Shown here in pieces: positions 1 through 64,000 of a stretch of 64,000 bases of DNA (its first letter is position 1; every line of letters starts with the position of its first letter). The DNA comes from Bosea sp. AS-1 (lineage in GTDB: Bacteria; Pseudomonadota; Alphaproteobacteria; Rhizobiales; Beijerinckiaceae): the NCBI RefSeq assembly GCF_002220095.1, contig NZ_CP022372.1, positions 1,584,501 through 1,648,500 on the forward strand. The letters are read 5' to 3'. Under the pieces are notes generated by a model. It worked only from the letters and a program-made list of their open reading frames with translations. It made no database searches and was not told where the DNA came from. The translations under genes were made by a program, and so were the position numbers.

Positions 1-42
1 ATTCATCCGCGCGCGCGGCTCAAGACGGTGGGCAGCGTCTAA
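1..42 (+). CDS. C-terminal tail of an unidentified protein (partial)
   Basis: The window opens in a reading frame that ends at a TAA codon at 40-42. It would encode the last 13 residues of a protein (ending LKTVGSV). Nothing in so short a tail identifies a family. The next gene starts 85 bases further on, on the same strand. A second forward frame also stays open here, so this is only the likelier of two readings. Confidence 0.25.
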   Translation: MHPRARLKTVGSV

Positions 43-127
43 TTCACCACCACGCCTCCGGTTTCCACGGCCCCCCGATGCCTGCCGCGCAATGGTCAGC
101 ATGTCGGGCGAACGCTAAGCGACAGCG

Positions 128-1039
128 ATGAGCCGGAATGCCGCCCTCTTCGCCGTGATGTGCCTCGTCTGGGGGCTGACCTGGCTTCCGGTCAAGGTCG
201 GTGCCTCGCATGTGCCGCCGATCTTCCTCGCCGCTGCGCGCTTCTCGCTGGCGGGTGCCCTGATGCTCCTCTGGGCCGGGCGAGACATGCCGAAGGTCCC
301 GAGCGGCGCCTGGCCGCGTCTGATCGGCACGGCGCTGCTGCTCAACACCGTCAATTACAGCCTGTTGTTCTGGGGCACGGCCCATGCGCCGACCGGGCTT
401 GCGGCCATCGTCAACTTTGCGACGATCCCGATCTTCACCTTGCTGGCGAGCCGCGCCATCGAGAAGGAGCGGATCGACGGACGCAAGCTTGCGGCCATCG
501 GTCTCGGCACGGTTGGGCTCGGCTTCCTGTTTGCGACGCGGGCGCTGGGTGGGCTCTCGGTCGTGCAGGGCGATCCGCAGGAAGCGATCGGCCTCGCCGC
601 CGTCGCGGCCGGAACATTGTTCTATTGCACGGGCGCGGTGCTCTCGCGGCCGATCGCCGGCACGATGCCGACATTGACGCTGGCGGGCTGGCAGACGCTG
701 GTGGGCGGCATCGGCCTGTCCGTCGTGTCCTTCGCCATCGAGCCCGTGGGGCGTGCCGACTTCGTCGCGCTGACGCGGTGGCCCGTGCTGCCTTGCGTCG
801 TCTTCCTCATCATCGGCGGCTCGCTGATGGGCTTTACCATCTACATGCGGCTGCTGCGGGACTGGGGCGCCTTCCGGGCTGGTCTTTACGCCTTCGTCAG
901 CCCGGCGATCGCCGTCGGTGTGGGCGTTGCGGTGCTGGACGAGCCTTTCGGACTATCCGAGGCCGTCGGAGCGGTTCTGATGTTCGGCGCGGCGGCGATC
1001 GCGCTGAAGCGCCCGGAGCTGCGGCGCCAGGCCCCTTAG
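128..1039 (+). CDS. DMT-superfamily (EamA) inner-membrane permease
   Basis: A 303-residue, very hydrophobic protein with about ten predicted membrane segments arranged as two EamA repeats. It begins with the typical 'CLVWGLTWLPVKVG' first helix. Family members export or import small metabolites such as amino acids or nucleobases, and the substrate cannot be read from the sequence. The start is the first ATG, and the Shine-Dalgarno match in front of it is weak. The gene converges on the next gene so closely that the two stop codons overlap (TAG on plus, TAA on minus, sharing bases 1037-1038). No terminator hairpin separates them. Confidence 0.85.
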   Translation: MSRNAALFAVMCLVWGLTWLPVKVGASHVPPIFLAAARFSLAGALMLLWAGRDMPKVPSGAWPRLIGTALLLNTVNYSLLFWGTAHAPTGLAAIVNFATIPIFTLLASRAIEKERIDGRKLAAIGLGTVGLGFLFATRALGGLSVVQGDPQEAIGLAAVAAGTLFYCTGAVLSRPIAGTMPTLTLAGWQTLVGGIGLSVVSFAIEPVGRADFVALTRWPVLPCVVFLIIGGSLMGFTIYMRLLRDWGAFRAGLYAFVSPAIAVGVGVAVLDEPFGLSEAVGAVLMFGAAAIALKRPELRRQAP

Positions 1040-2121
1040 GGTGGCGGCGCGATACGCGTGCTGCGCTTGAGCTGGGCGCGCTCGAAGGCGATCACGATCG
1101 GCAGCGAGATCACCAGCGGCAGGATGAGATAGAACAGCCGCCAGATCAGCAGCGCTGCGAAGACGGCAGGGGCCGGCACGCCGGGCATCACCGCCAGGAA
1201 AACGGCCTCCATCACGCCGACGCCGCCCGGGACCTGGCTGAGCAGCCCGGCCGAGAAGGAGAGCAGGAAGGCGCCGAGCACGATCAGGAAGCCCGGATTG
1301 CCCTGTGCCGGCAGGGCGAAATAGATGATCCCGGCTGCACCGCAGAGCTCGAGCGGAGCGGCGAGATACTGCCGCGCAACGATGCGCAGGCGCGGATAGA
1401 TGATCTCGAACTTGCCGATCCTGAGCGGCTTGAAACGGAGCCAGGAGCCGATCGTGTAGAGGGCGACGAAGGCGAGCATGCCGACGCCGACCAACCGCGC
1501 GGTGTTGTCGCTGATCGCGAACCATTTCGACAGCCGTTCCAGCGGATGCAGGATCTGCGGCTCGTAGAGCAGCACGAGGCCCATGAGGAAGATCGTGCCG
1601 AAGGCGAAGGTGAAGGAGCAGAGCGCGATCAGGATGGCGACGTCCGCGGCGGTCAGGCCCTTCGCCGTATAAGCCCGGTAGCGCACCATTCCGCCCGAGA
1701 AGACCGAGGCGCCGATATTGTGCGACAGCGCATAGGTCACGAAGGAGCAGAGTGAGATGTAGAGCCAGGAGATGCCCTTCTCCTTGCCCAGATGCATCAG
1801 GGCGATGCGATCGTACCAGGCCAGTGCCGCATAGGCGACAAGCGTGGCGAGCGCTGCGTGGAAGAAGGCCTCGGGCGGGATCACCGCGATCTTGTGGCCG
1901 ATGCGGTGGGCGATGATCTTGATGCTCTGCCAGAGATTGGCGTTCTGGAGCAGGGCCTCGATGGTGGCGTCCGAGCCGGCCTCGGCCTTGAGCTTGCTCC
2001 ACAACAGCTCGACGGACCAGACGACCGCGACGAGCCCGATGATCGGCCAGAGGTAATCGAGATAGCGCTTCATGAAGGCCGCGAAACGGAAGGATTCTGA
2101 CAGGGCTTTGAACGGGCCCAC
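1036..2121 (-). CDS. LPG-synthase-type (UPF0104/YbhN-like) integral membrane protein
   Basis: A 361-residue polytopic membrane protein of the 'lysylphosphatidylglycerol synthase TM region' family. This is the flippase-like membrane domain of MprF found alone, without the aminoacyl-transferase domain. The conserved 'LSHNIGASVFSGGMVRYRAY' block and a later 'LLSQVPGGVGVMEAVFLAVMP' block are the family hallmarks (roughly residues 140-165 and 265-290). Related proteins are thought to move lipids across the inner membrane, but the substrate here is unknown. The start is a GTG with GGTG five bases upstream. An ATG at 2073 (MKRYLDYLWP) is an alternative. The gene converges on the DMT permease gene. 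Confidence 0.82.
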   Translation of the reverse strand: MGPFKALSESFRFAAFMKRYLDYLWPIIGLVAVVWSVELLWSKLKAEAGSDATIEALLQNANLWQSIKIIAHRIGHKIAVIPPEAFFHAALATLVAYAALAWYDRIALMHLGKEKGISWLYISLCSFVTYALSHNIGASVFSGGMVRYRAYTAKGLTAADVAILIALCSFTFAFGTIFLMGLVLLYEPQILHPLERLSKWFAISDNTARLVGVGMLAFVALYTIGSWLRFKPLRIGKFEIIYPRLRIVARQYLAAPLELCGAAGIIYFALPAQGNPGFLIVLGAFLLSFSAGLLSQVPGGVGVMEAVFLAVMPGVPAPAVFAALLIWRLFYLILPLVISLPIVIAFERAQLKRSTRIAPPP

Positions 2122-2214
2122 GTCGTCACCGCAGCGGCGCGAACCTTACGTCCTCTTGCCAGCGAGAACGGTCGAGGGCAAGCGGCGTTGCCGCCGCCTG
2201 CCGGTTGGATGCGA

Positions 2215-2592
2215 CTATTTGCCGTTTTTCTTCAGCCATTCACGCATCTGCGCGACCTCCTTCTCCTGGTCGCGGATGACGGCTTCGGCAAGCTTGCGGA
2301 TTTCCGGATCCTTGCCATGGGCCAGAACGACCTTGGCCATGTCGATGGCACCTTGGTGATGCGGGATCATGCCACGCACGAAATCGGCATCGGCATCACC
2401 GGAATAGGTGATGTCCATGTCCTTGTGCATCTTCCCGTTGGCTTCTTTGAAGGCCTTGGTCGACGCATTGTCCGTGCTGGCCCCGTCCATCTTCATGGTG
2501 CCGCCGCCGTGGCCCTGGTGCTGGGCCAGAGCCGGCCCGGCAAAGACGGCCGCAAGCGCGAGCGCGGCGAGGGAGGTCCTGAAAAGGTTCAT
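2215..2592 (-). CDS. Secreted DUF305 protein
   Basis: A 125-residue protein with a clear signal peptide (MNLFRTSLAALALAAVFAGPALA, cut after ALA) followed by a Met/His-rich linker and one DUF305 (ferritin-like four-helix) domain. The domain carries the hallmark 'FVRGMIPHHQGAIDMA'. DUF305 proteins are periplasmic and often sit with copper-resistance genes. A metal-binding role is likely but not proven. The ATG at 2592 is chosen because the signal peptide begins there and AGGA lies about nine bases upstream. The frame is open further upstream but has no coding character. The next gene upstream on the same strand also encodes a small exported, metal-ligand-rich protein. Confidence 0.88.
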   Translation of the reverse strand: MNLFRTSLAALALAAVFAGPALAQHQGHGGGTMKMDGASTDNASTKAFKEANGKMHKDMDITYSGDADADFVRGMIPHHQGAIDMAKVVLAHGKDPEIRKLAEAVIRDQEKEVAQMREWLKKNGK

Positions 2593-2663
2593 TGTTCGAA
2601 TTCCTGTGAGAATGCATGGCGGCTCGCACCGGAAACGGTGTCTGAAACCGCCTCGAAAAGGGT

Positions 2664-3104
2664 TCAGCCGTGTGCCGACGCGGCTCGCGGCGGCGGCTTT
2701 GCCGGCTCGGGCGAGAGGCCGGAGAGCGGTTCGGCCCATGCAAGTGCAGGGCGGGACCAGAGGATCGCCCGTGGAGGCAGGGCGACCGCAGGCGCCTCGG
2801 CGATCAGGCCGCAGCCGATGGCGCAGCAGAGCGGCATGGCGGAGCCTGGGTGCCCGTGGGACTTGGGTGCCGGCCGGTGGCAGGGCGCTGCCTCCGCGTG
2901 GCCGCCCGCTGTCGCGAGTGCCATGCCGGGCGGTGGCGCCTCATGCCCATGGGAGGCCATCGCAGGGAACTTCATCAACGACGCGGCGAGGGTCGCATGA
3001 GGAATGACGGCGAGGCACATCGCCAGAAACATGAACAGCGCACGCAGCCGCTGCCTGCTCCTGCGCCACCGACCCGGCGGCGATATGCTTATGCCATGCG
3101 TCAT
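2664..3104 (-). CDS. Small exported His/Cys-containing hypothetical protein
   Basis: A 146-residue protein I do not recognise. From the ATG at 3104 (MTHGISISPPG) it has an Arg-rich N-end, a hydrophobic segment (LRALFMFLAMCLAVIPHATLAA) that looks like a signal peptide, and then a His/Met/Pro-rich stretch (MASHGHEAPPPGMALA, PCHRPAPKSHGHPG). A hydrophobic 'MPLCCAIGCGLIAEAP' segment with three cysteines follows. The rest is Ala/Pro-rich. The His, Met and Cys content, and the DUF305 gene 71 bases downstream, suggest a metal (possibly copper) connection. That is inference only. The frame continues upstream to 3338 without any sign of coding. Confidence 0.5.
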   Translation of the reverse strand: MTHGISISPPGRWRRSRQRLRALFMFLAMCLAVIPHATLAASLMKFPAMASHGHEAPPPGMALATAGGHAEAAPCHRPAPKSHGHPGSAMPLCCAIGCGLIAEAPAVALPPRAILWSRPALAWAEPLSGLSPEPAKPPPRAASAHG

Positions 3105-3135
3105 CGCGCGATGATCTTTCCACCCGGATCGTGTC

Positions 3136-3789
3136 ATGATCGCGGCAGACTCAACCGACTTTCGGACCAGCCTCTTGCCGCAGACTCTGACCATCAGCCT
3201 CACGGGTATCACGGACCTGCCACCCGGCAAGATCGCCGCGGTCGTCACGTCGCTCGAAATGCACGCGCCACCTCCGGAGCGGCCCGACCCTCCCGGGGTC
3301 GAGGGCTTTACGCTGGAACCGATGGATGGCCGCGACACCGAGCGCTATCTGGCTCTCTATCGGCTGCTTGGCGAGCGCTGGATGTGGTTCAGCCGTCTGG
3401 TGAAGCCGCGCGCGGAACTCGAGGCGATCCTGACGGATCCAGCCGTCGCGCTATACGCCGCACGCTACCAGGGGCGGGATGTCGGGTTGCTGGAACTCGA
3501 TTTCCGTGTGTCGGGCGAGGCAGAGCTCGCCTTCTTCGGGCTTGACGAACCGGTGCTCGGCAAGGGGGCGGGGCGCTGGCTGATGAACCGGGCGCAGGCC
3601 CTGGCCTGGGCGAAGCCGATCTCGCGCTTCTGGGTGCATACCTGCACCATCGACCACCAAGGTGCGGTGGAATTCTACCAGCGCTCCGGCTTCAAGATCT
3701 TCAAGCGCAGCATCGAAGTCGACGACGACCCGCGGCTGGCAGGCAAGATGCGCCTCGATTCGGTGCCGCACCATCCAGTCGTCACCTGA
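3136..3789 (+). CDS. GNAT-family N-acetyltransferase
   Basis: A 217-residue protein with a C-terminal GNAT fold. The acetyl-CoA binding loop appears as 'VLGKGAGRWLMNRA' (about residues 136-149), followed by a 'AVEFYQRSGFKIFKRS' terminal block typical of the family. The N-terminal 60 residues (ITDLPPGKIAAVVTSLEM) precede the catalytic fold and look like a conserved part of this subfamily rather than a mis-set start. The acceptor substrate is unknown. The gene diverges from the His-rich secreted protein gene by 31 bases and ends before a strong hairpin at 3801-3834. Confidence 0.85.
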   Translation: MIAADSTDFRTSLLPQTLTISLTGITDLPPGKIAAVVTSLEMHAPPPERPDPPGVEGFTLEPMDGRDTERYLALYRLLGERWMWFSRLVKPRAELEAILTDPAVALYAARYQGRDVGLLELDFRVSGEAELAFFGLDEPVLGKGAGRWLMNRAQALAWAKPISRFWVHTCTIDHQGAVEFYQRSGFKIFKRSIEVDDDPRLAGKMRLDSVPHHPVVT

Positions 3790-3800
3790 CGGGCTGAACG

Positions 3801-3834
3801 GAAAAGGCGGAAGCCCTGGAGCTTCCGCCTTTTC
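3801..3834. terminator. Bidirectional Rho-independent terminator
   Basis: A perfect 14-bp inverted repeat, GAAAAGGCGGAAGC / GCTTCCGCCTTTTC, with a six-base loop (CCTGGA). The A-rich and T-rich ends of the arms supply the U tract in both directions. It sits between the convergent acetyltransferase and fliJ genes and would end both transcripts. Confidence 0.88.
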
Positions 3835-3856
3835 GATGGGATTGCCGAAAGGAGGC

Positions 3857-4261
3857 TCAGGCGCGGGAGCGCAGCCCGATCGCGTCCATGGTCGCCTGGT
3901 CGCGGGCGGCTTCCGCCGCACGCTCCGAGGCACGTTCGCGATCGTCGAGGATCTCGACCTTCTTCATTTCCTCGAAGGCCTCCTGCAACTCGGCCTTGGC
4001 CTCGTCGAGCTGGCCCTGCAGGTTGTCGGCCGACTGGCGCAGGTTGTCGCGACGGCCGAGCGCCGCCTTGGCATAGGTCGGGTAAGCGAAATGCGCGGGA
4101 TCCGTGATCCCGGCGCGGGCCTCCTCCGACTGAATTTCCCGATCGAGATCGTTCGCCATCCGATGGAAATCGGCGATCATCATCTCGATCTGGCTCACCC
4201 GCCGACGTTTCTCGTCGACCTGGAAGCGCTTCAGCCGCAGAAGCGTCTCTCGCGACTTCAT
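3857..4261 (-). CDS. fliJ: Flagellar export chaperone FliJ
   Basis: A 134-residue protein that is almost entirely charged and helical. It begins 'MKSRETLLRLKRFQVDEKRR', the FliJ N-terminus, and continues as a long coiled coil. FliJ is the soluble stalk of the flagellar type III export ATPase. It binds FliI and FlhA and helps cycle export chaperones at the inner membrane. Length is normal for the family (about 130-150). In Caulobacter and many relatives fliJ directly follows fliI. Here fliI lies 2.1 kb away, with an opposite-strand permease gene and a small secreted-protein gene between them, so fliJ must have its own promoter in 4262-4489. Confidence 0.85.
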   Translation of the reverse strand: MKSRETLLRLKRFQVDEKRRRVSQIEMMIADFHRMANDLDREIQSEEARAGITDPAHFAYPTYAKAALGRRDNLRQSADNLQGQLDEAKAELQEAFEEMKKVEILDDRERASERAAEAARDQATMDAIGLRSRA

Positions 4262-4489
4262 GTCGTTTTCAACTCCTGATCACGCATTGGTCGCGACCGA
4301 CCCCTCGGCCAACAACCGGAAAACTCCGCGAGACGGCGTCACAATGGCGCAAGGAGGTTGACCGTTCCTTACCGCAAAGGGCTGCTTTTTCTGCATGTTC
4401 AGATCGCGTCCGCTCTGCTGCCGCGAGCTGTCGGGATGATCTAGTGAGATTCAGGCAGCCAACTGGCCGTTCCTCGCGGATTCTTCGCC

Positions 4490-5725
4490 TTGTTCTTCTC
4501 ACAGCGCTTTTCCGGCCATGGCCCCCTGCTTTGCGGGCTGGTTCTGACGCGGCTCATCGGCTGGGGGACGACGTTCTACTCGCCATCGGTGCTGGTCCAG
4601 GCGCTCGACCGGGAGCTCAAGCTCAATGCCGAGATCGTCTTCGGCGGCATCACGATCCTGCTCGTGACGGGCGCACTGGTCGCGCCGGCGATCGGACGCG
4701 TCCTGGATCGGGAGGGGACACGTCGCTCGATGTGCGTCGGCGCGATCATCTGTGCGCTCGGTTTCGTGGTGCTGGCGCTGGCGCAGGGGCCGGTGAGCTA
4801 TCTGGCGAGCTGGTTCGTGATCGGGCTCGGCCACGCGATGTCGCTCGCCAATGTCGGCAACGTCACCGTGGCGCAGCTCATGGGCGAGCGGACGCGCCGC
4901 GTCATCGGCCTGATGATGCTGGTGACCGGGCTCGCCTCCAGCCTGTTCTGGCCGCTGACGGCAATATTGATGGATGCTTTCGGCTGGCGCACGACAGTGT
5001 TCATCTTCGCGGCGATGCAGATCATCATCGTGCTGCCGATCTATGCCGCCGTGCCGCGCTATCGGGGGCACCCGACGCCAAGCGAGGGCACACCGATGCC
5101 GATATCCGCTGCCGAGACCGGGCGGGTCGCGCCGGGGCAGCGGCGTCTCGCGTTCTGGCTGACGGCCTTCGCCTTTTCCGCCAGTGGCCTGGTCTCCTGG
5201 GGCCTGCCGCTACACTTGATCACGCTCTTCCAGGAGGGCGGGCTGACGCAGGCCGAGGCCGTCTGGATCGCGACCCTGGGCGGCCCGGCGACCATCGCCG
5301 CCCGCGCGATCGACGCCACCCTTGGAGAGAGGCTGCCGGTCGAGCGCGTTGCTCTCTTCGGCCTTCTGCTCGGGCCGCTCTGCTGTCTGATGCTACCTTT
5401 CCTGCCGATGGGGCTCGCGGCGGCAGGACTCTTCGTCGTGCTGCTCAACGCGGCGCTCGGCGTGATCTCGGTGGCGCGAGCGACACTGCCGCTGTCCCTG
5501 TTCGGACGGCGGGGCTTTGCCGTGATGCTGGGCCAGCTCACCGTGCCGCAGAACATCGCCTTTGCGGCGGCACCGCTGCTTTTCGCAGTGCTGATCGAGC
5601 GCCTCGGAGCCGACAGGACGCTGCTCGTCTCGGCCGCGATCCAGTTTCTCGGCTTCTTCGCCATGCTCGCGCTGGTCCGGGTGCTGAGCAGGGGAAACGA
5701 CGCGCACGCGCCGGCCGGGCAGTGA
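4490..5725 (+). CDS. Major facilitator superfamily permease
   Basis: A 411-residue protein with about twelve hydrophobic segments and an MFS loop-2/3 motif (GRVLDREGTRRSM, about residues 69-81). The central cytoplasmic loop lies around residues 190-220. The substrate cannot be predicted. The start is a TTG. In-frame TAG and TGA codons at 4442-4447 rule out a start far upstream, and no ATG or GTG occurs early in the frame, so TTG at 4490 is the best candidate. The gene lies on the strand opposite to fliI and fliJ and separates them. Confidence 0.8.
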   Translation: MFFSQRFSGHGPLLCGLVLTRLIGWGTTFYSPSVLVQALDRELKLNAEIVFGGITILLVTGALVAPAIGRVLDREGTRRSMCVGAIICALGFVVLALAQGPVSYLASWFVIGLGHAMSLANVGNVTVAQLMGERTRRVIGLMMLVTGLASSLFWPLTAILMDAFGWRTTVFIFAAMQIIIVLPIYAAVPRYRGHPTPSEGTPMPISAAETGRVAPGQRRLAFWLTAFAFSASGLVSWGLPLHLITLFQEGGLTQAEAVWIATLGGPATIAARAIDATLGERLPVERVALFGLLLGPLCCLMLPFLPMGLAAAGLFVVLLNAALGVISVARATLPLSLFGRRGFAVMLGQLTVPQNIAFAAAPLLFAVLIERLGADRTLLVSAAIQFLGFFAMLALVRVLSRGNDAHAPAGQ

Positions 5726-5773
5726 CCGGAGTTTACCGGACCGGCGGGCGGTTCCTGACCGCGACGGGCTGAT

Positions 5774-6247
5774 CTATCTCAGCTCGATTTTCACGACATC
5801 GCGCACCGCCCGCGCGCCGCGCTTGTCTCCAGGCGCGACGAGCCGCCATTCCTGCTCAAGCGGCTTGCCGTCGATCGCGGTCACCAGCATCAGTGGCAGG
5901 TTGCCGAAATCCGGATGGATCTCGCCGATGGAGAACGCGATGCGGTAACCGTCCTTGGCGTTGACGAGGATGGTTCTGCCGAGCTGGGCCTTGAGATCGA
6001 GGCCGTCGAGGGCCTTGTTCGCCTGCAGGACCTCCCAGAGCAATACGCCCTTGTAACGCGCCGTCGACGGCCCTTTCGAGGTGGCGAAGGTGACGTCGCG
6101 CTCGACGACCGGCAGGTTTGCCACTGTCCGAGGTGACACGGTGACAGCGCCCGGCCCGGCGCCGCTCAACTGCAAGGCCGGTTCCGTGGCCTGCAACGCT
6201 GCCGCGCCCAGAAACATGACCAACAGGATCAGCAAAAAGCGCCGCAT
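5774..6247 (-). CDS. Secreted protein with a truncated sulfite-oxidase (Moco-binding) fold, no cysteine
   Basis: A 157-residue protein with a signal peptide (MRRFLLILLVMFLGAAALQA) and a single domain resembling the oxidoreductase molybdopterin-binding fold. The similar features are 'YKGVLLWEVLQ', 'VNAKDGYRIAFSIGEI' and a terminal 'EWRLVAPGDKRGARAVRDV', like the end of YedY/SUOX domains. It has no cysteine at all, so it lacks the thiolate that holds molybdenum in true SUOX-family enzymes and is unlikely to be a standard molybdoenzyme. The start at 6247 has GGAGG eight bases upstream. It lies between fliI and fliJ on their strand. Confidence 0.7.
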   Translation of the reverse strand: MRRFLLILLVMFLGAAALQATEPALQLSGAGPGAVTVSPRTVANLPVVERDVTFATSKGPSTARYKGVLLWEVLQANKALDGLDLKAQLGRTILVNAKDGYRIAFSIGEIHPDFGNLPLMLVTAIDGKPLEQEWRLVAPGDKRGARAVRDVVKIELR

Positions 6248-6340
6248 CGAACCATACCTCCGCAAGTCCGAAGACCGTAGCACGCTAGTGCGCGGCCGGG
6301 TGCGGCCGCTTTTCTTCCTGAGGTTGCCGTGTCGCCGTGC

Positions 6341-7687
6341 TCAGACGCCGTCGCTCATGATCGTCGCGAGGCGGGCATAGCTCTCGGGCAGGGAGGTGGC
6401 ATCGTCCTTGGCCTGCTTGAGGAAGGCTTCCAGCGCGGGGTTGAGGCGGATCGCCTCGTCGACCTCGGCGGAGGCGCCCTGGCGATAGGCACCGAGCCGG
6501 ATCAACTCCTCCATGTCGGCATAGGTCGCGAGCGTGGCGCGGGCCTTCTGCACGATGGGGTAATAGGCCGGGTCGCATGAGCGCGGCATGGTGCGCGAGA
6601 CCGATTTCAGGATGTTGATCGCCGGATAGCGGCCGCGCTCGGCGATGGAGCGTTCCATCACGATATGGCCGTCGAGGATGCCGCGCACCGCGTCGGCGAC
6701 CGGCTCGTCATGGTCGCCGCCGTCGACCAGCACGGTGAAGAGCCCGGTGATGGCCCCGTCTTCAGTGCCCGGTCCGGCGCGCTCCAAAAGGCGCGGCAGC
6801 TCGGCGAAGACGGTGGGGGTATAGCCCTTGGTGGTCGGCGGCTCGCCGGCCGCCAGACCGATCTCGCGCATCGCCATGGCGAAGCGGGTGACGGAATCCA
6901 TCAGGCACATCACCTGCAGGCCGCGGTCCCGGAAATATTCGGCGAGCGTCAGCGTAGTGAGCGCCGCCTGCTTGCGCATCAGGGCGGGCTCGTCCGAGGT
7001 CGCCACGACCACGATCGAGCGGGCGAGGCCCTCCGGCCCCAGGTCTTCCTGCAGGAACTCCTGTACCTCGCGGCCGCGCTCGCCGACGAGGCCGATGATG
7101 TTGACGTCGGCGCGGGCGTAGCGAGCCAGCATCGAGAGCAGTACGGATTTGCCGACGCCTGAACCGGCGAAGATGCCCATGCGCTGGCCGAGGCAGCAGG
7201 TCAGGAAGGCGTTGAGCGCACGCACGCCGAGGTCGAGCGGCTTGCCGACGCGGCGGCGTGCATGAGCCGGGGGCGGGTCGTTGCGGAAGGCATAGAGGGT
7301 GTCGCCCTGCGGCAGCGGTGGGCCGCCATCGACCGGCCGGCCGAGCGCATCGACAACGCGTCCGAGCCAGGCGGAGGTCGGCGAGAGACCTGGCTGGACT
7401 CGGTCGACATAGGCGGGGCAGCCGCGGCGCACGCCGTCGAGCCCGCCGAAGGGCATGACCAGTGCCTTTTCCCCGGAAAAGCCGACGACCTCGCAGGGCA
7501 CGCGGGTTCCGGGAGCGATCTCGATGCCGACCCGGCCTCCGAGGCTCATCGCACCGATCGGCCCGGCGACCTCGACCAGAAGCCCGCGAACGCCGATGAC
7601 GCGACCATAAACCGTCGATCCGTCGAGTCCCTCGATGGCCGAGACTAGGGCGGAAAGACGTTCAGTGCCGTGGGAGGGGTGATTCAT
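6341..7687 (-). CDS. fliI: Flagellar type III export ATPase FliI
   Basis: A 448-residue F1-beta-like ATPase that energises export of flagellar axial proteins at the cytoplasmic face of the basal body. The Walker A loop ([15 protein letters not shown], about residue 175) is intact. So are a Walker B-type strand ([23 protein letters not shown]) and the family block '[25 protein letters not shown]'. The length matches FliI (about 440-450). The C-terminal helical bundle ends normally at LATIMSDGV. It diverges from ctrA across 420 bases. Its usual partner fliJ is displaced to 3857-4261. Confidence 0.95.
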
Positions 7688-8107
7688 GCGTTGGCTGCGT
7701 CCGGATCGGTCAGTCGGCAGGCGCCGACAGGGCCTGTGGGAAATTGGTAAGGGTTCCTAACAAATTGCGTTCATTTACCGGTCGTTAAGCTCTGTGGTTA
7801 AGACTGTGGTTCGAGGCCAGCGCGTGTCATAGGGCTATTTCGCCCCTGTTTCCCGCAATGGCTTCCGCGAAACGGCGTTTTCGCGGAGGAGTGCCTGCCG
7901 ATCCGTGTCAAATTCGACTCACCTCGACAAGGATCGTTCACTTTCTCCAAGGAAGCGCTTGCGCTCGGGAATCACGGTTTGTTAACCAATTCACCGTAGC
8001 GTGTCGCGTGGCGTTTCATTGGGCAAGTGCGTCGTCGTCCGGGGCCGGGCTGGCCCGGGCGAGTCAAGCGATCAACCTGCCCTGCGGGCGAAATTGGGGA
8101 CGTGGAC
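7688..8107. promoter_or_regulatory. Divergent fliI / ctrA control region
   Basis: A 420-base non-coding stretch between divergent fliI and ctrA that must hold both promoters. It is locally AT-richer than its surroundings around 7740-7805 and 7975-7995. It contains several TTAA half-sites (7785-7788, 7798-7801, 7980-7983), but none has the exact TTAA-N7-TTAA spacing of a classical CtrA box; the closest pair is nine bases apart. CcrM-type GANTC sites occur at 7681-7685 (inside the fliI start), 7916-7920 and 8061-8065. Promoter elements themselves cannot be assigned by eye. Confidence 0.5.
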
Positions 8108-8809
8108 ATGCGGGTTCTGCTGATCGAGGACGATAGCGCGACCGCTCAAAGCATCGAGCTCATGCTCAAATCCGAGAGCTTCAACGTCTATACGACGGAT
8201 CTCGGCGAAGAGGGCGTCGATCTCGGCAAGCTCTACGATTACGACATCATCCTGCTCGACCTGAACCTCCCCGACATGTCGGGTTACGAGGTTCTGCGCT
8301 CGCTTCGCGTCGCCAAGGTCAAGACACCGATCCTGATCCTCTCCGGCCTCGCCGGCATCGAGGACAAGGTGAAGGGCCTCGGCTTCGGCGCCGACGACTA
8401 TCTCACCAAGCCGTTCCACAAGGACGAACTCGTCGCCCGCATCCATGCGATCGTGCGCCGCTCGAAGGGCCACGCCCAGTCGGTCATCACCACCGGTGAT
8501 CTGGTCGTCAATCTCGACACCAAGACCGTCGAGGTCGATGCTGCCCGCGTCCACCTGACCGGCAAGGAATATCAGATGCTGGAGCTGCTCTCGCTCCGGA
8601 AGGGTACGACGCTCACCAAGGAGATGTTCCTCAACCATCTCTATGGCGGCATGGACGAGCCCGAGCTCAAGATCATCGACGTCTTCATCTGCAAGCTGCG
8701 CAAGAAGCTGGCGAACGCGTCCGACGGCAAGAACTACATCGAGACCGTCTGGGGCCGCGGCTATGTGCTGCGCGAGCCGTCCGAGGCCGACGAGCGCATC
8801 CCGGCCTGA
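8108..8809 (+). CDS. ctrA: Cell-cycle master response regulator CtrA
   Basis: A 233-residue OmpR/PhoB-type regulator whose N-terminus ([20 protein letters not shown]) is characteristic of CtrA. The receiver spans about residues 1-120, with the acidic pocket E7/D8/D9, phosphoacceptor D51 and the conserved lysine in 'LTKPFH'. The winged-helix DNA-binding domain spans about 130-230 ([27 protein letters not shown]). In alphaproteobacteria CtrA controls cell division, replication, flagellar and pilus genes, and is phosphorylated through CckA and ChpT. The ATG at 8108 matches the family start. It is followed by a terminator and converges on the chemotaxis operon, whose first gene is chpT. Confidence 0.97.
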
Positions 8810-8903
8810 CGCATTCCCGTTGCTCCACCGTCATGCGGCGGTCACGAAGCAAGGGCATACAGTTTTTGACCTGATCGTCGGATGTACACGACAGGTCGAC
8901 GGG

Positions 8904-8930
8904 ACCCCGCCGCGAGGCGGGGTTTTTGTT
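8904..8930 (+). terminator. Rho-independent terminator of ctrA
   Basis: An eight-bp GC-rich stem (ACCCCGCC / GGCGGGGT) with a GCGA tetraloop, followed by TTTTGTTT on the plus strand. It lies about 95 bases after the ctrA stop. The minus strand lacks a U tract here, so it serves ctrA rather than the che operon. Confidence 0.85.
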
Positions 8931-8952
8931 TGGCGAAAGCCGGCGGGCCGCG

Positions 8953-9831
8953 TCAGTGGGCTGCCGCCGAGCCGGTTGATGGCCGCTGGAGCAGGCTCGA
9001 GGCCGCGGGAACGTGCGCGGGCGGAGCCGGCCGGTAGAGCCCACGATGCTGCGGGTCGGAGCGTAGCGTCGTGGCGAGCCCGACGACGGTTTCCGTCGCG
9101 CCGAGAACCAGTGCGCCGTCCGGCGCCAGCCGCGGCGCGAGCAGGCCCAGGGCCTTCTCCTTCGTGGGCACGTCGAAATAGATCAGGACGTTGCGGCAGA
9201 ACACGATATCGAAGCGGCCGAACTGACCATTGGGCTCAAGCAGGTTGTGCTGGCGAAACTCGACCATGGTGCGCAACCGGTCGGAGATCTGCCATTTGTC
9301 GCCGTGCTGGCTGAAATGTCTCAGCAGCATCTGGATGGGCAGGCCCCGCTGGATCTCGAACTGGCTGTAGACGCCGGAGCGGGCCTTCTCCAGCACCTCG
9401 CCCGAGATGTCGGTGCCGAGAATGGAGACCTTCCAGCCGGCAAGGCGCTCGGCCGCGCCATCGATCAGCATGGCGAGCGAATAGGCTTCCTGACCGCTCG
9501 ATACGGCGGCGCACCAGATTCGCAGCGTGCGGCTTGCGGCGTTGGCCGCGAGCTTCTCCGACAGCAACACGTCCCGGAACAGATTGAACGGAGTGTTGTC
9601 CCGGAAGAACAGGGTCTCGTTGGTGGTCATCGCCTCGACCACCGCGGCTTCGAGCTCATGGTGCCGGCCCAGCCGCACCTGCTGCATCAGGGCATCGATG
9701 CTCTCGATGTTGCGGCGCCGGCAGAGGATGCTCAAGCGGCTTTCGGCGAGGTAGCGCTTGTCCGGCCCCAGGGCGAGGCCGGACCGTTGCTTCAATAGCA
9801 GGCGCAGGAAGGCGAAATCCGTCTCGGTCAT
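8953..9831 (-). CDS. cheR: Chemotaxis protein methyltransferase CheR
   Basis: A 292-residue enzyme that methylates receptor glutamates using S-adenosylmethionine for chemotactic adaptation. It has the small N-terminal helical domain (MTETDFAFLRLLLKQRSGLALG) and then the Rossmann methyltransferase domain. The latter shows 'NETLFFRDNTPFNLF', the SAM loop region 'RIWCAAVSSGQEAYSLAMLI' and 'FDIVFCRNVLIYFD'. The start overlaps the cheB stop by four bases (ATGA), so the two are probably translationally coupled. The Pro/Ala/Ser-rich C-terminal tail of about 25 residues is dispensable-looking. It is the last gene of the operon. Confidence 0.95.
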   Translation of the reverse strand: MTETDFAFLRLLLKQRSGLALGPDKRYLAESRLSILCRRRNIESIDALMQQVRLGRHHELEAAVVEAMTTNETLFFRDNTPFNLFRDVLLSEKLAANAASRTLRIWCAAVSSGQEAYSLAMLIDGAAERLAGWKVSILGTDISGEVLEKARSGVYSQFEIQRGLPIQMLLRHFSQHGDKWQISDRLRTMVEFRQHNLLEPNGQFGRFDIVFCRNVLIYFDVPTKEKALGLLAPRLAPDGALVLGATETVVGLATTLRSDPQHRGLYRPAPPAHVPAASSLLQRPSTGSAAAH

Positions 9832-10937
9832 GCCGTCGCCGCTCCACGCAGGAGGGCGCGGATCGCGCCGCCGATTTCGTCGAGCGGCGTCACGGCGCTG
9901 GCGTGGCGGGCGCGCACGACCGAACCGGGCATGCCCCAGATCGTGCTGCTCTGCTCGTCCTGCGCGATCACGGCCGCACCTGCCTGGCGCAGAGCCGCGG
10001 CGCCTTCCGTCCCGTCGCTGCCCATGCCGGTGAGGACCAGCCCGAGGGCCGCTGCGCCAAGATGGCGTGCGCCGTCGCTGAACAGCACATCGACGGCCGG
10101 ACGGCAGAAATTGACTGGCGGCCCGTCGCTGATGGCGGCGACGAGATGGCCAAGCCGCCGGTCGATGCCAAGATGGCGCCCGCCCGGAGCGATGTAGACC
10201 GTACCGCGCGTCAGGCGCTCGCCGTCGAAGGGCTCGCGCGCCGGGACGCCGACATGGCTCGTCATCTGTTCGGCAAAGGAGGCGGTGAACAACGGCGGCA
10301 TATGCTGGACGACGAGCGTCGTGATGTCGGCGAGCGCGTCGCCAATGTCGAAGAGGACCCTGGCGACGGCGCGCGGCCCACCTGTGGAGGCGCCGATCAG
10401 CAGGTAGCGCGGCATCGACCAGACCAGGGGGCGCAGATTGGTGTGACCATGCCCCCAGTCCAGATCGACCTCGGGCGGCAGTGTGCCCGGCTGCGGTGCG
10501 GCGTGGGCGATGTTGCCGAGCTTCAGCAGGAACTCGCTGCGGAAGTCGAGCGACAGCGTCATGCCCGCGCGGCTGTCTGGCTTCGACACCACGTCCATGG
10601 CGCCTTTCGTCATGCATTCCAGTGCGAGGCGGGTGTTGCGCTCATTCAGCGTCGCCGCGAGCAAGATGCCGGTATGAGGGCTTTCCCGCAGGATCCGGGG
10701 CAGGGCGCTCGGGCCGTCGACGCCCGGCATATCGAGATCGAGCACCAGCACGTCCGGCTTGAAACGTCCGGCGTGGGCGAGCGCCGTCTCGCCATCGCCG
10801 GCGACGGCGACGACGTGGAAGTGGCCGGCCTCGCCGAGCCAGCGCGCGAACAGCCCCCGCACCACCGCGGAGTCATCGGCGATGACGACCGTCTTGTGCC
10901 GGGCGGGGCCCGGGGAAGCAGGGCGCGAAACGATCAT
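9828..10937 (-). CDS. cheB: Chemotaxis methylesterase/deamidase CheB
   Basis: A 369-residue two-domain protein that removes receptor methyl groups when phosphorylated by CheA. The receiver (about residues 15-135) has an acidic pair at D21/D22 and phosphoacceptor D67 (VLVLDLDMPGVDG). The methylesterase domain (about 175-365) carries the catalytic serine in 'LLIGASTGGPRAV', a histidine in 'VVQHMPP' and an aspartate in 'LTGMGSDGTEGA'. It follows cheY by 43 bases and overlaps cheR by four. Confidence 0.95.
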   Translation of the reverse strand: MIVSRPASPGPARHKTVVIADDSAVVRGLFARWLGEAGHFHVVAVAGDGETALAHAGRFKPDVLVLDLDMPGVDGPSALPRILRESPHTGILLAATLNERNTRLALECMTKGAMDVVSKPDSRAGMTLSLDFRSEFLLKLGNIAHAAPQPGTLPPEVDLDWGHGHTNLRPLVWSMPRYLLIGASTGGPRAVARVLFDIGDALADITTLVVQHMPPLFTASFAEQMTSHVGVPAREPFDGERLTRGTVYIAPGGRHLGIDRRLGHLVAAISDGPPVNFCRPAVDVLFSDGARHLGAAALGLVLTGMGSDGTEGAAALRQAGAAVIAQDEQSSTIWGMPGSVVRARHASAVTPLDEIGGAIRALLRGAATA

Positions 10938-10980
10938 GCTGCGCGGGGCTCAGTTTCGGGAGAACGTCCTCAACGCAGGT

Positions 10981-11346
10981 TCAGAGCAGGCCGACCTGAT
11001 GGAACTTCGAGGCGACGATTTCCTTGTCGAACGGCTTCATGATGTATTCGTCGGCACCCGCATGCATGGCCCGTGCGATATGGGCGATGTCATTCTCGGT
11101 GGTGCAGAACACGACCTTCGGCCGCTTGCCGCCCGGCATCTGGCGGAGCGTGCGCAGGAACTCGTAGCCGTCCATGATCGGCATGTTCCAGTCGAGCAGC
11201 ACCGCGTCCGGCATCTCGCCCTTGCAGGCATCGATGGCGCGCGCGCCGTCTTCCGCTTCGGCAATGCGGAACTGCAGTCCTTCGAGGATGCGGCGGGCCA
11301 CCTTTCGGATCACGGCCGAGTCGTCGACAACGAGGCAGTACTTCAT
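10981..11346 (-). CDS. cheY: Chemotaxis response regulator CheY
   Basis: A 121-residue stand-alone receiver. It has the acidic pair D8/D9, phosphoacceptor D52 (AVLLDWNMPIMDGYEF), a conserved threonine in 'FCTTEND' and lysine in 'YIMKPFDKEI'. Phospho-CheY binds the flagellar switch to control rotation. It lies between cheW and cheB in the operon, with 27 bases to cheW. It could alternatively act as a phosphate sink if another CheY exists elsewhere, but this is the only free CheY in the window. Confidence 0.93.
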   Translation of the reverse strand: MKYCLVVDDSAVIRKVARRILEGLQFRIAEAEDGARAIDACKGEMPDAVLLDWNMPIMDGYEFLRTLRQMPGGKRPKVVFCTTENDIAHIARAMHAGADEYIMKPFDKEIVASKFHQVGLL

Positions 11347-11373
11347 GGTCGGTCTCCAGAAACGCGGCCGGGC

Positions 11374-11871
11374 TCAGGCCGCGGCACGAAGGTCAAGGTC
11401 GAGGACGGCGTCGAGATCGAGGATGACGAGCAGCGAACCGGGCAGGCGATGGACGCCGGTCGCCAGTGCAGCCCATGTCGGGTCGAGGTTGACGGGCAGC
11501 GGTTCGAAGGTCGAGCGGTCGAGGCGGACGACCTCGCCGACCGCGTCGACGATCAGCCCATAGGCTTCGCCACGATGGTCGAGGCCGATTGCCGTCAGTT
11601 CGCCGCAGCCTTTCGCGCATGCTTCGGTCATGGCGCAGCCGAGCCGGTTGCGCAGGCAGATCGCGGTGACGATCCGGCCACGCAGGTTGAGCAGACCGAC
11701 GATGTCGGCCGGGGCACCGGGAACGACCGTGATGCGGTCGGCGATGAAGACATCGCGCACCCGCTCGATCGGGAGCCCCAGGTGCTGTTCGCCGATCCGG
11801 ACTGTGACGTAGTCGAGCGAATCCGCGAAATGCGGCGTCGGATCGTGATTGGGGTTCGCGCTTCCGATCAT
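11374..11871 (-). CDS. cheW: Chemotaxis adaptor CheW
   Basis: A 165-residue CheW-like SH3-pair domain that couples receptors to CheA. Family blocks are 'DYVTVRIGEQHLGLPIERVRDVF', 'ITVVPGAPADIVGLLNLRGRIV' and a terminal 'LPGSLLVILDLDAVLDL'. The ATG at 11871 is chosen because it overlaps the cheA stop by four bases (ATGA), the usual coupling in this operon. The frame continues upstream inside cheA but only as a shadow. Confidence 0.93.
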   Translation of the reverse strand: MIGSANPNHDPTPHFADSLDYVTVRIGEQHLGLPIERVRDVFIADRITVVPGAPADIVGLLNLRGRIVTAICLRNRLGCAMTEACAKGCGELTAIGLDHRGEAYGLIVDAVGEVVRLDRSTFEPLPVNLDPTWAALATGVHRLPGSLLVILDLDAVLDLDLRAAA

Positions 11872-14474
11872 GCTGCGTCCCTCATCTCGGCACCACGGGC
11901 ATTCAGCTCGCCGAGCAGGGCACGGCGATCGAATTTGGCGATGATGCCGTCGGCCCCGGCCTCGGCCGCCTGCCGGAGCAGTTCCGGCGTCGCGCAGGTC
12001 GTCAGCCCAAGAAGCCGTAAGCGCTTGTCGCGCGGGCGTGTCCGCAGCGCGGCGAGCAGTCCGAATGCCGCCGCGACGTCCCGGTCGAGATCGACGAGGA
12101 CGAAGCCGAGCTCGGGTGCAGCGGCAACCTGCATGGCGCTTTCGCAATCGGCGGCGGTGAGGAGAACCCGACCGGAGGCTCGCAGCACCGGGCTCAGCAT
12201 CTCGCGCAGGAATTCCGACGGCTCGACGAGGAGGACCTGCTCCGGCGCAGCGCCGGTTCGAATGGCACCCGTCCAGCCGGGGTCGCCGAGCGGCAGGTAA
12301 TGGGCGAGGTCGACGATGTCGGTGGCTCGGCCGCCGATCATCGCAGAACCGATGACGCCGCGCTCGCCCGAGGTCGCGAGCTCCAGTTCGAACTGCTCGT
12401 CGACGATGTCGATGATGGCCTCGACTGCGAGCGCTGCAGTCTGGCTGCCGTTCGAGACGATGACCAGGGGCTGGAGCCCGTCGTGATGCAGTTCCGTCTC
12501 GCCCAGTGGGGTCACCGGGACGAGCCGGCCGCGATAGTGCAGCAGTGTGCGTCCCGCGCCGTGCTGGAAGCTGCCGGCATCGACTTCTTCCAGCCGGGTG
12601 ACCAGCGAGAGCGGCAGCGCCTGGGTGCGATTGGCGCCGGTGCGGAAGACCAGCATCGTAGTCCGCTCGCCACCTTCGGTCCGCGCGGGCGCTGGCTCTG
12701 CCTTTTCGTCGGCAGCTTCGGCGGCGTTCGCCCCGACGAGCCGGGCGACGCCGTTCGGGTCGACGATCAGCACGACCGCGCCATCGCCGAGGATGGTGTT
12801 GCCGGAGAAGAGCGGAATATGCCGCAGCTTGCTCGACATCGGCTTCACCACAATCTCTTCGGTGTGGAACACGCCGTCGACGAGGATGCCGAACTGACGC
12901 TCGCCGATCTGGGTGATGACGATGAAGCCGTTGGCTCCATCCTTCTTCGGGTGTCCCATCAATTCGCCGAGGGCGACGATCGGCAGCAACCGGCCACGCA
13001 GGCGCAAGACCGGCGCACCGTTGATCTCTTCCAGGCGGTTCTCGTCCCCGGCCTTGACGCGGACGAGCTCGCGCACCGCGGTCTGGGGTATCGCATAGCG
13101 CTCGTCGCCGGCAACGACGATCAGCGCCGCGATGATGGCGAGCGTGAGAGGGATTTTGATGGTGATCGTCGCGCCGAGGCCGGGGCGGCTTGTGATGTCG
13201 ACGACGCCACCAACGGAATCGACGTTCGCCTTGACCACGTCCATGCCGACGCCGCGGCCAGATACCGCGGTCACGTTTTCGGCGGTGGAGAAGCCGGGAT
13301 GGAAGATGAAACGGGCGATCTGGGCCTCGCTCATCTTCTCGATCTCGGCGTCGGTCGCGAGGCCCGCGGCGATCGCCTTGCGGCCGATGCGGGCGACGTC
13401 GAGGCCGCGCCCATCGTCGCTGACAGCGATCGTGACGGAGCCTCCTTCATGACGGGCCGAGACGCGGATCGTGCCGTATTCAGGCTTGCCCGCCGCGCGG
13501 CGAGCTTCGGGGGACTCGATGGCATGGTCGGCGCAGTTGCGCACCATGTGGATCAGCGGATCCTTGATCAGATCGAGGATCTGCCGGTCTAGTTCGGTCT
13601 CGGCGCCTTCGGTCACCAGCTCGATGCGCTTGCCGAGTTCGCTGCTCAGGTCCCGCACGATGCGGGGCAGCTTGGCCCAGGCGCTGCCGATCGGTTGCAT
13701 TCGGGTCTTCATCACCCCGTCCTGCAGCTCGGCGGTGATGAGGGAGAGCCGTTGCAGGGGCGCCTTCAGCCCGGCGTCCTCCTGCTGGCGCGAGACTTCG
13801 AGGAGCTGGTTGCGGGTCAGCACGAGCTCCGAGACCATGGTCATCAGATGCTCGATGGTGTCGACCGCGACGCGCAGCGTCGGCGGGCCGCCGCTGCGCT
13901 GGGGGTGACCTTCCTCGACAAGCGGCTGCTGCCTGGTTTCGATGCGGCCATCGGGCCCACGCTGGGGGCCGGGCGCGCTCTGGAAAATGATATCCTCGGC
14001 GGATGGACCGTCCTGAGGCTTGCCGTGACGGGCGAGATAGGCGGCGACCGGGTCGATCGATGCGATCTGCTCCGGCCTGGGCTGATCCAGCTCTCCCTTG
14101 GCGAGACTTGCGAGCCCCTGGAGTTCCGCGATCAGCGTCTCGTCGTTGCCTTCGGGCTCCTGCCCCTTTTCGGCGAGCTCGGCGAGGATGTCCTTGATGC
14201 GGTCGATCGTTTCGAGGATCGCCGTGACGGCTGAGGGCTTGACCGTCGCACCGTCGCGGAACTGGCCGATGACCGATTCCGCCGCATGGGTCAGCGCCTC
14301 GAGGCGTGGCAGGCCGATGAAGCCGCAGGTGCCCTTGACCGTGTGAACCAAGCGGAAAATGTTCCGCAGGATGTCACGGTCGTTAGGGTTCTGCTCGAAG
14401 CGAACGAGTTCCCGATCGACCGTGTCGAGATTCTCGCCGGTCTCGGTTAGGAACTCTTGCAGCAGCTCGTCCAT
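11868..14474 (-). CDS. cheA: Hybrid chemotaxis histidine kinase CheA with C-terminal receiver
   Basis: An 868-residue kinase with an extra domain. In order: an Hpt domain with H44 (RLVHTVKGTCGFIG), a short linker (about 110-190), dimerisation helices (about 195-270), the ATPase (MVRNCADHAIESPEARRAAG, then 'VSDDGRGLD'), and CheW-like domain(s) (from about 470). A receiver-like domain fills about residues 745-868. The receiver keeps an aspartate (FVLVDLDRDV), a threonine (LGLTT) and a lysine (IIAKFD). Its first acidic pair reads 'LVEPSEF' instead of two aspartates, so phosphotransfer to it may be weak. Hybrid CheA proteins of this kind occur in alphaproteobacteria. It follows chpT by 94 bases and overlaps cheW. 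Confidence 0.93.
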   Translation of the reverse strand: MDELLQEFLTETGENLDTVDRELVRFEQNPNDRDILRNIFRLVHTVKGTCGFIGLPRLEALTHAAESVIGQFRDGATVKPSAVTAILETIDRIKDILAELAEKGQEPEGNDETLIAELQGLASLAKGELDQPRPEQIASIDPVAAYLARHGKPQDGPSAEDIIFQSAPGPQRGPDGRIETRQQPLVEEGHPQRSGGPPTLRVAVDTIEHLMTMVSELVLTRNQLLEVSRQQEDAGLKAPLQRLSLITAELQDGVMKTRMQPIGSAWAKLPRIVRDLSSELGKRIELVTEGAETELDRQILDLIKDPLIHMVRNCADHAIESPEARRAAGKPEYGTIRVSARHEGGSVTIAVSDDGRGLDVARIGRKAIAAGLATDAEIEKMSEAQIARFIFHPGFSTAENVTAVSGRGVGMDVVKANVDSVGGVVDITSRPGLGATITIKIPLTLAIIAALIVVAGDERYAIPQTAVRELVRVKAGDENRLEEINGAPVLRLRGRLLPIVALGELMGHPKKDGANGFIVITQIGERQFGILVDGVFHTEEIVVKPMSSKLRHIPLFSGNTILGDGAVVLIVDPNGVARLVGANAAEAADEKAEPAPARTEGGERTTMLVFRTGANRTQALPLSLVTRLEEVDAGSFQHGAGRTLLHYRGRLVPVTPLGETELHHDGLQPLVIVSNGSQTAALAVEAIIDIVDEQFELELATSGERGVIGSAMIGGRATDIVDLAHYLPLGDPGWTGAIRTGAAPEQVLLVEPSEFLREMLSPVLRASGRVLLTAADCESAMQVAAAPELGFVLVDLDRDVAAAFGLLAALRTRPRDKRLRLLGLTTCATPELLRQAAEAGADGIIAKFDRRALLGELNARGAEMRDAA

Positions 14475-14568
14475 GCAGGAAGATCACTCAACGCGACGCA
14501 CTGCAGGAACTTAAGCAGCAGAACGGTTTATGATCGGTTGAAACCGGTCACCGACTGCGAGGAATCGT

Positions 14569-15210
14569 TCACTCGGCTTTGGCGGCCTTGATCGTGACGG
14601 TCTCGCCCTCGATCGAGAGGGAGATCGCCATGCCGGCCGCGCGGGCGACCATGCCGGTATAAACCGGCTGCACGGCATGGGCGTCGATGGCGCCGCCCTC
14701 GGACTGTCCCGCGATCAGATCCTCGACATGGGCCGGGATGCGGGCATGCGATCCGGTGGCGGTGATCTCGAACGAGCCCTGCTCGCCCTCGACACTGGCA
14801 CGGGAGACCAGCTTGCCGCCACGCGGCACAGCCTGCGTCGCGATCAAGAGAAGGTTCAGCAAGAGCTTCACCTGGTTCTTGGGGAGGAGGGCGCGCGGCG
14901 CCTCCCAGTCGAGCGAGAGCTTCTCGTCGTTGAGGAAGCCGTTAGCGACGTTGCCGGCGTCGCCGAGGTCGATCATCGCACCGGCCGAACCGGCGGCGCC
15001 GAAGGCGAGGCGCGCGAATTGCAGGCGAGACGAGGCGTTGCGCGCGCTCTTCTTGATCAGCTCAAGCGCGAACTCGCGCATCGAGGGATCGTCTTCCTCC
15101 AAGACTTCCAAGGCATTGACAATCGCACCGACCGGGCTGATCACGTCATGGCAGACGCGGCTGCAGAGAAGTGCGGCCAGGTCGAGCGGATCGAGCGAGA
15201 TGGCGGTCAT
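14569..15210 (-). CDS. chpT: Histidine phosphotransferase ChpT
   Basis: A 213-residue protein with the ChpT signature at its N-terminus: 'LDLAALLCSRVCHDVISPVG', in which H21 is the phosphoacceptor. The dimerisation helices are followed by a degenerate HATPase-like domain (KNQVKLLLNLLLIATQAVPRGG) that does not bind ATP in characterised ChpT. ChpT relays phosphate from the hybrid kinase CckA to CtrA and CpdR. It is the upstream gene of the che operon, and its client ctrA lies just beyond the far end of that operon. cckA itself is not in the window. Confidence 0.92.
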   Translation of the reverse strand: MTAISLDPLDLAALLCSRVCHDVISPVGAIVNALEVLEEDDPSMREFALELIKKSARNASSRLQFARLAFGAAGSAGAMIDLGDAGNVANGFLNDEKLSLDWEAPRALLPKNQVKLLLNLLLIATQAVPRGGKLVSRASVEGEQGSFEITATGSHARIPAHVEDLIAGQSEGGAIDAHAVQPVYTGMVARAAGMAISLSIEGETVTIKAAKAE

Positions 15211-15338
15211 TGCGGTGAAATCCTGGGATGTGCGTTGCGCCGTGAGCGTGGCGCCGTTGTTCCCAGATATGGTGCCATCTTGGTTTTCATGTGGTTAATC
15301 CCCATATTCCGGGCGACATTTTGAAGGATGAGGCCGCC

Positions 15339-16163
15339 ATGATCGGCCGTGACGATCCCCGCCTGCGCGACCGCGACGGGCTGGGACGCAAACTTGCGGA
15401 AGCAGCCGGCGCCAGCGCCGCCGTCCTGCTCGCCAAGCGCGCTGCCTGCGATGTCAAGCTCAAGAAGGACGGCTCGCCCGTCTGCACGGCTGACCTCGCG
15501 GCCGACCGCGCAGCGAAGGACGCGCTTGCGCTCCTGCTCCCCGGCTTTCCCATCATCAGCGAGGAGACCGTCGACAGCGTGACGCCGGATGCGGTGTTCA
15601 TTCTGCTCGACCCGCTCGACGGCACGCGCGAATTCCTGGCCGGTGGCGACAGCTATTGCGTCGCGATCGCCGTCGTCGTCGATGGGCGACCCATTGCCGG
15701 TGCCATCGCCGCTCCCGCGCTGGGACGTCTCTGGTATGGAGGCGAGCGGGCCTATACCCAGGATTTCGCGGCGGATGGTTCGCTGTGCGGCACGGCCAAG
15801 CACGTCGCGGTCCGGGCGCTGCCGAAGGAGGGGCCGGTCGTCCTGGTCAGCCGCTTCCACGGTGACGGGCGAAGCGACGGCATTACGGCGACGCTCTGCA
15901 AAGGCAAGGGCGTGCCGATGTCTTCCGCCGTCAAGTTCGGGTTGATCGCCTGCGGCGAGGCGGATCTCCATGTCCGCTGCGGCCAGACGATGGAATGGGA
16001 CACGGCTGCCGGCGACGCCATTCTTTCGGCTGCCGGCGGCATCATCCTCACGCTCGACGGCGCCGTTCCGCGTTACGGCCGGGTCGACCAGCAATTCCGC
16101 AATCCGCCCTTCGTCGCCGCGTCGAGCGAAGGGCTGGCGCGGCGCGCGATCGCCGGCTGCTAG
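15339..16163 (+). CDS. cysQ: CysQ-type 3'(2'),5'-bisphosphate nucleotidase (inositol-monophosphatase fold)
   Basis: A 274-residue enzyme expected to hydrolyse 3'-phosphoadenosine 5'-phosphate, a by-product of sulfate assimilation. Metal-site motifs are complete: 'DGSPVCTADLAAD', 'IISEE', 'LLDPLDGTREFLAGG' and 'MEWDTAAGDAIL'. The REFL after DGT is typical of CysQ rather than SuhB. The ATG at 15339 has GAAGGATGAGG just upstream. A GTG at 15291 would add 16 residues. It diverges from chpT and its stop lies two bases from the stop of the convergent YHS gene. Confidence 0.88.
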   Translation: MIGRDDPRLRDRDGLGRKLAEAAGASAAVLLAKRAACDVKLKKDGSPVCTADLAADRAAKDALALLLPGFPIISEETVDSVTPDAVFILLDPLDGTREFLAGGDSYCVAIAVVVDGRPIAGAIAAPALGRLWYGGERAYTQDFAADGSLCGTAKHVAVRALPKEGPVVLVSRFHGDGRSDGITATLCKGKGVPMSSAVKFGLIACGEADLHVRCGQTMEWDTAAGDAILSAAGGIILTLDGAVPRYGRVDQQFRNPPFVAASSEGLARRAIAGC

Positions 16164-16165
16164 GT

Positions 16166-16723
16166 TTAGCGCGCGACGGAGCGGCGCACTGCGTTCCAGC
16201 GGGTTTCGGCGATGCCCAGCAGCGAGCGGTCCTGCAGGAAGCGACTGCGGTTCTCGTCCGAGCGGAACAGGAACAGGCGTGCGCCGACGATCGCGAACCG
16301 GTTCGGGTCGCTATCGACCGCCACGCCATTGGCGACGCCAGTCGGGTCGAAACCGGCGAAAGCCGGGGCGTAGACATCCGGTGCGTCGCGGAAGGCGGCG
16401 CGGTTGGCCGCCGAGGCAAAGCGCCAGACGATGCCGTTCAGGACCAGCTCGTAATCCGGCAGTCCGGCGACCGGCCTCCCTTCGAGCTGGTACGATACGG
16501 GGTCGAAGCCGTTCAGCGCCAGGCCGGTGCGCAGGTCGCGCTGCATCGCCTCGCCGAGGCTGGGAAGCGCTGGCAAGCCCACGGGTAGGCTGGTTTCGGG
16601 AAGCGGGACTGCAGCCTGTACCGCCTTGTCAGGCGCGCCGACGAGCGCGACCTGAGCTACGAGCGTGAAGGCGATGCCGCCGAGGGCGCGCCAAATCCGG
16701 CATTGCCATGTTGCGGCCTTCAT
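16166..16723 (-). CDS. Exported YHS-domain protein
   Basis: A 185-residue protein with an N-terminal hydrophobic export segment (WRALGGIAFTLVAQVALVGA) and a YHS-type domain in the middle. The core reads 'ALNGFDPVSYQLEGRPVAGLP' followed by 'VWRFASAANRAAFRDAPDVYAPAFAGF'. YHS domains bind metals in other contexts. Stand-alone exported forms in Rhizobiales have no settled role. The ATG at 16723 is used; a TTG three codons earlier is possible and has closer GAGAGGA spacing. It diverges from eipA across about 300 bases. Confidence 0.78.
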   Translation of the reverse strand: MKAATWQCRIWRALGGIAFTLVAQVALVGAPDKAVQAAVPLPETSLPVGLPALPSLGEAMQRDLRTGLALNGFDPVSYQLEGRPVAGLPDYELVLNGIVWRFASAANRAAFRDAPDVYAPAFAGFDPTGVANGVAVDSDPNRFAIVGARLFLFRSDENRSRFLQDRSLLGIAETRWNAVRRSVAR

Positions 16724-17020
16724 CGCGGGCAAATCCTCTCATCCCCCGATCCCGGGCCAGTCAGACAACACCAAATCTTCACGGCTTGGATAGAATTGCA
16801 GCGTATCAAATTGGTTAGCGAATTGATTCGCATTCGCCGGACGTCGCGTTTTCGGCGCCCGGCAGCGAGCGGCGGATAGCCCAGGATCGGCCCGCCTTCC
16901 GGCCCGCGCCGCGCCTTCCCCAAGCAGGTTGCCGAGCAACCGCCGGGCGCTGATCGGAACGGACCAACACACCGCTCCGGCGTCCGGTTCTGCCGGCCGC
17001 CCTGTCCGGAGACCTTGTTC
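16724..17020. promoter_or_regulatory. Divergent promoter region between the YHS gene and eipA
   Basis: About 300 bases without a gene. An AT-rich patch lies at 16770-16835, including a GATTC (GANTC) methylation site at 16825-16829 in 'GCGAATTGATTCGCATTCGC'. EipA genes are known CtrA targets in Brucella, but no TTAA-N7-TTAA pair is visible here. The right half (16850-17010) is GC-rich and shows nothing I can name. Confidence 0.4.
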
Positions 17021-17608
17021 ATGATCCAGACCCGCCGCAGTCTCATCACGGGCGGCCTCGCCCTGGCCGGCTCCAGCCTGGCCGGGCTGCCGATCCCCGC
17101 GGTCGCGCAGAACTATGACGGCCAGCGCTCCTTCTCGCAGAACGAGCTCGTCACGTCCGGCCATAAATTCTTCGGCAACGTCTCGCGCGGTCTCGCGCTG
17201 GCGATCGAGGAGGCGGTCCGGCGCTGGGGCGAGCCGAACGGCTATATCCTGGGGCAAGAGGCCGCCGGAGCCTTCGTCGGCGGGCTGCGCTATGGCGAGG
17301 GCACGCTCTACACCCGCAACGCGGGCGACCGGCGCGTGTTCTGGCAGGGGCCCTCGATCGGCTTCGACTTCGGCGGCGAGGGTGCGCGAACGATGATGCT
17401 GGTCTACAACCTGCCGGTGGTCGATGCGATGTACCAGCGCTTCGCCGGCGTCGACGGCTCGGCCTATTTCATCGGCGGCTTCGGCTTCACCGCGCTGACG
17501 GCGGAAGGCATCACCGTGGTGCCGATCCGCTCCGGCGTCGGCTGGCGGCTCGGTGTCAACCTCGGCTACCTCAAGTTCTCGCCGCAGGCGACCTGGAATC
17601 CGTTCTAG
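17021..17608 (+). CDS. eipA: EipA-like cell-envelope protein (DUF1134)
   Basis: A 195-residue exported protein with a Tat-like or Sec signal (QTRRSLITGGLALAGSSLAG, cleaved near AVA-Q) and a DUF1134 domain. The domain has 'LVTSGHKFFGNVSRGLALAIEEAV', glycine-rich strands and 'SAYFIGGFGFTA'. DUF1134 includes Brucella EipA, a small periplasmic beta-barrel protein needed for envelope integrity and linked to O-antigen. The ATG at 17021 has GGAG nine bases upstream; a TTG two codons earlier is less likely. Conserved across Rhizobiales. Confidence 0.85.
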   Translation: MIQTRRSLITGGLALAGSSLAGLPIPAVAQNYDGQRSFSQNELVTSGHKFFGNVSRGLALAIEEAVRRWGEPNGYILGQEAAGAFVGGLRYGEGTLYTRNAGDRRVFWQGPSIGFDFGGEGARTMMLVYNLPVVDAMYQRFAGVDGSAYFIGGFGFTALTAEGITVVPIRSGVGWRLGVNLGYLKFSPQATWNPF

Positions 17609-17697
17609 GCTCAGCCTCTGCCGCTGCTCCCTCTGGCCATGCCGGGGCGGGCATGGCAGGGTTCGGCCGGATTTGACCGGATGCGGAGCCGCAAGCC

Positions 17698-18942
17698 TTG
17701 ATCGAAGCCGCCATGCTGTTTGCGCTCGGCTTCCTCTGTGCCGCCCTGCTGGCGCTGGCTGCAGTGCCTGCCCTGTCGCGGCGAGCCGACCGCCTGGCAC
17801 GCAAGCGGGCCGAGTCGGCCTTTCCGCTGTCGCTCGCCGAGATCGCTGCCGATCGCGACCATCTGCGTGCCGAGCTCGCCGTGCGGATGCGCACGGTGGA
17901 ACAGGAGGCCGAAAAGGGCTTCGCCGCCAAGGCGGGGGCGATGCAGGATATCGGCCGGCGCGACATGGAGATCGGCCAGCTGAAGCGGGACCGTGCCGAG
18001 CGTGACGACCGGATCGCGGCGCTCGAAGCCGATCTGAGCGAGACGCGCGGCGATCTCGCCCAAACCCGTACGGCTCTGGAAGCGGAGCGTGGCGGCCATG
18101 CCCAGACGACCGCGACGCTGGAAAAACGTGTCGCCGATCTGGCGAAGCTGGAGGGCAGTCTCGCCGAAACTCGCCAGGCGCTGACCGGCACCAGCGCCGA
18201 TCTCGATGCGCGTTCGGGCGAGCTCGGCCGGGAGCGCGAGACCGTCGGGCGTATCGAGGCTTTGCTGGCGGAGCGCGAGGCCGAGTTGGCGAAGGTCCGG
18301 GACGAGCACGAAAAGGTCAGGGTCGCGCATGTCGAGGATCGCACGCAGATCATGGTGCTGCAGAGCAAGCGCGACGAGCTCGCCGACAGGCTCGCGACGA
18401 CGGAGGAGCGCCTCTCCCGCGGCGAGGCGGCGCTTGTGGCGATGACGGCGGAAAGGGAGGGCGAGCGTCAGCGTGCCGACGCCTTCGCTGCGCGGGCCGA
18501 GCAGGCCGAGGCCGGGCTTGCCGCTGCGAATGCCCATAGCAGCACGGCGGCGACCGAGGCCCGGCAGAATGCGCGGCTCCTTGAACAGCAGCGGAATGAA
18601 CATGCGCAGGCGCAGGAGCGGATCGACGCCCTGGAAGGCTGGCTCGGAGAGGCGCAGCAGGCCTTGGCGAGCGCACGCCGCCAGCACGAGCAGGAGATCG
18701 TCGCGTTGAAGGAAGCGGAACAGGGGCGCGAGGGGCGGCTCGAGGCGCTGCATGCCGAGTTGCAGACATTGGAAGGCGCGCTGGAGCAGGCCCGAAGCGA
18801 CGGTACGGAGGCGAAACGGGAGCTCGCAGCCTTGCGCAAGAGTGCCGCGGCGCAGGGCGGCAACATGGCGTTGCGACAGGAGATCATCCGGCTGGCGGAT
18901 CGGCTGATGAGCCCGCCGTCCAAGAGCGAGGCCGCGGAATGA
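17698..18942 (+). CDS. Membrane-anchored long coiled-coil protein of unknown function
   Basis: A 414-residue protein with one N-terminal membrane helix (AMLFALGFLCAALLALAAVPAL, about residues 5-26). Nearly unbroken heptad-rich helix follows to residue 400, dominated by Ala, Glu, Arg, Leu and Gln. I see no enzymatic motif. The topology predicts a short or no periplasmic part and a long cytoplasmic rod, as in envelope or division scaffolds. The start is a TTG at 17698; an ATG five codons in (17713) is equally possible. It lies 89 bases after eipA and could be co-transcribed with it. Confidence 0.75.
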   Translation: MIEAAMLFALGFLCAALLALAAVPALSRRADRLARKRAESAFPLSLAEIAADRDHLRAELAVRMRTVEQEAEKGFAAKAGAMQDIGRRDMEIGQLKRDRAERDDRIAALEADLSETRGDLAQTRTALEAERGGHAQTTATLEKRVADLAKLEGSLAETRQALTGTSADLDARSGELGRERETVGRIEALLAEREAELAKVRDEHEKVRVAHVEDRTQIMVLQSKRDELADRLATTEERLSRGEAALVAMTAEREGERQRADAFAARAEQAEAGLAAANAHSSTAATEARQNARLLEQQRNEHAQAQERIDALEGWLGEAQQALASARRQHEQEIVALKEAEQGREGRLEALHAELQTLEGALEQARSDGTEAKRELAALRKSAAAQGGNMALRQEIIRLADRLMSPPSKSEAAE

Positions 18943-19010
18943 GGCGAAAAGCGGTTTGCAGGCGCAGGGCCTTGCTCTAGGAGAGTTCGTCCGCGCGCCG
19001 CGCCGTTTGA

Positions 19011-19967
19011 ATGGTTTCAAATCCCGTGACAGACAGTCAAATCGACCTTTTGTGCCTGGGCGAGCCGCTCGGCGAATTCAATGCGACGCGAGCTGAATCC
19101 GGCGCCTTCCAGTTCGGCCAAGGCGGAGACACCTCCAACTGCGCGGTCGCGGCGGCGCGGCAGGGAATGTCGGTCGGCTATATCGGCGCGCTCGGCGACG
19201 ACATGGCGGGGCATTCGGTGCGGGCGCTGTGGCAGCGCGAGGGCGTGAACGACGCGCATGTGGCGACGCATCCGAGCGCGCCGACCGGGCTCTATTTCGT
19301 CGATCATGGCCCGTCTGGCCATGTCTTTTCCTATCTGCGGGCCGGCTCCGCCGCGAGCCTCTACGGGCCGGGCGACCTGCCGCTCGGGTTGATCCGCTCG
19401 GCGCGGATCGTCCAGGCCTCCGGCATCAGCCAGGCGATCTCGGCCAGTGCCTGCGACGCAGTGTTCGCGGCTTTCGAGGCCGCACGCAAGGCTGGCGTGC
19501 TGACCGCCTACGATACCAATCTGCGCCTGAAGCTTTGGCCGCTGACGCGAGCCCGCGCGATCATCCACGCCGCCTGCACCATGGCTGACATCGTGCTGCC
19601 GGGCCTCGACGACGCGACGCAGCTCACGGGTCTCAACGAGCCGGATGCGATCGTCGATTTCTACCTCAAGCTCGGCGCGCGGGTTGTGGCGCTGACGCTC
19701 GGCCATGAAGGCTCGCTCGTCGCGACGCCCGTCCGGCGCGAGCGCTTCCGGCCGATCAAGGTCGATGCCATCGACGCGACCGGCGCGGGCGACTGCTACG
19801 ACGGTGCCTTCCTTGCCGAGTTCCTGCGCACCGGCGATGCCTTCGCGGCCGGGGCCTATGCCAATGTCGCGGCGGCGCTGTCGACCCAGGGGTATGGCGC
19901 AGTGGCGCCGGTGCCGCGCCGCGTCGACGTCGAGGCGCGGATGGCGGCGGAGGCCAAGGGCGCTTGA
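19011..19967 (+). CDS. PfkB-family sugar kinase, 2-keto-3-deoxygluconate kinase-like
   Basis: A 318-residue ribokinase-fold enzyme with both PfkB signatures. The N-terminal one is the glycine pair region 'QFGQGGDTSNCAVAAARQG'. The C-terminal one, 'DAIDATGAGDCYDGAFLAEF', contains the catalytic aspartate and anion hole. The start 'CLGEPLGEFNA' resembles 2-keto-3-deoxygluconate kinases, but the exact sugar cannot be fixed from sequence. It overlaps the following HAD gene by one base (TGATG), which implies joint expression. Confidence 0.82.
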   Translation: MVSNPVTDSQIDLLCLGEPLGEFNATRAESGAFQFGQGGDTSNCAVAAARQGMSVGYIGALGDDMAGHSVRALWQREGVNDAHVATHPSAPTGLYFVDHGPSGHVFSYLRAGSAASLYGPGDLPLGLIRSARIVQASGISQAISASACDAVFAAFEAARKAGVLTAYDTNLRLKLWPLTRARAIIHAACTMADIVLPGLDDATQLTGLNEPDAIVDFYLKLGARVVALTLGHEGSLVATPVRRERFRPIKVDAIDATGAGDCYDGAFLAEFLRTGDAFAAGAYANVAAALSTQGYGAVAPVPRRVDVEARMAAEAKGA

Positions 19968-20827
19968 TGACTGTTCCGGTTTTGAAGCAGGCGGGCGCGC
20001 TGCTCGCCCGTTACGACGTGCTGATCAGCGATGTCTGGGGCGTCGTGCATGACGGTCTCTGGGCGCTGGAGCCGGCCTGTACAGCCTTGACCGCCTTTCG
20101 TGAACGGGGCGGCGCCGTGGTGCTCCTCTCGAATGCGCCGGGCCCGTCGCAGCAGGTGGCGAAGCTGCTCGACGCCAAGCGCGTGCCGCGCACGGCCTGG
20201 GACAGGCTCGTCACTTCCGGCGACGTCACGCGCGCGCTGATCGCCGAGAGCCATCACAAGCGCGTCTACCATATCGGCTGGCAGAGCGACCGGGCCGTGT
20301 TCGAAGGGCTCGACGTCGAACTGGTCGACGAGGAGCAGGCCGACATCGTCGTCGCGACCGAGCTCAACGATTATCGTATCGAGACGCCTGAGCAGTATAG
20401 GCCCCTGCTCAGCCGCTTCGCCGCGCGGGGGCTCCCCTTCGTCTGCGGCAATCCCGATCTGGTCGTGCATGTCGGGGAAGATCTGCTGCCCTGCGCAGGC
20501 TCGCTTGCCACCATCTACGAAGAGCTGGGCGGGAGCGTCGCCTGGGCCGGCAAGCCTTATCGCCCGGCCTATGATCTGGCGCTTGCGGCGGCTGCCGAAG
20601 CGAGGGGCGGGCGCCCCGTCGAGGCGAGCAAGGTGCTGGTGATCGGCGATGCGGTGCGCACCGACCTCGCAGGCGCGCGCCTGATGGGTTTCGATAGCCT
20701 GTTCATCGCCGGTGGCATTCATCGCGACGAGACGATGCGCGGCGGCGAAATCGATCCGGCAGGGCTCGCCAAGGTGCTCGACGGCTTGCCGGTGCAGCCC
20801 GTCGCGGCCATGGCGGCGCTGGCCTGA
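19967..20827 (+). CDS. HAD-superfamily class IIA hydrolase (TIGR01459-type)
   Basis: A 286-residue phosphatase-like protein. Motif I is 'YDVLISDVWGVVHDG' with the nucleophilic aspartate. Motif II serine lies in 'VVLLSNAPGP' and motif III lysine in 'WAGKPYRPAYDLA'. The acidic motif is 'VLVIGDAVRTDLAGA'. The arrangement is that of the NagD/PNP-like class IIA group found in alphaproteobacteria beside sugar kinases. The start ATG shares a base with the kinase stop codon. The substrate is unknown, perhaps a phosphosugar made or used by the coupled kinase. Confidence 0.82.
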   Translation: MTVPVLKQAGALLARYDVLISDVWGVVHDGLWALEPACTALTAFRERGGAVVLLSNAPGPSQQVAKLLDAKRVPRTAWDRLVTSGDVTRALIAESHHKRVYHIGWQSDRAVFEGLDVELVDEEQADIVVATELNDYRIETPEQYRPLLSRFAARGLPFVCGNPDLVVHVGEDLLPCAGSLATIYEELGGSVAWAGKPYRPAYDLALAAAAEARGGRPVEASKVLVIGDAVRTDLAGARLMGFDSLFIAGGIHRDETMRGGEIDPAGLAKVLDGLPVQPVAAMAALA

Positions 20828-20834
20828 GCTCGCC

Positions 20835-21962
20835 TCAGTCCTTGGGTGCGGCGCGTGCCATCAGCGCGTCCATGTCGATGAGATGACCCGCGCGGTCGCG
20901 CTTCGATGCGAGATAGCGGACATTGTGGGCGTTTGGCCGCCCGAGCACACGCTGGCTCGCGGCCACCTCAAGCCCGGCGGCCTCGATGGCGCCGATCTTC
21001 TGCGGGTTGTTGGTGAGCGCGACGACGCGCGAGACGCCGAGCTGCTTCAACATCGTCGCGGCGAAGTCGAAATGGCGCTGGTCGAGATCGAAGCCGAGCA
21101 CTTCATCGGCATCATAGGTGTCCCAGCCCTGGCTCTGCAGCTTATAGGCGCGCATCTTGTTGGAGATGCCGTTGCCGCGGCCTTCCTGGTCGAGATAAAG
21201 CAGGATGCCGCCATCGTTTTCGGCCATCCACCGCACGGTCTCGCGCAGCTGGTCGCCGCAATCGCATTTCAGCGAGCCGAAGAGGTCTCCGGTCAGGCAG
21301 GCGGAATGCAGGCGCACCGGCACGGCGGTCGAGAAATCCAGCTTGCCGACAATGATTGCGACTTGGTCGCGCAAGCCTTCGCCGCCGCGGAAGACGACGA
21401 ATTCAGTATCCGGCGCGCCTTCCAGCGGCACCGGCGCGCGGCCGACGATCCTAAGCGAGGCGGCCTGCTCGGCGCGATAGGCGTTCACGGCCGCGATATC
21501 GACCGCGACGAGGGATTCGCCCGAGACCGCTTCGGCGCTCACCGGCACGACGAGCGCCGCCGGCAGGACGAGAGAAAGCCGCGCCAGCTCCAGCGCGGCA
21601 GCATCGAGCGCGGACGCCGGGGCGATCGGCGCGTCCATCCGGCTGTCGAGCTTGAATGCGAGATACTCGACGCGGTCGAGGTCCAATGCCGGCAAGGCGA
21701 AGATGCCGGGGTCCGTCCGGCCCTTGGCGCCGAGGCGACGCAGCCTCGCGGAGGTGAGTACGAGATGGCCGTTGCCGGCTGCAAGCGTGTCGAGGCGGCG
21801 CACCAGCTCCGCATCCGCAAGCTCGGCCGAAAGCACCAAGGCGAGCTCTCCGGCTGCGCGCAGCAGGACCGGACGAGCGGCTCGGAATTCGGAAATGGCC
21901 CGCTCCACAGCGACCCGCAGGGTCTCGCCGGGGCGGCCAAAAAGCGTACGCGACTCAGGCAT
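20835..21962 (-). CDS. ribA: GTP cyclohydrolase II, long form with degenerate N-terminal DHBP-synthase-like domain
   Basis: A 375-residue protein. The C-terminal half (about residues 190-365) is a GTP cyclohydrolase II: the zinc site 'CLTGDLFGSLKCDCGDQL' has all three cysteines and is followed by 'LLYLDQEGRGNGISNKMRAY'. The N-terminal half resembles RibB (DHBP synthase) in outline, e.g. 'AISEFRAARPVLLRAAGELA' and 'GNGHLVLTSARLRRLG'. It lacks the acidic DDEDRENEGDL metal loop, so it cannot make 3,4-DHBP. The enzyme opens GTP to 2,5-diamino-6-ribosylamino-pyrimidinone phosphate for riboflavin. It could also feed the pterin-like cassette at 22.8-26.2 kb on the same strand. Confidence 0.88.
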   Translation of the reverse strand: MPESRTLFGRPGETLRVAVERAISEFRAARPVLLRAAGELALVLSAELADAELVRRLDTLAAGNGHLVLTSARLRRLGAKGRTDPGIFALPALDLDRVEYLAFKLDSRMDAPIAPASALDAAALELARLSLVLPAALVVPVSAEAVSGESLVAVDIAAVNAYRAEQAASLRIVGRAPVPLEGAPDTEFVVFRGGEGLRDQVAIIVGKLDFSTAVPVRLHSACLTGDLFGSLKCDCGDQLRETVRWMAENDGGILLYLDQEGRGNGISNKMRAYKLQSQGWDTYDADEVLGFDLDQRHFDFAATMLKQLGVSRVVALTNNPQKIGAIEAAGLEVAASQRVLGRPNAHNVRYLASKRDRAGHLIDMDALMARAAPKD

Positions 21963-22197
21963 CGAAAAACCTGTCAGATCAGGCCACTGGGACCGGGAGG
22001 CGTCGGAGGGTCAGCCAAGCACACGATATAGGCAATCATGTTCCGCCATACCACCAACGTCTCGCGGTGAGCGCGGTTCCGCGATCAAATCCATGTCATG
22101 ACGAACGTTCGGGCATGGTCCAACACCGCGCCGGTATAGGTCGAGCGCCTTGAATGTGAGATGAATGCCCAAGCGGACCCAAGCTCCGGAGGCGCCG

Positions 22198-22773
22198 ATG
22201 GACGGCCGGACGGCAGGAATCAGCACGGTCAATCCCGTCTATGGCGGTGTCGCCCGGACCTTTCACTGGGTGACGGTGCTGGCCGTCTTCACGATGCTGC
22301 CGCTCGGCCTCGCCATGACTTATCGCGGCAAGACGCTGAACATCTTCGACGGCACGACCGACGCGCTCTACAGCGCCCACAAGCTCATCGGCTTCCTGCT
22401 GCTGTGGTTGACGGCTGGGCGGCTGATCTATCGGCTCCTGCACGGTGCACCGCCTGACGAGCCGTCCCTCACCTGGTGGCAGAAGGCGGGCTCGCATCTC
22501 GTTCACTGGCTACTCTACGGGTTGTTGCTGGTCGTCCCGCTGCTCGGCTGGCTCGGCGTCTCGCTGTTCCCGGCGCGGACGGTATTCGGCCTGTTCGACC
22601 TGCCGGCCTTGGCGGCGCCCGACCAGGAGGCTGCGAACCGGGTGCTTGGTATCCATGGTAAGCTGGCGCTGACGCTCGGAGCGCTGGCAGCCCTGCATAT
22701 TCTGGCGGCGCTCTACCATCGTTTCATCCGGCACGATGGTGTGCTGCGCCGGATGTGGCCGGGGCGCGGCTAG
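22198..22773 (+). CDS. Cytochrome b561-family membrane protein
   Basis: A 191-residue four-helix membrane protein of the bacterial b561/Ni-Fe-hydrogenase cytochrome b type. Candidate haem histidines lie in 'VARTFHWVTVLAVF', 'SAHKLIGFLLL', 'HLVHWLLYGLLL' and 'ALHILAALYHRFI', with a late 'GIHGKLALTLGALAALH'. It likely passes electrons to or from quinone or periplasmic partners. The ATG at 22198 is preferred over 22165 because GGAGG lies about six bases upstream. It sits between ribA and the methyltransferase gene on the opposite strand, converging on the latter by six bases. Confidence 0.85.
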   Translation: MDGRTAGISTVNPVYGGVARTFHWVTVLAVFTMLPLGLAMTYRGKTLNIFDGTTDALYSAHKLIGFLLLWLTAGRLIYRLLHGAPPDEPSLTWWQKAGSHLVHWLLYGLLLVVPLLGWLGVSLFPARTVFGLFDLPALAAPDQEAANRVLGIHGKLALTLGALAALHILAALYHRFIRHDGVLRRMWPGRG

Positions 22774-22779
22774 AATAGC

Positions 22780-23619
22780 TCAGACTGGCCTGGCCCATAG
22801 ATCTTGGTGTCCGATCAGCACCGACGTCGCGCTGCGGCGGGCTTCCATCCAGCCGGCAATGGCGGCGGCGTCGAGCTGTCCGGTCTCGCGGACCGCCTCG
22901 GCGATACCCTCGGCAAGGGCAGCGCGGAGGGCCTCGCGGCTGCCGTCGAGCAGCCAGGCGCTATCCGCCGTCGAGATGGCGAGACCCGACTTCCTGAAAG
23001 CCTCCGCCATAATTTCGCAGGCTTCTGGCCCGGCCGCTGGACCAAAGCCCTTGTCCGTATGCTGGTGATGCTTGAAGGCAGCGAGCATGCGGGCATCGGC
23101 GCGATGGGCCGGTTTCCATTTCTCGCGCCCGTCATAGGTCAGCACGGCATAGAGCGGCAGATTCTGGCTCGCGAGCGCGGCGACGAAGCGTTCGATCCAG
23201 GCCTTCGAGGCGAGATCGAAGAAGGCTGCCGCAGTAACAAGGTCCGGCTGCCAGCCAAGGACCCATTCCAGATCCTTGTTCAGGTCGACCTGACGCGTGT
23301 CGACGGTGATGGTCTTGTCGTCCTTGGTCAGGACGAGCTCCTCGCCCTGTTCGCGGGCTTCGTCTGCCCAGGCGAGCAGGCGCTCGCGCGCGAGCGCCAA
23401 CAGATCGCCATCGTGATCGACAAGGGTCCAATGCTGCCGCTCGGGCAGGGAGGCATAGCTGCCGCGCAGATTGGAACCAGCACCGCTGCCGAGATCGAGC
23501 ACCGAGAGCGAGGGCTTTCCGGCGAAATAGGCGCCGACCGCCGCGAGCACCTGCGGATTGCGCGCCGCATGGTCGGCCGGCTCGCGCAATGCAAGCCATT
23601 CCGAAGAGAACCCAGCCAT
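22780..23619 (-). CDS. Class I SAM-dependent methyltransferase of the pterin-like cassette
   Basis: A 279-residue protein with the SAM-binding motif I 'LSVLDLGSGAGSNLRG' near residues 38-53, an acidic end of strand 2 (WTLVDHDGDLLALARERL), and 'WQPDLVTAAAFFDL' as a motif-IV-like segment. The acceptor substrate is unknown. The ATG at 23619 has AGGTGGGG upstream and shares one base with the stop codon of the glycosyltransferase gene (TGATG), so translation is coupled. It is the last gene of the four-gene cassette. Confidence 0.83.
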   Translation of the reverse strand: MAGFSSEWLALREPADHAARNPQVLAAVGAYFAGKPSLSVLDLGSGAGSNLRGSYASLPERQHWTLVDHDGDLLALARERLLAWADEAREQGEELVLTKDDKTITVDTRQVDLNKDLEWVLGWQPDLVTAAAFFDLASKAWIERFVAALASQNLPLYAVLTYDGREKWKPAHRADARMLAAFKHHQHTDKGFGPAAGPEACEIMAEAFRKSGLAISTADSAWLLDGSREALRAALAEGIAEAVRETGQLDAAAIAGWMEARRSATSVLIGHQDLWARPV

Positions 23620-24704
23620 CACCCCACCTTTCGGCCATCGCCGCCGAGGCATGCCGCTGCGACGATCCGAGCCGTATCCCGCCACTGCGGCAACCGCGAT
23701 GCCGCCGTCCAGGCCGCCTCGCCGCGCCGGTGGCGTTCAGCCGGCGCATCAATCAGTCTTGCGAGGGCCTTGGCAAGTGCCGCAGCGTCGCCAGGCGGCA
23801 CTTTGAGGGCGGCATCGTCCGGCAAGGCGTCGGCGCCTGTGCCGCTCGAGGTGCAGACGATCGGCAGGCCACGGGCGAGTGCTTCCGTCAGGACCATGCC
23901 GTAGCCCTCATAGAGCGAGGGCATGACGAAGAGATCGGATTTGTCATAGAGGTCCGCCAGCCTTTCGGAGTCCACGGCTCCAACAAGCAAGATGCGGTCC
24001 GCAAGCCCGGCCCGGTGGATCTGGGCTCGCAGATCGGCGACGGTCTGGGGCGAATAGTCCGGCGAGCCTGCGAGAGTCAGGAACCAGCGCCGGTCGGCGA
24101 GGGTGGCGAGTGCCGAGACAAGGACATCGTAGCCTTTACGCGGGATGATCGAGCCGACCGCCAGTAGCTGTAGTGCGGTATCACCACCGCTTCCTGCCGC
24201 GCGCGGCGCCCGATCGGTTCCGGGCACCGCGACAGCGATCCTCGCGCGCGGGACGGCATAGTCCGCAACGAGTGTGCCGCGTGTGGCTGGGCTGGTCACG
24301 GCGACGGCGCGGGCATGGCCGAGTGCGAGCCTTTCGCTCTGACGCAGGGCGGCGGCCCTGTCGGAGGGGAGGCCGGTTTCCAGCGCCAGCGGATGATGGA
24401 CCAGGGCGACGAGGCGCCGCTGGAATCGCATCGCCAGCGCTTCGGGGAAGGCACCCAAGGCGAGGCCATCGATCAGCAGCACTTCGTCCGGCGCGGTCTG
24501 AGCCAGAAGCGCTTCGGTCGCCTCCAGATCATTGGCTGTCGGGAAGGGAAAGGCGCCGGGCAAGGCGATGTGGCGCGCAGCGATGCCAGCCTCGCGCCAT
24601 TCGCGCAGCAGGCGCCGGTCGTAGCCATAGCCACCTGTCGGTGCGTCGATATCGCCCGGGATGGCGAAGACGATCCGCCGCTGGGGCTCGCCTTGCCCGC
24701 TCAC
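23619..24704 (-). CDS. GT4-family glycosyltransferase of the pterin-like cassette
   Basis: A 361-residue GT-B glycosyltransferase. The N-terminal Rossmann domain begins 'RIVFAIPGDIDAPTGGYGYDRR', whose glycine-rich loop is usual in GT4. The C-terminal domain has 'LLAVGSIIPRKGYDVLVSAL' and the donor-binding E-x7-E motif 'PSLYEGYGMVLTEALARGLP'. It probably uses a nucleotide-sugar donor in the cytoplasm. Its start overlaps the PTPS-like gene by four bases and its stop overlaps the methyltransferase start by one, so all three are translated as a unit. Unlike typical surface-glycan GT4 genes it has no polysaccharide genes around it. Confidence 0.85.
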   Translation of the reverse strand: MSGQGEPQRRIVFAIPGDIDAPTGGYGYDRRLLREWREAGIAARHIALPGAFPFPTANDLEATEALLAQTAPDEVLLIDGLALGAFPEALAMRFQRRLVALVHHPLALETGLPSDRAAALRQSERLALGHARAVAVTSPATRGTLVADYAVPRARIAVAVPGTDRAPRAAGSGGDTALQLLAVGSIIPRKGYDVLVSALATLADRRWFLTLAGSPDYSPQTVADLRAQIHRAGLADRILLVGAVDSERLADLYDKSDLFVMPSLYEGYGMVLTEALARGLPIVCTSSGTGADALPDDAALKVPPGDAAALAKALARLIDAPAERHRRGEAAWTAASRLPQWRDTARIVAAACLGGDGRKVG

Positions 24705-25102
24705 GCGAGCGCGCCCTCGTAGCTGGCGCGGGCGAGATCGGTCTCGTGGAGCGTGACGCGGATGCGGGCGAGGCCTCTGCCGTCGGCACCGAGCGCGTCT
24801 GATTTCGCGGCCGCCGCCATGGCATCGAAGATGTATTTGCAGAGAAACTCGGTCGTGGTGAGCACGCCGGCGAATTGCGGCAGGATGTCGAGGTTCTGAT
24901 ATTTCAGCGGCTTCAGGGTCTCGGCGAGGACATCGAGCGCCGCGCCGATATCGACCACGACGTTCTGCCGGTTCAGCGCCTCGCGGAAGAAGGCGACATC
25001 GACCACGAAGGTCGCGCCGTGCATGTTCTGCGCCGGACCGAAGAAGGGATCGGGCAGGGAGTGGCCGATCATGATGCGGTCGCGGACTTCGACGGAAAAC
25101 AT
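24701..25102 (-). CDS. Divergent 6-pyruvoyl-tetrahydropterin-synthase-like protein
   Basis: A 133-residue protein with the PTPS/QueD T-fold: 'IGHSLPD' near residue 14, 'NMHGATFVVDV' near 28, 'VVVDIGAALDVLAETLKPLKYQNL' in the middle, and 'RVTLHETDLARASYEG' at the end. In standard enzymes the second block reads C-x3-HGHxY. Here the catalytic cysteine position is Ala24 and the second zinc histidine is Ala30; only H14 and H28 remain. It is therefore unlikely to be an ordinary QueD or PTPS. The start has AGGAG six bases upstream. It is the second gene of the cassette, 52 bases after the dehydrogenase. Confidence 0.8.
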   Translation of the reverse strand: MFSVEVRDRIMIGHSLPDPFFGPAQNMHGATFVVDVAFFREALNRQNVVVDIGAALDVLAETLKPLKYQNLDILPQFAGVLTTTEFLCKYIFDAMAAAAKSDALGADGRGLARIRVTLHETDLARASYEGALA

Positions 25103-25154
25103 GGAGGCTCCTGTTATCGAGGCGGCGAGTCTTGGTCGTCTCGCGGCGGCGCCG

Positions 25155-26162
25155 TCAATAGCGCAGCACGGCTGTGAGACCGGTCCAGCTGGAAGCCAGC
25201 ACGGCCGGGACCTGTGTCGGCGCGTCCTGGAACGCGATTTCCTGCGTGATCAGCGCGTCGAGCCGGTCATCTGCGAGCAGCGCCATCGCCGCTCGGGCGC
25301 GGCGCGCATGGTCCCAGCGGGCGCGGCGTGACGGAGACACGGTTCCCACCTGTGAGGAGACGAGCTGGAGACGCCGTGCATGGAAGGCTCCGCCGAGCGG
25401 AGCAGGCACCGTCCCCTCGCCATACCAGCTCAATTCGACGATCCGCGCCTCGAACCCGGCGCTGGCGATCGCCATGGCGAGCCCGGCGGCGCTGGCGCTG
25501 GCGTGAAAGATGATGTCGGCGTCCCGAGGAGCTGCCTCGGGCGGGGCGAAGCGCAGGCCGAGCGCCTCGGCCACGGCCTGCCGGGACGGCTCGACATCGA
25601 CCAGCGTGACCTCGGCGCCGGGCAGGCGGGCGGCGAGCCAACTGGTGAGTAGGCCGAGAATGCCTCCACCGACGATCACAATCCTGTCACCGGGACCGGA
25701 GCCGGCATCCCAATGTGCATTGAGAGCGGTCTCCATATTGGCGGCGAGGATGGCGCGGCGCGGGGGGATATTGTCGGGAATCGGCACCAGCCAGGCGCGC
25801 GGCGCGACGAAGCATTCCTGATGCGGGTGGAGGCAGAAGACGTGACTGCCAAGGAGGTCGCGTGGACCGGAATCGACGCGACCGACGGCGCAATAGCCGT
25901 ATTTGACGGGGAAAGGGAACGAGCCCTCCTGAAAGGGCGCGCGCATGCGCTCGTATTCGGACTCCGGCACCCGCCCCTCGAAGACGAGCTTTTCGGTGCC
26001 GCGGCTGATGCCGCTCCAGAGAGTAGTGACGAGGCAGTCATCGGGCCCAACAGGCGGCAGGGCGACTGCATTCAGCCGGCATTCACGGGGCGAGGCATAC
26101 CAAAGGGCCAAGGGTTTTGCCCTTGCGTCAGCCGTGGTGGGGGTCTTTAGCTCCCGCGCCAT
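25155..26162 (-). CDS. MDR-family (zinc-type alcohol dehydrogenase-like) oxidoreductase
   Basis: A 335-residue medium-chain dehydrogenase/reductase. The N-terminal GroES-like domain has 'LWSGISRGTEKLVFEGRVP' where zinc enzymes carry a cysteine before the GxxxGTE-like turn, so the catalytic zinc ligand seems lost, as in BchC-like members. The NAD(P)-binding loop is 'IVIVGGGILGLLTSWLAARL' (about residues 180-200), and 'VTLVDVEPSR' ends in an aspartate that favours NAD. The ATG at 26162 is chosen; the frame runs far upstream as a shadow of opgH. First gene of the cassette, diverging from opgH with only 42 bases between starts. Confidence 0.83.
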   Translation of the reverse strand: MARELKTPTTADARAKPLALWYASPRECRLNAVALPPVGPDDCLVTTLWSGISRGTEKLVFEGRVPESEYERMRAPFQEGSFPFPVKYGYCAVGRVDSGPRDLLGSHVFCLHPHQECFVAPRAWLVPIPDNIPPRRAILAANMETALNAHWDAGSGPGDRIVIVGGGILGLLTSWLAARLPGAEVTLVDVEPSRQAVAEALGLRFAPPEAAPRDADIIFHASASAAGLAMAIASAGFEARIVELSWYGEGTVPAPLGGAFHARRLQLVSSQVGTVSPSRRARWDHARRARAAMALLADDRLDALITQEIAFQDAPTQVPAVLASSWTGLTAVLRY

Positions 26163-26204
26163 TGCGATCCGATCCCGTCCGTCCGAGCCCGCCTGCCGTC
26201 GATC

Positions 26205-28061
26205 ATGACCGATACCGTCACGAACCAGCGCCCCGCTCCGACCACGTTCCAGCGGGTGGCGCAAGATGTCGAGCCTCTCGGCCTGACGCCGGCAGGGCTC
26301 CAATCGTCCGCGGCACTGCGAAACCGGCGGCTTCTCATGCTCGCGCTCAATCTCGGCACCCTGGCGGCGCTTCTTGCGGGGCTCGCCCATCTGCTCGGCC
26401 TCGGCGGTTGGAGCCCGGCGGATGTCGTCATCTTCGTCGCCTTCCTTTTCGCTGCACCGTGGACCGTTCTCGGCTTCTGGAACGCGTTCATCGGTCTCTG
26501 GCTGCTTCACGGCCGGCATGACGGCCTGGCCGAGGTCGCACCCTTCGCGGCGGCAGGCGACAGGCCCACTCCGCTGATGCTGCGGACGGCGGTGCTGATG
26601 ACGTTGCGCAACGAGGATCCCGGCCGGGCTTTCAGCCGGCTGAAGGCGGTCAAGCACAGCCTCGACGCGACGGGCGAGGGGGTCTGGTTCGATTATTTCG
26701 TGCTGTCCGATACGAGCGACCCGGCCGTGGCGGCGGCCGAGGAGGCGCTGGCTGCAGCCTGGGCGGCCGAGATCGGCGAGCCGGCGCGCCTGACCTATCG
26801 GCGGCGCGCGGGCAATGCCGGGTTCAAGGCCGGCAATATCCGCGATTTCTGCGAGCACTGGGGCGATCGCTACGAGCTGATGCTGCCGCTCGACGCCGAC
26901 AGCCTTATGGCGGGGGAGACCGTGATCTCGCTCGCCCGGATGATGCAGGCTCATCCGAAGCTGGGCATCCTGCAATCGCTGGTGGTTGGCATGCCCAGCC
27001 GTTCGGCCTTCGCCCGCATCTTCCAGTTCGGCATGCGCCACGGCATGCGGCCTTACACCATGGGCGCGGCCTGGTGGGCGGGTGATTGCGGACCGTTCTG
27101 GGGGCACAACGCCCTGGTGCGGATCGCTCCCTTCCGCGACCATTGCCATCTGCCGGTGCTCCCGGGCGGGCCGCCGCTCGGCGGAGCAGTGATGAGTCAT
27201 GATCAGGTCGAGGCCGTACTGATGCGCCGGGCCGGTTACGAGGTGCGTGTGCTGCCGGTCGAGGGCGGAAGCTGGGAGGAAAATCCGCCGACCATGCTCG
27301 ATTTCGCCAAGCGCGACCTGCGCTGGTGCCTCGGCAATCTGCAGTACCTGAAGCTCCTCGACCTGCCTGCGTTGAAGCCGACGAGCCGCTACCAGCTCAT
27401 CTGGGCGATCCTGATGTTCCTGGGGCTGCCGGCCTGGACGCTGATGATCGCGTTGCTGCCGCTGAAGGTCTTCGAAGATCGTGCGATGCCAGGCTATCCG
27501 ACGGGTTTCGCGGCAGGATTTTATGCGCTGTTCCTTTTGATGCACCTCGCGCCGAAGCTCGCCGGGTTCGTCGACACGCTGCTGACCCAGGGCGGCGTCG
27601 CACGCTATGGTGGCGGCATCCGCTTTCTGGCATCGGCTGCGATCGAGACCGTGTTCGGCTTCCTGCAGAGCGCCGTCACCAGCTTGCGGACGACGCTGTT
27701 CATGGTCGGGCTCGCCTTCGGCCGGGCGCGGATCGGCTGGAATGGGCAGGCGCGTGATGCCCATGCTTTGTCCTTCGCCACCGCGTGGGCCGGGCTCTGG
27801 CCGCATCTTCTGTTCGGTGTCTATCTGTTCGGCACGCTCGCCTGGCTGTCACCGGTCGTGCTGATCTGGTCGCTGCCGCTGACCGTCGGCTATCTGCTGG
27901 CTGTGCCCTTCGCGATGCTGACGGCTCTCCCGGCCGCAGGAACCTGGCTCGCTCGTCACGGTCTCTGCGACATTCCGGAGGATGTTGCTGCGCCGCCGGT
28001 GCTGGCGGCGATCGGTGCGGCCGGGACGGAAGTGCAGCTTTCCCTCGCCATCGCGCAGTGA
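26205..28061 (+). CDS. opgH: Osmoregulated periplasmic glucan glucosyltransferase OpgH (MdoH)
   Basis: A 618-residue inner-membrane GT2 enzyme that polymerises glucose from UDP-glucose into the backbone of periplasmic glucans. Two membrane helices (about residues 45-65 and 75-100) are followed by a cytoplasmic catalytic domain. That domain contains 'VLMTLRNEDPGRAFSRLKAV', 'LMLPLDADSLMAGE' (DxD) and 'RDLRWCLGNLQYLKLL', the Q/RxxRW-type site. Several C-terminal helices complete it. It is shorter than E. coli OpgH (847) at both ends. No opgG accompanies it. The Shine-Dalgarno match is poor. Confidence 0.9.
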   Translation: MTDTVTNQRPAPTTFQRVAQDVEPLGLTPAGLQSSAALRNRRLLMLALNLGTLAALLAGLAHLLGLGGWSPADVVIFVAFLFAAPWTVLGFWNAFIGLWLLHGRHDGLAEVAPFAAAGDRPTPLMLRTAVLMTLRNEDPGRAFSRLKAVKHSLDATGEGVWFDYFVLSDTSDPAVAAAEEALAAAWAAEIGEPARLTYRRRAGNAGFKAGNIRDFCEHWGDRYELMLPLDADSLMAGETVISLARMMQAHPKLGILQSLVVGMPSRSAFARIFQFGMRHGMRPYTMGAAWWAGDCGPFWGHNALVRIAPFRDHCHLPVLPGGPPLGGAVMSHDQVEAVLMRRAGYEVRVLPVEGGSWEENPPTMLDFAKRDLRWCLGNLQYLKLLDLPALKPTSRYQLIWAILMFLGLPAWTLMIALLPLKVFEDRAMPGYPTGFAAGFYALFLLMHLAPKLAGFVDTLLTQGGVARYGGGIRFLASAAIETVFGFLQSAVTSLRTTLFMVGLAFGRARIGWNGQARDAHALSFATAWAGLWPHLLFGVYLFGTLAWLSPVVLIWSLPLTVGYLLAVPFAMLTALPAAGTWLARHGLCDIPEDVAAPPVLAAIGAAGTEVQLSLAIAQ

Positions 28062-28190
28062 GCGTTTCCGCCGGCTCGGCCGCGCCGGGCCGGAACGCAT
28101 CGCCATTGTGTCGCGTTGGGTCATGACGCGGCCGGCTCAGCGCGCTAGCCTGTGCCGATCGTTCTCGACCCAGCCTACCAGGGGCCATTC

Positions 28191-28970
28191 ATGCCGCGCT
28201 TTGCCGCCAACCTCTCGATGATGTTCACCGAGTGGGATTTCCTCGACCGCTTCAAGGCGGCGTCCGAAGCGGGATTCGAGGCCGTCGAATTCCTGTTCCC
28301 TTATGAGCATGCGCCGGAACAGGTCGGGCTGGCCCTGACCGGCGGCGAGTTGGAGCAGGCATTGTTCAACCTGCCGCCGGGCAATTGGACGGGGGGTGAG
28401 CGCGGCATGGCGGCGCTGGCTGGCAGGGAGGATGAATTCAAGGCCTCCGTCGATACCGCGCTGGCCTATGTCCATGAGACCGGCGTCAAGCGCCTGCACA
28501 TGATGGCGGGGCTGGCCGACCCCGACGACCCGGTGGCGCAGAAGACCTACCGTACTTCCATCGCCTATGCCGCGGATCGGCTCGGCGAGCACGGCATCGA
28601 CCTCCTGCTCGAGCCGATCAACGGCAAGGACATGCCGGGCTATTTCCTCAACGATTTCGACCGGGCCGCCGCCTATGTGCGCGAATCCGGGCGGCCGAAC
28701 GTCAAGCTGCAGTTCGACATGTATCACTGCGAGCTGATCCACGGCGATGTCTCCGGCAAGCTCAAGGCGCTCTATCCCCTCGTCGGCCACGTCCAGATCG
28801 CCCGCGCCAACGGCCGGCATGAGCCGGACGCTTCCGGCCCCGATTATCCGCGACTCTTCGCCGAACTCGACGCGCTCGGCTATGGCGGCTTCGTCGGCTG
28901 TGAATACAGGCCGGCGCACGGCACGCTGGAAGGGCTCGGCTGGTTTGCACCCTGGCGGAAGCCACTCTGA
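28191..28970 (+). CDS. hyi: Hydroxypyruvate isomerase (TIM-barrel, Hyi-like)
   Basis: A 259-residue xylose-isomerase-like TIM barrel. It starts 'MPRFAANLSMMFTEWDFLDRF' and has the metal-ligand blocks 'LLLEPINGKDMPGYFLNDF', 'VKLQFDMYHCELIHGD' and 'GFVGCEYRPAHGTLEGLGW'. Hyi interconverts hydroxypyruvate and tartronate semialdehyde in glyoxylate metabolism. The ATG at 28191, with AGGGG upstream, gives the family's usual length; a GTG at 28152 would add 13 residues. Its stop shares a base with the glucokinase start. Confidence 0.88.
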   Translation: MPRFAANLSMMFTEWDFLDRFKAASEAGFEAVEFLFPYEHAPEQVGLALTGGELEQALFNLPPGNWTGGERGMAALAGREDEFKASVDTALAYVHETGVKRLHMMAGLADPDDPVAQKTYRTSIAYAADRLGEHGIDLLLEPINGKDMPGYFLNDFDRAAAYVRESGRPNVKLQFDMYHCELIHGDVSGKLKALYPLVGHVQIARANGRHEPDASGPDYPRLFAELDALGYGGFVGCEYRPAHGTLEGLGWFAPWRKPL

Positions 28971-29974
28971 TGCGACCGCCTTCCATCAGCTATCCTGTTC
29001 TGCTTGCCGATATAGGCGGCACGAATTGCCGTCTCTCGATGGTGGCGGATCCGGAGAGCCCGCACCACTCCGTGGCGCGGATCGGGACCGGGAGCTTCGC
29101 GACGCCGGAAGCTGCCTTCGAGAGTGTCATCGCCGAACTGCCGGAGCGGCCGCGCTCGGCGATCCTCGCCGTGGCCGGGCCGCTCGATGGGCGCAGGGCG
29201 CAGCTGACCAATGCGAGCTGGGATTTCGACGGGCCACGAATCGCCGAAGCCCTGAAGTTCAACCAAGGGCTCCTGGTCAATGATTTCGAGGCTTTGGCGG
29301 CGTCTCTCGCCGTACTGAACCCGACCGATGTCGAGAGCCTGGTCGAGGGCGAGCCAGAGCCGGAAGGGGTGAAGCTCGTGCTCGGCCCAGGAACGGGGTT
29401 CGGCGCCTCGGCCCTGCTGACGCGGGGCGAGCGTGGTTTCCTGATTCCGACCGAGGCGGGGCATATCGGCATCGGCCCGGAGGATCCGGCCGAGCATAGG
29501 ATCTGGCCGGCGCTGACCGCGGGGCTGCCGCGCCTCACCGTCGAACACCTGCTCAGCGGTGACGGGCTGGTGCGCCTTCATCGCGCAGTGGCCACGACCT
29601 CCGGCATGGCGGAGGCCGATGTCAGCGCTGCCGATATCAGCCGGCTCGCACTCGACGGAAATCCCGCCGCGCTGATGACGGTGGTCTGCTTCTGGCGCCT
29701 GCTGGCGCGTGTCGCCGGCGATCTCGCGCTCGCCTTCAAGGCGACGGGCGGCGTCTTCATCGCAGGCGGCATCGCGCCGAAGCTGTTGCCGCTGGCGGAT
29801 CGCCCGACCGTCAAGGCGGTCTTTGCCGGCAAGCCGCCGATGGAGGATCTGGCGGCGCGGTTCGCCCTGCACATCATCACGGCGCAGGATGCTGCCGAGC
29901 AGGGGCTCGCCGCGATCGCGGCCAATCTGCCGCGCTTTGGTCTCGACGATCCGAAGCGGTTGTGGTTTGGCTGA
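28970..29974 (+). CDS. glk: Glucokinase (Glk family)
   Basis: A 334-residue ROK/hexokinase-fold glucokinase that phosphorylates glucose with ATP. Visible motifs are the phosphate-1 loop 'LLADIGGTNCRLSMV', the sugar-binding 'VNDFEALAAS', 'LGPGTGFGAS', 'IPTEAGHIGIGPED' and a late adenosine motif 'GVFIAGGIAPKLLP'. The length suits the proteobacterial Glk family. It is coupled to hyi by a TGATG overlap. Confidence 0.92.
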   Translation: MRPPSISYPVLLADIGGTNCRLSMVADPESPHHSVARIGTGSFATPEAAFESVIAELPERPRSAILAVAGPLDGRRAQLTNASWDFDGPRIAEALKFNQGLLVNDFEALAASLAVLNPTDVESLVEGEPEPEGVKLVLGPGTGFGASALLTRGERGFLIPTEAGHIGIGPEDPAEHRIWPALTAGLPRLTVEHLLSGDGLVRLHRAVATTSGMAEADVSAADISRLALDGNPAALMTVVCFWRLLARVAGDLALAFKATGGVFIAGGIAPKLLPLADRPTVKAVFAGKPPMEDLAARFALHIITAQDAAEQGLAAIAANLPRFGLDDPKRLWFG

Positions 29975-30018
29975 GCGGGCTTCCCTAGCCCCGCCCACCT
30001 GAAGACCGTCAAGCGCGC

Positions 30019-31068
30019 GTGCAGCCCATCCATTCCATCCAAGTTCTGCGCGCGCTCGCGGCTTTCATGGTCGCCGTGCACCATGTCCAGCCCGATGCCG
30101 CCATCGTGGCAATGCATGCAGGGCTGTCCTTCTCCCGCAGCGATATCCTGCCCTGGATGGCCGGCGTCGACATCTTCTTCGTCGTCTCCGGTTTCATCAT
30201 GGTCCACGCCTCGCAGGATCTGTTCGGGCGGGTAGGCGCGGCGCCGACCTTCCTGAAGCGGCGTCTCGCGCGCATCGTGCCGCTTTATTGGGGAATGACG
30301 ACGCTGTTCCTGCTCGTCGGCTTCGCCGCACCCGCCGCTCTCAATTCCGGCGTACCGAGCCTCGGCCAGATCCTCGCCTCCTATCTGTTCTGGCCGGCCG
30401 TTTCGACGCAGGGCGTGGTCCAGCCGGTCTATTCATTGGGCTGGACCCTGAACTACGAGATGCTGTTCTACGCCCTGTTCGCGGTGGGTCTCCTGCTGCC
30501 GAGGCGCTGGACCTTGCCGGCGGTGACGCTGGCGCTGGCGGGGCTGGTCGGTGCGGAAAGCATGGGCGGCCCGCTCCCTCTGCCTTTCGGATTCTGGGGG
30601 CAGCCGATCGTGCTCGAATTCGCGGCCGGCATGGGCATCGCCGTGCTGCGGAAGAAGGGGTTTCGCCTGCATGGCGCGCTGCGGGTCGCCGTGGCAGCCT
30701 GCGGCGTCGCCGTGCTCTTCGCAGCGGCGCATGGATGGGACACGGAAGGGACATGGAGCGTCGTGCTCTGGCGCGGCAGTGCTGCCGTTCTGCTGGTGCT
30801 GGCGGCCGCTTGCGGGCGGGAGAGAACCGTGCCTCCCGCGTTTCCGATCCGGGCCTTGGCGGCGGTTGGCGACGCCTCCTATGCCCTTTATCTCGTCCAC
30901 CCCTTCGTGATCCGGGGGCTGCGCGAGGTCGTGCTCAGGACCGGACTCGCCTCGCCGGGGCTCTACATCGTGCTCGCGCTTGGCGGAGCCGTCCTGGCGG
31001 CGGTACTGCTCTATCGCTATTTCGAGAGGCCGGCGACGCGGTTGCTGCGGCGTTGGCTCGGGAGCTGA
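30019..31068 (+). CDS. Acyltransferase-3 family membrane protein (OafA/ExoZ-like)
   Basis: A 349-residue protein with about ten membrane helices. The family signature lies near the N-terminus: 'IHSIQVLRALAAFMVAVHHV' with the catalytic-type histidine, then 'GVDIFFVVSGFIMVHA'. These enzymes O-acetylate or otherwise acylate surface polysaccharides or lipids at the periplasmic face. The target is unknown. The start is a GTG 45 bases after glk. It ends immediately next to the stop codon of the convergent small gene (31068/31069). Confidence 0.87.
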   Translation: MQPIHSIQVLRALAAFMVAVHHVQPDAAIVAMHAGLSFSRSDILPWMAGVDIFFVVSGFIMVHASQDLFGRVGAAPTFLKRRLARIVPLYWGMTTLFLLVGFAAPAALNSGVPSLGQILASYLFWPAVSTQGVVQPVYSLGWTLNYEMLFYALFAVGLLLPRRWTLPAVTLALAGLVGAESMGGPLPLPFGFWGQPIVLEFAAGMGIAVLRKKGFRLHGALRVAVAACGVAVLFAAAHGWDTEGTWSVVLWRGSAAVLLVLAAACGRERTVPPAFPIRALAAVGDASYALYLVHPFVIRGLREVVLRTGLASPGLYIVLALGGAVLAAVLLYRYFERPATRLLRRWLGS

Positions 31069-31413
31069 TCAGCTCAGCTTCATGCCCTTGAGCGACTGGC
31101 CGACCACGCCGCCATCCTTGCGCCGCTGGGCGCGCTTCGACTTGATCGTCTCGACATGTTCGGGCTGCGGGTAATAGCCGCGCTCCATGATCTCGAGCGA
31201 ATACTCCTCGTAGGTCAGGCCAAGCGCTTCGGCGTTCTCCTGACGGCGCAGGGCGATGTCGCGCGGCTTTTTCCAGGCTCGGCGATGGGCGAAGCGCCAG
31301 TCGAAATAGCGGCCGATCTGGCCCTTACCCGTTTCCGAGCGCGGCTTGCGATCCTTCAGTGACGGTCCGCCGTTATGGCCGATTCCGATGGGGCGCGGGC
31401 GAACTGACGGCAT
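31069..31413 (-). CDS. Small basic 'IGHNGGP' protein of unknown function
   Basis: A 114-residue, Arg/Lys-rich protein that I cannot assign. It contains 'IGIGHNGGPSL' near residue 10, a motif I recall as recurring in many small Rhizobiales proteins, followed by 'RRAWKKPRDIALRRQENAEALGLTYEEYSLEIMERG'. The basic helix-rich composition would suit nucleic-acid binding, but that is only inference. The ribosome site is weak. It diverges from the ABC-F gene. Confidence 0.68.
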   Translation of the reverse strand: MPSVRPRPIGIGHNGGPSLKDRKPRSETGKGQIGRYFDWRFAHRRAWKKPRDIALRRQENAEALGLTYEEYSLEIMERGYYPQPEHVETIKSKRAQRRKDGGVVGQSLKGMKLS

Positions 31414-31546
31414 GGCTGGCTTTCGATGCGAAGCAAGCCCTCACGATAAGGGCCTCGTTTCGACAAGCAAGCGACGGGCCATGCCCGGCAGGCGTGACAG
31501 CGAAGCCTTCGCGGTCTATCCCGCTCGCGAGTTCACAGGACAGATC

Positions 31547-33358
31547 ATGGCCCCCTTGCTGCATCTGCGCGACGTCGCGCTCACTTTTGGCGGACAGCCG
31601 CTGCTCGAAGCGGCCGAGATCGCGGTCTCGGCCGGCGAGCGCGTCTGCCTCGTCGGGCGCAACGGTTCGGGCAAGTCGACCCTGCTCAAGATTGCGGCAG
31701 GTCTGGTCGAGCCGGATCATGCCGAGCGTTTCGTGCAGCCCGGCGCGACCATTCGCTATCTGCCGCAGGAGCCGGATTTCTCCGGCTACGCCACGACGCT
31801 CGCCTATGTCGAGGCAGGGCTCGGACCAGGCGACGATGCCTATCGCGCGCAGTATCTGCTGAACGAACTGGGCCTGACCGGCAACGAAAACCCCGCCTCG
31901 ATGTCGGGCGGAGAGGGGCGTCGGGCGGCGCTGGCGCGGGTGCTCGCACCGGAGCCGGATATCCTGCTCCTCGACGAGCCGACCAACCATCTCGACCTGC
32001 CGGTGATCGAATGGCTTGAGCAGGAGCTGAAGTCGTTGCGCTCGGCCATGGTGCTGATCAGCCACGACCGGCGCTTCCTCACTTCGCTGTCACGGGCCAC
32101 CGTCTGGCTCGACCGCGGTGTGACACGGCGGATGGAGAAGGGGTTCGGGGAGTTCGAGGCCTGGCGGGACGAGGTGCTCGCCCAGGAGGAACTGGAGCGC
32201 CACAAGCTCGACCGCAAGATCGCCCGCGAGGAGGACTGGCTGCGCTACGGCGTCAGCGCGCGGCGCACGCGTAACCAGCGCCGACTCGGCGAGCTGCATG
32301 CCCTGCGCGAGCAGCGTCGCACAGCCCGCTCCGCGACCGGTAACGTGAAGCTGGAGGCGAGCGAGGCGCAGACCTCCGGCAAGCTCGTCATCGAGGCCGT
32401 GAACGTCTCGAAAGCCTATGGCGACAATGTCGTGGTCAAGAACCTGTCGCTCAGGGTGGCACGTGGCGACCGGATCGGCATCGTCGGGCCGAACGGCGCC
32501 GGCAAGACCACGTTGATCAACCTGCTGACCGGCGGACTCGAACCCGATTCCGGCACGGTGAAGCTCGGCACGGCGCTGGAGATGGTGACGCTCGACCAGC
32601 GCCGCGAAAGCCTCGATCCGGCGACGCCCTTGGGCGACGCGCTGACCGGCGGCGGCTCGGATCAGGTCATGGTCGGTGGCCAGCCGCGCCATGTCGTCTC
32701 CTACATGAAGGACTTCCTGTTCCAGCCGCTGCAGCGCGGCACGGCAGTCGGCGCGCTCTCGGGTGGCGAGCGCGGGCGGCTGATGCTGGCACGCGCGCTG
32801 GCGAAGCCTTCGAACCTGCTCGTGCTGGACGAGCCGACCAACGACCTCGACCTCGAAACGCTCGACCTGCTGCAGGAGCTGCTGGCGGATTACCAGGGCA
32901 CGGTGCTGCTGGTCAGCCATGATCGCGATTTCCTCGACCGGGTCGTCTCGGCGGTGCTGATCTCGGATGGCGACGGTGTCTGGACAGAGTTCGCCGGCGG
33001 CTATTCCGACATGCTGGCGCAGCGCGGGCGTGGCGTCGGTGCGAAGGCGAGGGCGGTGGAGAAGGCGCCAGTGTCGACGCCCAGATTGGCTCCGTCGACG
33101 GCGCCTGCCGCCTCGGCCGCGAAGCGCAAGCTCTCCTTCAACGAGAAGCATGCGCTCGAAACCCTGCCGAAGAAGATCGAGGCGCTGCAGGCCGAGGCCG
33201 GGAAGCTGAATGCAGCCGTCGCGGGCGACCTCTATACGCGCGACCCGAAGCTCTTCGCCAAGGCTACGGCACGGCTGGAAGAGGTCGCGCGCGAGATAGG
33301 GGAAGCGGAAGAGCGCTGGCTGGAGCTCGAGATGCTGCGCGAGGAAATCGGGGCGTAG
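31547..33358 (+). CDS. ABC-F protein, Uup-like
   Basis: A 603-residue soluble protein with two ABC ATPase domains and no membrane part. Walker A motifs are 'LVGRNGSGKSTLLK' and 'IVGPNGAGKTTLIN'. Signatures are 'MSGGEGRRAALARVL' and 'LSGGERGRLMLARAL', and Walker B regions end in 'DEPTNHLDL' and 'DEPTNDLDL'. The inter-domain linker (about residues 225-275) is charged. A C-terminal helical hairpin after an Ala/Pro linker (about 515-603) matches Uup, which acts on ribosomes or branched DNA. The ATG at 31547 with AGGA upstream is the clear start. Confidence 0.9.
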   Translation: MAPLLHLRDVALTFGGQPLLEAAEIAVSAGERVCLVGRNGSGKSTLLKIAAGLVEPDHAERFVQPGATIRYLPQEPDFSGYATTLAYVEAGLGPGDDAYRAQYLLNELGLTGNENPASMSGGEGRRAALARVLAPEPDILLLDEPTNHLDLPVIEWLEQELKSLRSAMVLISHDRRFLTSLSRATVWLDRGVTRRMEKGFGEFEAWRDEVLAQEELERHKLDRKIAREEDWLRYGVSARRTRNQRRLGELHALREQRRTARSATGNVKLEASEAQTSGKLVIEAVNVSKAYGDNVVVKNLSLRVARGDRIGIVGPNGAGKTTLINLLTGGLEPDSGTVKLGTALEMVTLDQRRESLDPATPLGDALTGGGSDQVMVGGQPRHVVSYMKDFLFQPLQRGTAVGALSGGERGRLMLARALAKPSNLLVLDEPTNDLDLETLDLLQELLADYQGTVLLVSHDRDFLDRVVSAVLISDGDGVWTEFAGGYSDMLAQRGRGVGAKARAVEKAPVSTPRLAPSTAPAASAAKRKLSFNEKHALETLPKKIEALQAEAGKLNAAVAGDLYTRDPKLFAKATARLEEVAREIGEAEERWLELEMLREEIGA

Positions 33359-33471
33359 AGCACCGGCGAGGCGGCCCAGACGATTTCCGTATCGGCCTGC
33401 GCGCAAAAGCGCATTTACCGACTCGCCCAATCGCTTCAAACATCGCGCAATCGAGATCACGAGGAACGATC

Positions 33472-34218
33472 ATGAGACTCAAGGGCAAGACGGCACTGGT
33501 GACCGGCGCTGCGCAGGGCTTCGGCTTCGGCATCGCAGAGACCTTCGTGCGCGAGGGGGCGCGCGTCGCAGTGCTCGACATCAACGGTGACAAGGCGAAG
33601 GAAGCGGCCAAGGCCATCGGCCGCAAGGCCTTCGCCGTGACCTGCGACGTCGGCAAGGCCAAGAGCGTCGACAAGGCCGTCGAGAAGATCCTCGCCAAGG
33701 TCGGGCGGCTCGACATCGTCGTGAACAACGCCGGCACCACTCATCGCAACAAGCCGATGACCGAGGTAACCGAGGAGGAGTTCGATCGGATCTTCGCGGT
33801 CAACGTGAAGTCGATCTACCTGATGGCGCGGGCGACGGTGCCGCATTTTCGCGAACATGGCGGCGGCGTCATTCTCAATATCGGCTCGACGGCCGGCCTG
33901 CGTCCGCGTCCGGGCCTGACCTGGTACAACGGCTCGAAGGGGGCGGCGAACCTGATCTCGCAGTCGATGGCGGTCGAGCTCGCGCCCGACAAGATCCGCG
34001 TCAACGCCATCGCGCCCGTGGCTGGCGAGACGCCGCTGCTCGCCACCTTCATGGGTGAAGACACACCGGAGCGTCGCAAGGCCTTCACCTCGACCATTCC
34101 GTGGGGCCGCTTCTCGACGCCTCAGGACATCGCCAATGCAGCCCTCTTCCTCTGCTCGGACGAGGCGGACATGGTGACGGGCAGCGTGCTCGCCGTCGAT
34201 GGCGGTCGCTGCATCTGA
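33472..34218 (+). CDS. Short-chain dehydrogenase/reductase (SDR)
   Basis: A 248-residue classical SDR. It has the cofactor loop 'ALVTGAAQGFGFGIAETF', 'VLDINGD' with an aspartate favouring NAD, 'IVVNNAGTTHRNKPM', the catalytic triad serine in 'NIGSTAGLRPRPG', and Y-x3-K in 'LTWYNGSKGAANLIS'. The C-terminal 'GSVLAVDGGRCI' is typical. The substrate is unknown; 3-oxoacyl or sugar alcohols are common for such proteins. The 113 bases upstream show nothing I can name. Confidence 0.9.
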   Translation: MRLKGKTALVTGAAQGFGFGIAETFVREGARVAVLDINGDKAKEAAKAIGRKAFAVTCDVGKAKSVDKAVEKILAKVGRLDIVVNNAGTTHRNKPMTEVTEEEFDRIFAVNVKSIYLMARATVPHFREHGGGVILNIGSTAGLRPRPGLTWYNGSKGAANLISQSMAVELAPDKIRVNAIAPVAGETPLLATFMGEDTPERRKAFTSTIPWGRFSTPQDIANAALFLCSDEADMVTGSVLAVDGGRCI

Positions 34219-34227
34219 ACCGGTAAG

Positions 34228-34863
34228 CTACTTCACCCCGCGCCGGCCGAATTCGGTACGCTGGCGTGGCGCGGGAGCCTGACGGTTCGCGCCGAGGAAA
34301 CCCTGCGGCTGGGCCGCGGCTGGCGGAGCGGGGATCGGCTTACGGCCGGCGATCGCCTGCTCCATGGCGCGTGACAGGGCGGAGTTTGCGCCCGCATCGT
34401 CGTTTTCGTTGGCGCGGCTGCGGCTAGCGAGGCTGTCGGAGCTGTTGCGCTCCGCGTCTGGTGCAGAGGCAGCGAACTGCAGGTAGAGCCAGAGGCCGCC
34501 GAGCAGGAGATAGAGCAAGCCGGCATATTCCATGCCGTTCATCGGATTGTCGGACGTCCGGATGATCAGCGCCTGGACCTGCAGGGCGATCGCCGTGCAG
34601 GTCGCGATGGCATAGATGCCGGCCACCAGTTCGCCGCCGCCGGCATCGCGGTTGCGGCGGATGGCGAAGCTGATGCGGTTGTACCCAAAAAAGACGCTGG
34701 CCAAGAAAAGGCTTGCGGCCAGGCGGTAGCGTCCTTCTCCGGGCGGGCCGAAAAAGGCCTCATGCTGGATGGCGATGCAAATCGACAGGACTGCCGTCTC
34801 GGCGAGGCCGAGTAGGGAAGATCGGACGAAGAATTGGCTGCGGCCGAGAGTGCCTGCAAACAT
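34228..34863 (-). CDS. Membrane protein of unknown function (DUF805-like topology)
   Basis: A 211-residue protein with about four hydrophobic helices in its first 145 residues ('SSLLGLAETAVLSICIAIQ', 'LAASLFLASVFFGYNRISFAI', 'GIYAIATCTAIALQVQAL', 'YAGLLYLLLGGLWLYLQF'). A hydrophilic tail rich in Ala, Pro, Gln and Arg follows. The 'RISFAIRRNRDAGG' segment between helices resembles DUF805 proteins ('R..D.G'), but the match is weak. The ATG at 34863 with GGAAGGA upstream is preferred. It converges on the SDR gene. Confidence 0.7.
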   Translation of the reverse strand: MFAGTLGRSQFFVRSSLLGLAETAVLSICIAIQHEAFFGPPGEGRYRLAASLFLASVFFGYNRISFAIRRNRDAGGGELVAGIYAIATCTAIALQVQALIIRTSDNPMNGMEYAGLLYLLLGGLWLYLQFAASAPDAERNSSDSLASRSRANENDDAGANSALSRAMEQAIAGRKPIPAPPAAAQPQGFLGANRQAPAPRQRTEFGRRGVK

Positions 34864-34950
34864 CGCGCATTCCTTCCGTGAAGGAAGCATAAGCTTGCAG
34901 CATGAAAGGCGCGTAAACGCGCGCCGCCTGACGCAGCAGTTTACCGTCCG

Positions 34951-35844
34951 TTACACGGGCTTTGCATGCAGGGCGATTTCCTGGCGCAGCATGACCGTAC
35001 CGTCTAGCTCAAAGCCGCGTTGTTCCAGGGTGATCCGAGGATCCTTCGCGTCGCCATCGATGCGGAAGAGATGCCAGGTGCCGAGTTCGCCATGGCCGTG
35101 CGGGCCAATCGAGGCGGAGGGGACGCCGACGATGGGAAAATCGTGCTGCGGTCCGGGCCGCCATGCGAGGGAGAAGGTGTGATTATGGCCGTGCAGGACG
35201 AGGTCGGCGCCCTTTCGCCTCAGCATCGTCTCGAAAGCCTCGGCATCGACCAGTTCGCGGGAGCGCCGCGCCCCGCCGACATAGGGCGGGTGATGGATCA
35301 GGACGACGCGGATCAGGCCTTCGTCGCGCGCCCGGTCGAGCAAGGCGCCGGTCCGCTCGGTCTGTTCCCGGCCGACGCGCCCGGTCGCCATCAAGGGCAG
35401 GGTCGGCACGGCGCTGCTGACGCCGATCAGGGCGACCGGGCCGCGTCGCTGGTACCAGGGATAGCCGCTGGCGCCGTCGTCGCTGCCGCTCCACGGAGCC
35501 AGCAGCTCCGCCAGCGCCTTCAGCGAGGAACGGGCATAGGCATCGTGATTACCGGGCACGAAGCTGACCGCCTCGCGCGGCCCCAGCGTATCCAGGAAGG
35601 CGACGGCGGTCTTGAATTCGTTCGGCAGGCCGATATGCGAGACGTCGCCGGTGCAGGCAATGTGATCGGGTGTTTGAGCATGGATATCGGCGACGATCCG
35701 CGCCAGAATGTCCATGTCATGCGCATGCCGGCGCTTTCGGCGCCAGTTGACGTAACCCGTCGCGCGCTTGCCGATGAGCTGATGCAGGGAGAACCCGGCG
35801 AGCGGGCCTAGATGCGGGTCGGACAGGTGCGCGAGCTTGAACAC
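34951..35844 (-). CDS. Calcineurin-like metallophosphoesterase
   Basis: A 297-residue protein with the full di-metal site: 'LAHLSDPHLG' (D-x-H), 'HIACTGDVSHIG' (GD), 'VSFVPGNHDAYAR' (GNHD), 'VVLIHHPPY' and 'LVLHGHNHTFS' (GHxH). The family includes cyclic-nucleotide and UDP-diacylglucosamine-type hydrolases, and the substrate is not predictable here. No signal peptide is seen, so it should be cytoplasmic. It lies between the DUF805-like gene and a 38-residue protein gene on the same strand. Confidence 0.88.
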   Translation of the reverse strand: MFKLAHLSDPHLGPLAGFSLHQLIGKRATGYVNWRRKRRHAHDMDILARIVADIHAQTPDHIACTGDVSHIGLPNEFKTAVAFLDTLGPREAVSFVPGNHDAYARSSLKALAELLAPWSGSDDGASGYPWYQRRGPVALIGVSSAVPTLPLMATGRVGREQTERTGALLDRARDEGLIRVVLIHHPPYVGGARRSRELVDAEAFETMLRRKGADLVLHGHNHTFSLAWRPGPQHDFPIVGVPSASIGPHGHGELGTWHLFRIDGDAKDPRITLEQRGFELDGTVMLRQEIALHAKPV

Positions 35845-35920
35845 GCTCCAGCGCTTGCCCTCGCCGCGGGCCGCCCGTCAAGCGCGCAATTCAGCGCGGT
35901 CGACGGGCCGGCAGGCGATC

Positions 35921-36037
35921 TCAGTTGGCGGCGCCGGTCAGCTCGGAGACGATACGCGAGTCGGTCAGGGTGACGGCGGGCTTCCAGACATAGGCCGGCT
36001 TGGCCTTGAAGCGGGAGATGATGAAAGAGAGCAACAT
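35921..36037 (-). CDS. 38-residue small protein
   Basis: A short frame from ATG at 36037 to TGA at 35921. It begins MLLSFIISRFKAKPAYVWK and ends with SELTGAAN. Almost every codon ends in G or C (about 33 of 38), which matches real genes here and is unlike random non-coding sequence. Composition suggests a short amphipathic or hydrophobic N-end and a soluble tail. The ribosome site (GGAACCCGAACC) is weak. I do not know a family for it. It is 76 bases upstream of the metallophosphoesterase gene on the same strand. Confidence 0.5.
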   Translation of the reverse strand: MLLSFIISRFKAKPAYVWKPAVTLTDSRIVSELTGAAN

Positions 36038-36171
36038 GGTTCGGGTTCCAGTGAACGGTCGTGTCTTTCTCCGTTATTTGGGGCGCGTTTGTGTCAATGC
36101 CAGCGTGTGCCCAGCGCGTCCGTCATGCGGTTTTTGCATAGACAATTAACCCGATGGTGAGAAACGAATCG

Positions 36172-36681
36172 ATGGAGCAAGACAAGCTGGCAGGCGCCGC
36201 CGCCGAGGAGAGGGGCTTCTCAGGTCGGCGGCGGCTGATGGTGCGCCTGCTGCACCTCTATTTCCGGCTCGTCCGCAGTGTCACTTTCGGGGTGCGTGCC
36301 GCCGTGCTCACCGGGAAGGGCGAGGTGTTTCTCGTCCGGCACACCTATATTCCCGGCTGGCAGCTTCCCGGCGGCGGGGTCGAGGTCGGGGAGACGGTGC
36401 ATGAGGCGCTGGCCCGCGAGCTCTCGGAAGAGGCCGGTATCGCGCCGACAGGCGAGCCCCGCCTGCACGGCATCTATTTCAACCGCCGAATCTCGCGGCG
36501 TGATCACGTCGCGCTCTATGTCGTGCGCGATTTCCGGGTCGAGAGCATCAAGCAGCCCGACCGCGAGATTGCCGAGGCGCGGTTCTTTCCGCTCGATGCC
36601 CTGCCCGACGGCGTGACACCTGCGACCCGCCGCAGGCTGGCGGAGATTGTCGAGGGGTTGCCGCCTGCCGCCGACTGGTGA
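36172..36681 (+). CDS. NUDIX hydrolase
   Basis: A 169-residue protein with a perfect Nudix box, 'GGGVEVGETVHEALARELSEEAGI' abbreviated here as G-x5-E-x7-RELSEE-x-GI. The N-terminal part carries a short hydrophobic/basic helix (LMVRLLHLYFRLVRSVTFGVRA). The core has 'IPGWQLPGGG' and 'ARFFPLDALPDGVTPATRR'. NUDIX enzymes hydrolyse nucleoside-diphosphate-X compounds, and the substrate is unknown. ATG at 36172 has GGTGAG ten bases upstream; ATG at 36154 is an alternative with no ribosome site. Confidence 0.85.
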   Translation: MEQDKLAGAAAEERGFSGRRRLMVRLLHLYFRLVRSVTFGVRAAVLTGKGEVFLVRHTYIPGWQLPGGGVEVGETVHEALARELSEEAGIAPTGEPRLHGIYFNRRISRRDHVALYVVRDFRVESIKQPDREIAEARFFPLDALPDGVTPATRRRLAEIVEGLPPAADW

Positions 36682-36714
36682 GGAGGGCGGCAGAAGCGGC
36701 AGAGGCTTCTTCCA

Positions 36715-38238
36715 TCAGTTCCCGCTCTTGGCGAGCGCGGTGAAATCCGTATCGAGCCTGGCGAGGGCATTCGCGATCTTCGCGCGCTTCTCCTTGATCC
36801 AGCTATCCTGCTCGTCGAGGCGCTGACGGGCCTCGCGCAGCATCCGCTCCATCTCGGCGGGCTGCGGACCGCCCGAGGTGGCGCGGTTCTTCACGATCGC
36901 GACCGGATCGAGCGTAGCGCGGAACTCGGCCTCGCTCATCGGCAGCTCCGCAGTGGGGAGGCCCATCTCGGGCGCCGCCTTGCGGTAGATCGCTTGCGCC
37001 TGCGCATAGGGAAAATCGGTCGGCTTGATGTTGTTGAGCTTGGCGTAGTCGACGACCTCCGAGGCGAAGTGGTGCCCCGCCCGGAAGGGCAATTTGTATT
37101 TGCGCATCAGGACGTCGGCCAGCTCCTGCGATGCGGTCCAGTCGCTGTTCAGCTCCTCCAGCGCGCGGTCGGGATCGATCACCAGGGCCTTCAGGATGCG
37201 ATCGAGGCCTTGCAAAGTCTTGGTGGCGCTGTCGATCATGGCGCTGTTGGCCTTCGCATCCTTGGCGTCGGGCATGCCGGGCGGGATGTTGTGGGCCTTG
37301 AAGACCGGGCCCATCGCCAGCGCAAGCGCGTTCGAGGCCTGCTCGCGCGTGCCGTTCAGCAAGCCGGGATTGCGCTTCTGCGGCATGGCGCTGGAGACAT
37401 AGGTATTGCCGCCGCCGGTGGTGCCGCCGCCTTCGCGCAGGAGGATCCAGGGACGGGGCTGCGCGTATTGCGTCATCACGTCCTCGATGAAGCTGCCGGT
37501 GTGCAGTCCGATGCCGGTGACGATGGAACCTGCTTCGACGGGCAGGTCGACAGCCGCGATCTGAGAGGCGTCGTAAGCGTTGTCGACGAGGGCGGAGAAG
37601 CCGAGATAGTCGGCCATGCGCTGGCGATCGAGCGGCCAACTCGTGCCGTTGAGGACGGTCGTGCCCATCGGCGAGTGGTCGACGCGCGTGTAGAATTCGC
37701 GGATGCGCTGGGCGTCCCGATCGAAGCCGGCAGCGAGGCCGAGGAGGTAATGGCCATAGCTGTTGGGCTGAGCCGCGACGCCGTTGGTGTAGTTCGGGAC
37801 GACGGTGCCCTGATGTGCCGCAGCGAGCTCGACCATGGTGCGCGTCGTCTTGCCGAGCTGCTCGGCCAGCGCCAAAAGCCGGTCGCGCATGATCGCGGCC
37901 CGGTAGGTCGCGTGCATGTCCTGGCTGGAGCGGCCGGCATGCAGCAGGGTGACCTCGACGCCGGCTTCCTTGATCATCAGCGGCTCGAAGGTGATGACGG
38001 TCGACGGGCGCTTGGCGCCGGGCTGGTTGCCGGCTTCGATCACCTTGGCAAGTCCCTGGGCGAGCTTCGGTGCCAGCGCCGGGTCGAGCAGACCTTCGTC
38101 CTTGTTGATGACCGCGCTCGCCTTGTTGATCTCGCCGAGCCAGAAGAATTCGTCGCGCGGTGGAGCCTGCTGGGCGAGGGCAGGGGCTGAGGATACGCCC
38201 AGCAGAACTACGCAGGCTGCGGCGAGATTGTGTGTCAT
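36715..38238 (-). CDS. Exported argininosuccinate-lyase-like protein (fumarase/aspartase superfamily)
   Basis: A 507-residue protein with a signal peptide (MTHNLAAACVVLLGVSSAPALAQ) followed by an ASL-like helical lyase. The conserved blocks are recognisable: 'LLHAGRSSQDMHATYRAAI' (HTGRSRND region) and 'SSAMPQKRNPG' (the GSSxMPxKxNP signature with the catalytic serine). The region normally reading GYTHLQxAQP reads 'NYTNGVAAQPNSYGHYLLGL', with Asn in place of the catalytic histidine. Export is unusual for this superfamily, whose members work in the cytoplasm. It is probably a lyase on an imported amino-acid adduct or a non-enzymatic relative. GGGAGG precedes the start. Confidence 0.82.
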   Translation of the reverse strand: MTHNLAAACVVLLGVSSAPALAQQAPPRDEFFWLGEINKASAVINKDEGLLDPALAPKLAQGLAKVIEAGNQPGAKRPSTVITFEPLMIKEAGVEVTLLHAGRSSQDMHATYRAAIMRDRLLALAEQLGKTTRTMVELAAAHQGTVVPNYTNGVAAQPNSYGHYLLGLAAGFDRDAQRIREFYTRVDHSPMGTTVLNGTSWPLDRQRMADYLGFSALVDNAYDASQIAAVDLPVEAGSIVTGIGLHTGSFIEDVMTQYAQPRPWILLREGGGTTGGGNTYVSSAMPQKRNPGLLNGTREQASNALALAMGPVFKAHNIPPGMPDAKDAKANSAMIDSATKTLQGLDRILKALVIDPDRALEELNSDWTASQELADVLMRKYKLPFRAGHHFASEVVDYAKLNNIKPTDFPYAQAQAIYRKAAPEMGLPTAELPMSEAEFRATLDPVAIVKNRATSGGPQPAEMERMLREARQRLDEQDSWIKEKRAKIANALARLDTDFTALAKSGN

Positions 38239-38568
38239 CGGCTTGTCCTCCCATTCCGTCTTTCAGCGCCAGCCGCCGTCGCGCGAGCGGGACCTTATAC
38301 GAACGTGACGGATGCAGTTTCGTTGCAGCCAATCCCCCAGCGTCCCGGATGTCCAGCTTGAGCGGCCTGGTCCGTGCATCGCATGGTTCATTTTGCGTGA
38401 TGCTGCGGATGGACGCGCCCGGACTGCTCTGCTACAGGCGCAGCCCATGACCGACCGGCACAGCCTGCGAGACCTGCGACGACCGACGCGCTGAATGCGC
38501 CTCTCCGGTCTGGGCGCTCGCGCGCCTCGCCCTCACTGCTCGCTTCCCTGCAGCCTTCTCCGGTCGCC
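38239..38568. other. Non-coding spacer between divergent lyase and acetyltransferase genes
   Basis: About 330 bases. It must contain the promoter of the exported lyase (minus) and possibly that of the acetyltransferase (plus). I see no repeat, hairpin, tRNA or convincing small gene. Overlapping frames exist but lack coding codon bias. Confidence 0.5.
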
Positions 38569-39084
38569 ATGACATCCCTGCCCCTGACCATCCGCCACGA
38601 GCTTCCCGTGGACAATGCCGCGATCGAGCGGCTGCATGAACGCGCCTTCGGTCCCGGCCGCTTCGCCCGCACGGCCTTTCGCCTCCGCGAAGGGGTGCCG
38701 CCCGATCCGGCTTTGTCCTTTGCCGCACATGTCGGCACCTTTCTCGTTGGCTCGGTCAAGGTGACACTGGTCGGCGCTGGCGGCCATCCAGCCCTGATGC
38801 TGGGGCCGCTGACGGTCGATCCCGCCTTCGAGGGCAGGGGCATCGGCGCCGCCCTGATGAACCGTTCGATCGAGGCTGCACGCGAGGCCGGGCACGATCT
38901 CGTCATGCTGATCGGGGATGCGCCCTACTACGCCCGCTTCGGGTTCAAGGTGATCCCCCTGGGGCAGCTCGTGCTGCCCGGCCCGGCCGATCCGGCGCGC
39001 TTCCTGGCGCTCGAGCTGGTCGAGGGCGTGTTGGCCAAGCGGCGCGGCGAGGTGATCTCGGCGCGCTCTATGGCGATGAGATAG
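38569..39084 (+). CDS. YhbS-type GNAT N-acetyltransferase
   Basis: A 171-residue protein. The acetyl-CoA binding site is 'LTVDPAFEGRGIGAALMNRSI' (R/Q-x2-G-x-G/A as EGRGIG), followed by 'LVMLIGDAPYYARFGF', the YhbS hallmark. The N-terminal 'LPVDNAAIERLHERAFGPGRFARTAFRLREG' also matches that subfamily. The substrate is unknown. It converges on the vWA gene. Confidence 0.88.
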   Translation: MTSLPLTIRHELPVDNAAIERLHERAFGPGRFARTAFRLREGVPPDPALSFAAHVGTFLVGSVKVTLVGAGGHPALMLGPLTVDPAFEGRGIGAALMNRSIEAAREAGHDLVMLIGDAPYYARFGFKVIPLGQLVLPGPADPARFLALELVEGVLAKRRGEVISARSMAMR

Positions 39085-39120
39085 ATCATCGTCATCGCGT
39101 CCGTCAGGACGCGCGATGAA

Positions 39121-41211
39121 CTATGTCTCGCGCCTGAAACGCCGGCCGCTCTCGCCGAGCCAGCCGGCAACGAGCGCGCCGAACAGGACCGCAAGTCCGA
39201 TCAACCCGACGAAGAGCGGCGAGATCTGCACGCCGCGGACGACGCCGGAATCGCTGATCCTGAGGCCGATCCAGTCGGCTCCGGCGAACTGGCTGCCGGA
39301 CCGCACCGGGACAATGCGTGGGATACTGACGTCGGAATCGCCTTCATGGCCGACCCGGCGCGAGGAGCCGCCGGTCGATTGCGCCAGCGACTGCAGGGCG
39401 TTGGGATCGCTGACCACATCCATCAGCTCGCGTGGATTCTCCGGTCCGACGCTGGCGAAGGCAGTGAGATTGTCGGCGGTGACGCGATAGAGGCCCAGCT
39501 CGGCGGTCGGGATGCGTGCCGTGAACAGGCCGGGCTGGCCGGCCTCCAGCGCGATCTGTCGGGACTCGCCATTGGGGCCGGTGATGGTGACGGGGGAGGG
39601 GTTGTCACCCAGCGTCTGGCGCTCGACCTCGATGGTGCCGTTGCGGGCGCTGGCGCGCAGCGCCTCCTCCTCCAGCTCCGGCTCCTTCATCAGCCAGTGG
39701 CTGAGGCGCCGGAGCAGGTCGAGATAGGGGCCGCCATTGCGGAAGCCGCGGGCCCAGAGCCATTCGTGGTCGGAAAGGAAGAGCGCGACGCGGCCCTTCT
39801 GCTCGCGCGAGAGCATGAGTAGCGGCTTGTCGCCGGGCCCGGTCATGACCGGCGCGGCACCGGGCCTGGCCTGGGCACCGACCATGCGCAGCCACTCGCC
39901 CCAGCGCGGCGGGTCGACCTCCGAGCCCGGCAGGTCGCGGGTGACGGGGTGGCGCTTGCCGAGGTCGCTGACGCGGGCGCGGTAAGCCTCGTCGATGACA
40001 CTGCCATCCGGCACCGCCGGCAGGATCTGGCCGAGCGGCGTGCGCGACAGCGTCTGTGAGCCGGCATATTCGGGGCCGGCGGCGACGAGCAGCGCCCCGC
40101 CGGCGCGGACATAGCGGACGATGTTGTCGAAATAGACCAGCGGCAGGATCGACTGGTTGGCGTAGCGGTCGAAGATGATCAGGTCGAATTCCTTGATCTT
40201 GACCTGGAACAGCTCGCGCGTCGGGAAGGCGATCAGCGAGAGCTCGTTGATCGGCGTGCCGTCCTGCTTTTCCGGCGGGCGCAGGATGGTGAAATGCACG
40301 AGATCGACATTGGCGTCGGCCTTGAGCAGGTTGCGCCAGGTGCGCTCGCCCGGATGCGGTTCGCCCGAGACCAGCAGCACGCGCAGCTTGTCCCTGACGC
40401 CCTCGATGGTGATGACCGCGCGGTTGTTGGCGAGCGTCAGTTCCTTGTCGAGCGGCGAGGCCTCGATCTCGACGACGTTCGGGCCGCCGCGGTCGATCCG
40501 CACAGGAACCTGCACGACCTGCCCGGTCGCAACCTCGCGGCGGGCGACGATCTCGCCATCGCGGCGGATGGTCAGGCCGGCGCGGCCGGGGCCACCCTTG
40601 TCCACGACGCGCAGCCGGATGATCTGATCCTTGCCGACGATGCCGAAGCGCGGCGAATCGACCAGCACGATGCGCCGGTCGATCTCGGCGTTGCGGCCGG
40701 TGGTCAGCACGTGAAGCGGAGCGCGCAGGCCGAGCACCTCGGCGTTGGGCGGAGCGTCATGGGCGAGGCCGTCGGTGATGGCGATGGCGCCGGCGACGCG
40801 CTCGGAAGGCACATCCGCGAGGCTGTTGGTCAATGCTTCGAACAGGCGGGTGCCGTCGCTGGTGCCCTGTGCGTCGCGGACATCGACGATGCGGGGCTCG
40901 ACATTGGGGATCGCGCGCAGTTGCCGCTCGACCTCCGCAAGGGCGGTGTCGGTCTGGGCCGTGCGGTCGGCAAGGCGGTTCGAGGCGGAGCGGTCGACCA
41001 CGACCGAGACGACATCCTTCACCGGCTCGCGATCCTCGAAGACGAGGGAAGGATCGGCGAGCGCGACCGCGAGGACGGCGAGCGCCAGAGCGCGCAGGAT
41101 GGCGCTGCGGCCGGCGAGGACGATCGCTGCGCCAGCCGCGATCGCCGCCAGCACGGCGAGGCCGATCAGCAGCGGCAGAGGGACCAGGGGGGCGAAGGAG
41201 AGGCTCCACAT
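39121..41211 (-). CDS. Large membrane protein with vWA-type domain (MoxR operon)
   Basis: A 696-residue protein anchored by N-terminal helices (about residues 8-55) and one C-terminal helix (about 665-685). A vWA-like domain starts near residue 65 with a MIDAS-type 'VVVDRSASNRLADR' (D-x-S-x-S). A Rossmann-like glutamine-amidotransferase-type domain follows (about 285-500), with 'LRVLLVSGEPHPGERTW' and 'YVRAGGALLVAAGPEYAG'. I see no catalytic cysteine-histidine pair. It is the last gene of a MoxR-DUF58-BatA/DUF4159 operon, two bases after the previous stop. The likely role is envelope protein assembly or stress tolerance, by analogy with Bat proteins. Confidence 0.82.
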   Translation of the reverse strand: MWSLSFAPLVPLPLLIGLAVLAAIAAGAAIVLAGRSAILRALALAVLAVALADPSLVFEDREPVKDVVSVVVDRSASNRLADRTAQTDTALAEVERQLRAIPNVEPRIVDVRDAQGTSDGTRLFEALTNSLADVPSERVAGAIAITDGLAHDAPPNAEVLGLRAPLHVLTTGRNAEIDRRIVLVDSPRFGIVGKDQIIRLRVVDKGGPGRAGLTIRRDGEIVARREVATGQVVQVPVRIDRGGPNVVEIEASPLDKELTLANNRAVITIEGVRDKLRVLLVSGEPHPGERTWRNLLKADANVDLVHFTILRPPEKQDGTPINELSLIAFPTRELFQVKIKEFDLIIFDRYANQSILPLVYFDNIVRYVRAGGALLVAAGPEYAGSQTLSRTPLGQILPAVPDGSVIDEAYRARVSDLGKRHPVTRDLPGSEVDPPRWGEWLRMVGAQARPGAAPVMTGPGDKPLLMLSREQKGRVALFLSDHEWLWARGFRNGGPYLDLLRRLSHWLMKEPELEEEALRASARNGTIEVERQTLGDNPSPVTITGPNGESRQIALEAGQPGLFTARIPTAELGLYRVTADNLTAFASVGPENPRELMDVVSDPNALQSLAQSTGGSSRRVGHEGDSDVSIPRIVPVRSGSQFAGADWIGLRISDSGVVRGVQISPLFVGLIGLAVLFGALVAGWLGESGRRFRRET

Positions 41212-41213
41212 GG

Positions 41214-44042
41214 CTACTGACCCAGCCTTTCCAGCAGGGCCGGGACATGGACCTGGTCGGCCTTGTAGTTGCCGGTCAGCGCATACATCACGAGATTGAT
41301 GCCTCCGCGCAGCGCCAGTTCACGCTGGCGTGGATCGGAGCCCGAGAGCGGCACCAGGCCTTCGCCGCGCCGGTCGATCGCCCAGGCTGCGGCGAGGTCG
41401 TTCGAGGTGATGACGATGGGCGAGACATTGTCGCCGGCCCGCGCCGGGCGGTGTCCTTCATTGTCCGCGGGCGGCAGGGTCTCGACCCAGGTGGTGCCGG
41501 TGTCGTAGCGGCCGATGAGTCCGTCGAGGATATAGAAGGTCTTGGTCAGCACGTGGTCGGCGGGCAGCGGCTCGAGCTCCGGAATGTCGAGCGTCTGCAG
41601 CATGCGCTTGAGCTGGTCGCCCTCGGGGGTGGTGCCGCCGCCGGGCCGGGCGCTCATCGCGTCGCGGGTGTCGAAGATCACGAGGCCGCCGCCCTTCATA
41701 TAGGCTTCGAGCTTGCGCAGCGTCTCCGCGGAGGGGATGGGACGGCCGGCGACGATCGGCCAGTAGAGCACCGGGAAGAAGGCGAGTTCGTCGCGGTCGA
41801 CATTGACGCCGATGGCATCGCCCGGCTCCAGCGCGGTGCGGGCGGCGAGCACGGTGTTGAGGCCAGTGAGCCCGGCCTTAGACATGTCGTCGACGGCCTT
41901 GTCGCCGGTGACGACATAGGCGAGCCGGGTCATCGCGCCGTTGGCGATGAGCTCGCGCGGGATCGGCGGGAGTTTTTCGGGCTGCGTGGCCTGGGGAGCC
42001 GGGGCAGGCTGCGCCCGAACCGGATTGGGCGCGAGGCTCGCGACCAGGGCGAGCGCCAGCAGTATCGCGGCCGGCGCGGCGGCGCGGCGGGCGCGGCCGA
42101 GCCCCAGGCGGCCGCCGAGCCACAGCGTCGCGAGCGTGTCCAGAATCAGCAGCAGCAAGGCGAGCACGAGCAGGAGCGGCCGGATGTCGCGCGCGATCGG
42201 CTCGTCGATCGGCAGGATCGGTGCTCCGAGGCTGGCGAGGTCGAGCGCGGCGATCTTGTCATTCGGAGCGAGCGCATTCACGGCAAAGGAGCCTTCGGTG
42301 GGACCGTAGAGGCCGGGCGGATGCAGCAGCGTCGCGCGGCCCGCGAAGTTGCGGGCGACGGGCTGGCTCGTCGCCGGCGGGCTGCGGAACTGGCCGAGAC
42401 CGTCGAGCACGCGGGTCGGCGAGAGGGTTTCGACCCTGACCTCGTCGCCTTGCGCCTCGGCAGCCGTGCCTGCGCCAGCGAGGTTGACGACCTTGCGCAG
42501 CATCTCGACGAAGAGGCCGGAGAGCGGCAGGTTCGACCAGGTGGTGTCGGCGGTGACATGGAACATCGCGATCAGCCCGTCGCCGCGGCGCTCGCCGGTG
42601 ACGACCGGCGTGCCGTCCTCCAGCGCCGCCCAGGTCTTGCGCGAGAGGTTGGGCTCCGGCTCGGCCAGGATCTGGCGGGTGACTCGGACGTCGTCGCCGA
42701 TGGTCAGGCCGAAGAAGGGGCTCTCGCGGGTGAAGGCGGCGAGCTTGCGCGGCGTGTCCCAGGAGAGGCCGCCGCCGAGTGTACGGCCGCCGCGGCGCAA
42801 TTTGACCGGGGTGAGCTCGTCGGCGGTGGCGGCGAGGCGCGGGCCGGCGAAGCGCAAGAGCACGCCGCCGCGTTGCACGAAATCCGAAATCTTCGTCGCG
42901 GTCTCGCGGTCGAGCGTGCCGATATCGGCGAGGATCAGCACGGAAAGGTTCTGTGCCAGCAATTCGCCGATTGGATCGTTGGAGCCCTGGCGCGGCTCGC
43001 GGACCTCGGCGAAAGGCTGGAGCGCGCGCGAGACGTAGTAGGTCGGCGAGAGCAGCGGCTGGGCGGTGTCGGCGGTGGTACCCGAAACGACGCCGACGCG
43101 ACGGCGCTTCGCACTCTCGTCGAGCAGTGCGACGGACCCGGCACTGCGCATCCCGGCGATCTCCAGGCGCGAGACGGCATTGCGCACCTCGATCGGAAGG
43201 GTCAGGCGCGCGCTGGTCTCCAGGGCCGAGCCTTCGAAGATGAAGGGCGCTTCGCCGAGCGGCAGTCCCTTGAGATCGAGCGCGCGAACCTGTCCGGTCG
43301 CTGGGGCGGCGGCGTTCGGGCGCAAGACCTTCACGGTGAGCGCACCAGCCTGATTCTCGGGCGCGGCCAGGGCGAGCTGGGTCGCGGGCCCGGCATGGAT
43401 GGCCAGGCGCCGTTCGCCGGAGATCTTCAGCCGGGAGAGGAAGGGCGTTTCATCGCCGACGGCGAGCCCGTCCGAGACCCAGACGATTTCGGTTTCCGGA
43501 GAATTCCGCAGCAGGTTTTCGATGCGCGGCAGATGGGCGGCACGGTCCGGCGCATGCGGCTCGAGCGTCAGCGCCCGCAACCGCTCCAACGCGGTCCGCG
43601 GGTCGAGAAGCGAGATCTCGGCCGGGTTCTCGGCCAGTCCGACCACGGCGACGGTGCGCCCCTCGCGGGTCGCAGCAGCGATGCGGGACTCGGCGACGGA
43701 GATCCGGTCCGCCCAGTCGGTCGCTGCGCCGAAACCGTTGTCGACGAGGAGCAGCACGGGCCCGCGGGTCGGCCCGGCGTCGCGGGGCGGGTTCCAGATC
43801 GGTCCCGCGACGGCGAGGATGGCGAGCGCCGCAACGACCATGCGGATGGCGAGCAACCACCAGGGCGTATGGGCCGGCATCTCCCGCTTCGGGATCAGAT
43901 CGGCCATGATCTTCAGTGGCGGGAAATCGATCCGGCGCGGGCGCGGCGGCGTCACGCGCAGGATCAGCCAGAGAGCCGGCAGCAGCGCCAGCGCGGCCAG
44001 CGCCAGCGGGGCGGAGAAGGTGAGGGGCAGGGCGCCGAACAT
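41214..44042 (-). CDS. BatA-like membrane protein with DUF4159 domain
   Basis: A 942-residue protein. It begins with the aerotolerance-regulator/BatA N-terminal motif (FSAPLALAALALLPALWLILRVTPPRPRR). A degenerate vWA domain follows, in which the MIDAS motif is lost (LLLVDNGFGAATDW). The middle carries an amidotransferase-like fold. A membrane helix pair (about residues 650-700) precedes a C-terminal DUF4159 domain (ELIANGAMTRLAYVVTGD to 'GGINLVMYALTGNYKADQVH'). It lies between the DUF58 gene and the vWA gene, 12 and 2 bases away. The reverse strand also stays open over most of this gene, which is a GC artefact. Confidence 0.88.
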   Translation of the reverse strand: MFGALPLTFSAPLALAALALLPALWLILRVTPPRPRRIDFPPLKIMADLIPKREMPAHTPWWLLAIRMVVAALAILAVAGPIWNPPRDAGPTRGPVLLLVDNGFGAATDWADRISVAESRIAAATREGRTVAVVGLAENPAEISLLDPRTALERLRALTLEPHAPDRAAHLPRIENLLRNSPETEIVWVSDGLAVGDETPFLSRLKISGERRLAIHAGPATQLALAAPENQAGALTVKVLRPNAAAPATGQVRALDLKGLPLGEAPFIFEGSALETSARLTLPIEVRNAVSRLEIAGMRSAGSVALLDESAKRRRVGVVSGTTADTAQPLLSPTYYVSRALQPFAEVREPRQGSNDPIGELLAQNLSVLILADIGTLDRETATKISDFVQRGGVLLRFAGPRLAATADELTPVKLRRGGRTLGGGLSWDTPRKLAAFTRESPFFGLTIGDDVRVTRQILAEPEPNLSRKTWAALEDGTPVVTGERRGDGLIAMFHVTADTTWSNLPLSGLFVEMLRKVVNLAGAGTAAEAQGDEVRVETLSPTRVLDGLGQFRSPPATSQPVARNFAGRATLLHPPGLYGPTEGSFAVNALAPNDKIAALDLASLGAPILPIDEPIARDIRPLLLVLALLLLILDTLATLWLGGRLGLGRARRAAAPAAILLALALVASLAPNPVRAQPAPAPQATQPEKLPPIPRELIANGAMTRLAYVVTGDKAVDDMSKAGLTGLNTVLAARTALEPGDAIGVNVDRDELAFFPVLYWPIVAGRPIPSAETLRKLEAYMKGGGLVIFDTRDAMSARPGGGTTPEGDQLKRMLQTLDIPELEPLPADHVLTKTFYILDGLIGRYDTGTTWVETLPPADNEGHRPARAGDNVSPIVITSNDLAAAWAIDRRGEGLVPLSGSDPRQRELALRGGINLVMYALTGNYKADQVHVPALLERLGQ

Positions 44043-44054
44043 TCCGCCTCCTCC

Positions 44055-44972
44055 CTAGAAGCCCGAAGCGCCGCGCGAGGCGGCGACGAGGCTGGCAACG
44101 CGCAGCACGCCTTCGCTGGCGGGACGGTCGGTGCGGTGGAGTGTCAAGGTCCAGCCGGCCTTGCGGCAGGCTTCGCGGATCGCCTCGCGATGGGCGGCGA
44201 GGCGCTGGCGATACTCCTCGCCCCAGGAGCCTGCGTCGCCGACACGCAGGCTGAGGCCGTCCTCCAGGTCGAAGAGCTCGGCCTGACCGGTGAAGGGGAA
44301 GGTCTCCTCGATCGGGTCGGCGATCAGCAGGACATGTCCGCGCGCGCCGCTCGATGACATGGTGGCGATGCGCTTCGACAGCGAGTCGGACGGGGAGAGG
44401 CCGTCGGTGACGATGATCGCGTCGGCGAGACGTGGCAGCGGCGCGGCGGGCGGCAGGTCATCCTCGGCGCTCTTGCGGTCGGCGACGATAGCCTGTGCCA
44501 GCAATTCGATGATGTTGCGCGAGGCGAGCGGCCGCGTCAGCCCGAGATGGCCCACACGCTCGCCGCCCTCGACCATCGTCTCGGCCAGGGCGAAACCGGC
44601 CACAAGAGCACGGTCGATCTTGGAGGCCGAAGCGAGAGAGGAGGCGAAGCCCATCGAGGCGGAACGGTCGATCCAGAGCCAGACGGTGTGGGAAGCTTCC
44701 CATTCGCGCTCGCGCACGAAGAGATGGCCGTCGCGGGCGGAGCGGCGCCAGTCGATGCGCGAGGCGGATTCGCCGGCGACCAGCGGCCGGTATTGCCAGA
44801 AGGTCTCGCCCGGCCCGGCGCGGCGGCGACCATGGATGCCGTGGACGCTTGCCGAGACGCGGCGGGCTTCGAGGATGAGACGAGGTAGGCGCGCGGCGAG
44901 GTCGAGCGAAGCGGTGAGGACGGGCCTCGCCGGCTGCCGCTCGGTCTGACTCAGGACGCGCGTACGCAACAT
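44055..44972 (-). CDS. DUF58 (vWA-like) protein
   Basis: A 305-residue soluble protein with the DUF58 core '[45 protein letters not shown]' (shortened here to its start and the R-x-I-D-W-R-R-S-A block) and a MIDAS-like '[13 protein letters not shown]'. DUF58 proteins act with MoxR ATPases in protein maturation complexes such as those for methanol dehydrogenase or CO dehydrogenase. It sits four bases downstream of moxR. No nearby client gene is evident. Confidence 0.9.
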
Positions 44973-44976
44973 CGGC

Positions 44977-45999
44977 TTATCCCAGCCGTTCCACGAGGCG
45001 GCCGATCACGCCCTCGATGGTCTCGCCATCGGCGCGGGCGGCGAAGGTCAGCGCGACGCGGTGCTTGAGCACGGGTGCGGCCAGTGCGGCGATGTCGTCG
45101 ACCGAAGGGGCGAGCCTGCCTTCGACCAGCGCTCGGGCACGGGCGGCGAGCGTCAGCGCCTGGCTGGCGCGAGGGCCGGGGCCCCAGGCGAGCTTGTCGG
45201 TGATCGCCGCGTCGCCTTCGCCCGGGCGGGCGGAGCGGACGAGGTCGAGAATGGCATCGACCACCGCGTCGCCGACCGGCAGGCGGCGCACGAGCCGCTG
45301 GATCGACATCAACGTCTCGGCCGTCATCGCCTGCGAGGGCTTGTATTCGGCGGCGCCGGTGGTTTCGAGCAGGATACGCCGCTCGGCCTCGCGATCTGGG
45401 TAATCGACGTCGATCTCGAGCAGGAAGCGGTCGAGCTGTGCTTCCGGCAGCGGATAGGTGCCTTCCTGCTCGATCGGGTTCTGGGTCGCGAGAACATGGA
45501 AGGGGGCGGGCAGGTCGTAACGCTCGCCGGCGACGGTGACGTGGTGCTCCTGCATCGCCTGCAGCAGGGCGGACTGGGTGCGGGGGCTGGCGCGGTTGAT
45601 CTCGTCCGCCATCAGGAGCTGGGCGAAGACCGGGCCCTTGATGAAGCGGAAATGGCGCTTGCCGTCGCTCGATTCGTCGAGAACCTCCGAGCCGAGGATG
45701 TCGGAGGGCATCAGGTCGGGCGTGAACTGGACGCGTCGTGCCGAGAGACCGAGCACGGTGCCCATCGCCTCGACGAGCTTGGTCTTGGCGAGGCCGGGCA
45801 CGCCGACCAGCAGGCCGTGGCCGCCGGCCAGAAGCGTGATCAGCGAGAGATCGACGACCTTCTGCTGGCCGAAGATGACCTGGCCGATCTCCTTGCGGGC
45901 CGCGCCGATGGCGCCGAGCGCCGCCTCGGCCGCCTCGACGACGCCGCTGTCGAGGTCGATCGGGGTGTTGCTCTCACTCGCACGGGCTTGCGCCGCCAT
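44977..45999 (-). CDS. MoxR-family AAA+ ATPase
   Basis: A 340-residue AAA+ ATPase. Walker A reads '[18 protein letters not shown]' (about residues 60-77), Walker B '[25 protein letters not shown]', sensor '[25 protein letters not shown]', and the C-terminal lid ends '[12 protein letters not shown]'. MoxR proteins are chaperones that work with DUF58/vWA partners, exactly those encoded downstream. The ATG at 45999 has AAGGAG about seven bases upstream; longer readings upstream lack support. First gene of the operon, diverging from the DUF1285 operon. Confidence 0.93.
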
Positions 46000-46229
46000 G
46001 TCGCTCTCCTTCACCCTGGCAATCCTGCGCCGCCGGCCGCCCCGCATCCTTGCATAGCAGGCCGCGGACCTCTCGCCACGTTCCATGGTTGAATGTGGAC
46101 GGGCGGTTTTGCAGGCTCAAGCGCCGATTGCGGCGGTACACATAAACTCGGCTTCACGATTATGTGGAGTTCAAGGCAGAAACGCGGTGCAACCAATATG
46201 CCGCAGCCGAAAAAGGAACCGATTCTGGG

Positions 46230-46817
46230 ATGACGGCGCCGGGCAATGCGATGGAACGGCTGATGGCAGCGCTGGGCGACAAGGGCCGTGGCCTGCCGCC
46301 GGTCGAGCGCTGGAACCCGCCATTCTGCGGCGATCTCGACATGCGCATCGCTGCCGACGGCACCTGGTTCTATCTCGGCACGCCGATCGGTCGGTCGGCG
46401 CTGGTCAAGTTGTTCTCGTCTGTGCTCAAGCGCGAGGGCGACGAGCACTTTCTCGTGACCCCGGTCGAAAAAGTGCGAATCCAGGTGGAGGATGCACCTT
46501 TCCAGGCCGTGGAGATGCAGATCGACGGCGAAGATGACGGGCGGACGATCGCCTTCAGGACGCAAGTCGACGATCTGCTCTGCGTCGGACCGGAACATGC
46601 CCTGCGCTTCGAGCGGGCTGCCAAGGACGGGCTGAAGCCCTATGTGCATGTCCGGCGCGGGCTCTGGGCCCGGCTGACACGGGCCGTGACCTACGACCTG
46701 CTGGCGCTGGGTGAGGTGCGCGAGGTGGAGGGCGAGGCCATGTTCGGCATTGCCGCTGCGGGTCAATTCTATCCGGCATTGCCGGCGCGCGAGATCGAGG
46801 GCCTCGATATTTCATGA
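46230..46817 (+). CDS. DUF1285 protein
   Basis: A 195-residue cytoplasmic protein of the DUF1285 family. The core is 'PPVERWNPPFCGDLDMRIAADGTWFYLGTPIGRSALVKLFSSVL', represented by its 'CGDLDMRI' and 'GTPIGR' motifs, and it ends with the DUF1285 C-domain 'LVTPVEKVRIQVEDAPF'. The function is unknown. The ATG at 46230 is preferred; a GTG at 46164 would add 22 residues. Its stop overlaps the NUDIX start by four bases, and the next two genes also follow closely, giving a four-gene operon with cca. Confidence 0.85.
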   Translation: MTAPGNAMERLMAALGDKGRGLPPVERWNPPFCGDLDMRIAADGTWFYLGTPIGRSALVKLFSSVLKREGDEHFLVTPVEKVRIQVEDAPFQAVEMQIDGEDDGRTIAFRTQVDDLLCVGPEHALRFERAAKDGLKPYVHVRRGLWARLTRAVTYDLLALGEVREVEGEAMFGIAAAGQFYPALPAREIEGLDIS

Positions 46818-47467
46818 TGTCCGACAAGGCTCTCAACCTCAGCGCCGAGGGTTTCGCGGCGCTCGCACGATTGCGGCTGCGGGCCGAGCCGCCCCAGCTC
46901 GGCGACGTGATCGAGCGCCCGCGCGGCGACCATGAGAACCAGCCGCAGCCGGTGCCGATCCCTGACGAGAAGCGGGCCGTTCCTGCCGCCGTTCTGATCG
47001 CCATCGTGCCGCGACCCGAAGGGCCGACGGTGCTGCTCACCCAGCGAGCCGCGGCCCTGCGCAACCATTCGGCGCAGGTTGCCTTTCCCGGCGGACGGGT
47101 CGATGCGGTCGACGGCTCGCCGGTGGTGACGGCGCTGCGCGAGACCGAGGAGGAGATCGGGCTTGCCCGCGAGCATGTCCGGACGCTTGGCTTCCTCGAC
47201 GCCTACCTCACCGGAACCGGCTATCGCATCGTACCCGTCGTCGCGCTGGTCGAGACCCCGTTCTCGTTGACGATCAACCACAACGAGGTGGACGAGGCCT
47301 TCGAGACGCCGCTCTCCTTCCTGCTCGATCCCGCCAACCACAAGCGCGAGGGGCGCGAATGGAAGGGGCATTTCCGCACCTACTATGCGATGCCGTTCGG
47401 GGATCGCTATATCTGGGGTGCAACCGCCGGCATGATCCGCAATCTCTACGAGCGGCTGGCGGGCTGA
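46814..47467 (+). CDS. CoA-diphosphatase-type NUDIX hydrolase
   Basis: A 217-residue protein with the UPF0035-like motif 'VLLTQRAAALRNHSAQVAFPGG' followed by the Nudix box (GGRVDAVDG to RETEEEIGL). That pair marks the coenzyme A diphosphatase group (E. coli NudL, yeast Pcd1). It would cleave CoA or related dinucleotides to 4'-phosphopantetheine and ADP-ribose-like products. The start ATG overlaps the DUF1285 stop (ATGA). Confidence 0.9.
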   Translation: MMSDKALNLSAEGFAALARLRLRAEPPQLGDVIERPRGDHENQPQPVPIPDEKRAVPAAVLIAIVPRPEGPTVLLTQRAAALRNHSAQVAFPGGRVDAVDGSPVVTALRETEEEIGLAREHVRTLGFLDAYLTGTGYRIVPVVALVETPFSLTINHNEVDEAFETPLSFLLDPANHKREGREWKGHFRTYYAMPFGDRYIWGATAGMIRNLYERLAG

Positions 47468-47478
47468 AGGGTGAGGGC

Positions 47479-47736
47479 ATGCTGCGCGCGATCATCGAAG
47501 AGGTTCTGCTCTTCGTTCTGCCCTTCTGCATCTTCGCGAGCTATCTCGTCATTCGGCGGCGCAACCCCTTCGATGTCGAGCATTGGAGTCGCCATGCCTT
47601 CCTGCTGGCGATTGCCGGGCTCGTGCTGGTGATCGGCATTCTTGCCGTGGAAGGTTTCGTGACGAAGCGCGACCGGGGCGCCTATGAACCGCCGCATATG
47701 GAGAATGGCGTGCTGGTTCCCGGTCGCTTCCGATGA
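47479..47736 (+). CDS. DUF6111-type small membrane protein
   Basis: An 85-residue protein with two membrane helices (EEVLLFVLPFCIFASYLVI and HAFLLAIAGLVLVIGILAVE) and a short C-terminal tail. The tail motif 'AYEPPHMENGVLVPGRF' matches what I recall of DUF6111 proteins, which in Rhizobiales lie between a NUDIX gene and cca as here. The function is unknown. ATG at 47479 has GAGG upstream. Its stop overlaps the cca start by four bases. Confidence 0.82.
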   Translation: MLRAIIEEVLLFVLPFCIFASYLVIRRRNPFDVEHWSRHAFLLAIAGLVLVIGILAVEGFVTKRDRGAYEPPHMENGVLVPGRFR

Positions 47737-48965
47737 ATGCGGCCGCTCGGCAGAGGATCGCAGCTTTTCTTGCTCAGCCGGTCCTGTCGCGCCTGTTTGC
47801 CGCGCTCAATGGCGAGGGGGAGGAGACGCGCGTCGTGGGAGGCGCCATCCGCAACCTCCTGCTCGGCGAGCCGGTCAGCGACATCGATCTGGCGACGACG
47901 GCCCTGCCCAAGGAGACGATCCGGCGCGGCCGGGCGGCTGGCTTCAAGGCGGTTCCGACCGGCATCGACCACGGCACGGTGACACTCGTCGCGAAGGGCG
48001 CGAGCTTCGAGGTGACGACGCTCAGGCAGGATGTCGAGACGGACGGGCGCCGCGCCAAGGTCGTGTTCGGTCGGGATTTCTCAGCCGACGCGCTGCGGCG
48101 CGACTTCACCATCAATGCGCTCGGGTTGGACCGCGACGGCACGGTCCACGATTATTGCGGCGGGTTCGATGATCTCGCAATTCGCCGCATCCGTTTCATC
48201 GGCGATGCCGCGACCCGCATTCGCGAGGATTATCTGCGCATCCTGCGCTTCTTCCGTTTCCATGCGCGCTATGGGGTTGGCGAACCCGATGCGGAGGGGA
48301 TCGCGGCCTGCACTGCTGGTCGCGACGGGCTTGCCGGGCTGTCGCGCGAGCGGGTCCGGGCGGAGTTGCTCAAACTTGTGGTCGCGCCTGGCGCCGCTGC
48401 GACTTTGCAGGCGATGGCGGGGGCGGGGCTCGTCGTTCCGGTGATCGGCGGCGTGCCGCATCTTTCGCGCTTCGCTGCAGTGGCACAGGATCGCGGCGAA
48501 GGTGTCTATCCGGCCTTTCGTCTGGCTGCGCTCGCGGTTTTCGTTCGGGAGGATGCGCTCAGACTGCGCGAGCGGCTGCGGTTGTCGAACGAGGAGTTTG
48601 ACCGGGTCGAGCGGGTCGCGCTCGCGCTGGAAGGCCTGGGCGGGCGATCGGGGCTGCCGACGATCGCTACCTCGCGGCATGTCGCCGAAAAGGTGGGGAA
48701 CGATGCGGCGGCTGCAGCGCTCGTCCTGCTGAACGCATCGGGTCAGGACGCGGGGGGCGACGTACACAACCTCATCGGAGCGTTGGCTCGGACGCCACCC
48801 TTCCTGCCGACGGGCAAGGACGTCATCGGGCTCGGCATCCCGCCGGGGCCGAGGGTTGGGCAGGTGCTGGAAGCGGCCCGTCACGGCTGGATCGAAGCCG
48901 GCTGCATTGCCGGCCTGGATGAGCAGATGCGGTTCGTCAGGGCGGCTGCGACTGCGGCCGATTGA
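47733..48965 (+). CDS. cca: CCA-adding tRNA nucleotidyltransferase
   Basis: A 410-residue class II nucleotidyltransferase that builds or repairs the 3' CCA end of tRNA. The catalytic block is 'RVVGGAIRNLLLGEPVSDID' with the DxD, followed by 'VTLVAKGASFEVTTLRQDVE', 'DALRRDFTINALGLDRDG' and 'REDYLRILRFFRFHARYG'. The helical C-terminal half is typical of alphaproteobacterial Cca/PcnB-like proteins. It closes the DUF1285-NUDIX-DUF6111-cca operon. Confidence 0.93.
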   Translation: MNAAARQRIAAFLAQPVLSRLFAALNGEGEETRVVGGAIRNLLLGEPVSDIDLATTALPKETIRRGRAAGFKAVPTGIDHGTVTLVAKGASFEVTTLRQDVETDGRRAKVVFGRDFSADALRRDFTINALGLDRDGTVHDYCGGFDDLAIRRIRFIGDAATRIREDYLRILRFFRFHARYGVGEPDAEGIAACTAGRDGLAGLSRERVRAELLKLVVAPGAAATLQAMAGAGLVVPVIGGVPHLSRFAAVAQDRGEGVYPAFRLAALAVFVREDALRLRERLRLSNEEFDRVERVALALEGLGGRSGLPTIATSRHVAEKVGNDAAAAALVLLNASGQDAGGDVHNLIGALARTPPFLPTGKDVIGLGIPPGPRVGQVLEAARHGWIEAGCIAGLDEQMRFVRAAATAAD

Positions 48966-48989
48966 GGCCGCTTCGCGCAGAGGGCGGCC

Positions 48990-49922
48990 TTACGGCCACC
49001 TTACCGTCGGCGGCATCGAGGACAGGATGGAATCGACATTGCCGCCGGTCTTCAGGCCGAAGATCGTGCCGCGGTCGTAGAGCAGGTTGAATTCGACGTA
49101 GCGGCCGCGGCGGACCTGCTGCTCGTGGCGCTGGGCCTCGGTCCAGGGCTTGCCGATATTGCGGCACAGGATGTTCGGGTAGCTGTCGAGGAACGCCTCG
49201 CCCACGGCGCGGGTGAAGGCGAAATCCGCTTCCACGTCCCCGGTCCAGACATAGTCGTAGAAGATGCCGCCGATGCCGCGCGGCTCGTTGCGGTGCTTCA
49301 GGAAGAAGTATTCGTCGCACCACTCCTTGAAGTTCTGATAGTCGGCGACGGCCGGAAAACGCTCGCAGGGCCGGCGCATCGCTGCATGGAAGTCGCGTGC
49401 GTCGGGATCTTCCTGCGTACGACGTGCGTCGAGCACCGGTGTCAGGTCGGCGCCGCCGCCGAACCAGGGCCGGGTCGTCACCACGAAACGCGTGTTCATG
49501 TGGACGGTGGGGGCGTTCGGATTCCACGGATGGGCGATCAGCGAGATGCCGGTCGCGTGGAAGCGCGGATCGGCTGCCGCGCCGGGGATCTGCGCGGCGA
49601 AATCAGGGTGGAAGCTGCCATGCACCGTCGAGACATGGACGCCGACCTTCTCGAAGACACGGCCCTTCATGATCGACATCACCCCACCGCCTCCGGGGAC
49701 GCCGTCATGGTTGCTGCGCTGCCAGGGCGTGCGGACGAAGCGGCCGGGGGCGGCATCGGCCTCGGGTGCGAAGGGGCCGGAGGCCTCGTCCTCGACTTGC
49801 TCGAAAGCGGCGCAGATCCGATCGCGCAGGCTCTCGAACCAGGCAGCGGCGCGCGGCTTCAGCGCGGCGACGACCGCCGGATCGACGGGGGCGGAGGTTT
49901 CAGCGGGGCGGCGCGTGTTCAT
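48990..49922 (-). CDS. hemF: Aerobic coproporphyrinogen III oxidase
   Basis: A 310-residue HemF, which oxidatively decarboxylates coproporphyrinogen III to protoporphyrinogen IX in haem biosynthesis, using O2. The family blocks include '[19 protein letters not shown]', '[20 protein letters not shown]', '[22 protein letters not shown]' and '[18 protein letters not shown]'. The start overlaps the end of trmL by 23 bases, so both are on one transcript. Downstream, cca converges. Confidence 0.95.
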
Positions 49923-50418
49923 GATCGGTCCGGTCGGCTTCCTGGCGGCCGGGAAAGCCGCCTGTCTGTCGCAATGCCTCGCCCATTACCATCGCGGCGG
50001 CGAGCGCGACATTGATCGAACGCAAGCCGGGCCGCATGGGAATGTGCAGGCTCGCCCCGGCCGCATTCCGCACCTCTGCCGTCACGCCGGCGGATTCGCG
50101 CCCGACCATGACAATGTCGCTCGGCCGGAAGGCAAAGTCCGGCAAGGCGGTCGCGCCATCCGTCTCGGCCAGGACGAGCCGACGTCCCTCGGCCCTGCGC
50201 CATTCCTCGAAGGTCCGAAAGGAATCATGACGCATGACTGCGGCGCGCTCGAGATAATCCATGCCCGAGCGGCGAAAATGCCGGTCCGAGACGTCGAAGG
50301 CTGCGGGCTCGACGATATCGACGCCGAGGCCGAGGCAGGCGGCCATACGGAGCATCGTGCCGGCGTTCTGCGGGATGTCCGGCTGGAAGAGGGCGAGGCG
50401 GAGCGAGGTTTCTGTCAT
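49900..50418 (-). CDS. trmL: tRNA (cytidine/uridine-34-2'-O)-methyltransferase TrmL
   Basis: A 172-residue SPOUT-class enzyme that methylates the wobble ribose of certain leucine tRNAs. The trefoil-knot SAM site is '[20 protein letters not shown]' and '[28 protein letters not shown]', and the start has '[18 protein letters not shown]'. The ATG at 50418 fits the family (about 155-170). The last 22 residues (AADRT...APPR) are extra and overlap hemF. It diverges from the ABC exporter gene. Confidence 0.92.
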
Positions 50419-50537
50419 CCGGCTGCTGTCATGAGGTGGCGGGCCGACATGCGTCAAGCGGGCTGGTCGCGAGACCCGAACGAACCCATATCTCGCCCTG
50501 AATTTCGCCGTGATGCCGACCCAGAGGAGGGCGGCCC

Positions 50538-52403
50538 ATGTTCGCACCGTTCTTCCGCTGGCTCGAAAGCCGCATCGACGTCTTCGCTCCCTTCGACGAG
50601 GGCGAAACGCCGCCGCGCGGCGTCTGGCCCTTCATGTGGCACCACATCAAGGGCGTGAAGGGCTGGATGGCCCTGATCATGCTGACCGGCCTCGGCTTCA
50701 GCGGCATCGAGGCGGCGATGTATCTGATGGTCGGCTGGTTCGTCGACCTGCTCTCGACCCAGTCGCCCGCGACGATCTTCCGCGATCATGGCTGGGTCCT
50801 GGCGGGGGCGGCCTTCCTGCTCGTCGTGGTCAGGCCGCTGATCTATTTCGCCAACCACGCCATCGTCGACCAGGTCGTGGTGCCGCAGATCACCAACCAG
50901 ATCCGCTGGCGCAACCATGTCTATACGCTCGGCCACGCGCTCTCCTATTTCCAGAACGACTTTGCCGGTCGGCTCTCGGCCCGCGTCATCCAGGCCGGGC
51001 AGTCGATCCGCGGTGCGACCATCGAAGTCATCGACGACCTCTGGTACGCGCTCGTCTTCGCCTCGGTCGCGATCGGCTTCTTCGGCAAGACCAGCCTGTG
51101 GCTGGCGCTGCCGGTGATCGCCTGGCTCGCGGCCTATGTCGCGCTGCTGATCTATTTCGTGCCTCGCGCCAAGAAGCGCTCGGAGGCGAATTCGCTCGGC
51201 CGCTCGAGTACGACCGGGCGGATCGTCGATTCCTATACCAATATCCTGACGGTGAAGCTGTTCGCGCGCGGTGACGCCGAGCGCTCGGCGGTGCGCGAAT
51301 CGCTCGGCTGGTGGAACGACTCGTTCCTGAACCTGTCGCGGCTGATCACCGGGGTCAGCGTCATCCTGCAGACGATGAACAGCCTGCTCGTCGTCGCGAC
51401 GGCCTGGCTGGCGCTGCTTCTGTGGAGTCAGGGCGAGATGACGCCCGGAGCCGTTGCCGCAGCGATCGGCCTGGTGCTGCGGCTCGTGCAGATGTCCGGC
51501 TGGCTGATCCATCTCGTGCGCGGCATCTTCGAGAATATCGGCTCGGTGCAGGAGAGCATGGAGACGATCGCCAAGCCGCACGACCTGCCTGACGCCGCCG
51601 ATGCGGTGCCGCTGGTCGTCGACAGGGGCGCGATCCGCTTCGAGGCGATCCGTTTCAACTACGGCAGGGCGCAGGGGCTGTTCGAAGGGCTCGACCTATC
51701 GATCAAGCCAGGGGAGCGGGTCGGCCTTGTCGGCCCGTCGGGCGCCGGCAAGTCGACGCTGGTCAACCTGCTGCTGCGGCTCTACCCGCTCGACGGCGGG
51801 CGCATCCTGATCGATGGGCAGGACATCGCGCACGTCACGCAGGATTCGCTCAGGGCGCAGATCGGCATGGTGACGCAGGATAATTCGCTGCTGCACCGCT
51901 CGATCGGCGACAACATCGCCTATGGCCGCATCGGCGCGAACGAAGCCGAGATCGCGGAAGCCGCGCGGCAGGCGGAGGCGCACGAGTTCATCCTCGGCCT
52001 CGGCGACCAGGATGGTCGCAAGGGCTTCGATTCGCGTGTCGGCGAACGTGGCGTGAAGCTTTCCGGCGGCCAGCGCCAGCGCATCGCGATTGCTCGTGTG
52101 CTGCTGAAGGATGCGCCGATCCTGATCCTTGACGAGGCGACCTCGGCACTCGATTCGGAGGTCGAGGCGGCGATCCAGCAGCAGCTCGCGGCGCTGATGC
52201 AGGGCAAGACCGTGATCGCGATCGCGCACCGGCTCTCGACCATCGCGGAGCTTGACCGGCTGATCGTGCTCGACAAGGGGCGGATCGTCGACACCGGCAG
52301 CCATGAGGAGCTGATCGCGCGCGGCGGGCTCTACGCCCGGCTCTGGGCGCGCCAGTCGGGTGGATTCCTCGCTGCGGCCGATCCGGAAAAGCTCGCCGTC
52401 TGA
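50538..52403 (+). CDS. ABC exporter, fused permease and ATPase
   Basis: A 621-residue half-transporter with six membrane helices (about residues 40-320) and a C-terminal ATPase (about 360-600). Walker A is 'VGLVGPSGAGKSTLVNLLLRL', the signature 'GVKLSGGQRQRIAIARVLLK', Walker B 'PILILDEATSALDSE', and the H-loop 'TVIAIAHRLST'. It resembles multidrug/lipid exporters of the MsbA/AtmA group that work as homodimers. The substrate is unknown. GGAGG lies 8-12 bases upstream of the ATG. Confidence 0.92.
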   Translation: MFAPFFRWLESRIDVFAPFDEGETPPRGVWPFMWHHIKGVKGWMALIMLTGLGFSGIEAAMYLMVGWFVDLLSTQSPATIFRDHGWVLAGAAFLLVVVRPLIYFANHAIVDQVVVPQITNQIRWRNHVYTLGHALSYFQNDFAGRLSARVIQAGQSIRGATIEVIDDLWYALVFASVAIGFFGKTSLWLALPVIAWLAAYVALLIYFVPRAKKRSEANSLGRSSTTGRIVDSYTNILTVKLFARGDAERSAVRESLGWWNDSFLNLSRLITGVSVILQTMNSLLVVATAWLALLLWSQGEMTPGAVAAAIGLVLRLVQMSGWLIHLVRGIFENIGSVQESMETIAKPHDLPDAADAVPLVVDRGAIRFEAIRFNYGRAQGLFEGLDLSIKPGERVGLVGPSGAGKSTLVNLLLRLYPLDGGRILIDGQDIAHVTQDSLRAQIGMVTQDNSLLHRSIGDNIAYGRIGANEAEIAEAARQAEAHEFILGLGDQDGRKGFDSRVGERGVKLSGGQRQRIAIARVLLKDAPILILDEATSALDSEVEAAIQQQLAALMQGKTVIAIAHRLSTIAELDRLIVLDKGRIVDTGSHEELIARGGLYARLWARQSGGFLAAADPEKLAV

Positions 52404-52593
52404 CGTCTACGCCAGCGGACTGTGCGCCATGCATGGCTAAGGCGTTCGCGACAGTAGACTTCGTCCAATCTGCATGTCAAAGAGCCCAAGGTGACGCCCC
52501 GCCGCATTGCGGAGGTGGCGGCGCGCCCCTATGAGGGCGAGAGACGACAATTTCGAGCTGTTCCAGCTCGCAAGACGTATGAGGGATTGGATC

Positions 52594-53142
52594 GTGGCGC
52601 ACGCGACCGATACATCGACCGGAACAACCCGCCGCGATTTCATGCTGCTCGCGACCGGCGCCGCCGGCGCCGTCGCCGCCGGCTCCATCGTCGTTCCGCT
52701 GATCAGCCAGCTTGCGCCCGACGCGCAGACGGTTGCGGCAGGCGCGCCGATCGACGTCGATCTCACTCCGGTGGCCGAGGGCCAGGCGATCAAGCTGTTC
52801 TGGCGCGGCAAGCTGATCTTCGTGCGTCACCGCACCAAGAAGGAAATCGACGAGGCCAAGGCGGTCGACATCTCGACGCTGCGCGATCCGCAGACCGACG
52901 AACAGCGCACCAAGCCTGGCCACGAACAATACCTCATCGTCTTCGGCAACTGCACCCATCTCGGCTGCGTGCCGCTCGGCAATGCCCCGGGCGACCCGAA
53001 GGGTGACTTCGACGGCTGGTTCTGCCCCTGCCACGGCTCGCACTACGATTCCTCCGGCCGCATCCGCAAGGGCCCGGCGCCGCTCAACCTGCCGGTTCCG
53101 CCCTATGCCTTCACGGCGGACACCAAGATCAAGATCGGCTGA
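52594..53142 (+). CDS. petA: Rieske iron-sulfur subunit of cytochrome bc1
   Basis: A 182-residue ubiquinol-cytochrome c reductase iron-sulfur subunit. The N-terminal Tat-type segment 'TTRRDFMLLATGAAGAVAAG' anchors it in the membrane. The 2Fe-2S ligands lie in 'NCTHLGCVPLG' and 'WFCPCHGSHYDSSGR'. GTG at 52594 is preferred (GAGGGATTGGATC upstream); ATG at 52579 is also possible. First gene of petABC, 52 bases before petB. Confidence 0.93.
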   Translation: MAHATDTSTGTTRRDFMLLATGAAGAVAAGSIVVPLISQLAPDAQTVAAGAPIDVDLTPVAEGQAIKLFWRGKLIFVRHRTKKEIDEAKAVDISTLRDPQTDEQRTKPGHEQYLIVFGNCTHLGCVPLGNAPGDPKGDFDGWFCPCHGSHYDSSGRIRKGPAPLNLPVPPYAFTADTKIKIG

Positions 53143-53194
53143 GCGCCGCGCTCGAAGCCTTTCGCCCAGATGAGACAGCCTTGAGGCATTCTTC

Positions 53195-54478
53195 ATGAGT
53201 GGTCACAGTTCATACGTTCCGAAGACCGGTATCGAGCGCTGGCTTGATGCGCGCCTGCCGATCATCCGGCTGACCCATGATTCGGCGGTGTCCTACCCGG
53301 TCCCGCGCAACCTGAACTATCTGTGGACCTTCGGCGGTATCCTGGTCTTCATGCTGGTGGCGCAGATCATCACCGGCGTCATCCTGGTGATGCACTACAC
53401 GCCGCATGCGACGATGGCCTTCAACTCCGTCGAGCACATCATGCGCGACGTGAACTATGGCTGGCTGCTACGCTACCTGCACTCCAACGGCGCCTCGATG
53501 TTCTTCGTTGCGGTCTATGTGCACATCTTCCGCGGCATCTATTACGGCTCGTACAAGGCTCCGCGCGAGGTGCTCTGGATCCTCGGCGTCGTCATCTTCC
53601 TGCTGATGATGGCCACCGCCTTCATGGGCTATGTGCTGCCCTGGGGCCAGATGTCCTTCTGGGGTGCGACCGTCATCACCAACCTGTTCTCGGCGCTGCC
53701 GGTGATCGGCGAGACGATCGTCACCTATCTGTGGGGTGGCTACTCGGTCGACAACCCGACGCTGAACCGCTTCTTCTCGCTGCACTACCTGCTGCCCTTC
53801 ATGATCTTCGGCGTCGTCGTGCTGCACGTCTGGGCGCTGCACCATGTCGGCCAGAACAATCCCACCGGCGTCGAGGTGAAGAACGTCGAGAAGGACACGG
53901 TGCCCTTCACGCCCTACGCCACGATCAAGGACCTGTTCGGCATGGTCGTGTTCATGATCGTGTTCGGCTGGTTCGTGTTCTACCAGCCCAACTTCATGGG
54001 CCACGCCGACAACTACATCCCGGCCAATCCGGCCGCGACGCCGGCGCACATCGTTCCCGAATGGTACTTCCTGCCGTTCTACGCGATCCTGCGCGCCATC
54101 CCCGACAAGCTCGGCGGCGTCATCGCCATGGGCTCGGCCATCGTCGTGCTCGCCTTCCTGCCCTGGATCGACACCTCCAAGGTCAAGTCGATGAACTATC
54201 GGCCGATCGCGCGCCAGCTGTTCTGGGCCTGGCTCGCTGTCTGCATCGGTCTCGGCTATCTCGGCGCGATGCCGCCAGAAGGTGGCTTCGTCATCGCCTC
54301 GCAGATCTTCACGGTGCTGTATTTCGGCTTCTTCGTCGCGCTGTTCGTCGTCGGCCTGTTCGAGCGTCCCAAGGCGCTGCCGACCTCGATCGCCGACTCC
54401 GTGCTGGCTTCCGCCAAGGGTGGCTCGGCCGCCCGCATCGCGACCGCCACCGCGGCCGAACCGAACGTCAAGGGCTGA
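53195..54478 (+). CDS. petB: Cytochrome b subunit of cytochrome bc1
   Basis: A 427-residue, eight-helix integral membrane protein that holds haems bL and bH and both quinone sites. Histidine pairs lie in the helix beginning '[23 protein letters not shown]' and in '[24 protein letters not shown]'. The Qo motif appears as 'PEWYF'. The C-terminal 30 residues are Ala-rich. In some relatives petB and petC are one fused gene (fbcH); here they are separate, seven bases apart. Confidence 0.96.
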
Positions 54479-54485
54479 CGGAACC

Positions 54486-55370
54486 ATGAGCAGACTATCG
54501 TTTCGTCTGGCCCTGACGGGTCTTGCCGCCGGCCTCGCCTTCGGGGCTCTCTCGCTCCCGGCCGCCCGCGCCGCGGAAGGTGGCGTCAAGCCGCCGGAGC
54601 TGAGCTGGACCTTCTCCGGCCCGCTCGGCAAGTTCGACCGTGCGCAGCTCCAGCGCGGCTTCAAAGTCTTCAAGGAGGTCTGCTCGAGCTGCCACGCCGC
54701 CAGCCTCGTCGCCTTCCGCAACCTGTCCGAACCCGGCGGCCCCGAGTTCACGACCGGCCAGGTCGCGGCGCTTGCTGCGACGTATCAGATCAAGGACGGT
54801 CCGAACGATCAGGGCGAGATGTTCGAGCGTCCCGGCCGTCCGGCCGACCGATTCCCGGCTCCGTTCCCGAACGAGCAGGCAGCGCGGGCTGCCCAGGGCG
54901 GCGCCTACCCGCCGGACTTCTCGGTTCTGGCCAAGGCCCGCACCTATGAGCGCGGCTTCCCGACCTTCATCTTCGATATCTTCACCCAGTATCAGGAGCA
55001 GGGGCCGGACTACATCCACGCCCTGCTGACCGGATACAAGGAGCCGCCGGCCGGCTTCCAGGCCCTGCTGCCCGGGCAGAACTACAACGAGTACATGCCC
55101 GGCCACCTGATCGCGATGCCGAAGCCGCTTTCGGATGGTCAGGTCGAGTACCCCAAGGGGGCGGACGGCAAGCCGCAGGTGCCGGAGACGGTCGACCAGT
55201 ACGCGCGCGACGTCGCTGCCTTCATGGTCTGGATGGCCGAGCCGCATCTGGAGCAGCGCAAGCGCATCGCGCTGTGGTTCATGCCCTTCCTCGTCATCCT
55301 CGCCTTCCTGCTCTACTTCAGCAAGAAGAGGATCTGGTCGCGGATGCCTGACGGTTCACCAGCGCACTGA
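54486..55370 (+). CDS. petC: Cytochrome c1 subunit of cytochrome bc1
   Basis: A 294-residue protein with a signal peptide (SRLSFRLALTGLAAGLAFGA), the haem site 'VCSSCHAAS' and distal methionine region 'GHLIAMPKPL'. The C-terminal membrane anchor is 'IALWFMPFLVILAFLLYFSKK'. It receives electrons from the Rieske protein and passes them to cytochrome c. The stop codon TGA lies inside a 19-bp tandem duplication (55363-55400), so the duplication does not alter the protein end. The operon terminator follows. Confidence 0.95.
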   Translation: MSRLSFRLALTGLAAGLAFGALSLPAARAAEGGVKPPELSWTFSGPLGKFDRAQLQRGFKVFKEVCSSCHAASLVAFRNLSEPGGPEFTTGQVAALAATYQIKDGPNDQGEMFERPGRPADRFPAPFPNEQAARAAQGGAYPPDFSVLAKARTYERGFPTFIFDIFTQYQEQGPDYIHALLTGYKEPPAGFQALLPGQNYNEYMPGHLIAMPKPLSDGQVEYPKGADGKPQVPETVDQYARDVAAFMVWMAEPHLEQRKRIALWFMPFLVILAFLLYFSKKRIWSRMPDGSPAH

Positions 55371-55400
55371 CGCTGCAGGATCGCACTGACGCTGCAGGAT
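55363..55400 (+). repeat. Perfect 19-bp tandem duplication spanning the petC stop
   Basis: CGCACTGACGCTGCAGGAT occurs twice, head to tail, at 55363-55381 and 55382-55400. The first copy contains the petC stop codon and the second repeats it in the 3' untranslated region. It looks like a recent slippage duplication; no function is implied. Confidence 0.9.
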
Positions 55401-55410
55401 ATTGTTCTGG

Positions 55411-55442
55411 AAAGGCCCCGCCGAGCGGGGCCTTTCTTTTTT
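55411..55442 (+). terminator. Rho-independent terminator of petABC
   Basis: An 11-bp stem (AAAGGCCCCGC / GCGGGGCCTTT) with a CGA loop, followed by CTTTTTT. It lies 40 bases after the petC stop and just before the mtn operon. Confidence 0.92.
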
Positions 55443-55533
55443 CCGGAAATGAAATGCGGTTCGTGTGCCGCATCTTGTGTTGCGATCGTCATCGAAAGGT
55501 GGTCCCTTCCGCGCCCTTAACAAGGAAGCGATC

Positions 55534-56412
55534 ATGAGCGAAGCCGTTCTCGGAATCATCGGCGGATCGGGCATCTACGATCTGCCGGGGTTGACCGATA
55601 TCCGCGAGGAGCGGATCGAAAGCCCGTGGGGCGAACCCTCGGATGCGCTGCGGATCGGTCGGATCGGTTCCACAAAGATCGTCTTCCTGCCGCGGCACGG
55701 GCGCGGCCACGTCCTTTCGCCCTCCGACATCAACTATCGCGCCAATATCGACGTGCTGAAGCGGGCGGGTGTGACCGACCTCGTCTCGCTTTCGGCCTGC
55801 GGCTCCTACAAGGCAGAGCTCTATCCAGGGCTGTTCGTACTGGTCGACCAGTTCGTCGATCGCACGACCCGGCGTGAGAGCTCCTTCTTCGGCAAGGGCT
55901 GCGTCGCCCATGTCTCCGTCGCCCATCCGGTCGGGCCGAAGCTGCAGGAGCGGATCGCTGCGGCCGCCGAGGTCGAGGAATTGCCCTTCGTGCGCGGCGG
56001 GACGCTGGTGACGATGGAAGGGCCGCAATTCTCGACCTATGCCGAGTCGACGACCTATCGCGGCCTCGGCTACGATCTGATCGGCATGACGGCGATGCCC
56101 GAGGCCAAGCTCGCGCGCGAGGCTGAGATCACCTACGCCACCGTCGCGATGGTGACGGATTATGATTGCTGGCACGAACTGCATGGCGCGGTCGATGTGG
56201 CGTCCGTCGTCGCGGTGTTGCACGAAAATGCCGACAAGGCCCGCCGTCTGGTCGCGCGGCTCGCTGCCGATTTCCCGGCCGAGCGGGAGGCCTGCCCGGC
56301 AGGGTCCCACAATGCGCTAGACCATGCGCTCATCACCGCGCCGGCTTTCCGCGACTCGGCTCTGCTGGCGAAGCTCGACGCCGTCGCCGGCCGGGTTCTC
56401 GAGCGCGCGTGA
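55534..56412 (+). CDS. mtnP: S-methyl-5'-thioadenosine phosphorylase
   Basis: A 292-residue purine-nucleoside-phosphorylase-fold enzyme that splits 5'-methylthioadenosine into adenine and 5-methylthioribose-1-phosphate. Motifs are '[15 protein letters not shown]', '[22 protein letters not shown]', '[14 protein letters not shown]' and '[12 protein letters not shown]'. The ATG at 55534 has AAGGAAG upstream and fits the family. The stop overlaps a possible apt start (TGATG). Confidence 0.94.
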
Positions 56413-56474
56413 TGGCCGCGCCCTTGACGAAGCGGGCTCGGCGTCCGACCAAGGCGCTCGACCACGCGCCCGGG

Positions 56475-57011
56475 ATGCCATCCATGAACCTCGCCGACAC
56501 GATCCGCGCCATTCCGGATTATCCGCGACCGGGGATCATCTTCCGCGACATCACCACGCTGCTCGGCGATGCGCGCGCCTTCCGGCGGGCTGTGGACGAA
56601 CTGGTGCAGCCATTCGCCGGCCTGAAGATCGCGAAGATCGCCGGCATCGAGGCGCGCGGCTTCATTCTCGGCGGTGCTGTGGCGCATCAGCTCTCGGCCG
56701 GCTTCATTCCGGTACGCAAGAAGGGCAAGCTGCCGCGTGAGACGCTGCGCGTGACCTATGCGCTCGAATACGGCACCGACGAGATCGAGGTGCATCGCGA
56801 CGCGGTGCAGCCCGGCGAGCGCGTCCTCCTGGTCGACGATCTGATCGCGACCGGCGGCACGGCTGAAGGCGCGGTCAATCTGCTGGCGGGGCTCGGCGCG
56901 GAGGTGGTTGCAGCCTGCTTCATCGTCGACCTGCCGGAACTCGGCGGCGCCGACAAGATCCGCCGGCTCGGCGTACCGGTTCGGACGCTCGTTTCCTTCG
57001 GTGGGCACTGA
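56475..57011 (+). CDS. apt: Adenine phosphoribosyltransferase
   Basis: A 178-residue enzyme that converts adenine plus PRPP to AMP, recycling the adenine released by MtnP. It has '[18 protein letters not shown]', '[17 protein letters not shown]' and the PRPP motif '[19 protein letters not shown]'. ATG at 56475 gives the usual length. ATG at 56412 overlaps the mtnP stop and would add 21 basic residues, so coupled translation from there is possible. Confidence 0.9.
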
Positions 57012-57017
57012 GCAGCG

Positions 57018-58127
57018 ATGAAGATCAACGGCCAGCATTACCGCACGATCTGGCCGGCGCAGGATGGCTGGCGCGTCGTGGTCATCGACCAAACGCGGTT
57101 GCCCTTCCGCTTCGAGACAGTGGCGCTGGGCTCGGCCGAGCAGGCGGCGGATGCGATCCGCAACATGGTAGTGCGTGGTGCACCGCTGATCGGCGCGACG
57201 GCGGCGTATGGCGTGGCGCTGGCGATGCGGGTCGACGCCTCCGATATGGCGCTCGATGAAGCGCTCGCCTTGCTCGGGGCGACGCGGCCGACGGCGGTGA
57301 ACCTGCGCTGGGCTTTGGAGCGGATGCGGCGCGTGTTGACACCGCTTGCCGTGGATGAGCGCGTCGAAGCTGCCTATGCCGAAGCGGCCGCGATTTGTGA
57401 CGAAGATGTCGCGCTCTGCCGCGCCATCGGTGAGCATGGCCTGCCACTCATCCGGGAAATCGCAGCGCGCAAGCCGACGGGGCAGTCGGTCAATATCCTG
57501 ACCCATTGCAATGCAGGCTGGATCGCCACGGTGGACTGGGGCACGGCGCTGGCGCCGATCTATCTGGCGCATGATGCCGGCATCGCGGTCCATGTCTGGG
57601 TCGACGAGACGCGCCCGCGCAACCAGGGCGCGGCGTTGACGGCTTACGAGCTCGGCGCGCATGGCGTGCCGCATACGGTGATTGTCGACAATGCCGGCGG
57701 TCATCTGATGCAGCGCGGCCAGGTCGATCTGGTGATTGTCGGGACCGATCGGACGACGGCGAACGGCGATGTCGCCAACAAGATCGGTACCTATCTCAAG
57801 GCGCTGGCCGCGCACGACAACGGCGTGCCCTTCTATGTCGCGTTGCCTTCGCCGACGATCGACTGGAGCATCCGCGACGGCCTTGCGGATATCCCGATCG
57901 AGGAGCGAGCCGGCCGCGAGGTCACACATCTCCCAGGCCTGGCGGAGGATGGCGAAGTGAGGGCGTTCAGGGTGGTGGCGCCGGGCAGCGCAGTGGCGAA
58001 TCCGGCCTTCGACGTCACGCCGGCGCGGTTGGTGACGGGGCTGATCACCGAGCGTGGCATCTGTGCCGCGAGCAGCGAAGGGCTGGCGGGGCTGTTCCCC
58101 GATCTGGCGCGTGGAGTGGCGGCATGA
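57018..58127 (+). CDS. mtnA: 5-Methylthioribose-1-phosphate isomerase
   Basis: A 369-residue eIF2B-like isomerase that turns 5-methylthioribose-1-phosphate into the ribulose-1-phosphate form. The catalytic cysteine lies in '[19 protein letters not shown]', the substrate loop in '[14 protein letters not shown]', and the catalytic aspartate in '[22 protein letters not shown]'. Its stop overlaps the aldolase start by four bases (ATGA). Confidence 0.94.
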
Positions 58128-58768
58128 ACGAACAGGCGTTGCGGGCGGAAATCGTCGCGGTTGCGCAGGCGATCGACCGAGCCGGGTTCTGCCCTTCGAA
58201 ATCCGGTAACGTCTCGGCGCGTTTCGAGGGCGGACTGTTGATCACGCCGTCGGGGCTGCCCTATGCGCAGACGAAACCGGAGGATCTGATCCACCTTGCG
58301 CTCGACGGCACGGTGCTCTCCGGCGCGCGCAAGCCGTCTTCGGAATGGCCGTTCCATGTCGAGATCTACAAGGCCAGGCCGGATGCGCAGGCGATCGTGC
58401 ACACCCATTCGCCGCGGGCCACGGCGCTCTCCTGCACGCGGCGCGGCATTCCGGCGTTCCATTACATGATCGCACTTTGCGGCGGCGCGGATGTCCGCTG
58501 CGCCGACTATGCTACCTTCGGCACGCCGGAACTCGCGGCCAATGCAGTGAAGGCGCTGGAAGGGCGCAAGGCGGTGTTGCTCGCGAACCATGGCGTCATT
58601 GCGCTCGGTGGCTCGCTGGCCGGTGCGCATCAGATCGTAGCCGAGGTCGAAAACCTCGCGGGACAGTATCTCGACATTCTCGCCGCTGGGCTCACGCCCG
58701 CGATCCTCGATGCCGAGGAAATGGCGCGGGTTTCGGCGAAGTTCACGGGCTACGGCAAGGTCGGCTAG
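58124..58768 (+). CDS. Class II aldolase, probable 5-(methylthio)ribulose-1-phosphate aldolase
   Basis: A 214-residue class II (zinc) aldolase of the fuculose-1-phosphate type. It has the phosphate-binding '[18 protein letters not shown]', a catalytic acid in '[17 protein letters not shown]', the zinc pair '[10 protein letters not shown]' and third histidine '[15 protein letters not shown]'. It ends in the helix '[14 protein letters not shown]'. Fused by overlap to mtnA, it most likely splits 5-methylthioribulose-1-phosphate or the deoxy analogue to dihydroxyacetone phosphate and an aldehyde. MtnB dehydratases share the fold, but no mtnC or mtnD follows here. Confidence 0.85.
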
Positions 58769-58875
58769 GTTCTTCGCCTGCGGGCCGGGCAAATGCCAGC
58801 AGTCGGGTTAAGTTTTCCTCAAGGGCGACCCCGGCATAAATCCTGACGTCTTCGTCGCCTGTTCCAGAGACTTCC

Positions 58876-60090
58876 GTGCCGCTGGACTATCATTCCCTGC
58901 TGACGGCCTTCACCCTTTCCGGATGCGGGCTGGCGACCGCCTTCCTCGTCAGCTGGCTCGTCTCGCAGAAAGAACGGTTCCTGATGGCCTGGACCATCGG
59001 CGTCTCGCTGATGGCGTTCGGCGTGCTGATCTACGACGGCTATGTCAAGACGATGTCGCCGCTGCTCGGCGCCGCGGGATATACGGTGCTGTTGATCGGC
59101 CTTGCCTTCGTCTTTGGAGCGGGCCGCGAATTCCGGACGCAGGTTCTGCCCTGGCGCAGCATGGTCGCCATGGCTGTCGCGTCGTCCGCTGCCGTGGCGA
59201 CCCCGATGCTGGCTGGGTACAACGGCATCGCGATCCTGCTGCTCAATCTCGCAGCGACGGTCATTCTGCTGGTCACGGCGTGGGACTACTGGCTCGGGCG
59301 GGCGGAGGCCAGGCTGGCGATCACGTTATTGACCGCCCTCTATGTCCTGACCGGGCTCTCCTTCGTTCCCTGCGCCATTCTCCTGCTGCTCGACGGCCGC
59401 TGGATCCTGCCCGCTATTCCGTCGAATTGGGCCGAGGATCTCAATATCGCCATCTGCCTGACCACACTCGCCGGGATCGGCGCATTGTCGCTTGCGCTCA
59501 ATCAGGCGCGGCTGGCGCGTGGCCACAAGCACGATGCGGAAACCGATCCGCTCACCGGCCTGCTCAACCGGCGGGCGTTGCTCGACCGGATTGCAAGCGA
59601 GGTCGAAGGGCCTGCCGCGCTCATCATCTTCGACATCGATCACTTCAAGCGGATCAACGATATCCATGGCCATCTTGCCGGCGACGATGTGTTGCGGGCG
59701 TTCGGGGAGATTCTGATTTCCTGCCGGGCGCAGGGGCTGGCAGCGCGGCTCGGCGGCGAGGAGTTCGCGCTGCTGATGCCACGCGGCTCGCTGGTCTCGG
59801 CTGCCATTGTCGCTGACAGCGTGCGGGTGCGCCTCGGCAAGCGCCATTTCGCGGCGAGTGCAGGTTCGTTCGGAAGCACCGTCAGTGCCGGCGTCGCCCA
59901 TGCCGCGGACAGCGTCATCGATTTCGACGCATTGCTGCAGGATGCCGACAAGGCGCTCTACGCTGCCAAGCGAAACGGCCGAGACCGGGTCGCGGTCAGT
60001 TCGGACGAGGAGGAATTCCTCGCCCAGATGCATGTACAATCGGATGGTCAACGCGGGCCCGTTGATTTGGTTAGGCTCCGGATCGGCTAA
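58876..60090 (+). CDS. Membrane-bound diguanylate cyclase (GGDEF)
   Basis: A 404-residue protein with six N-terminal membrane helices (about residues 5-215) and a GGDEF domain. The domain begins 'DAETDPLTGLLNRRALLDRI', has the metal aspartates in 'LIIFDIDHFKRINDIHGHLAGDDVL', and carries an active-site 'ARLGGEEFALLMP'. The usual RxxD inhibitory site five residues before GGEEF is absent. It should make cyclic di-GMP, a signal that often controls exopolysaccharide. It lies directly before the polysaccharide locus. The start is a GTG at 58876. Confidence 0.9.
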   Translation: MPLDYHSLLTAFTLSGCGLATAFLVSWLVSQKERFLMAWTIGVSLMAFGVLIYDGYVKTMSPLLGAAGYTVLLIGLAFVFGAGREFRTQVLPWRSMVAMAVASSAAVATPMLAGYNGIAILLLNLAATVILLVTAWDYWLGRAEARLAITLLTALYVLTGLSFVPCAILLLLDGRWILPAIPSNWAEDLNIAICLTTLAGIGALSLALNQARLARGHKHDAETDPLTGLLNRRALLDRIASEVEGPAALIIFDIDHFKRINDIHGHLAGDDVLRAFGEILISCRAQGLAARLGGEEFALLMPRGSLVSAAIVADSVRVRLGKRHFAASAGSFGSTVSAGVAHAADSVIDFDALLQDADKALYAAKRNGRDRVAVSSDEEEFLAQMHVQSDGQRGPVDLVRLRIG

Positions 60091-60523
60091 GATTTACCTT
60101 GCAGAATGTGATTTTGTAATACTATCTTATGTTTACTCCCATAAATTTAAGTACAAAAAATTCTATACTTATATTTTTGACCATTGTTTACTTAGTTAAA
60201 TTTTAAACTTATTTAAAATACGCAACCTGTTGCGCATTTCTGTCTTGATAGACTGGATTTATGGCTTCGCTTCTTGCGTGTGTCCAAAGGTCTTGGCCTT
60301 CCCAGAGGTGGGTCGGTGCCCCGCCGCCACCAAGTCGTCACTCTGAATGGGGCGGCCGAGCATCCCCTGGCTGCCGTGCCTGTGCAGTTTTTACTGTTGG
60401 AGGCAGTTTTTACTCTTGGAGAGCGTGAGCGTTCAAACATGCCGCGGCAGCGCCGAAGCGCACGAACCCGCTCCCTCACGCGCGCGTTAAACCAAGGAGC
60501 GCAAATGGAGCCGTCGGTTCGTA
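60091..60523. promoter_or_regulatory. AT-rich spacer opening the polysaccharide locus
   Basis: A 433-base non-coding region. From about 60100 to 60220 it is strikingly AT-rich in an otherwise GC-rich window, with runs such as AAATTTAAGTAC and TTAAATTTTAAAC. A hyphenated palindrome CGCAA-CCTG-TTGCG lies at 60221-60234, and a 19-bp tandem repeat at 60384-60421. No gene with coding bias is seen. The layout suits a control region for the flippase and glycosyltransferase genes, perhaps bound by a Zn-finger MucR/Ros-type or H-NS-like silencer. That last point is inference. Confidence 0.6.
60384..60421 (+). repeat. Imperfect 19-bp tandem repeat upstream of the flippase gene
   Basis: GCAGTTTTTACTGTTGGAG at 60384-60402 is followed at once by GCAGTTTTTACTCTTGGAG at 60403-60421, with one mismatch (G to C at position 13). 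Two head-to-tail sites about two helical turns apart look like a regulator-binding pair 100 bases before the flippase start. Confidence 0.8.
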
Positions 60524-62008
60524 ATGGAAAACCTTCGGGGCAGATCCATCCATGCCGGGCTCGCAAATATGAGCGGCCAGGTCGGCCGCGTATTCATCAA
60601 AATATTCTCGACGATGATTTTGGCGCGCCTGCTCGTGCCGAGCGATTACGGTTTGATCGCGATGGTCACGACCTTCACTGGTTTTCTTGGCCTTTTCAGC
60701 AGCTTGGGGCTCTATCACGCGACGATCCAGTGCGACTCGATCTCGTCGGAGCAGTCCTCGACGCTCTTCTGGATCATGCTTCTTTTCGGCTTCGTGCTCT
60801 TCATCCTGTGCGTGGCGCTCGCGCCCGCGATCGCGCTCTTCTACGGTGATCCCAGGCTCGTTTCGACGACGATCATCATTGGAACGGGGTTCATCATATC
60901 GGGCGCCAGCATCCAGCATGGAGCGCTCCTCTCCCGGCAGATGCGTTATGGAACATCGGCGCTGATCGATATCAGCGCCGAACTGATCAGCACGGCGGTC
61001 GCGATCTATCTCGCCTGGATCGGGTACGGGTATTTTGCCTTGGCGTACATGATCGTTCTGCAGCCGCTCGTCGTGACGATCGGGCTGTGGTGCTGCACGA
61101 GGTGGGTTCCGTCGCGCCCACATTTCAGTGCCCAGATCGCGCCGATGCTGCGTTTTGGCAGAGCTATGACGCTGACCAGCGCCGTCACCTACATCGCGAG
61201 CAATCTGCAAAAGGTCTTGATCGGCAAATTCTGGGGCGAGGAAGCGATCGGCTTATATGGTCGCGGCAGCTATTTGATCTCGTTTCCGACCGATACGCTG
61301 AACAATGCCATAGGGGAGGTTGCCTTCAATGCCCTGTCGAAGGTCAAGCGCGACGCCGCTCGCCTCCGACGCTCGTTCTTGCAGATCTATACATGCGTCG
61401 TCGCGCTGACGTTTCCGACGACGGCCGCTTGCGCGTTGTTCGCCGATGACCTGATCGCGATCCTTCTGGGCCGGCATTGGAGCGGGGTCGTTCCGATATT
61501 CCAGCTGCTGACGCCGACCGTCCTGGTCTTCGCGATCAACAACCCGGTCGGATGGTTGTTGAACGCGCTTGGAATGGCCGACAGGGGCCTGAAGATCGCG
61601 TTGGTTTCGGCGCCGCTGATGCTGCTGGCAGTGGTGGTCGGCCTGCCCTACGGAGCGAACGGCGTCGCCTTGTCGTACTCCGTCGTCATGCTGCTGAAGG
61701 CTGCGCCCCTGACGGTATGGGCGCTGCGTGGAACGGGGATCCATTTCAGGGACGTTGTCGCCGGCCTGAGCGGGCCCCTGACGGCCAGCGTCGTCGCGGG
61801 AATCGTCTCCTATGCGGTGAAGACCCAGTTGCTGGATGCGGTGCCTTCGTTCCTCCGTCTTGTTCTACTGACCGTCCTTTTCTCGATCACCTACCTGTTG
61901 GTGTTGCTGCGTTCGACAGCGCACAGGGCGGTGATCGCCGACGTGCTGGAGACCGCGAAGAACTTTGGCATCGATCCGAGACGTTTTGGGATCAGGAGCG
62001 CGGGTTGA
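60524..62008 (+). CDS. Polysaccharide flippase of the MOP superfamily (Wzx/ExoT-like)
   Basis: A 494-residue protein with about twelve to fourteen membrane helices, like WzxC and ExoT. It starts with the basic-then-glycine motif 'RGRSIHAGLANMSGQVGRVF', and 'ILARLLVPSDYGLIAMVTTFTGFLG' follows. It flips lipid-linked repeat units across the inner membrane. ATG at 60524 gives the family N-terminus but has no Shine-Dalgarno. The strong AAGGAG at 60494-60499 instead serves an ATG at 60505 in another frame. First gene of the surface-glycan locus. Confidence 0.88.
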   Translation: MENLRGRSIHAGLANMSGQVGRVFIKIFSTMILARLLVPSDYGLIAMVTTFTGFLGLFSSLGLYHATIQCDSISSEQSSTLFWIMLLFGFVLFILCVALAPAIALFYGDPRLVSTTIIIGTGFIISGASIQHGALLSRQMRYGTSALIDISAELISTAVAIYLAWIGYGYFALAYMIVLQPLVVTIGLWCCTRWVPSRPHFSAQIAPMLRFGRAMTLTSAVTYIASNLQKVLIGKFWGEEAIGLYGRGSYLISFPTDTLNNAIGEVAFNALSKVKRDAARLRRSFLQIYTCVVALTFPTTAACALFADDLIAILLGRHWSGVVPIFQLLTPTVLVFAINNPVGWLLNALGMADRGLKIALVSAPLMLLAVVVGLPYGANGVALSYSVVMLLKAAPLTVWALRGTGIHFRDVVAGLSGPLTASVVAGIVSYAVKTQLLDAVPSFLRLVLLTVLFSITYLLVLLRSTAHRAVIADVLETAKNFGIDPRRFGIRSAG

Positions 62009-62054
62009 GCAGCTCCGCGTGGACGGGTTGCCAGGGAGGGGCTCGTCCCGGCAC

Positions 62055-62080
62055 CCGATCCGATCGGTTTCTCGGATCGG
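62055..62080 (+). repeat. 9-bp inverted repeat after the flippase gene
   Basis: CCGATCCGA (62055-62063) and TCGGATCGG (62072-62080) form a perfect stem around TCGGTTTC. No U tract follows, so it is not a standard terminator. It could be a weak attenuator or a processing site between the flippase and glycosyltransferase genes. Confidence 0.45.
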
Positions 62081-62166
62081 CGTGCTCTTCGCCCGATTAC
62101 GGCGAGGGGATGCCGAGGGATGGATGATGAACGTTCGATGCCTACGTATTATCGATGAGGACTGCG

Positions 62167-63180
62167 ATGGATACCAATAATAGCCCGTTGGTGAGCGTTG
62201 TGACGCCTGTCTATAATGGATCTTCCTATTTGAGGGATTGCATCGAGAGCGTTCTGTCTCAATCTTACGAAAATTTTGAATACATTATCGTCAATAATGC
62301 CAGCACGGACTGCACCCTTCAGGTCGCAAGTGAGTACGCCAGAGAGGATCACCGGATACGCATATGCAGTAATGACACTTTGTTGCCGATCATCGCGAAC
62401 CATAACAGGGCGTTGCAGGAGATCGACCCGCAGAGCAAGTATTGCAAGATCGTCTCGGCCGATGACCGGATCTTTCCGGAATGTATCGCACAAATGGTGG
62501 CGCTGGCCGAAGCGAATCCGCGTGTCGGCCTGGTGGGATCCTATCAGTTGTGCGGCGAAATGAACGCTAATTTCGAAGATCAGTGGATACGGAATGTCGG
62601 ACTTGATCCTCTCAAGTCCGTTTTCTCTGGATCCGAGGTCTGTCGAAAGCAACTGCTCGGGGCACTGAGCGTTTTCGGTAATCCGACATCGACGCTGTAT
62701 CGCTCGGATCTCGTTCGCCGGAATGCGGAGTTCTATCCGAATCCTTCAGCTGAAGCCGATACGAGCGCCTGCTTCGCCGCACTATGCGATTCCGATTATG
62801 GCTTCGTTCACCAGGTGCTCTCGTATGAGCGCGTTCACACCATGCGGCAGACGACTGTGGCGCAGAATTTGAACACCTACCTGCCATCGGCGATCAGCGA
62901 CTGCATGACATATGGCCGATATTTCATGGCGGATTCGGAAATTGCTGAGAGGCTGCGTCAATTATTTACGGAATACTACGAGTTCCTGGGGTCGAGCGCC
63001 CTTCGGGCGAATAATGACGCCTTCTGGACTTATCATAAAGCAGCGCTGCAGGCTTTGGGGATTTCTCTGGACAAGCGGCGTGTAGCCCTGGAGGCAGCGA
63101 AGAAGTGCGTGAGGACCATGAAGACGCCGGCCAGATTCTTCGGGGTGGCTGTGGAACGGACGCGACGCATCCTGAACTGA
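62167..63180 (+). CDS. GT2-family glycosyltransferase
   Basis: A 337-residue GT-A glycosyltransferase. It starts 'PLVSVVTPVYNGSSYLRDCI' with 'VLSQSYENFEYIIVNNASTD', the nucleotide-binding pattern of GT2. The DxD position reads 'KIVSADDRIFPEC'. ATG at 62167 is preferred because GAGG sits six bases upstream; ATG at 62155 would add four residues. Codon use is noticeably less GC-biased than in housekeeping genes of this window, suggesting acquired DNA. It likely adds a sugar to the repeat unit exported by the flippase. Confidence 0.87.
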   Translation: MDTNNSPLVSVVTPVYNGSSYLRDCIESVLSQSYENFEYIIVNNASTDCTLQVASEYAREDHRIRICSNDTLLPIIANHNRALQEIDPQSKYCKIVSADDRIFPECIAQMVALAEANPRVGLVGSYQLCGEMNANFEDQWIRNVGLDPLKSVFSGSEVCRKQLLGALSVFGNPTSTLYRSDLVRRNAEFYPNPSAEADTSACFAALCDSDYGFVHQVLSYERVHTMRQTTVAQNLNTYLPSAISDCMTYGRYFMADSEIAERLRQLFTEYYEFLGSSALRANNDAFWTYHKAALQALGISLDKRRVALEAAKKCVRTMKTPARFFGVAVERTRRILN

Positions 63181-63247
63181 CTTACCGAGTCCCTTCGACG
63201 CCACGCACCCAGGTTCTCCCGACCGTACTGATGCTCAAGGCAGTGAG

Positions 63248-64000
63248 ATGGAAGCGCCGAAATTCAGCGTCTTGATCGCGAACTACAACAACGCTCACCT
63301 GATCGGGCAGGCGTTGGACAGCATCAAGCGGCAAACGATTCAGGACTTCGAGGTGATCGTCGTGGACGATGGCTCGACGGACAACAGCCGTTCCGCCGTG
63401 GAAGCGGAGATGGCCTCTTTCGGTGGCAGGCTTCGGTATATCTATCAATCGAACGGCGGCGTCGCGAGCGCGCGGAATGCTGCAATCATGGCGTCATCCG
63501 GGAGTTACCTGACATTCCTGGATCCTGACGATTATTGGCACGCAGAGCGACTAGAGGCTCACGCGGCAATACTGGACCAGAATGAAGCCGTGGGGCTTTG
63601 TTGTAGCGACTTCGACCGGCTCCATGAGGATGGGCATGTCGAGCAGCATTTCAGCAGATGGGTCCCGTTTCCGAACTTTCCGTTTGAGCAGCGGATTTCG
63701 CGCGAGGATTCATTGCGCTGGCTTCTGGCCGTCAATTTCATCGGCACCAATGGCGTGACGATCCGGAGACGCTGCGTCCAAGCTGTCGGATTGTTTACCG
63801 AAAGCTACAGGCAGGCCGAAGACTATGACTATTGGCTTCGATGCGCCGTAAACACGGAATTCTATGTCATTCCCCGGGTCCTGCATACGTACAGGATCCA
63901 TCAGGGTGGGCTGACGAAGAATTTCCTGGAGAACTGCGAATATAGCCAGCGCGTGGTTCTGTACTTCGCTGAAACCTATGAGGGATTTATCGGGTCCCAC
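63248..64000 (+). CDS. GT2-family glycosyltransferase (cut by the window end)
   Basis: The first 251 residues of a second GT2 enzyme; no stop codon appears before base 64000. It has 'FSVLIANYNNAHLIGQALDS', 'FEVIVVDDGSTDNSRSAV', 'GGVASARNAAIMASSGSYL' and the metal motif 'TFLDPDDYWHAERLE'. The later 'GLFTESYRQAEDYDYWLRCA' is the usual acceptor-side ED motif. ATG at 63248 follows a GTGAG. The reverse strand is also open over this gene but only as a shadow. Confidence 0.88.
   Translation, partial: MEAPKFSVLIANYNNAHLIGQALDSIKRQTIQDFEVIVVDDGSTDNSRSAVEAEMASFGGRLRYIYQSNGGVASARNAAIMASSGSYLTFLDPDDYWHAERLEAHAAILDQNEAVGLCCSDFDRLHEDGHVEQHFSRWVPFPNFPFEQRISREDSLRWLLAVNFIGTNGVTIRRRCVQAVGLFTESYRQAEDYDYWLRCAVNTEFYVIPRVLHTYRIHQGGLTKNFLENCEYSQRVVLYFAETYEGFIGSH

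Follow-up and report, generated by a model that had tools for sequence, protein, structure and literature searches.

What might a short run of genes make that joins a PTPS-like protein to a dehydrogenase, a glycosyltransferase and a methyltransferase, and from which precursor? Such a cassette lies in a 64,000-nucleotide window of the Bosea sp. AS-1 genome (NZ_CP022372.1, positions 1,584,501 to 1,648,500). We propose that it is the core of a conserved pathway built around a PTPS-IV protein, which would start from GTP along a riboflavin-type branch, a scheme that we consider fairly likely to hold as a whole.

The cassette and its neighbours

The open-frame coordinates (Table 1) agree with the first-pass annotation in placing four genes on the minus strand, within 22780..26162, with spacings of +52, -4 and -1 bases, the GT4 frame overlapping the PTPS-IV gene by 4 bases and the methyltransferase frame overlapping the GT4 frame by a single base. 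The family assignments made there also hold: in Pfam P0002 matches the PTPS family PF01242 (7e-20) and P0003 the GT4-type Glycos_transf_1 (3e-30), and the remaining two are recognized by predicted fold. P0001 is an MDR dehydrogenase by its predicted fold, which is clearly polyol/alcohol-dehydrogenase-like; its sequence is weakly BchC-like (60.1 bits with the BchC model TIGR01202, against a cut-off of 291.25) and lacks the GHE zinc motif. P0004 gave no family match in Pfam or NCBIfam and no solved structure in a sequence search; by predicted structure (pLDDT 97) it is a class I methyltransferase, the top three structural matches (TM 0.60-0.62, 12-13% identity) indicating the fold class and not the substrate.

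The GTP cyclohydrolase II gene that had been noted just beyond the cassette on the same strand is indeed present, but the two are separated by an oppositely oriented cytochrome b561 gene. The cyclohydrolase, P0005, scores 497 bits with NF006456 (cut-off 464) and, in an alignment to E. coli RibA, retains the zinc-site Cys and the Tyr that corresponds to Tyr105. The accompanying statement that no polysaccharide genes lie nearby was mistaken, as an OpgH/MdoH-type gene (941.9 bits with NF003963, cut-off 884) lies 42 bases from the dehydrogenase start.

Table 1. Cassette genes and immediate neighbours, in coordinates of the window
Feature	Protein	Coordinates	Strand	Basis or remark
MDR-superfamily dehydrogenase, gene 1	P0001, 335 aa	25155..26162	-	sequence weak, predicted fold clear
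PTPS-IV T-fold protein	P0002, 133 aa	24701..25102	-	PF01242, FGPAQ signature
GT4 glycosyltransferase, GTG start	P0003, 361 aa	23619..24704	-	Glycos_transf_1
Class I SAM methyltransferase	P0004, 279 aa	22780..23619	-	predicted structure
Cytochrome b561 (PF01292), convergent with cassette		22165..22773	+	Pfam; recurrent neighbour
GTP cyclohydrolase II RibA	P0005, 375 aa	20835..21962	-	NF006456
OpgH/MdoH-type membrane glucosyltransferase, divergent from cassette		26205..28061	+	NF003963

Identity of the PTPS-like protein

One account would be that P0002 is the QueD of this genome, an enzyme of queuosine synthesis with unrelated neighbours. No second PF01242 protein was found in the genome, QueC is encoded about 46 kb from P0002, and an E. 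coli QueD query of the genome returned no match in a search run without a positive control. Against this, P0002 shows the motif AxxxHGA in place of the CxxxHGH of QueD and PTPS-I, and the same motif is present in 138/138 homologues, a count that includes some genomes twice and excludes three weak PTPS matches (41-45 bits). Both the catalytic Cys27 and His33, the third zinc His of QueD, are thus Ala throughout, with the proviso that among the named loci defined below, which were found with two peptide patterns, the replacement of Cys27 is partly selected because one pattern contains FGPAQ. The pterin-anchoring Glu (QueD E110 position; Glu120 in P0002) is retained in all 138. Furthermore, the QueD model TIGR03367 gives P0002 only 29 bits against a cut-off of 89.25; the single QueE model used (TIGR04508) found no match in this genome but matched in 9 of 14 control genomes, in one of them over cut-off; and QueC adjoins a gene that weakly matches a queuosine-precursor transporter, an arrangement suggestive of salvage. 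As the neighbours are also conserved (see below), we regard the queuosine reading as extremely improbable.

P0002 carries FGPAQ at residues 21-25, the signature given for PTPS-IV (PMC5445326), and its closest solved relative is SCO6650 (3d7j; residues 1-132, E 3e-38). Judged by these sequence features, it is a member of the orphan subfamily PTPS-IV of COG0720 and not QueD, the identity that the first-pass annotation had named as fatal to its own reading. Database records label PTPS-IV proteins '6-carboxytetrahydropterin synthase', the queuosine enzyme whose catalytic residues are missing here.

Conservation across bacteria

Two sets of loci were compared. From 589 confirmed loci the best 80 form the named set, which leans to Bosea and other Hyphomicrobiales; the 37 draw loci come from a profile search of genome draws made regardless of neighbourhood, with one of them (L176) being the same DNA as a named locus (L077) and two genome pairs sharing a genus. 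Models were built from the window together with the named and plasmid loci. Each open frame was assigned its one best model, so that presences are lower bounds (the MDR gene is unscored in L019 and L025), and several loci end at contig ends.

Among the draw loci the MDR gene was found in 36/37, GT4 in 35/37 and the methyltransferase in 31/37; the exact order MDR-PTPS-GT4-methyltransferase occurs in 29 of these 37 and in 47 of the named loci (best 80 of 589). In the phylum draw, MDR and GT4 genes stand beside PTPS in all ten strong matches (own genome excluded) and adjoin none of the three weak ones. Twenty control stretches, taken from other parts of 20 of the 37 draw genomes, yielded only two weak GT4 matches, both in one stretch, apart from the glucan-exporter query, whose 7 weak matches (59-90 bits) were spread over 5 stretches; queries for YceI and creatininase had zero matches in these 20. 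The conservation of the cassette exceeds chance.

Cassettes are carried on replicons of alphaproteobacteria, Thiodictyon, Streptomyces and Microbacterium, and beyond the class of the window PTPS-IV is present in actinobacteria (L004, L006, L071), gammaproteobacteria (L005, L078) and betaproteobacteria (L081, L089). Within the Alphaproteobacteria, the class of the window, an even draw of 240 genomes contained PTPS-IV in 30, or about one in eight, own genome included. The neighbours are thus kept across genera and phyla, so that the earlier proposal, which was to fail if they were not conserved, is not refuted on this point. Cytochrome b561 recurs in 42 named loci (best 80 of 589) and 9/37 draw loci. 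Two observations count against the scheme: GT4 does not follow PTPS in 13 named loci (best 80 of 589), largely from Rhodobacterales, and two Streptomyces plasmids carry PTPS-IV without the cassette. On balance, this gene set common to distant bacteria probably turns GTP into a pterin-like molecule bearing sugar and methyl groups.

A probable link to the GTP branch of riboflavin synthesis

The suggested co-occurrence of ribA was recovered in part: RibA recurs in 36 named loci (best 80 of 589) and, at >=100 bits, in 11/37 draw loci, about a third, a frequency that counts against the scheme. More frequent is a RibD-type reductase without a deaminase domain, found in 46 named loci (best 80 of 589) and 29 of the 37 draw loci. 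An initial set of 91 RibD frames included short loci with possibly cut genes; 82 lie in long loci, where one touches the locus end and 81 are whole. None of the 82 matched a deaminase-half query, and Pfam detected the deaminase domain in 0/36 of the whole frames checked (every second of those <=420 residues), the domain being evident in the housekeeping RibD of the own genome, which served as positive control. The window contains ribA and no RibD model match; RibA and RibD both recur in its relatives. The clustered type of RibD is absent from the own genome, where the best score is 80 bits against mostly 200-360 for clustered proteins, and from all 8 named Bosea loci, in three of which (L021, L022, L024) neither RibA nor b561 is found within 10 kb; these absences too count against the scheme.

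The two RibA-bearing cassette loci of Streptomyces (L004, L202) combine a Met at the Tyr105 position with an adjoining creatininase gene. A creatininase-family formamidase acting on exactly the intermediate of the two-step GTP opening proposed below has been published (PMC9478397). A general rule by which Met-type RibA would occur with creatininase and the Tyr type without it was rejected, since creatininase relatives occur at three Tyr-type loci (L149, L167, L178); they are also found at three loci without RibA (L148, L151, L157), and both findings weigh against the scheme. The own genome has 7 creatininase matches.

These riboflavin-type enzymes raise the alternative that the product is a modified riboflavin or lumazine, such as a secreted glycosylated flavin, with the PTPS-like protein handling flavin precursors. 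RibA and RibD are common to riboflavin synthesis, in which the RibD steps include deamination; the own genome would depend on its ordinary, deaminating RibD; and at one of 126 cassette loci (L163) riboflavin synthase and lumazine synthase genes lie paired within 10 kb, a point against our scheme, the riboflavin synthase search having used one own-genome frame as sole query. However, the clustered RibD has no deaminase domain, the lumazine synthase frames of the own genome matched at only that 1/126 loci, and its own lumazine synthases are located elsewhere in the genome. We consider a flavin product unlikely.

Another candidate is a biopterin-type pterin glycoside, cyanopterin- or limipterin-like, made via GTP cyclohydrolase I. 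Other bacteria are known to contain pterin glycosides and a pteridine glycosyltransferase (PMC5683033, PMC13259868), but the recurrent cyclohydrolase here is of type II (PF00925), the catalytic residues of QueD/PTPS are lost, and neither GTP cyclohydrolase I nor sepiapterin reductase was recognized among the labelled recurrent neighbours; this origin appears very unlikely. Retention of the pterin-anchoring Glu, loss of the QueD residues and the deaminase-less clustered RibD instead point away from a flavin or queuosine and towards a 2-amino, pterin-like product of GTP.

Possible envelope-linked partners and a proposed pathway

OpgH is present in 58 named loci (best 80 of 589) and 10/37 draw loci. 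Some betaproteobacterial loci carry a glucan exporter (in L089 the glucan ABC transporter PRK13657 scores 832 bits, cut-off 733) and other lineages a CDP-alcohol phosphatidyltransferase module. Because OpgH is conserved and these genes occur in other lineages, the product may be exported or linked to the envelope, a side that the first-pass annotation missed; its glycosylated, methylated, GTP-derived pterin-like compound otherwise agrees with our best reading.

In the pathway that we propose, RibA would convert GTP to 2,5-diamino-6-ribosylamino-pyrimidinone phosphate, or in Streptomyces a Met-type RibA and a creatininase-family formamidase would open GTP in two steps. The deaminase-less RibD reductase, in most draw genomes, would then reduce the ribosyl to a ribityl chain with the 2-amino group retained. 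PTPS-IV, keeping the pterin-anchoring Glu and having lost QueD chemistry, would act on this 2-amino-pyrimidinone and probably close or tailor the second ring, giving an N8-ribityl-pterin-like compound. The MDR dehydrogenase might adjust a hydroxyl group, while GT4 would attach a sugar and the methyltransferase a methyl group. The product could pass to the envelope via the OpgH-type membrane glucosyltransferase, joined in some betaproteobacteria by the glucan ABC exporter, or be handed over by the CDP-alcohol phosphatidyltransferase module in other lineages.

More tentatively, and as a possibility that we rate as rather doubtful, the end product might be a sugar- and methyl-decorated 2-amino N8-ribityl-pterin, either bound to an envelope glucan (OpgH type) or a phospholipid (CDP-alcohol phosphatidyltransferase type) or exported together with it, and serving as a b561-fed periplasmic redox pterin. 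Pterin cofactors linked to membrane or glycan in this way would form a class unknown to us; if the envelope link is true, a pterin would join the exported or surface-bound cofactors of bacteria.

Comparison with known systems

The locus resembles OpgGH periplasmic glucan synthesis in its OpgH-type gene, which scores over the model cut-off, and in the glucan ABC exporter of some relatives. In contrast to that system, OpgG is found in only 3/126 cassette loci (L044, L178, L181; plus-strand frame queries) and is not adjacent to the OpgH of the window; the own genome has OpgGH elsewhere and MdoG at three other places. With the riboflavin enzymes RibA, RibD and BrbF (PMC9478397) it shares RibA and the RibD-type reductase, to which some clusters add a creatininase-family protein; it differs in the missing deaminase, the near-absence of lumazine synthase and tailoring enzymes unneeded for flavin synthesis.

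FO, a part of coenzyme F420, is also made from a RibA/RibD product, so the pathway could conceivably serve F420 or FO. To our knowledge F420 synthesis involves no GT4, cassette-type methyltransferase or OpgH, which counts against this. The unpublished link of PTPS-IV to F420 mentioned in PMC5041015 does not fit this genome, as CofH has no match in the own genome, with a model that matches 11 of 14 control genomes (3 over cut-off), and we find an F420 role scarcely credible.

SCO6650 of Streptomyces coelicolor, the closest solved relative, was deposited as uncharacterized and reportedly is without zinc, triad or PTPS activity. The nearest precedent is PTPS-IV itself (PMC5445326, PMC5041015), which is alike in FGPAQ and in lying near PF00925, with PF01872 recurring in relatives. 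Its neighbourhood with PF00925 (GTP cyclohydrolase II in Pfam, named 'FolE2' there) and PF01872 (RibD_C) was printed in 2017 (PMC5445326). That independent report favours the GTP branch and makes the earlier description of an undescribed system too broad; the PTPS-IV passages of these papers give no product and name none of MDR, GT4, methyltransferase, OpgH or CDP-alcohol phosphatidyltransferase, and our literature search met no paper naming either the complete set of genes or what it makes. With its partners now fixed as a short operon together with RibA and RibD, PTPS-IV offers a direct route to that product.

Anatomy of the cassette and its neighborhood

The open frames confirmed that the four cassette genes run on one strand with spacings of +52, -4 and -1 from the first gene to the fourth, as the first-pass annotation had described; its account of the cassette is sound except for one missed gene, encoding a divergent OpgH/MdoH-type glucosyltransferase. 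The GTP cyclohydrolase II (RibA) gene that it placed just beyond the cassette does lie there on the same strand, but a convergent cytochrome b561 gene intervenes. In Methylosinus and Agrobacterium the PTPS/GT4 and GT4/MT overlaps are both 4, and such overlaps are thus recurrent. The predicted structure of the dehydrogenase (pLDDT 91) resembles polyol and alcohol dehydrogenases. The 279-residue protein had no sequence match in Pfam, NCBIfam or PDB, and its predicted structure (pLDDT 97) matches class I methyltransferases (MTs), e.g. 3mgg with a TM of 0.62.

Genes of the cassette and other features of the window
Feature	Coordinates	Strand	Remark
MDR-type dehydrogenase	26162-25155	minus	weak by Pfam, fold by predicted structure
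PTPS-like protein	25102-24701	minus	cassette gene 2
GT4 glycosyltransferase	24704-23619	minus	cassette gene 3
Class I MT, 279 residues	23619-22780	minus	predicted fold only
Cytochrome b561	22165-22773	plus	convergent with cassette, between cassette and RibA
RibA	21962-20835	minus	beyond b561 gene
OpgH/MdoH-type glucosyltransferase	26205-28061	plus	divergent, start 42 bases from dehydrogenase
Xylose-isomerase-like TIM barrel and putative ROK/glucokinase-like gene	28152-29974		downstream of OpgH
BatA / DUF4159 protein and MoxR-type ATPase	41214-46086		close to each other, same strand

Conservation of the gene set

Unsupervised clustering of open frames from the named-genome loci (the best 80 of 589 confirmed loci, as in all counts out of 80 below), 8 plasmid loci and the window yielded top families that were labelled afterwards as PTPS, GT4, MT, OpgH, MDR, RibD, b561 and RibA. 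At a presence threshold of at least 100 bits the core is MT (77/80), GT4 (72/80) and MDR (71/80), followed by OpgH (58/80), RibD (46/80), b561 (42/80), RibA (36/80), FkbM (31/80), an unnamed secreted family (29/80), YfhO (17/80), an inositol-phosphatase (12/80) and a CDP-alcohol phosphatidyltransferase (8/80). The closest named PTPS homologues among the matches listed are from Bosea. GT4 does not directly follow PTPS in 13/80 loci; in Rhodobacterales, for example, it sits at another position of the cluster or none was found.

Less biased counts come from genomes drawn without regard to neighborhood, in which a PTPS match was present at 1e-20 in 30/240 genomes of the class draw and at 1e-10 in 14/150 of the phylum draw, own genome counted in both. 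Three of the latter 14 were weak, with no cassette gene inside their 3.4-kb loci. The 37 draw loci (29 class and 8 phylum, own genome excluded, at most 19.5 kb fetched each) contained MDR in 36/37, GT4 in 35/37, MT in 31/37, RibD in 29/37, the CDP-alcohol phosphatidyltransferase in 13/37, OpgH in 10/37 and b561 in 9/37. Across 20 control stretches elsewhere in 20 draw genomes, the only matches to any of 15 models were two weak ones to GT4, which shared a single stretch. The first-pass annotation had proposed looking elsewhere for the same gene order and for ribA: the order MDR-PTPS-GT4-MT is exact in 29/37 draw and 47/80 named loci, and RibA does recur in the named loci but lies within reach in just 12/37 draw loci, roughly a third (11 of them at least 100 bits). 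An exception is the draw locus L172, where the dehydrogenase is on the opposite strand and neither GT4 nor MT was found.

Also counting against a fixed association, two Streptomyces plasmids encode PTPS-IV without the cassette (L116 9001-9426; L117 9001-9399). There the gene is near others for MEKHLA-domain, cupin and MBL-fold proteins, which gives the subfamily another genomic context. In two loci several genes are each split across two frames (OpgH and GT4 in L061; RibA, MT and FkbM in L064), reflecting either decay or assembly error.

The PTPS-like protein is distinct from QueD

The closest solved relative of the PTPS-like protein is SCO6650 (3d7j). In alignment with E. coli QueD, His16, His31 and Glu110, the last of which anchors the pterin ring, are kept in 138/138 homologues, while in 138/138 Cys27 and His33 are replaced by Ala and His71 by Tyr, Met, Phe or Leu. 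One case that would have undone the original proposal, namely a standard QueD, does not apply; judged by these residues, the protein is a predicted pterin-binding-type T-fold without QueD chemistry. It also contains FGPAQ, the published signature of PTPS-IV (PMC5445326).

As this protein is the sole PTPS found in the 5.84-Mb own genome, and QueC is encoded some 46 kb away, a role in de novo queuosine synthesis has to be weighed. It is unlikely, because QueC (G000:C3:1655765-1656439; L214 7223-7951) adjoins a gene that weakly matches a queuosine-precursor transporter, and one QueE model, which had matches in 9/14 controls, had none in the own genome. With no other PTPS, this arrangement looks like deazaguanine salvage. 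An unpublished remark in PMC5041015 links PTPS-IV to F420; the evidence speaks against this, CofH not having been found in the own genome.

A proposed pterin-like product from the riboflavin branch

The combination of RibA and RibD suggests that the pathway starts from the riboflavin branch. Model matches of the clustered RibD proteins are confined to the reductase half: Pfam RibD_C was present in 37/37 rows (36 clustered RibD and one control), and the deaminase domain in 0/36 clustered rows, though it was detected in the control, the own housekeeping RibD. A deaminase-half query likewise matched 0/91 clustered RibD frames, 82 of them in long loci. With a reductase but no deaminase the 2-amino group would stay, and the kept Glu of PTPS-IV would read a 2-amino-pyrimidinone; these two independent signs point to a pterin-like rather than a flavin-like product.

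At the E. coli Tyr105 position, RibA from 51 loci has Tyr in 47, as in the window, Met in two, both Streptomyces (L004, L202), and Leu in one (L080), with one (L090) cut off there. A creatininase-family gene adjoins RibA in both Met loci, a pairing that is not exclusive across loci. In S. coelicolor, Met-type RibA reportedly stops at a formyl intermediate. A creatininase-family formamidase removing that formyl group has been published (PMC9478397). Tyr-type RibA alone, or Met-type RibA with the formamidase, would thus lead to the same diamino-pyrimidine. Elsewhere in the own genome there is another long-type RibA (G000:C3:40174-40650; L011), which shares 81% identity with the window's.

Several observations speak against the pterin reading. 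No clustered-type RibD was found in the window's genome or in the 8 named Bosea loci among the best 80 of 589, three of which have neither RibA nor b561 within 10 kb. In the own genome the reductase step would therefore fall to the housekeeping RibD, which deaminates first. To this are added the patchy occurrence of RibA and one of 126 loci searched (L163), with lumazine synthase and an adjoining riboflavin synthase-type frame within 10 kb.

Proposed tailoring and the envelope

In the pathway proposed here the dehydrogenase would alter a hydroxyl group, the GT4 enzyme would glycosylate and the MT would methylate, in whichever order. OpgH and the CDP-alcohol phosphatidyltransferase seldom occur together (2/80 named, 1/37 draw loci), and may be alternative means by which the product reaches or crosses the membrane. 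Betaproteobacterial-type clusters (L069, L081, L089, L096) encode a glucan ABC exporter, scoring 862-1316 bits with the L089 query, against 59-90 bits in 5/20 control stretches; the L089 protein scores 832 bits against PRK13657 (cut-off 733). Other clusters carry YceI, LPG-synthase-TM, FkbM or YfhO-type proteins.

The unnamed family counted above, whose proteins look secreted and are some 320 residues long (L086 5317-6303; L018 5035-5994), has no Pfam or NCBIfam match. It occurs near FkbM and OpgH in 29/80 named loci, and none was found near the window's cassette. In named Bosea loci FkbM and the unnamed secreted family lie near OpgH; the window appears to be without both. A family that one record names 'sulfatase' (L073 5310-6959, L003 3205-4791) recurs near the CDP-alcohol phosphatidyltransferase; Pfam gave no match to it, for L073 at E values up to 1.

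Relation to described systems

From this anatomy, the cassette is best read as a pathway to a GTP-derived, glycosylated and methylated pterin-like compound, an idea of the first-pass annotation for which the support is now stronger than sequence reading could provide. Its description of an undescribed system was half right. Our literature searches found no paper setting out the full partner set or product, whereas PTPS-IV with PF00925 (RibA) and PF01872 (RibD) is a published orphan (PMC5445326). In that work both families already appear in a PTPS-IV genome neighborhood network of 561 sequences, where PF00925 is named 'FolE2', as against GTP cyclohydrolase II in Pfam.
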